Positions 1 to 26,229 of a DNA stretch of 26,229 nucleotides are shown in pieces. This stretch comes from Scedosporium boydii (taxonomy: Eukaryota > Ascomycota > Sordariomycetes > Microascales > Microascaceae), in contig NJFT01000357.1 of NCBI GenBank assembly GCA_002221725.1, positions 1 to 26,229 on the forward strand. Direction: 5' to 3'. How positions within the stretch are numbered: the stretch's first letter is position 1; each line of letters starts with the position of its first letter. A program made the translations under genes and the position numbers. The notes beneath the pieces were generated by a model. It made no database searches. It saw nothing but the letters and a program-made list of their open reading frames with translations, and was not told the DNA's origin.

Positions 1-2
1 CC

Positions 3-33
3 AAAAAACAAAAAAAAAAAAAAAAAAAAAAAA
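3..33. repeat. A-rich / poly-A tract at window start
   Basis: Nearly pure adenine from position 3, with an uninterrupted run of 24 A at 10-33. It is a simple homopolymer. It could be part of an intergenic low-complexity stretch or the tail of a retroposed element lying outside the window; nothing here decides between these. Confidence 0.8.
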
Positions 34-206
34 GAACAGAACTCAAGACAAACAGAGAAAAAGGAGGGCCAGGGGAAAAAGAAGAAAGGGGAGGCTAGAG
101 TACAGAAAAGAAGGAGAAAACCAGAGGGCCGACAGGCCGAGAGCAAAAGACCAGAGGAAGACGACCAAAAGGGGAGGGGGGAACGCAGGGTTCTTGGAAA
201 TTGTTT

Positions 207-310
207 GATGGTGATGGTGGTGATGGTGATTGTGCAAAATCTCCATACCATGGGAGAGATGCCATGCACTTTTGCAAGACTGCCTGAAGAAGAAGAAGAA
301 GAAGAAGAAG
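207..310. repeat. Trinucleotide microsatellites (GAT/GGT and GAA)
   Basis: Two short microsatellites lie close together: alternating GAT/GGT triplets at 207-230 and about eight GAA triplets at 286-310. The open frames that cross them give only poly-Met/Val or poly-Glu stretches and have no credible gene context, so they are treated as simple repeats. Confidence 0.75.
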
Positions 311-1252
311 AGAGAAATCGAGAAATCAAAGATCAGGAGCACTACACCTGTGGCATAGGTAGATCATATTCTGAGACTAAGTTGTGCCTTCGTACTTTTT
401 ACGATGGCTCCTAACATCTCCAATGCTGCTGCAATGATGTGCAGGAAATGTTGCCAAGGAAGCCTCGCGCGTATTCTTCATGGTTCTTGTCGGAAAGAGC
501 CTCCTCCCTTCCTAACAACTTTGCTCTTTCTCAAACAAACGTTTCGCACTCGGAACACTCCACGTCAAGAATTGCCGATTCCTTTTCGGGAATGGGCGCC
601 AACCCCGGAATGAGACAGGGAATCTACGCTGCTGGTCCTGGTCAATCCAGATTCTGACTCTTCAAGTGCATCCTGCCTTGATACGGATGCGGTATGAGGT
701 AGGGAATCTTTTGAGCCTGAGCGTCAGGAGGCTCAAGATTGATGGGTTATGGCCGCCCGACGCTGTAAGTCGAGGAAGGAAGCCACTTCGCATGTCGTTG
801 GATTAGACTTCCAAGACCAGACAAGATAAGAGTCGAAATATTGTTGGTTGGCCAATCAATTGTGGGATCATTCCACTTGAGGCAGGGGGGGACAGGAACG
901 CTAAAACGCACCAGCTGCAGCCACGGCTAGGTGCGGCACTGCAGCGGAAGTCGTGCCCGATCCCAGGCCCACTTGCTCCAATACCGGCATATTCGCGGTT
1001 CCTTTCCACAACCATTGTCCATTTAGTACTGTCCTGGGAGTACCGGCACAGGCTTTCCTGCTACACGAGGGTCCCTCGATTGACCAGGATTCCAAAGGCT
1101 GAGGTGCGCTGGTCGCTCTGGATTGAGCCTAAAATTGAAGTGAAATGGAAGGCACTTCGCAATAATCCGTATACTCCATCACACCTTCTGGGAGCTGCCT
1201 GGCCTAGCCACAGCAGGAATGCGCATTGGATCGACCATTGAGTGACGTCATT

Positions 1253-1528
1253 TTAACAGAGGGTAGTGTCGTCTGACCGTCTGAGTTGTCCGAGCTTGGC
1301 AAGACGGTTGATCATGGTCTTGGGCAGGCGCCTGCGCTCAAGTATGACCCAATAGGCAAGGAGTTCCTTGCGGGAGGGGAGGTTCCTGGCGTGTTTGGCC
1401 TGACGTACCATCATAGATGTCCGTTGTTTACTGAGATAATCACTGATGACGTTTCGTCGGTCAGCGCGTTTGAGCACATCAACAGGTACACCTCCTTCGA
1501 CGATTTGTCGTAAGTAGTCTTTTGTGTT
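1253..1528 (-). pseudogene. Orphan coding-like last exon, unidentified
   Basis: The minus-strand frame is open for 91 codons before a TAA at 1253-1255. It is preceded by a plausible acceptor (GGTAG) immediately upstream of 1528. The peptide is basic and well mixed, with segments such as VPVDVLKRADRRNVISDYL and ELLAYWVILERRRLPKTMI, which reads like a real helical protein rather than a chance frame. Good donor matches (GTAAGT) occur upstream on the same strand near 1709 and 1763, so a multi-exon gene is possible. No continuous 5' part with a start codon could be built: the candidate upstream frames hit stops. I do not recognise the family. It may be a truncated gene, a relic, or the 3' exon of a gene whose introns I could not resolve. 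Confidence 0.3.
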
Positions 1529-2556
1529 CTACCTTTTCAATTCCAACCCCGTCGTGTAAATCGCTGAACCCTCTGGAGACTGGGAGTATACTGGAAATAT
1601 GTAAAAGGTATGTTTGCGGAGGTTATATGGCTGGATTTTATGTGTGGCCACAATGCCGAAGGAAGCTGCTCGCAGCTAGTTGTATAACGCTTTTTCCTTT
1701 GCATTACTTACATCGGAAGGGACTTCGCTGTCTTTGAGGTTGTCCTCGGTCAGTAGACTTACCTTGGCAGTGGGCACGCATCAATGTGGTTGTTGTGCCT
1801 TGTGCCTTCTCTTGATCGTCCCGAGCACTTCTGAGGAGTGAACTTTGAAACATGGTAACAGGCGTCTCTGCAGAATGGGCCATCACAAAGAGCCGCTTTA
1901 ACATGGTATTACGAGCCTTCCGAATTGGAGGAATTGAATCCCTCCGTCCGTAGCCTCTTTGGAGACGTCTCTTTTCTCGTTCCTCTCTTCCTTCTTTCCT
2001 TGGTAACCACGACTCTTAGATCCCTTGACACGTGGAGCTCTCCCTTGCCCCCGGCTGTGGGTAGTATCGTTGAGTCACATGATATAAGAGGTTGAGAGTT
2101 TCTAGGGCTCCTGTCGACCAAGGTAGCAGTTGTAGGCAATGTCTGCTTCGCTCATCATTTGGGAGCTAACTACTGTAGGTCTAGGACAGCAACTGATCAA
2201 TTGTCGCCATGCAGGACACGGCTGTTTTTGAGCCGAAACATCGGGGACAGTGATATTATTACTCTATTTCCATTTGAGAGCTGGTTCCATATGGGGTATT
2301 ACGATGCAAACGATGGGCTGGAGAGGAAGCGAGCAACGACTGAACTCAAAGCTTGAAGTTGACATCTGCCAGGCACGAGGGAAAATACTTACTATGGCAT
2401 GTGATGAGCATCTTAAAACTTATAAAAATAGACTTATTCCCACATACGTGAATAAAAAACGCACAAATTTCTTAGCCTCCCGTATTTTCTTAAGAGTTAA
2501 ACACCTTCGACTACTAGAGCTGAGCGGAACTACACCGAACCGACAAGATCCACACA
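1529..2556. other. Intergenic region upstream of the membrane protein gene
   Basis: No supported gene. Minus-strand frames at 1704-1904 and 1909-2139 are open but cannot be joined into a convincing product. The right end carries a TATA-like element before the membrane protein start at 2557. Confidence 0.4.
2421..2430 (+). promoter_or_regulatory. TATA-like element
   Basis: TATAAAAATA lies about 130 bp upstream of the ATG at 2557. It sits in AT-rich sequence on the right strand and at a workable distance for a fungal core promoter. The assignment is by motif and position only. Confidence 0.35.
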
Positions 2557-3645
2557 ATGGATACTCAACCTTTCCTTCGCCGTTTCCCTCAGTACAGCCG
2601 TTATAACGTTCTTGTTTTGCTCGTCGTTGCGACGATCCTTACAGCCTTGGTCAATGTAGTTGCCTGGTCCTGCATGCTCGTGCTGGATTTAAAATTTGCA
2701 GGATCCGCAGATCCTGCCATCTTTTCCATACTCGTCGCCAATGTCGTCCCCGCACTCACATTCGGCCTTGTGGCCTACTACATGTCCTCCAAGTCCCTAG
2801 GCTATCTTGTGGCCGTTGGTGCCTTGGTTAGTACCTACGCCTTCCTCATGGGTGCCTTGTGCTGGTATCTTGGGGGATCAGAAGGACAACCCAACCACGC
2901 TGATATGCGCAGCTTGGTTGCCTCGGTACCCAAAGGCCCTGCATTTGTGCACGTCCTCATCATAGAATACTTAGGGGAAAAAATAGATGATGATCCGATT
3001 GACTATGAAGACGTCCGAGGTAATGTTTTTCTTATTTTCTTTATTTTCGCGGGAAGTTCGACATAATATTGACTTTGATTTAATTAGGGATGGCTCACTT
3101 GCTCTTAGGCATATCTCTCCTGATAGTGATCTGGAACGGCATCTTTTTCTCTTTCTACGTGGGCCTTCTACCGATGCCCTAGGGGTGATTTGGAATCTAG
3201 ATCTGCATTGGAGTATGACTAGAATACGGTGTAGCTTTAGGGACGCTCTTGGTGTCCGTTCTTGGCTTCTAATGGAATGTTGCGGGCTTCACATTCGTCA
3301 TTGGCTGGTGCTTTTCAAAGGGCGAAGTGATAAGCTCGGGTATAATACCTACTCCTTTGATTTAAACAAAGGCTGAGTCCCTAGCCCTAGAACAACCTAA
3401 TAGACCGATACCTATTGGAATGCAATGGAAAAGGTTCGGCCAAGTCGTGGAAACACTCCAAGACCCGGGATCGGCTGATCTTGTGATTGGCTCTATACTT
3501 CGGAGTCAACGCCTTGGTGGCATTGGTATTCGACCGAATGGCTGAAGACGGAGTTATAGAATACGTGGTAAATAAATCGCCGTCAAAGGAGCAGAGATGG
3601 TATCTTCGCGCGGCCCCAGGCCTAGCCACTTTAGTTACGCCATAG
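2557..3645 (+). pseudogene. Multi-pass membrane protein, apparently disrupted
   Basis: Exon 2557-3019, intron 3020-3087 (GTAATG...TTAG, 68 nt) and exon 3088-3182 give a 185-aa protein with four hydrophobic segments: NVLVLLVVATILTALVNVV near residue 17, another near 55, another near 80, and LLLGISLLIVIW near 158. Coding-like sequence continues in the same frame past the TAG at 3180-3182. It includes a further membrane segment (VALGTLLVSVLGF, stop, WNVAGFTFVIGWCF), and after a possible 45-nt in-phase intron (GTGATA...AAAG) AESLALEQPNRPIPIG and GQVVETLQDPGSADLVIG. A one-base shift near 3490 then leads to LYFGVNALVALVFDRMAED and a stop at 3643-3645. Several in-frame stops (TAG, TGA, TAA) plus the frameshift suggest a decayed gene of more than 300 codons. 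The 185-aa head could still be expressed. Family not recognised. Confidence 0.5.
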
Positions 3646-3850
3646 TCGAAGGGCCCAAACAGGGAAACCCCGAAACTTCGAAGCCCCTGAGTCCCAACTC
3701 CCTGCTTCCAGCCGCAAAATTTCATATGCGTTGTAGTAGAGAACGTATTGCATAAGGTGAAGGATAATGTTTAAAAAAAAAAAAGAAAATGGTTGAGCGT
3801 AGGGGATCCGGCAAACCTGACATTCTTGCCAAATCAAACTCTACTCCCTG

Positions 3851-5800
3851 TCAAGTGTCAACCACAAACATGCCGGCAATGCTGGCCGACGTCAAAGTGG
3901 CAAACACACCCGAGATCAACGCCGATACAGCAACCTGCGTGACGGTCCCTGTGCGCCCGGGGGCCAGCTGTGACAAAGCCCCCATCTGCACTCCGACGGC
4001 GCTGATGTTGCCGAAGCCGCAGAGGGCGTACATGGCGATGAGGCGTGAGCGCGGTGATAGCGGTGCGTAGGCGGCATTTTGTGTCAATTCGGCGTACTGT
4101 CATCGATGGTTCGATCTGTTAGCTTCGTCGGCGAGACTCGAGATATAGAATTAGATATAGAAAAAAGAGAATAACAGAAAGAGACTGCAATGTATCAGTC
4201 AAAGGTATCCGCTGACAGCTACAAACTCATTGGTGACGACTTTGATCCCAATTAACTGGGCGACTTTGAGAAGATCGCCGTTCCTTTCAACGCCCAGCAG
4301 AAACGCAATAGGATAGAATATATACCCGACGATGAGCTGGACACTGAGGTCGTCGATATTGAGATAGCTGCCCCACCAAGAAAGAAGGCCGTTCGTCAAG
4401 GCGAGGAGGGCAAGGATGCAGAGGACACTGGCAACGACCATGCCGGCAATCTTGATACCCGTCCATGATCCCTTGGCAACGGCGTGGAGCGAGTTGAACG
4501 CCTTGCCTTCTTCGTCCTCCGGAACTCTAATACGACTAACCCCTTTCGTTAGAGGGTCTTCGGTCTCAGGGTAGCGAAGCTTCGAAATCGTAATGGCAGC
4601 CGGAATGCTCATGACGCACGAAGACACGAGCGCCAAAGGATCAATCCCGAGACCAATGTACGCCGAGAGAACGCTCCCAGCAATAGTCGCAAAGCCCGAC
4701 GTCATGACCTGATGCATCTCCGCCGCCGTAAGAAGCGGCAAAAATGCCTTTATCAAGACCGCGGCCTCTCCCTGACCCAGGAACGGGGACGCCGCGGCTG
4801 CCACAGCTTCGGCGCCCGATATTCCCATGAGATAGTAGAACACAGCGGCGAATTTGCCGACGAGCCATTGGATCCAGCCCCAGTGGTGGAGGAGCTGAAT
4901 GAAGGATACGAAGAAAATCATGGGTGGGAGGACGACGATGAGGAACCAGCCTGAGGAGACGGCTGAGGCGCTTGTAAGGAAGGTGGTGGCTTCCCCGGAG
5001 AAGGCGAGGAGGCTTTTAGCTAGGAAGCCGATGAAGTTGAAAATATCGTACTATGCGAGAAGTGTCAGCAATAAATTCGTTAAGAAGTGAATGTGGGCAA
5101 TTATTGGGTTTACGGGGCGGTCATACTCCGGCTTTCGTTCGAAGGACAAAGAGCCCGAGCAGGAACTGACTCAAAATTCCCGTGAGAACAGCCCGCCAAT
5201 TTATCTTTTTGCGATTCCTCGACGTTACCCAGAACATAGTCAGGAAGACAGCCAAACCGAATAAGCTTACGGCCCGGTCAGCGCGAGTGTTGCTCGGCGT
5301 CTCTTCGGTGCCAAATGTGCCCGCCAGGACGACTGCTAGAGTAAGAAATGCGAGGAAAGCCGATCTGTAGCGAGGCTGAATAGAATGAATGGCGGAAGAG
5401 ATCTTCCGAGTTGGGAGCAGCGGAAGAACATTTTGTGCCAGGTTCAAGGGAAAAATCAGGGTGAAGATCCTGATAGAGAGGCCAAGCCAGACTAGGAATG
5501 GGATTAGCCATCCGAGATCATGGCGATGAAGGACAAGACCTGCAATCCACCAGCTGTAGCACATGGAGTATTAGTGAATGTGAGATCCGGTAGAGGGAGT
5601 TGAGACGTATGGAGGGATGTAACCCACCCTGTCATGACCACCCACACGAGGACATAAATGACAGTGGAAAGCGGAGGCCATCGGCGGCGGCGGAGTTGTT
5701 CTCGTCCGGTTCCATCGTCCGTTTGTGCCTCTTCCAACGCCGGTGGAACATCCACCAACTCTCCGTCCTTGGGAGTCTTATCATGAGTGGGATCCATCAT
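3851..5800 (-). CDS. Concentrative nucleoside transporter (CNT family)
   Basis: Model: complement(join(3851..4096, 4217..5050, 5127..5553, 5628..5800)), 559 aa, all junctions in phase. CNT proteins are cation-coupled symporters that import nucleosides across the plasma membrane. The polar N-terminal tail of about 40 residues is followed by many membrane segments. Family hallmarks appear in order: the GYDIFNFIG region, the pore region GQGEAAVLIKAF followed by GFATIAGSVLSAYIG, the FLLGVERNGDLLK segment, the NEFVAY motif, and the C-terminal YALCGFGNISAVGVQMG block. NEFVAY is restored exactly by splicing out 4097-4216, which supports that acceptor although its donor (GTCAGC) is unusual. The donor of the first intron is GTGGGT. 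The start is the first of two adjacent ATGs at 5800. It lies 290 bp downstream of, and co-oriented with, the RdRP-helicase gene. Length is normal for fungal CNTs. Confidence 0.88.
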
Positions 5801-6090
5801 TTTGAGGTCTTGGTTATAAGCGGGTTTCAGGCAAGGCGGCCTTGATTGCTAGGACTAACGCTTTCCTTGCATTTCCCAACATTCTGCACTGACAGATCCT
5901 TTGATTTAAGTAGTACGCTGCAATTGTCATGAAAATACCATGGAGGCATCTCTTCATCACTAATATGCAGGAGGCCAACCACCTAACCGGAAGTAGCCTC
6001 GACGTGATCCGGCTTGCATTATATTGGATCTTAGGGCCATGGGTCAAGGACCTAGTGTATTGTATTTGTATTTCTACTTATCCAATTTAT

Positions 6091-9000
6091 CTACGGCCCC
6101 TGTTGGCCGTCTTCTACTTCAATCACTACGTGGGTAAGGCTATCGTGAAGACGCTTCCACATCTCGGCACTCTCAGGATCCGACGTCCCCTCAGTCAACG
6201 TCCCTCTATGCCCAATGACGATCAGCCCGGCCTTCGCCCGCGTCAACGCAACGTTCATTCTCCTCAAGTCTTTCAGAAAGCCAATCTCCCGATGATCATT
6301 ACATCGTACCGTCACGAAGACGACAATATCCGCCTCACGACCCTGGAAGCCGTCGATGCTGGAGACCTCGACCCCAGAGAATCCAGATGTAAGCCGCTTT
6401 AAGAGGTCCGCCTGGCGCGTGTAGGGCGTCAGTACTGCAATGGATTGTGCATCTTTCGTCACATTCCGTCGTTGCCCTCCATCGTCGATCGTCGGAGAGG
6501 GAGAAGTGAGTAATTTGCAGACGTGGGCACAGAGTTGCGCTTGGCCTTCGTTTTCTTTTGATTTTTGGCCGGGTTTTTCTTTTGCTCCGCACTCGATGAA
6601 GATCATCCTCTTGTAGTCAATCATTGAATGTGGCGAGTCGCCGGATATAAATAGAGGAGAGGAAGCTTGGGGCCATGGAAACTCAGACGCAAACAAGGGT
6701 CGAGAAGCCGGGGAAATACCCGTTTTCAACCTGCCCTCGTAGAATTCATGTGAGCTAAACTCGCATATCTCAGGATGCATTCGGTACTGCGTATCCAACA
6801 TAAGTCGCTGGATCCCGCTGGTGAGGTGGTGGACGTCATCTTGAGTATCTTCGATCTCGTCTCGCGGCGTCCCTCGCTCCTTGTAGAGTCTCTCAAAGAG
6901 AGACACATCAAATCCAACAGCAACCGCATGCTGTTGAACCGTAGGCCTCAACTGGACGTGATCGCCTACCAGTATCGCCTTCCCACAGCCCTTTACCAGC
7001 GGGACCAGAGAAGCAGCTTCCGTCTGCTGAGAGGCTTCATCGATGATGATGATTTCAAAATTCTCCGAGCGTAAGAGCCCAACTCCTGCACCGATGCAGG
7101 TCGTGAATATCATCTTTGATTCTTTCACTTTTTTCCTTGCCTCGTTCATGGCCTTGTAGTCGGAGTGTACTTCTCTTTCAGCCATTGCGTCGCATGTATA
7201 GCCGCGAAGATCTTCTGCTACTTTGCGAACCTGTTCGATCCAATCGTATTAGCATCTATCCAGAGATCTCAAGAAATATTGCCGTTGTTGTTGTTGTTGT
7301 TGAGCCTACCTCGGTGGAGACACGCAATGGAAGTCCGCGTAAGCCACCTGTGGGTGATCGCCCCTTCATACGTTGAATGTATCTCCGCATTGCGTTGTCT
7401 ACGGCGTTGTGTGTCGGGGCAGTCACAAGGATTCTTGCGTTCTTATGAGCTTCTTGCAGGGCACATATGGTTTCCACGATTGTTTCCGTTTTCCCCGTCC
7501 CAGGCGGCCTCCAGAGACACATCAGTGAATGCCCAAGAGCGGCTTGAATGGCAGCGTTTTGGCTGTCATTCAATTTCTCTAAAGGGTTCCATCCATTTCC
7601 AAGGTCGACATCTAGATCGAGACCACTAGACGGCATGCCTAGAATGGAAGATGCCACCTGACAACACTGCTCCCGTTCGGTAGCAAACTGAAGCACAGCG
7701 TCAAAAGTTGTCTTCGTCGTCACAAAGGGACCGCAGTCCTCAAGATCCCAAGAACATTCTTGGAAGAAGGGAGGGAGAGGATGGAAGCACTGGAACCTCG
7801 CGAGTCCTTGCTCCGAATGTGTAACCAAGGCATCAATCCCAACTCTTTTCCCAACTAAGACGTTAGTTGGCAAGCTTGATGCTGTAAAATGAACGTGGGA
7901 GGAACGCTCTGGCGTTCCGCCGGGAGCATCAATGCGAAACGTCACTTCGACAATGGGATATCCATCTTCTTCCTTGTCAGTCGGCCGCAGTTGCAGATAT
8001 CTCCTCGGCTTTTTCGTGGGTTCAGATGCCTCTCCAACGTGATCTAAGGCAATAGCAATCATGTTCTTGACAAAATGATGCGTGACTTCCGGAGCAGCTG
8101 AGAGCACGCGCTCGCTCTCGGGCTCAAGGCAGGCAAGGAGGAGATCCATGACTAGTTCTACCGAGCGAACCGTCAACGAGGCTAACTTCACGAGCTCGGC
8201 GAACTCTCTCATCAGCATCATTCCGTCCGGGACCCTTGCGAGCATCGCTTTGAAAGGTTCGACCACAAATTCGCTCGCGTCGTTTGCGGCCAATATGAAT
8301 GCTCGAAGGATCACCGGAAAATATGCCCTCATAGCAGTTGCCAACTCTTCAGGATACTCGTCGTAGTTGGAAAAGCGTCCGAAACAGATTGCCAGAAATG
8401 AAGCTTTCCGCAAGAAGCCAACCATGGCATCGAGCGTCAGGATCGGGTCGCAGCGAACAAGATGGAGGTTCGCTAGCAAGTGGTCGAAGACGCGAAGCAA
8501 AGTTGACTTGTCATCCAGCTGCGAAAGGGAGTTGAAAACGAGCAAGAAGTCGTCAACTCCTTCCAAGTCTTGCACAACCGAGACGTTATGATGCTTCAAT
8601 ATTTGAACCAGAAACTTCGGGGGGTTGTTCGAGGGCGACAGGATTTCATGCAGTTTCGGTATTGTGTAATCCTTGGCGGTCTCTTGGACCAGAGGCATCC
8701 TCTCGCCGGTCGAGATGTATTCCAGCCAAAGATCAAGGCTTTGCATGGACTTGACGTCTCTGTTGCTGATTATGTAGATTTCCTAGGATGAGTCCACACA
8801 TCATCAGTCTCTCCGCCTCGGGCACTGGACATCGAGGTGCTATATACGGAGTTGCCATGGCTCACCGCTGCAGAAACCTTTGACCTATTTACTCTGCCGA
8901 CATGCCTCTGGAGGCCCTTGCTAAACTTATCCAATGCAATACTTGCACGTATCTCGAAATTAATCCCCGCATCGATAGTTGCTTGTTTCGCCCGTCTCCT

Positions 9001-11845
9001 GTCACCAGCGTCAGCAATGTTCCGATACTCGCTATCGTTCGATCCGGGCCGCGAGATAAAGATCCACGAATTAGCCCGAGCGTTCTCAAACAACTGAAAA
9101 ATGTTCTCATCGCTGTAGAGGCGGTACGTCATCTTTGTGGGTAACGACAGTCGGCTCTGCCTCTCGCGACCCTGGGAGTGCGGAAATGCAAAGAGTCGGA
9201 CTTTATCGTCCACGACGCAGTCCTGGGCACGGTCAATTTTCTGGGGGACATAGATGGCAAGAGTGAGCCTTTCGTCAGGCCGAAACACGATGAGTTTGCG
9301 GTGGAATAGTTCGAGGTATTTGGTCGCCGCATTCAGGAAGGTCGCCAATCGATCTCCCCGTCCAGAATCGTATACCCGTTTCCATCGCACTCTTGGAATG
9401 TCAAGCTGGTATTGACTAAGCTCGCTTTCGGTAAGTAGATTCGAGGAGCATAAGGCGTTCATGATGAGGCTTGGTGAGCTGATAGAAGGCGGAAGGCGAC
9501 AGATGACCCATGCCTTCTCTTCCGCGGTGAGGGCGTTAAAATCAAATAAATGAAGCAGTTCCTCGATGGAGCCCTCATTTCGCTGACACCACCGAAGTGC
9601 GAGTTTGAACATCTCAAACTCTGACATGGCGATATTGTCATGGGCCAAAAGCAGTTCCACCGCATCGGGCTCATACCCATCCCAGTCCTGGTCCTGTGCT
9701 GCTGCTTGGCTATGCTGGCGTATCGACTCTTTAGCTCGGCTATGGAGCTCATCAAGGATGAATCGGGGTGCATCCGGTGGTGGATTCGGCGGGGTCTTTA
9801 GCCTTTCCGGGATCTTGATTCGATTCCCGTCGACGCACTGAGAGAACAGTCGATTGAGCTCCTGGCATTCGGGACTCATTGGCCCGATTGCCCTGGCCCA
9901 ATCGAGGTAGAGGTTCTTGACTTGGCCGAGAGACGCATTGGTATACTTTGCAAAATAGACTAGGCGGTCGTCGTCTGTGATGGGCTTGAAGCGTAATGGC
10001 TCGCGGACGCCGGGGTACAGAGCGGGCTCGGAGAGCTTTGGGGGGATCAGGTCCATGTCCCAACAAACAAAGACTATTGTCCCGCGCATCGTCAGCACTA
10101 AAGTTGATAAACCGGGGTCACAGGCCCAGCTGTTAAATCTTCGCCCGAGGGCCGCCGAGGCACGCCGCCGAGGGAAGCCTGCAGTGCTCTCGCCCGTTGA
10201 GGGAACCCACTGAGGAGAAGCTCAGGCGGGTGAAGTGGCCACAGAGCAACTTACATTGGTCTCCATCAAGATCACCTCCAGACATCATGTCGGCAGCAGG
10301 TCTCCTGCCCCGCGTTGGAAAGACGATACAGTCCACCAAGTGAGCCAACTCGGGAACCTCCACAGCCCTAAACTTTTGCCAATCTCCCGGATGAAGGCAA
10401 GGATTTCGAATGACGGAGACTTCCGTATTCTTGAGGGCGTATGGAATGCCGTTGCCTTCCATCGTGACCTTGACAGCGCACTCTCCTTCCTTGAGGATGT
10501 TCCAAGCATCACAGACTCCGAACAGCAAGCGGGACTTCCGTACAAAGATGCGGCATTTCTGCTCTTCCCTCTTGTTTAGCATCTTTCCGAATTCGGCATT
10601 GACCAACTTCTTGATCTGGCTCTGCGCCGACTCGACTCCTTCCATGAGCACCTTCTCTGCTAGCTCGGGCTTGTTTATGTATGATAGGAAGCAGAAAGCG
10701 GCGCGAAAGTCGGTATGGGCGGAGGCGAGAAGTTTGAAATGTTCATCTTGCTTTCGCAGGAGGATTGATCGATCGATGCCGACGGCTTCTAAGAGTATGA
10801 TACCCTCGTCGTTGAGGAAACCGTACGTGTAGGGCTGACGATTTAGAATTAGCAAGACATTCAATGATGGAAAGATATAATCAAGTTAAAAAAAAAATAA
10901 ATAAATAAAAAATAAAAATAAAAAAATAGAAATAAATAAAGATGAAGAAAACGTGGATGTACCACGCTGAATCGTCAATACCTTGGAGTAATCGACAGCA
11001 GCAAAGGAGTCGTCATTCCCGCCACTGAATTTCTTCATCGATTTCCTCAATCTAAGCCAAGTCTTTCCCCTTGCCATCCGAGGGTCAACGGTAACCACGC
11101 CCTTGTACCCGCGATACCGTATTTGAAAAGCCGAAGGCGTGTACCGCGTGTCTCTGAAGACTATCCTAATCCTCCTCGCCAGGTCTCGGGCAAAGCCGGG
11201 GGAAATCAATCCGCATCCGTCTGTAAAGACGTAATCCGGGCTCTCAACGTCGGCAATGTCTTCGACCCGATCGTAAGGCACGGTTGTCGCGACTTGCGCA
11301 GCCGAAAATAGCAGGCCAATCCTTTTCGCCTTCTTCGCGACCGTCTTCATCTTGCTAAAGTCGCCCAGCGCCTCGACGATTCGGGACACTTCATCCTTGG
11401 ATCCAGCGAAGAGGAAGCAGGACCGGGACTTTAGCTGGCTGTTGCTGTGTCCGTAAAAGTTGTAATGGACACCCTGAAGGGATATTCCCTCTCGAAGAAA
11501 GCGCGTGACGTAGGCGGTGCATTCTGACCATATTGAGAGCTGGAGTTGGCCTTCGGCGCGAATAACTTCGTCGGATTGTCGGGTTTTCAATGGGCGGAAT
11601 TGGTCGATTGACACGAGAACGAAGCGGTCGAGAGGATGGGACTTGAGGGCACGATTGATTGGGATTTTCTCGAGCGTGAGGACCATAGAGTGTCGACGTT
11701 TCTGAGCATCTATTCGTATGGACACCTTTTTAACCCGCCCCATTTCGTTTAGTTTTTGGGGCCGCGGGAGGCCAGGAACTTGGAATTTCCATTCTGCGTC
11801 GTCAAGGCTGATCACAGACTTCAAGATGTAACTCTGTCCAGACAT
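6091..11845 (-). CDS. RNA-dependent RNA polymerase fused to Upf1-like SF1 helicase
   Basis: Model: complement(join(6091..7230, 7310..8782, 8866..10073, 10255..10834, 10982..11845)), about 1754 aa. Residues 1-615 are a cellular (QDE-1/SAD-1/Rdp1-type) RdRP, which makes dsRNA in RNA silencing. Visible blocks are YVFTDGCGLISPGFA (about 205), SAFQIRYRGYKGVVTVDP (about 238), LFGVCDAWNILKEGE (about 392), NPCLHPGD (about 431) and catalytic SGGDLDGD with Asp 476/478/480. Residues about 617-678 resemble a BACK helical domain. Residues about 1280-1754 hold a full SF1 helicase: Walker A PPGTGKTET (1310-1318), TAPTHNAVDN, DEAS (1439-1442), GDHVQLRP (1464), QYRMHPE (1523), IDGFQGRE and RRMNVALTRAK (about 1698). 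The 83-nt intron 8783-8865 (GTGAGC...CCTAG) joins the two halves in phase; without it the polymerase frame reaches a stop at 8770. The helicase family matches Hrr1/SAD-3-like silencing helicases. The start at 11845 is preferred over the in-frame 11983. Confidence 0.87.
10887..10940. repeat. A-rich low-complexity tract inside the first RdRP-helicase intron
   Basis: This stretch is almost only A with scattered T and G on the plus strand, so T-rich in the transcript. It lies inside the 147-nt first intron (10835-10981; donor GTATTG, acceptor GTCAG). It makes this intron longer and less standard than the others in the gene. Splicing it joins DYSK to PYTYGFLN, a junction that fits the conserved RdRP sequence. 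Confidence 0.7.
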
Positions 11846-12379
11846 GCTGCTGCTCCTGGGAGAGTGGTAATTTTGGCACAAAGAGCGGGAGTGATGCTGG
11901 AGAGAAAGGACAACAGGATTCCGACTACTCCAGGCGCAATCTTCTCGTCCCCTTGGGCAAAGCAAGGCGAGGTACAAGTACATGAAGTAACCCAGGTGGA
12001 AGAGATGAAGCTCATGCGCTTAGGCAAATCAACTCATCCGAATCCTCCATGTTTTCCAATACGTATTCCGGATCAGGTCAGACGCAGGAAGCTGACGGTT
12101 GAGTGGGTTGCACGACAGGCGCTCTGGACCCCAAGATGGCATCATGAAAATTGACTGAGCCGGTGGTATGGGCGGGGGTAAAAGTCCGCATTCTTGATGG
12201 GAGAGGGTTGGCCTGCCCCATATGCAAAAGGTGCGGAGTGCCCCAGTCTGTCAACCTAGCCTGTCTGCCACCTCATTCACTCCACTGCTAAGTGTTCTCC
12301 ACGTCGGTCTCATTGCCGAGGAGTGCGAGAGCAACAACAAAAAAGTACCGGAAAATTCGCGTCACACATCATATCATTA
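11846..12379. promoter_or_regulatory. Shared divergent upstream region (RdRP-helicase / P-loop NTPase)
   Basis: These 534 bp separate the start of the minus-strand RdRP-helicase from the plus-strand P-loop NTPase, so both promoters must lie here. No clear TATA box was found. Open frames inside it (for example 11821-12027 minus) have no recognisable content and are regarded as chance. If the RdRP has an additional 5' exon, it would be in this stretch. Confidence 0.45.
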
Positions 12380-13066
12380 ATGCCTACCAACGCCAACATT
12401 CCCAGTGTGTATATTACTGGCGCCCAATGCACTGGCAAGAGCACTCTTGTGAGGGAACTCAAAGTAGCCTTCCAGGACATCTCCCAGCAACTTAAAATCG
12501 ACGAGCCGGCCGTCATCTCAGAAGTGGCGAGGACCGTCCTCGCAGAGCATCCCATTGCAACAGAAGACATCCGCGCATCGCCAGCTAGGAGCCTGGAACT
12601 TCAGACCTTGATTCTAGACGCGCAAGTTGCCGCCGAAAGGAACGCCCTCTGCCGGAGCGCTTGGTTCATCTCCGACAGGTCGGGAATCGACCCCATCGTC
12701 TACGCGAGGAGGTATGCCGGCCAAGAGTCCTCGGCCATGATGATGGAGTCTCCGGCGTGGCTAGAGTCGAGGAGTAGAATGGAGCAATCCTTGATAGTTG
12801 TTTGCGAGGCTGGTGTAGACTGGTTGGAAGATGACGGTGTTAGGCTGATGCCGCAGAGTTTGGACGATTGGATGGAGTTTCATCACTTGTTCTGCTCGAT
12901 ACTGGACGAGGCGGGTCTGTATTTCTTCGTCATCCCTCGCGAGGTGAAGAGCATAACCGAGAGAGTTCAGCTTGTCTTGTCAAAGTGGCAGCTGCTTGTG
13001 GATGAGCGCTTGGGCAGGAAGGAAGAAGACAAGAACTTACTCATGAATGGCCTCAATTATGCGTAA
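12380..13066 (+). CDS. P-loop NTPase/kinase of the AAA_28 (NadR-like) type
   Basis: A single-exon frame of 228 aa. Visible features: a beta strand plus Walker A, VYITGAQCTGKST (P-loop G14-T22); ISEVARTVL (about 46-54), the E-x-AR block typical of NadR-like kinases; and FISDRSGIDPIVYARRY (about 97-112), a Walker B-like strand followed by a D-x-S-x-x-D block. The C-terminal half is helical, with a conserved-looking SILDEAGLYFFVIP segment. This family binds ATP and probably phosphorylates a small ligand; the substrate cannot be told from sequence. The start is the ATG at 12380, because the frame upstream begins only with GTG and includes untranslated-looking sequence. Length is normal for the family. 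Divergently transcribed from the RdRP-helicase gene. Confidence 0.78.
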   Translation: MPTNANIPSVYITGAQCTGKSTLVRELKVAFQDISQQLKIDEPAVISEVARTVLAEHPIATEDIRASPARSLELQTLILDAQVAAERNALCRSAWFISDRSGIDPIVYARRYAGQESSAMMMESPAWLESRSRMEQSLIVVCEAGVDWLEDDGVRLMPQSLDDWMEFHHLFCSILDEAGLYFFVIPREVKSITERVQLVLSKWQLLVDERLGRKEEDKNLLMNGLNYA

Positions 13067-13981
13067 CAAAGAGTGCGGCAGAGCTAATTATTATGACTTC
13101 TTATAAAAGACGCGTTTTAGGTGTCGCCCGCAACTTAAGTGCCACAGACATCCCTTCTACAGATTCATTAGCAGCCATCTAAGCCTGCAACGTCATTGCC
13201 CTTCCATGAAGACACAAGGTATCACATCTGCTCACGATAGCAGTGTTGATGTCACAGAAGATGATTGCTCTGGATTATTTATTAAAAACGTCTTTCACCT
13301 TTCTTTCTGAACAAGGCCCTCATCTCGCGCCTCATCTACGATTATTTCTTTCCTTGCTATCCTAAGTGCTTTTGAGGTAATGGTAAGGAGCGAACAAGAA
13401 GACTGAGTTTTTCACGCCTGTAGGAAGTCAAGACCCTTCATTCAACTATAAGAGAATGTTGCAGCATCACAAGTCATATCAAAGTTGATATGGTGGACAT
13501 GACATCCGACCAGGGAAGAACTCCCCAGCGCCACAGCTGATCTGGGCAGTACTTAAGGGATGACAGTTCCCCGTTGTAAATAGAGAACGCGACGGTCCTT
13601 CCTTTCCAGACTAATTAACATTGGTCCTCGTGATTTTCTATCATTGTTGATGACGGTCAGAACTGACGACATATGGCTGACACACTTCTAACGACGGCAG
13701 TCCTTCCCCCAACCATCTGTCGCAGTAGTCCTGGCGGAAGGTTTGCCACTCTTTTTGTATAATAAGTATTATCACCGAGGTAAGGATACCTTACGGCTCG
13801 TAAGAGTTATTATAGACGACTTGCACTAGACTTGAAGCTAGATATTGAAGTAGAGCTAGTGATCTATAATGAAGACACGGAAGCAAGGGTTTTAATATAT
13901 CAGTCTAATATTCTAATCCGGTAAAGCAACGAACATAAGGAAACGGTACTCTAAACTGAACTGCTCAGAAATATTACACCT
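13067..13981. other. Convergent intergenic region with inverted repeat and a short relic-like frame
   Basis: No full gene. The right part is AT-rich. At 13776-13800 an imperfect inverted repeat has arms CGAGGTAAGG and CCTTACGGCTCG around ATA. Immediately after it, a plus-strand frame of about 46 codons ending at 13924 reads as coding-like (LDLKLDIEVELVIYNEDTE). Together these look like a decayed transposon-related fragment, but no family was recognised. The rest probably holds the two 3' untranslated regions. Confidence 0.35.
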
Positions 13982-15376
13982 TTAGATGCTCCTCTTCTTC
14001 TTCCACAAGTCTACATTGTTCCAAGTCTTCTTGATATCAGCCGTCGTCCTCAAACCAAGATCCCTCACAGCCAAACTAGACAATCTCATTTCGCGCTTCC
14101 CCAAATCAAAGCAGTTCTCAGTTACATCCTGGCTCGACATGCCAGCCTCAGGATGTTCCTCCCTGTCAACGCTATCGCCGCACACGGGCCATAATTTCTT
14201 CTCACACATATCGCAGTACAGCATCTCCGACAAAGAAACGAAATCAGGTCCCCACGAACCCTGGCTCTCGCACAATTTCTTGGCCCCATGGTGGTTCGCC
14301 TCGGCGATGACGAGGTTGTCGGTGCAGACTTGGCCGTCGCGCTTAGCGTTCTTCCGGGCTTCGATGACGGCTTCGCGGCGGGCGATGAGCTGGCGGCGGA
14401 GCAGGTGATTCGAGGTGCCGACCAACTCGGGGAATTCAGGGAATTCTTCCTCTTGAGGTTCGTCATCAGGCATGTCGTTGCCTAGCTCGGTCTCCCGGTC
14501 TCGTGGGGCAAGTGGCCCCAGGTTGAGGTGATCCGAAAAAACGGTGCTCTTGGGGATTTCAATAAAAATGGGTTTGTTGAGCAGATCGACACTATTAAAG
14601 GGCTCGCCAGGTGGGACGCAGGGAGAGTTCCAGACCCCCATAGCTCGGACGAAATTCGCATCCGTGCCATCGGGGTTCTTCTCCGGTCTTCCATCCTGAC
14701 CATCTGGCATCATAGGAGGATAGAAGGGCACACAGCCAGGCATCTGCGTGGAGTTGTAGAATTGCTGGCGCGCGGGGGCTCGGCAAAGAGTCTCGGGATG
14801 TTCCTCCCATTGCTGCGCCAGAGCCGAGGCGTCCTGACTTCCAGGGAAGGAAAAGTCTAACAACCGAGCACTCATGCCGTCGATGAAGCGCCCGTCATCG
14901 CTCATCCACATACATGGGGGCTCGAAGTCCGAACCCGGGAAGATGGCAGGGCTGTGGTACCACGGGACACCGCATGAAACTGCAGGTCCGGCATTCCAGG
15001 TGCGGAAATCAGTGGTCGACGCAGTCATCTGGATCCAGGCGATACAGACAGCGTTGTGACCCGAAGCCTTGAGCTTCAGGTAAACGGGGCTTTTCGCGCC
15101 GGGGACCTCGAGGCGGCGGAAGCCACCGGCCTCGATGCCTTCTTTGGAAGAAGCCTTGCCAATGAAGTCACCGTTAACATCGAAGAGGGCGACGCTGGGG
15201 CAGTCCCCGCCGAGGTTGAAACTCTCTTCCCCAGGTACATGGACGCCAGCGCCGATGAGAACGGTGGACTTTTCGACCTGGGGAGGAGGAAAGAAGGAAG
15301 TAAGAGCGGGAATGGAGGCTATACCACCGATTCCGACGCCGATGATATGGAGGATGGTATTCCCGATTACAGCCAT
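13982..15376 (-). CDS. Putative secreted or membrane-anchored Cys-containing protein
   Basis: A single-exon frame of 464 aa with a good start context (CACAATGGC). Residues 7-28 are hydrophobic (HIIGVGIGGIASIPALTSFF), so it enters the secretory pathway as a signal peptide or signal anchor. Residues about 40-130 look like a beta-rich module (VALFDVNGDFIGKAS, VYLKLKASGHNAVCIAWIQ). A Trp/Pro/Cys-rich region follows (CGVPWYHSPAIFPGSDF), then an acidic patch (EPQEEEFPEFPE, about 318-329), and a Cys-containing tail (MLYCDMCEKKLWPVCGDS) ending in a strongly basic C terminus. Even cysteines and low-complexity linkers fit an extracellular fungal protein. I do not recognise a characterised family and assign no function. 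The frame is long, unbroken and of normal composition, so the gene itself is well supported. Confidence 0.75.
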   Translation of the reverse strand: MAVIGNTILHIIGVGIGGIASIPALTSFFPPPQVEKSTVLIGAGVHVPGEESFNLGGDCPSVALFDVNGDFIGKASSKEGIEAGGFRRLEVPGAKSPVYLKLKASGHNAVCIAWIQMTASTTDFRTWNAGPAVSCGVPWYHSPAIFPGSDFEPPCMWMSDDGRFIDGMSARLLDFSFPGSQDASALAQQWEEHPETLCRAPARQQFYNSTQMPGCVPFYPPMMPDGQDGRPEKNPDGTDANFVRAMGVWNSPCVPPGEPFNSVDLLNKPIFIEIPKSTVFSDHLNLGPLAPRDRETELGNDMPDDEPQEEEFPEFPELVGTSNHLLRRQLIARREAVIEARKNAKRDGQVCTDNLVIAEANHHGAKKLCESQGSWGPDFVSLSEMLYCDMCEKKLWPVCGDSVDREEHPEAGMSSQDVTENCFDLGKREMRLSSLAVRDLGLRTTADIKKTWNNVDLWKKKRSI

Positions 15377-16532
15377 TGTGGCGATGGGAGTTGTGTTTCG
15401 GGTATTGAAATGAGAAAAGTGAGGTGAGTCAGTGATCGAAAGAGGGCTTAGAAGTGAATAGGCCCCGAAAGAAACAAGAGAGAATCAGATATGAGGAGAG
15501 AGTTTTGAGAGACTCCGTAAGGCAGTGAATATTGACGATATCTATCGATGTCTGTTTCTGTGTTGGAAGAGTTATGAATCCTATCATGCCCAAGTGGCAA
15601 TGTGTTCGTTTATGTAGTTCAGACGTTGGCCATGATCCATCAAACCATCGTGAGGGAGCCTAACCGACCTGTTCTCCCCTCCCCTTCTCCCCTTTCTTTT
15701 TTTGGAAAAGAATTCCAAGAATAGATGCATGTGAAGCCTCACGGATAGATTGTTTCCCAGAGCAAAGTCTTGGATTAAATCGTATGGAATGGCATTGCTC
15801 CTTCCTTCAAGTCAGTTGTTGATGTTGTCGATGCACCTTGAACTCTGAGCTTGCGCTTAAAATATCTCCTTCGCGGTTAACAGGATAGCGAGTATAGGCC
15901 AAGCAAAAATATACATACCCGCGGTTCTAAAATAAGCATCTTGCGCGGTTATTGGACGGGAATCACTGATTCGAGACCCCCAAATGCAGGAACCCACAGG
16001 CCTAATCCTCCAAACCCAGGCGGAGTAAATCGATGGCATCTACCATTCTCTGAGGTGAAAGAGGTGCGCTCTCAACGTCGAGATGGGGAAGAAAATAGAA
16101 ACAGGGATTTTCAAATGGCGTGTTTATGGCGTGTTTTCACCGACACATAACTTGTGGAATTGCGTCGCCTACTCTGGTAGTTAGTTATTTTGGGCTTCAA
16201 AGAGGCCTGGAGGAATCGGGGGCCGCTGGCTGAGCCTGTATCTAAAATAACTTGAAACTGCCATTACAAAGCTTCAAGAGGTTCGATCGGAGAGTTGTAT
16301 CTGGAGGAATGGAACAGTCGAAGCCAATATTAAAGGGAGAACAACTCCGCGTCAGTCGAGTGGAAAGAGAGAGCACCATCGACATCAGATCAACGAACTT
16401 CAAAGCAAATACTCTCCTTGACGAAAATCAAAACCACTCCTTTAAGAAATCGATTTCATAACTTGTCAAATCATCTGTCCTCACCAAACCTTATCGTCTA
16501 GTTATCTTAGCTCTCAGCCGCACGTCAATACC
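15377..16532. other. Divergent intergenic region
   Basis: About 1.16 kb between two divergent genes, so it must carry both promoters. No protein-coding frame longer than about 70 codons is credible. The sequence just before the ATG at 16533 is C/T-rich with no clear TATA box. Confidence 0.4.
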
Positions 16533-16787
16533 ATGAAACTCCAATCACCCCCTCTGGCCCTTGTCCTTGGCCTCCTCGTCCTGAGCGCTGCCAACCCCGT
16601 CTCTATCCCAGCAGGGGATGGCAGTGTCTCTATTCCCAATGAAAAGCGAGGGGGCGTCTGTGGCTCTTGCTTTAAGGGTCCCCGCCCTCCCGGCCGTGGC
16701 AGCGGCGGCGACAGCATCCCTGGTGGAGCCGTCGGAGGGCCCGGGGGAAGCCGTGGTCCCGGTAGCGTCACCAGATCATTGGCCTAA
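16533..16787 (+). CDS. Small secreted Gly/Pro-rich peptide precursor with Kex2-type site
   Basis: An 84-aa single-exon frame with a clear architecture. Residues 1 to about 20 form a signal peptide (PPLALVLGLLVLSAA). A short pro-segment follows with two VSIP units (PVSIPAGDG, SVSIPNE), ending in Lys-Arg, a typical Kex2 cleavage site. The predicted mature peptide of 45 residues begins GGVCGSCFKGPRPPGRG and is rich in Gly, Pro, Ser and Arg, with a single C-x-x-C pair. This layout is common to fungal Kex2-processed secreted peptides and candidate effectors; neither role is shown here. An overlapping plus-strand frame at 16618-16986 is considered a shadow because it lacks a signal peptide and sensible composition. 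A false-positive short ORF remains possible, but the signal peptide plus KR site argue against chance. Confidence 0.62.
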   Translation: MKLQSPPLALVLGLLVLSAANPVSIPAGDGSVSIPNEKRGGVCGSCFKGPRPPGRGSGGDSIPGGAVGGPGGSRGPGSVTRSLA

Positions 16788-16793
16788 TGCTAA

Positions 16794-16808
16794 CCTATAT
16801 AATATAGG
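16794..16808. other. Perfect AT-rich palindrome downstream of the peptide gene
   Basis: CCTATAT and ATATAGG flank a single A, a perfect 7-bp inverted repeat seven bases after the peptide stop codon. It lies in the probable 3' untranslated region, and the stem is weak (mostly A-T). It could affect 3' end formation or be chance. Confidence 0.4.
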
Positions 16809-16949
16809 ACCTGATACCGAACCACATCTACTAAATATCCCTGTTGGAGTAGCTGATATCTACAATCACAACTCTTACCGTTTTTACGTCGTATGCTTTA
16901 GTACTATTGGCATAAGGGATAATTCGATAACTGATTTTCATACTCAAGT

Positions 16950-18665
16950 TCACTCCTCATCCTCCGCCGGTACATCGTCCTCGTAATCTTCCTCCGGCTC
17001 GTCATCGATGCCAGCATCCTGATACTGCTGGTATTCGGAGATGAGATCGTTCATGTTCGATTCGGCCTCGGTGAATTCCATCTCATCCATGCCCTCCCCT
17101 GTGTACCAGTGAAGGAATGCCTTACGCCGGAACATGAGAGTGAACTGTTCACCCACGCGCTTAAAAAGTTCCTGGATAGCAGTCGAGTTCCCGACGAAGG
17201 TGGACGACATTTTTAGACCACGGGGAGGAATCGAGCAGAGGGCTGTTTGCACATTGTTCGGAATCCACTCTGCAAAGTATGTAGAATTCTTTGTTTGAAT
17301 GCTTCTCATCTGGTCTTCAATCTCTTTCATGGAGACTTTGCCGCGGCTAGAAATGTTTTAGCACAGGTTATAGCTAAACGAGAGAAATTACTTACAATAT
17401 AGCGGAACAGGTTAGGTAACGGCCGTTTCGAAAATCAGATGCTGCCATGATATTCTTTGGGTCAAACATTTGTTGGGTGAGTTGTGATACGCCGATAGAA
17501 TGGAATGCCTTGGCCCCACGACCAGTGAGGGGAGCAAATCCGACCATGAAAAAGTGAAGGCGAGGGAATGGGACCATATTAACGGCGAGCTTCCGAAGAT
17601 CCGAGTTGAGCTGGCCTGGGAAACGGAGGCAAGTCGTAACCCCAGACATAACAGCCGACACCAGGTGATTAAGATCGCCATAAGACGGGCTTGGGAGCTT
17701 GAGAGTTGTCATACAGATGTCGTAGAGAGCCTCGTTATCGATACAGAACGTCTCATCCGAGTTCTCGACTAGCTGATGTACCGACAAGGTAGCGTTGTAA
17801 GGCTCGACAACAACCTCGGATACTTTCGGCGAGGGTAGGACTGAAAAAGTCGCCATCATTCGATCCGGGAATTCCTCACGGATTTTGGAGATAAGCAGCG
17901 TGCCCATACCAGAGCCAGTGCCACCGCCAATCGAATGGGTGATCTGAAATCCCTGTAGGGAATCACAGCCCTCTGCCTCACGGCGGATGACATCTAAGAC
18001 TTCATCGACCAGCTCAGCGCCTTCAGTATAATGGCCCTTGGCCCAGTTGTTCCCAGCACCCGATTGGCCGATAATGAAGTTGTCTGGGCGGAAGAGTTGG
18101 CCCAGGGGCCCTGAGCGAACGGCATCCATCGTTCCAGGCTCTAGGTCCACGAGGACAGCGCGGGGGACGTATTTGTTTCCGGATGCCTATTTGTTTGCGT
18201 TAGCAGGCCATGGTCGGCAAGAGTGTCTGCAAGTTACCCCAACCTCATTGAAGTAGACGTTCACACGGTCAATCTGGAGCTCCGACGTTCCGTTGTACCT
18301 AACGAAAGGCGATGAGTGGTGTTGGCCGTGGCTCGAGGGCTCTGGATATCAACTCACACGCCACTGCTGTCGAGGCCATGTTCGCTTGAAATGTTCTGCC
18401 TTTCGGAGAGTGAGCGTTATATCGTCGAGTTCTAGGATAGAAAGGACGTACCAGAAGGCCGTGCCAATCTGATTACCCTATAGAAGATATCAGACGAGCT
18501 GACAGCCAGTGTTGACGACAGTTACGTACGCATTGGCCAGTCTGAACATGGACCTATCCGATGTGATAAGTAGACAGTCAGACAGGCATCCTAATATTGC
18601 GCCACAGATTTTGGACGATCTGGACTCTGCCAGTGACAGGCATGCGAACTCACGATCTCGCGCAT
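16950..18665 (-). CDS. Beta-tubulin (divergent copy)
   Basis: Model: complement(join(16950..17346, 17396..18186, 18244..18298, 18358..18399, 18452..18477, 18530..18553, 18654..18665)), 448 aa, matching the usual beta-tubulin length. Beta-tubulin binds GTP and polymerises with alpha-tubulin into microtubules. Seen in the sequence: N terminus [12 protein letters not shown] (12-nt first exon), the GTP-binding signature [27 protein letters not shown], the [12 protein letters not shown] splice junction and an acidic C-terminal tail. Tiny 5' exons and introns of 49-100 nt are typical of fungal beta-tubulin genes. Residues linked to benzimidazole sensitivity (His6, Phe167, Glu198, Phe200) all look wild-type. 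Many usually invariant sites differ from the common fungal form, for example [18 protein letters not shown] and [17 protein letters not shown], which suggests the secondary paralogue rather than the housekeeping gene. Confidence 0.93.
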
Positions 18666-19143
18666 CTTGAAAGGCAAGGAGAGTGCCTCAGCTTGGAACA
18701 GATAATGTAGGACGAGAGTATAAGAGCACTGGTGTGCCTTCTGAAATAACTAACTTGCGAAGGGACGTAGATCCAAAAAAAAAGGAAAAAGTTTTCCGTG
18801 ATGATAGAGATCACTTAATGAAAGAGGATAAGGGAAAGGCAGAGATAGTAGAAAAGAGAAAAACGGTAGAAAAGAGAAAGATGATTACGAAAAAGCAACG
18901 TGGCAAGGATGGGAGGCGTCGATTCACAGTGGTGTGCGGCGTTACGGTGTCCGCATTGTCCGCGTTGTCCGCAATGTCCGGCCCCCTACCAGGCTACCGC
19001 CTATTACCCCCAACTCCCCTCCACCTCTCTTTTCTCTTCCCCCCCGCTTTTCCTACAGCGTAGGCAGCAAGAATAATATCCAGCCCTGTACCCATGTAGC
19101 TGTTTGTCCTCCACCTGTCCTGGGCACGCCATCAACCATCACG
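18666..19143. promoter_or_regulatory. Divergent upstream region of beta-tubulin and the LPxEIRxxIY gene
   Basis: 478 bp between two divergent starts. The plus-strand half near 18985-19060 is strongly C/T-rich, as is common just upstream of fungal start sites. A purine-rich stretch at 18770-18900 contains repeats of the type AGAAAAGAGAAA. No coding content is supported; the 18683-19063 open frame is Lys/Glu-rich low complexity. Confidence 0.4.
18949..18975. repeat. Three tandem 9-bp units (GTCCGCNNT)
   Basis: GTCCGCATT, GTCCGCGTT and GTCCGCAAT follow each other directly, with a further partial GTCCGG. This is a short tandem repeat in the divergent promoter region; it could be slippage or a cluster of binding sites. 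Confidence 0.5.
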
Positions 19144-19782
19144 ATGACTTCAGATGAACAGTCAGGCTCGCCTTTGCTCAGTCTACCGTGGGAGATACGG
19201 AGCCGAATCTACGACTTCTACCTGACGTTTGATGATCCGGACTTTATGTATACCAAACGGCCTCTCTACATTTATCTCGAAAATGGCGAATATGCCACTC
19301 CTCTTCCGTCTCTAATGCTAGCCTGCAAGCAGTCGTATCAGGAGATACGCGAGCAGGTTCACCATCAAGCAGTTCTGCGAGTGTACATGGCAGGGCGGAG
19401 TCCGAGTATCGGCTTTGCTGTCCACGGAATCCTGCGATATGAGCGACTACACAGCCTATTCCTACTCATCACCATGGAACACCCTTATTGGAACCGCTGG
19501 TTGCGGTTCTTCGAAGAGGTTACCCGCCGAGCTCCCGGGCTGACGAAGCTAGTTCTCGACTGGGAACCCAGGTGGCTTAGTCTTTCAGAGAGGGAGACTG
19601 CTCTGCACAAGAGAAAGGAGGATCACTTCTTGAATGTTATTGGAGGGCTGGAGAAGCTCGACCTCATTCAAATGCACGGAACTATTCCGTATAGCTGGAT
19701 CAAGAAGCTCAAGGAGAGGACAGTAGCTCGGATCATAACCTATCATCATAGATGGTGGGACGAAACAGGAAAAGGTTGGTGA
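19144..19782 (+). CDS. LPxEIRxxIY-type fungal protein (2EXR / F-box-like)
   Basis: A single-exon frame of 212 aa with ATG at 19144; the frame is open upstream, but that part is Pro-rich untranslated-type sequence. Residues about 11-28 read LLSLPWEIRSRIYDFYL, the hallmark of a very large fungal-specific family (2EXR/F-box-like), followed after about 30 residues by PSLMLACKQSYQEIREQV, the second conserved element. The rest contains FFEEVTRRAPGLTKLVLDW and a basic Trp-containing C terminus (YHHRWWDETG). Such proteins are numerous in filamentous fungi and mostly uncharacterised; an adaptor role has been proposed for F-box-like members, but no partner is visible here. Confidence 0.72.
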   Translation: MTSDEQSGSPLLSLPWEIRSRIYDFYLTFDDPDFMYTKRPLYIYLENGEYATPLPSLMLACKQSYQEIREQVHHQAVLRVYMAGRSPSIGFAVHGILRYERLHSLFLLITMEHPYWNRWLRFFEEVTRRAPGLTKLVLDWEPRWLSLSERETALHKRKEDHFLNVIGGLEKLDLIQMHGTIPYSWIKKLKERTVARIITYHHRWWDETGKGW

Positions 19783-20247
19783 GTTGTGGTTCTATCGAGG
19801 TATAAATGAGGGCAAAAGACACGAGATGCGCAGACTTGCCCGACTACGAGGCACATTCGACAGAGCGGAGGGACCAAGGGCGAGAATATAACCAATGTTG
19901 CATTTCCGTGATGTATGGGGAAGGGTGTACGAAGTACGAAGTAGATCAAATGAACCTCGATTCCAGCAACAGCGAGGCAAATCTTTGATACTTGACCTTT
20001 CAAATGCACTCACAGAAAACCGTCGTCTCCAATAAATTCGTATGAACTTGGGAATGCAACTTTCAATCGCTTGATCCGCTTCTATCTACTCTCAACTTGG
20101 CCCTATTTATCATTGCTCTAAAGTGACTTGCGAGCTCGGAGCTCCCGTGGTAGCACAAAGTCCCAGACCATTTTTCTCCGGCCAGAATCGAAGCTTCATG
20201 GAGTTCCCTGGTCCGACGCTGCTGTTGCTGTTCCCACTCAATCTCTC

Positions 20248-20291
<44 letters not shown>

Positions 20292-20565
20292 CGAACCAGC
20301 AACAACGAAGTAAACTACGGTATGTATGTTTAGTTGTAGATCATAAAATTCGCCATGGCCATAAATCGCGCCGATGGAGAGAGTCATACAGCCACAATCC
20401 TCCACACACAAATGCCAACCAACATGCGTCTCTCTCTCCCGTAAATTCCAAATCTATTAATAGCTTTGACCCCTCATGTCACCTACGCCTTCTCATTTCA
20501 AATAGCTCCATCGCTCTCTGACCTTCAACCCACGCCATCATCGCAAATCATCGACTCTGCTCATC
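19783..20565. other. Intergenic region containing a 40-nt poly-A run
   Basis: No supported gene. The main feature is an uninterrupted A run at 20250-20289. The plus-strand frame across it only encodes poly-Lys, and the minus-strand frame poly-Phe. The right end (20450-20560) is C/T-rich and probably carries the promoter of the F-box-like/ankyrin gene. Confidence 0.5.
20250..20289. repeat. Poly-A homopolymer, 40 nt
   Basis: Forty consecutive A. Such length is unusual outside microsatellites or the 3' tails of retroposed sequences. No coding sequence or target-site duplication was recognised beside it. Homopolymers this long are also prone to assembly error. Confidence 0.85.
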
Positions 20566-22332
20566 ATGGGATTCACCGACCTCCCTTTGGAGACGATATC
20601 TACTATTATCCAGCATACTATACATATCGCTGGCATCCATAAGACTGTCAGGCTGCGGCAAGTATGCAGTACGTATCACGTATCACCATTCCCTTTGCGG
20701 TTTCCTGGCCTGGGACTGACGTTTTCCGTCTCCTGTCTCTTGTGATAAGAGTTATTTGACCAGGAAATACTCTCTTTGATTGAAAGAGAAAATCTTCTCC
20801 CATCAGCTTTGGGCCACTGGAGGCTGGAGGACAACCCATCCTCTGCAGTTCTCTTCCTAGCGAGATTCCTCTTAGGACGCCCACACACAGCTGGAAATCA
20901 TGAGTGGAACGCCAATGCATCCACTTTCCTAAATCAGATCCTCGACACTTTGGGCATCACATCCAGCGAGGACCGCTTAGTCGCCCTCCAGACACTCTGC
21001 GGGCAAATTGTCTGGGCCGAGGATTGGCTAAGTCCCACAGGCCTACCTTTGAATGTCCTTGAGAAGCTTGATCCAAAATCCAGGTATAAGACAAAGCAGA
21101 CTTGGGCCACTCATCTCTTGCCTGCTGCCATCCTCCTCGGGAAGTCAGAGATATACGGTCCTCTTTTACCCTTTCTAGATGCACGAAAAGACAAGGAAGA
21201 GAAACTGGATAGTAGTGACGGTAATGACGATGATGTCAATCAAATCGTATCGGACAAGAGCTACGAATTCGGCACTCCTGTCTATGCGGCCATTGTGAGC
21301 AATCAGAAAAAGCTCATGAGGAAACTTATCGTGCGAGGCAAATCTTCCCTGTGGGACACCGCCCACGACGTGCTCCTGGGTGCTGTCCGAGTAGAAGAGA
21401 CCTCGATGCTGGAATACCTTCTTTCAAAAGGCCCACCCCGAAAACGGACGGACCTCACTATCCACAAAGCAATTATCAAAGCCGCCATTCTGAACCGACC
21501 CGTTCATGCCCGTATGTTGATCGACCACCTAACGAAGAAAAGACACTCGAGATCCAGGTTGAAATGGGCTATGCAGTGGGCCCTTCACTACGCGTGCATC
21601 CATGGCAACCGTGAGCTCGCGGCGCTCTGTACCAGCCATGACGCCAACCCTGCTCAAACGCATTGGCTCCACCCCGAGACCGCAGCTGAGTTGGCAGGTC
21701 AAGAATATTTTCAGGTTGACTGCGAAGTCGTCCCTGCACCAATTTGCATTGCGGCATGGGCAGGTGACATGGAGCTGCTACAATGGCTTATGACTTATAA
21801 GGTGCATCTCGAGCCGGCTATGAGTGGCGCCATTTTAGCCGATCGTGTCGATGTAATCAAGTTTGTCAGTGGATTTACTTCCTACGGTAGCGAAGCCAGA
21901 GGAGCCTGGCTCCACCATCTCTACGACGCGGCCCGGGTGGGCGCCCACCGAGTCTTCCGCTACCTTGTGTTTGAGGCTAAGGTCCTCGACCTGGCCGCCG
22001 AGTACGAGGCCCCGGATGGGTACATTATAGACATGATGAACGTCGTTTGCAAATACGGATACGTCGAAATCTTTGATGCCATGGTTGAGGCCGGTGTTCC
22101 AGTTGATCCTCCCGTCGAGCGCCACAACTCCGGTGGGACCCCGATCTTGGCTGCCCATAGCGCTGATTCTCCCGAGCTTGAAGCTATTAGGAAGAGACTC
22201 AAGAGTATGGGCGTGGCCCTTCCAGGCATAAGCCAATCCTCCTCCAGGGTATTTACGCCCGGTACACCACCGGGGCAGTTGAAGGCTAATATGCCCCGCT
22301 CGGCGATCATAGAGTATGTATCACCAAATTAA
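20566..22332 (+). CDS. F-box-like / ankyrin-repeat protein
   Basis: Model: join(20566..20668, 20750..22332), 561 aa; intron GTACGT...ATAAG, 81 nt, in phase. The first exon encodes MGFTDLPLETISTIIQHTI, a short F-box-like N terminus, and splicing gives LRQVCKLFDQEIL, the usual continuation of such domains. The second exon carries degenerate ankyrin-type repeats, for example TPVYAAIVSNQKKLMRKLI (about 180), HYACIHGNRELAALC (about 298), APICIAAWAGDMELLQWLM (about 348), VVCKYGYVEIFDAMVEAG (about 478) and a GGTPILAAH block (about 507). Ankyrin repeats mediate protein binding; an F-box-like N terminus would suggest recruitment of targets to a ubiquitin ligase, but this is inference. The end is a TAA at 22330-22332. 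The N-terminal exon is short, so its assignment is less certain than the ankyrin part. Confidence 0.75.
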
Positions 22333-22604
22333 GAGATCTTCCTACAGAGTGGAATCCATGTCAAGTTTGCCGCTACGGGTTTTATGTTCTTCGATGTGCA
22401 TATAGAAGCGAGCTTTGACGCTATACACCTCGGAGTGGCGTTACCAATAGAGCTATGGTTTAGTGTAAAGACATCTTCACTTAGGCACCTTCCATCTAAG
22501 CCCCTATAGTGATGCATGAGAGGAACTGATGGATATCCAAACAACTTTCGCTGCGAGATACTAGCCTCAGCAGCAAGCACCTTCAAGCCACAGTGTCCTC
22601 CAGG

Positions 22605-22990
22605 TCAGCGTAAGCCTTGCGGGTATTGTTTCTGGAGGCCGTCCTCCGAGAACGCGTAGACATCAAGCAGTGATTTGATATAATTTACTTGCCCTAGAGG
22701 GATAGGCTCTCCCTCGTCAATGATATTCAACAACAGCTCGCGTTCTTGTGACTGTCAGTTACTGTATTCACGCAAGCTTCCTGCGAATACTCACTAGGAA
22801 GATCCTTCAAGACTTTGGTACCTGGTGTCATGCTCCTGGCATTGAGGGCGTGGGCAACAGCGCCGCCGGCAGAGTGGCCTGTGAAGAGAACACCGTCGAT
22901 CGCGTCTACTTTCTCGGCTTTTATTAATCTTGGAAATTTTGTTCGCGATTCTGCTGCATCTTTGCGCAGACATGGCCCACACCATGATCC
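22605..22990 (-). pseudogene. Class 3 lipase-like gene relic
   Basis: A minus-strand frame contains AIDGVLFTGHSAGGAVAHAL, the nucleophile elbow (G-x-S-x-G; here GHSAG) of class 3 lipases, followed by MTPGTKVLKDLP. A 50-nt intron (22745-22794, GTGAGT...CACAAG with a CTGAC branch site) joins it in phase to ELLLNIIDEGEPIPLG and VNYIKSLLDVYAFSEDG, which resemble the NEGDPV region downstream of the nucleophile in these enzymes, then a TGA at 22605-22607. The N-terminal half and lid, and the usual segment between the nucleophile and the NEGDPV region, are missing, and no start codon context is present. It is therefore most likely a truncated relic of an alpha/beta-hydrolase lipase. An intact but unusual gene with undetected 5' exons is the alternative. 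Confidence 0.5.
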
Positions 22991-23087
22991 ACAACATAAA
23001 CACTCCACTACTAGCTGTCTGCCCCGTCTGATACGGATCATGTGCCACTCGTTCCACTTGCCGATGATGGGCCTGCCGGGAAACTAG

Positions 23088-23541
23088 CTCAAAAAGCTTC
23101 TCCGCAGAAGTCGAGTGGGGGAGCCAGGGCCCTCTACTAACGCAAGCACATCAATCGACACTGGAGTCAAGACAAATCAGTCCGAAAAGAACGCAGCAGC
23201 ACATCTGCCTTACCCTAAGAAGCAAGAGCCCTTCATCATCCACAGCAAGAAGCCCGCTACCAATCTTCTCGACGCCCTAGGGCCGTTGGAGATTCCGGGT
23301 GACACTTTCATCGAAGACCTCTTAACCGGTGTGGATGACGACGGATGGGAACCTGGGACGCGGTAGGGTCGTGGACGACGAGCCAGTCAAAATGCCTGAG
23401 TTGACGTCCATGGTTTGTAGTGCCCCGAGCAGACAGTGTTAGGGCTATAAGATGGTAGCTTATTGCGGCAAGGAGCATCAAAAGACAGATTGGAAGAGAC
23501 ATAAAAGTGAGTGTAAAGGGAAAGGGAAGGAGAAGGATTAG
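23088..23541 (+). pseudogene. MYND zinc-finger protein relic
   Basis: The plus-strand frame 23088-23366 reads ASTSIDTGVKTNQSEKN and KPATNLLDALGPLEIPG, then DDDGWEPGTR and a stop. After a one-base frame change at 23364-23367 it continues VVDDEPVKMPELTSMVC. The C-terminal MYND finger follows (VAYCGKEHQKTDWKRHKSEC), ending at TAG 23539-23541. Inside the finger an in-frame TAG lies at about 23439-23441, and the position where the finger expects a zinc ligand just before KMVAYC is Tyr. No ATG is found in frame: a TAG at 23085 closes the frame upstream. Frameshift, internal stop, lost ligand and missing start together indicate a pseudogene. An intron could hide one defect but not all of them. Confidence 0.6.
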
Positions 23542-23701
23542 TAGTGGACTAGCTCGAATTTCTAGAGAGAGTCGGTGAGGCAAGGCATCTAATGTACATT
23601 CAAAAAAAAGACAAACTATTATAGCTTCATTAAAGTCGATTCTAAGGTCTCTCCTCAGGCAAAGATACTCTCTGTCTTCCAGAAGGGTTCTCGCCTCGTC
23701 A

Positions 23702-24825
23702 TCACACCGCCCGCCTTCCCTCCCTTTGCTCAGCAACATACGCTACCCGAACCTGCTCCTCCAAGTCCCTCATAGAATCAGACCACACCTGCCTCGGAAG
23801 CTGCCCACCGACGATCTGCGCGCTGGAGAGAGACAGAGGCGGGGAAATTCGCTCTCCTTGCGAAGACGACGGGGGCTTTTCGGTGAGCTGAGCTGCGTCG
23901 GAGGCTGCGAGGCGTTTCTTGCGAAAGTACCAGATTCCAGTAAATATCAGCGCGAAGCCTGTTAGGTAGAAGGATTTCGTTAGAATGAAGAACACGAAGA
24001 AAAAATGGATGCTTAAAATAAAGCTTTACCTGCGACACCGGTCACGATCCCGGCTGTTTGGCCGGCTGCATTGCTTTGGGTGGCTGCGTTCGCATCACTA
24101 GCTTGGGCATCGGCAGGAACGGTAGCGCTAGGGTCCGTTGGTAGAGGAGTAGTGGCAGATATGCCGAGTAGGTCGGCCGGGGGACGGCCGATGTTGGAAA
24201 AGGTGACCATTGAAGGGAGGAGAGCGACGAGGTTATTGTCGCCGTCGTTGGAGATGATTGGGATTCCGGTGATTGCGGAGTTCTGAGTTTCGGAAGTTAT
24301 CGAGGCAGCTGCTGAAGTAGGAGGGGGTGGTGATAGAAGTGAGGACGGGACCGTTGTTAAAGTGAGTAGAGGTTGTCCAGTCGAGCTGGGCGCGGCGACG
24401 GTGCTTGTGGATGTTTCTTCCTCAGAGTCGGAGGAATCCGAGGACGAGGAAGAGTCTTCTCCATTGGCAGCCTCCGCTTCGGAACCAGATGAATCTTGCT
24501 CCTCGCCATCTGCTTCTACTTCCTCACCTCCGCCCTCGTCCTCACCATCTTCCTCATCCTCCCCCTCTTCTTCATCCTCGTCCTCAACTTGGAGAGGGTT
24601 TATTGATTCCTCATCATCGTCCTCTTCCTCGCAGTCCTCACCGTCTAGCCCGCCTTCGTCATCTGCGTCCTCTCCCTCCTCGCGCAGTCGCAGAATCTGA
24701 TCCTGGTACCTCGGCGGCCTGCTGAAACTTCTTTTCCGTCGATCTTTTTCGGAAAGTAAATCTGCCCGCCGCCGATAGCGAGCTACTTTTTCATAGTCGG
24801 GTGATCGCAGCGCCATCGTAGACAT
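23702..24825 (-). CDS. Acidic Ser-rich single-pass membrane protein
   Basis: Model: complement(join(23702..23958, 24030..24825)), 350 aa; intron 23959-24029 (GTAAAG...AACAG, 71 nt) in phase. The N-terminal 50 residues are basic (VARYRRRADLLSEKDRRKR). Residues about 55-150 are a very acidic low-complexity region, with Glu/Asp runs then Ser/Glu (SSSSSDSSDSEEE). A Thr/Ser/Pro-rich segment follows. The intron falls inside the single membrane helix, so splicing creates it: TAGIVTGVAG plus FALIFTGIWYF, then RKKR and a cytosolic-type tail of about 75 residues. The layout suggests a type of plug or anchor protein in a fungal membrane, but no family was recognised. The start at 24825 is chosen because the frame upstream to 25050 has no protein-like composition; the next ATG at 24816 is an alternative. 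Confidence 0.65.
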
Positions 24826-25746
24826 GTAGAAGATGATAGCAATTAAGTGGATGAGGGTGTAAACCACGGAGAATTGGATGTAATTAGAAGAAAAGAGCTT
24901 CTGGGGCAATAATTTTAGGATCGGGTCGATTACTCTCTTCTCAGAATTTGATATTAAGGCATCCCCTTTACCCCTTTTATTCACTTGTAGAGAAAGAAAC
25001 AAAGATCGCGAGGGGAAGATAGATAACTTAAAACGGGCCAGTCGGATCAAATAGGGCCCGTGATGGGACGGTGCACGTTTTGTTTCGAAGATCTCGGCAG
25101 GGGCAGCTCGTTCGTTTCATGTTCCAGGTTGTTGCCCGACCTCTAGAGAAAGATTGTTCCCGATTGGTTTTCGGAACTTTTGGGGCATTTCTATTATTAG
25201 TTCGAGGCCGAAAGAGGGAAGAGATCGTGTGCTGCTTTTTTTCCCTTTCCTTTCCCCTTCTTCCTTTGGTGTTTCTTTGCCCCCCTGTTATCAGTTTGGA
25301 TTTGGCTTTATTGTTTACTAGAGCTGCAGGTCCTCGGTTACTAGAAATGAATGCATGGGAATACGAAAATTGCCAACCCGAGATAAGAACCCAAAATTCG
25401 GATCTCCGTAACCTTGTCAGAGATCGCCCGTCCATCACTAGTGATCTATCTAGGGGACTGAAACTCGCCCGTACCATGGCAAGGTTGTTATGTGGGTTGC
25501 CGCGTTACGAGGCCTATCAACCTCTACCAAGCGATATCGACACACATCGAGCCGCGGTGCTAGCGCCTCAGAAGCACAAACAAGTAGTTACTACATCCAT
25601 TTTCACTTTTTTGTTATCTACTCGTACACCGGAACTCGCTAGTGATGTCCGCAGCCGATCCTGACGACAGACAAGCGTGTCTAATTTACAAACTCCCTTC
25701 ACCCGCAAAACCAAAAAAAAAAAAACTAGTTCCCATCTCCAACACC
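24826..25746. other. Intergenic region
   Basis: About 920 bp between the acidic membrane protein start and the end of the next gene on the same strand. Open frames here (25071-25664 plus, 25028-25477 minus) overlap on opposite strands and show no motif or plausible composition. No RNA gene was recognised. Confidence 0.4.
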
Positions 25747-26229
25747 TCAACCAAACACCTCCTTCGCCCAAGGCTCAAACACATCATCCACCCACATGGC
25801 CAACCTCCTCAACACCGCCAAAATCTTATACGTCCCCGCCACGCTCCTCGTATGCCCAACAATCAACTCCCCAACAAACTTCATCCTCAGCTCCGTCTCC
25901 TCCCACTCGCCGTACGCCCACGAGAGGTACCAATCATGTCCGACGACCCGGACGACCGGCAACGGCGGGATGCGGGTCCAGGGGGCAAAGTGGCGGATGC
26001 GGGCCATCCAGGCCCAGGTCCAGACGGCTACGGGTGGCACGGCGCCGGGAGGGGAAATGGAGGAAGGAGTTGTGGTTTCGATGGGGACAGCGATGAGGCG
26101 GGTTTGGAGGGGTGGGTAGGTCGTTTGGTTGATGGAGGGGGAGTCGGGGGGTTGGTTGCGGACGAAGTTGTAGATGTAGGGTGTGGTTTCGAGGGCGATG
26201 CAGAAGGATGGAGGAGAGGGGGGGGAGGG
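25747..26229 (-). CDS. PD-(D/E)XK nuclease-like fungal protein, C-terminal part
   Basis: The minus-strand frame is open from the window edge (26229) to a TGA at 25747-25749, giving 160 residues; the 5' part lies outside. Blocks seen: TRLIAVPIETTTP, VWTWAWMARIRHFAPW, LPVVRVVGHDWYLSWAYGE, LRMKFVGELIVGHTRSVAG and YKILAVLRRLAMWVDDVFEPW. The order resembles the C-terminal half of the large fungal-specific PDDEXK_12-like family: the VETTxP strand, a Trp-rich helix, the VGHxW strand with an acidic strand partner, a GxTxSxxGxYKILAxLRRLxxW helix, and a final PW. These proteins are common in filamentous fungi and uncharacterised; nuclease activity is only inferred from the fold. The N-terminal catalytic residues cannot be judged here. 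Confidence 0.6.
   Translation of the reverse strand, partial: PSPPSPPSFCIALETTPYIYNFVRNQPPDSPSINQTTYPPLQTRLIAVPIETTTPSSISPPGAVPPVAVWTWAWMARIRHFAPWTRIPPLPVVRVVGHDWYLSWAYGEWEETELRMKFVGELIVGHTRSVAGTYKILAVLRRLAMWVDDVFEPWAKEVFG

Follow-up and report, generated by a model that had tools for sequence, protein, structure and literature searches.

The window, the whole 26,229-nt stretch of Scedosporium boydii DNA analysed here, carries on its minus strand a gene that is near certain, from its sequence, to encode an RNA-dependent RNA polymerase (RdRP) and a helicase as a single polypeptide, and that is an ordinary further copy of a fungal fusion described in Fusarium in the published passages cited below. 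On balance the gene is probably an orthologue of FgRdRP5, with an RDR2-type RdRP at one end, a UPF1/IGHMBP2-type superfamily 1 (SF1) helicase at the other, and a TLDc-like middle and a helical spacer between them. Its product would make dsRNA from single-stranded RNA for Dicer within an RNAi pathway that operates during sexual development, its motor probably delivering or clearing the template.

The gene model is supported throughout. As the original prediction had it, five exons join in phase to give about 1754 residues; the translated coding length is 5265 nt (1754 codons and a stop), with no internal stop. All four introns (147, 181, 83 and 79 nt) read GT...AG. The 83-nt intron at 8783-8865, predicted to be the junction between the two enzymes, was confirmed as GTGAGC...CTAG, and its splicing joins ...SKVSAA to EIYIISNRD with no stop across; unspliced, it adds 31 residues before the frame stops at 8770. 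The features are as follows.

6091..11845, minus strand: whole gene, RdRP-helicase fusion, 5 exons, 1754 aa (spliced translation; relatives align end to end)
10982..11845, minus strand: exon 1, residues 1-288, start of the RdRP
9733..11662, minus strand: Pfam RdRP match, residues 62-595, 397.5 bits (introns 1 and 2 lie inside the span)
10255..10834, minus strand: exon 2, residues 289-481, ending just past the catalytic DLDGD
10273-10259, minus strand: catalytic DLDGD codons, within exon 2
8866..10073, minus strand: exon 3, residues 482-884, remainder of the RdRP, a doubtful BACK stretch and most of the TLDc-like domain
9559..9762, minus strand: weak BACK match, residues 586-653 (Pfam)
8756..9456, minus strand: predicted TLDc-like domain, about residues 688-893 (from the model of relative P0119), with intron 3 immediately ahead of its final strand
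8783..8865, minus strand: intron 3, 83 nt, GTGAGC...CTAG, phase 0, position conserved in relatives
7310..8782, minus strand: exon 4, residues 885-1375, carrying the final TLDc-like strand, the helical region, the barrel and the beginning of RecA1
6091..8098, minus strand: UPF1/IGHMBP2-type helicase unit, about residues 1113-1750 (limits taken from modelled relative P0123)
7508..7510, minus strand: Arg1309 codon, first Walker A position (Gly in 38 of 38 other aligned rows)
7231..7309, minus strand: intron 4, 79 nt
6091..7230, minus strand: exon 5, residues 1376-1754 and stop, remainder of the helicase core

A search with the whole protein returned 1211 relatives, and the best 120 of these were examined. 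The nearest matches 100% of the length at 67% identity, 99 of the 120 cover at least 95% of the fusion protein at 41-67% identity, and all except P0050 (119 of 120) have one alignment that runs through residue 885. The two-domain order that the original prediction had suggested looking for in other fungi is thus found there, and the open frame and these unbroken alignments bear out its central claim that the RdRP and a UPF1-like SF1 helicase form one polypeptide. Just after the junction, E885, Y887, I889, N891 and D893 are invariant in all 39 rows of an alignment whose rows run closely together around the splice points at 288, 481, 884 and 1375; a gap or extra residues at a splice point occur in eight rows (six at 288, one at 884 and one at 1375). 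Judged by this end-to-end similarity and the invariant residues past the junction, the fusion is far beyond chance, and the protein has what marks FgRdRP5-type fusions, an RdRP followed by an SF1 helicase, homologous from end to end in one chain.

Among the matches listed, the relatives of the whole protein bear names that we take to be those of Sordariomycetes, Leotiomycetes, Dothideomycetes, Eurotiomycetes, Lecanoromycetes and Pezizomycetes, and at least 12 relatives found in a search with residues 1-884 have names that are presumably basidiomycete (Botryobasidium, Serpula, Mycena, Cerioporus and others). Eleven of twelve basidiomycete-named proteins align unbroken from the polymerase to at least residue 1312 at 33-35% identity, and the twelfth, P0311, aligns to 1101; P0316 and P0327 reach 1467 and 1491, respectively. 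Several basidiomycete-named models stop inside Walker A, in a manner resembling an unspliced intron, and a complete basidiomycete helicase was not seen in the search with residues 1-884, for which full-length models are too long. Because these alignments are in one piece, the joined protein is probably older than the split between Ascomycota and Basidiomycota; alternatively, it may have been transferred between the two phyla. As one old and widespread protein, it could be studied in whichever fungi are convenient.

The polymerase half belongs to the cellular RdRP family (PF05183, 397.5 bits), and its DxDGD motif, predicted at residues 476-480, does start at residue 476 and reads DLDGD in 39 of 39 aligned sequences. 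When its alignment profile was compared with solved structures, plant RDR2 came closest to this half (325 bits) and QDE-1 scored much lower (94 bits). RdRP matches lie at five places in the S. boydii genome (G000, 42.9 Mb), namely the fusion gene and L001-L004: L001 matches RDR2 and stands beside L002 in the RdRP tree, and L003 matches QDE-1 and has L004 as its sister. The fusion RdRPs form a group in this tree (76/97), weaker than the corresponding helicase grouping.

In the helicase half, Pfam matched the AAA_11 and AAA_12 families, the latter up to residue 1717, and the motifs GTGKT (1312), DEAS (1439), RMHP (1525), DGFQG (1668) and ALTRA (1703) were located. In the SF1 motif set, which the original prediction gave as complete, motifs Ia, II, III, IV, V and VI equal or nearly equal the family consensus, and motif I is not quite canonical, reading RPPGTGKT with Arg1309 for Gly. 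Against solved structures this half scored 283 bits to UPF1, 231 to senataxin, 227 each to SMUBP-2 and SEN1, 189 to DNA2 and 148 to ZNFX1. Matches to Pfam or the PDB identify separate UPF1, SEN1, DNA2, Aquarius and ZNFX1-like helicases in the S. boydii genome, and we take L032 to be SMUBP2 and L033 to be MOV10-like, labels that are ours rather than assigned by a tool. The UPF2-binding zinc domain UPF1_Zn_bind (PF09416) was absent from the fusion protein in the Pfam search and present in the organism's own UPF1 (L035).

A tree of 22 helicase cores, with several long branches and a bootstrap that has not settled, placed the 11 fusion helicases in one group (94/93) and gave no resolution to the branch order of UPF1, SEN1, SMUBP2 and DNA2. 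Grouping of the fusion with UPF1 (p 0.134), SMUBP2 (p 0.14), SEN1 (p 0.061) or a wider ZNFX1 set of L030, L031 and L039 (p 0.094) was not rejected on this tree. Two further groupings were rejected, with the ZNFX1-like L030 alone (p 5e-6) and with L033 (p 0.028).

ZNFX1-type SF1 helicases work with RdRPs as separate proteins in other systems, and Hrr1 and SAD-3 are fungal kin of ZNFX1. The comparison with Hrr1 and SAD-3 drawn in the original prediction finds no backing in the sequence: among solved helicases UPF1 is the nearest, the ZNFX1 score is about half as high, and the genome keeps a separate ZNFX1-like helicase. The tree is compatible with the wider ZNFX1 set (p 0.094). L030 (578-5288) is a ZNFX1-like helicase, scoring 298 bits to ZNFX1 and preceded by an exon with a CCCH zinc finger match, and is a candidate Hrr1/SAD-3 orthologue.

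A structure predicted for a relative shows a TLDc fold in the stretch that links polymerase and helicase, and the TLDc assignment draws mainly on that model. The fusion protein has no PF07534 match at E 0.001, a first set of family members has none (0 of 9), and weak matches below the cut-off occur in 5 of 25 members (best E 0.011; P0245 at 14.6 bits vs a cut-off of 24.5). A profile comparison by hhalign with a single sequence, the organism's own OXR1-like TLDc, gave no match; this OXR1-like protein was found in two pieces, L040 and L041, with 48 and 47 bits to PF07534, respectively. BACK (PF07707) reached 21.9 bits in the fusion protein vs a cut-off of 20.9, and in relatives was matched weakly in 1 of 9 and in 0 of 25. 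BACK and TLDc modules elsewhere dock onto partner complexes such as V-ATPase. Searches of one open-licence library listed no paper connecting TLDc with an RdRP. It is quite possible, though short of probable, that the polymerase and helicase are joined through an unrecognised BACK/TLDc-like module, in an architecture that would predate the divergence of Ascomycota and Basidiomycota; since intron 3 cuts the module before its last strand, splicing could then decide between a complete multi-module enzyme and a bare RdRP. The TLDc-like middle goes unmentioned in the published FgRdRP5 descriptions, within the passages cited here.

Motifs point to polymerase and motor activity, and a role in RNAi is likely. 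In the FgRdRP5-type reading, the motor would strip proteins or structure from RNA and carry the polymerase to the 3' end of the template, where copying starts, or might instead track on the opposite strand of a duplex, and the TLDc-like middle would serve as scaffold or docking site. The original prediction proposed a motor that runs ahead, giving the polymerase processivity on templates that are structured or bound by protein, and the covalent joining of polymerase and motor in relatives from many fungi is consistent with this. UPF1- and IGHMBP2-type motors move 5' to 3', however, and an RdRP travels along its template from 3' to 5', so the two would go in opposite directions on the same strand if the fused motor keeps that polarity, and we regard run-ahead on the template strand as unlikely. 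A motor that delivers the polymerase, strips proteins or tracks the other strand is more likely to fit, and the direction of the motor relative to its attached polymerase becomes a testable question.

Intron positions were surveyed in 142 relatives known only from metagenomes, which seem to have been called exon by exon, so that their ends would mark intron positions. Twenty-two run unbroken through 885 (from at most 850 to at least 920), 68 start between 876 and 916 (43 at Met897 and 8 exactly at 885), 19 have their end in the range 870-900 (11 of these exactly at 884), 25 end at intron 2 and 8 fall elsewhere. Counted over the same 142, 38 end near intron 4. The residue after 884 is V in all 11 that end there, as GT would read, and the residue before 885 is Q or K in all 8 that start there, as CAG or AAG would read. 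Such exact ends and flanking residues argue that intron 3 is old and at a fixed place; by this evidence it is real and conserved in position, and apparently missing in some relatives.

The conserved position of intron 3 also bears on whether one gene might yield two products depending on conditions, an RdRP-only protein of about 915 residues when intron 3 is retained and the fusion when it is spliced. The deposited models P0229, P0230 and P0247 do read into the intron, but retention would cut the predicted TLDc-like domain ahead of its last strand, and the 22 metagenome-only relatives with no break there mean that a retention switch would not be universal; we consider two products quite unlikely. 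The RdRP-only models deposited as P0229, P0230, P0234 and P0247, whose ends lie at or near intron 3, are probably truncated fusions. Some public gene models of the FgRdRP5-type family stop at this intron and resemble RdRP-only genes, and should be read with caution.

Against the FgRdRP5-type explanation stand the sub-threshold Pfam and negative hhalign results for the TLDc-like middle, and Arg1309, which departs from all 38 aligned relatives; GPPGTGKT is found in 218 of 228 proteins, and the other 10, fragments among them, have no match to the pattern. The residue could come from an assembly error, be a strain variant or mark a weakened motor/ATPase. Its position in Walker A could also suggest that the helicase is decaying in this S. 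boydii strain, or that the gene as a whole is, but 1754 codons remain open and the protein keeps its 67% identity to the nearest relative over the full length (residue-by-residue comparison covering the motifs only), and decay is very unlikely. That annotation has merged two adjacent genes, the first an RdRP that stops at 8770 and the second a helicase beginning at a Met such as 897, is scarcely credible: P0229, P0230, P0234 and P0247 end at or near 884, and Met897 is the first Met past the junction and the start of 43 of the 142 metagenome-only relatives, but the 22 proteins unbroken over the junction, the splice-site readings at 884 and 885, and the predicted TLDc-like domain spanning the junction all speak against it.

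Elsewhere in the window, a Na+-dependent nucleoside transporter gene lies at 4199-5570 (minus strand), its Nucleos_tra2 and Gate domains falling on two open frames, and an ORF with an AAA_28 ATPase domain at 12260-13066 (plus strand) is divergent from the fusion gene. A tubulin gene occupies 16950-18186 (minus strand), with the GTPase domain and a portion of the C-terminal one at 17392-18186 and an open frame at 16950-17357 (minus strand) that resembles the end of the gene by eye. An ORF with ankyrin repeats lies at 20749-22332 (plus strand), and one with long acidic and serine-rich runs at 24013-25116 (minus strand) has no Pfam match at E 0.001.

In the passages cited here, FgRdRp5 (FGSG_09076) was described with an RdRP domain followed at the C-terminal end by a DEAD-like helicase domain and an AAA domain and was placed nearer a plant RdRP-like protein, and mutants of RNAi components, RdRP1-5 included, had no altered phenotype under the conditions of that study (PMC4515635, 2015). 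The unaltered phenotype counts against the FgRdRP5-type explanation of function. It was listed under a SAD-1 heading in a later paper (PMC6764512, 2019). More recently its domain limits were given, it was placed on a separate branch, its expression was about tenfold higher in sporulation and the sexual stage, and its deletion reduced ascospore discharge; in the discussion passage NAM7 appears only as a predicted network partner, and UPF1 only as the homologue of NAM7 (PMC11237814, 2024). Fusarium fujikuroi FFUJ_03638 carries ATPase domains (PMC11130915, 2024). With FgRdRP5 and FFUJ_03638 in print, the fusion is already catalogued.

The S. boydii protein shares with FgRdRP5 of Fusarium graminearum (P0019) the order of RdRP followed by DEAD-like and AAA domains and is 57% identical to it over 100% of the query, differing in Walker A, where FgRdRP5 has Gly and the S. 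boydii protein Arg; FFUJ_03638 is likewise an RdRP with ATPase domains (PMC11130915). Plant RDR2, unlike the fusion, is without a helicase, and its aligned part starts at RDR2 residue 276. QDE-1 scores 94 bits to the fusion profile, and the QDE-1-type gene of S. boydii is the separate L003 with its sister L004. Compared with UPF1/NAM7 and IGHMBP2 (SMUBP-2), UPF1 has a UPF2-binding zinc domain, whereas in the fusion the RdRP takes the N-terminal place. ZNFX1 scores 148 bits to the fusion profile vs 283 for UPF1, and S. boydii has its ZNFX1-like helicase separately as L030. The TLDc proteins OXR1, NCOA7, mEAK7 and TBC1D24 are 7-12% identical to the predicted TLDc-like module.
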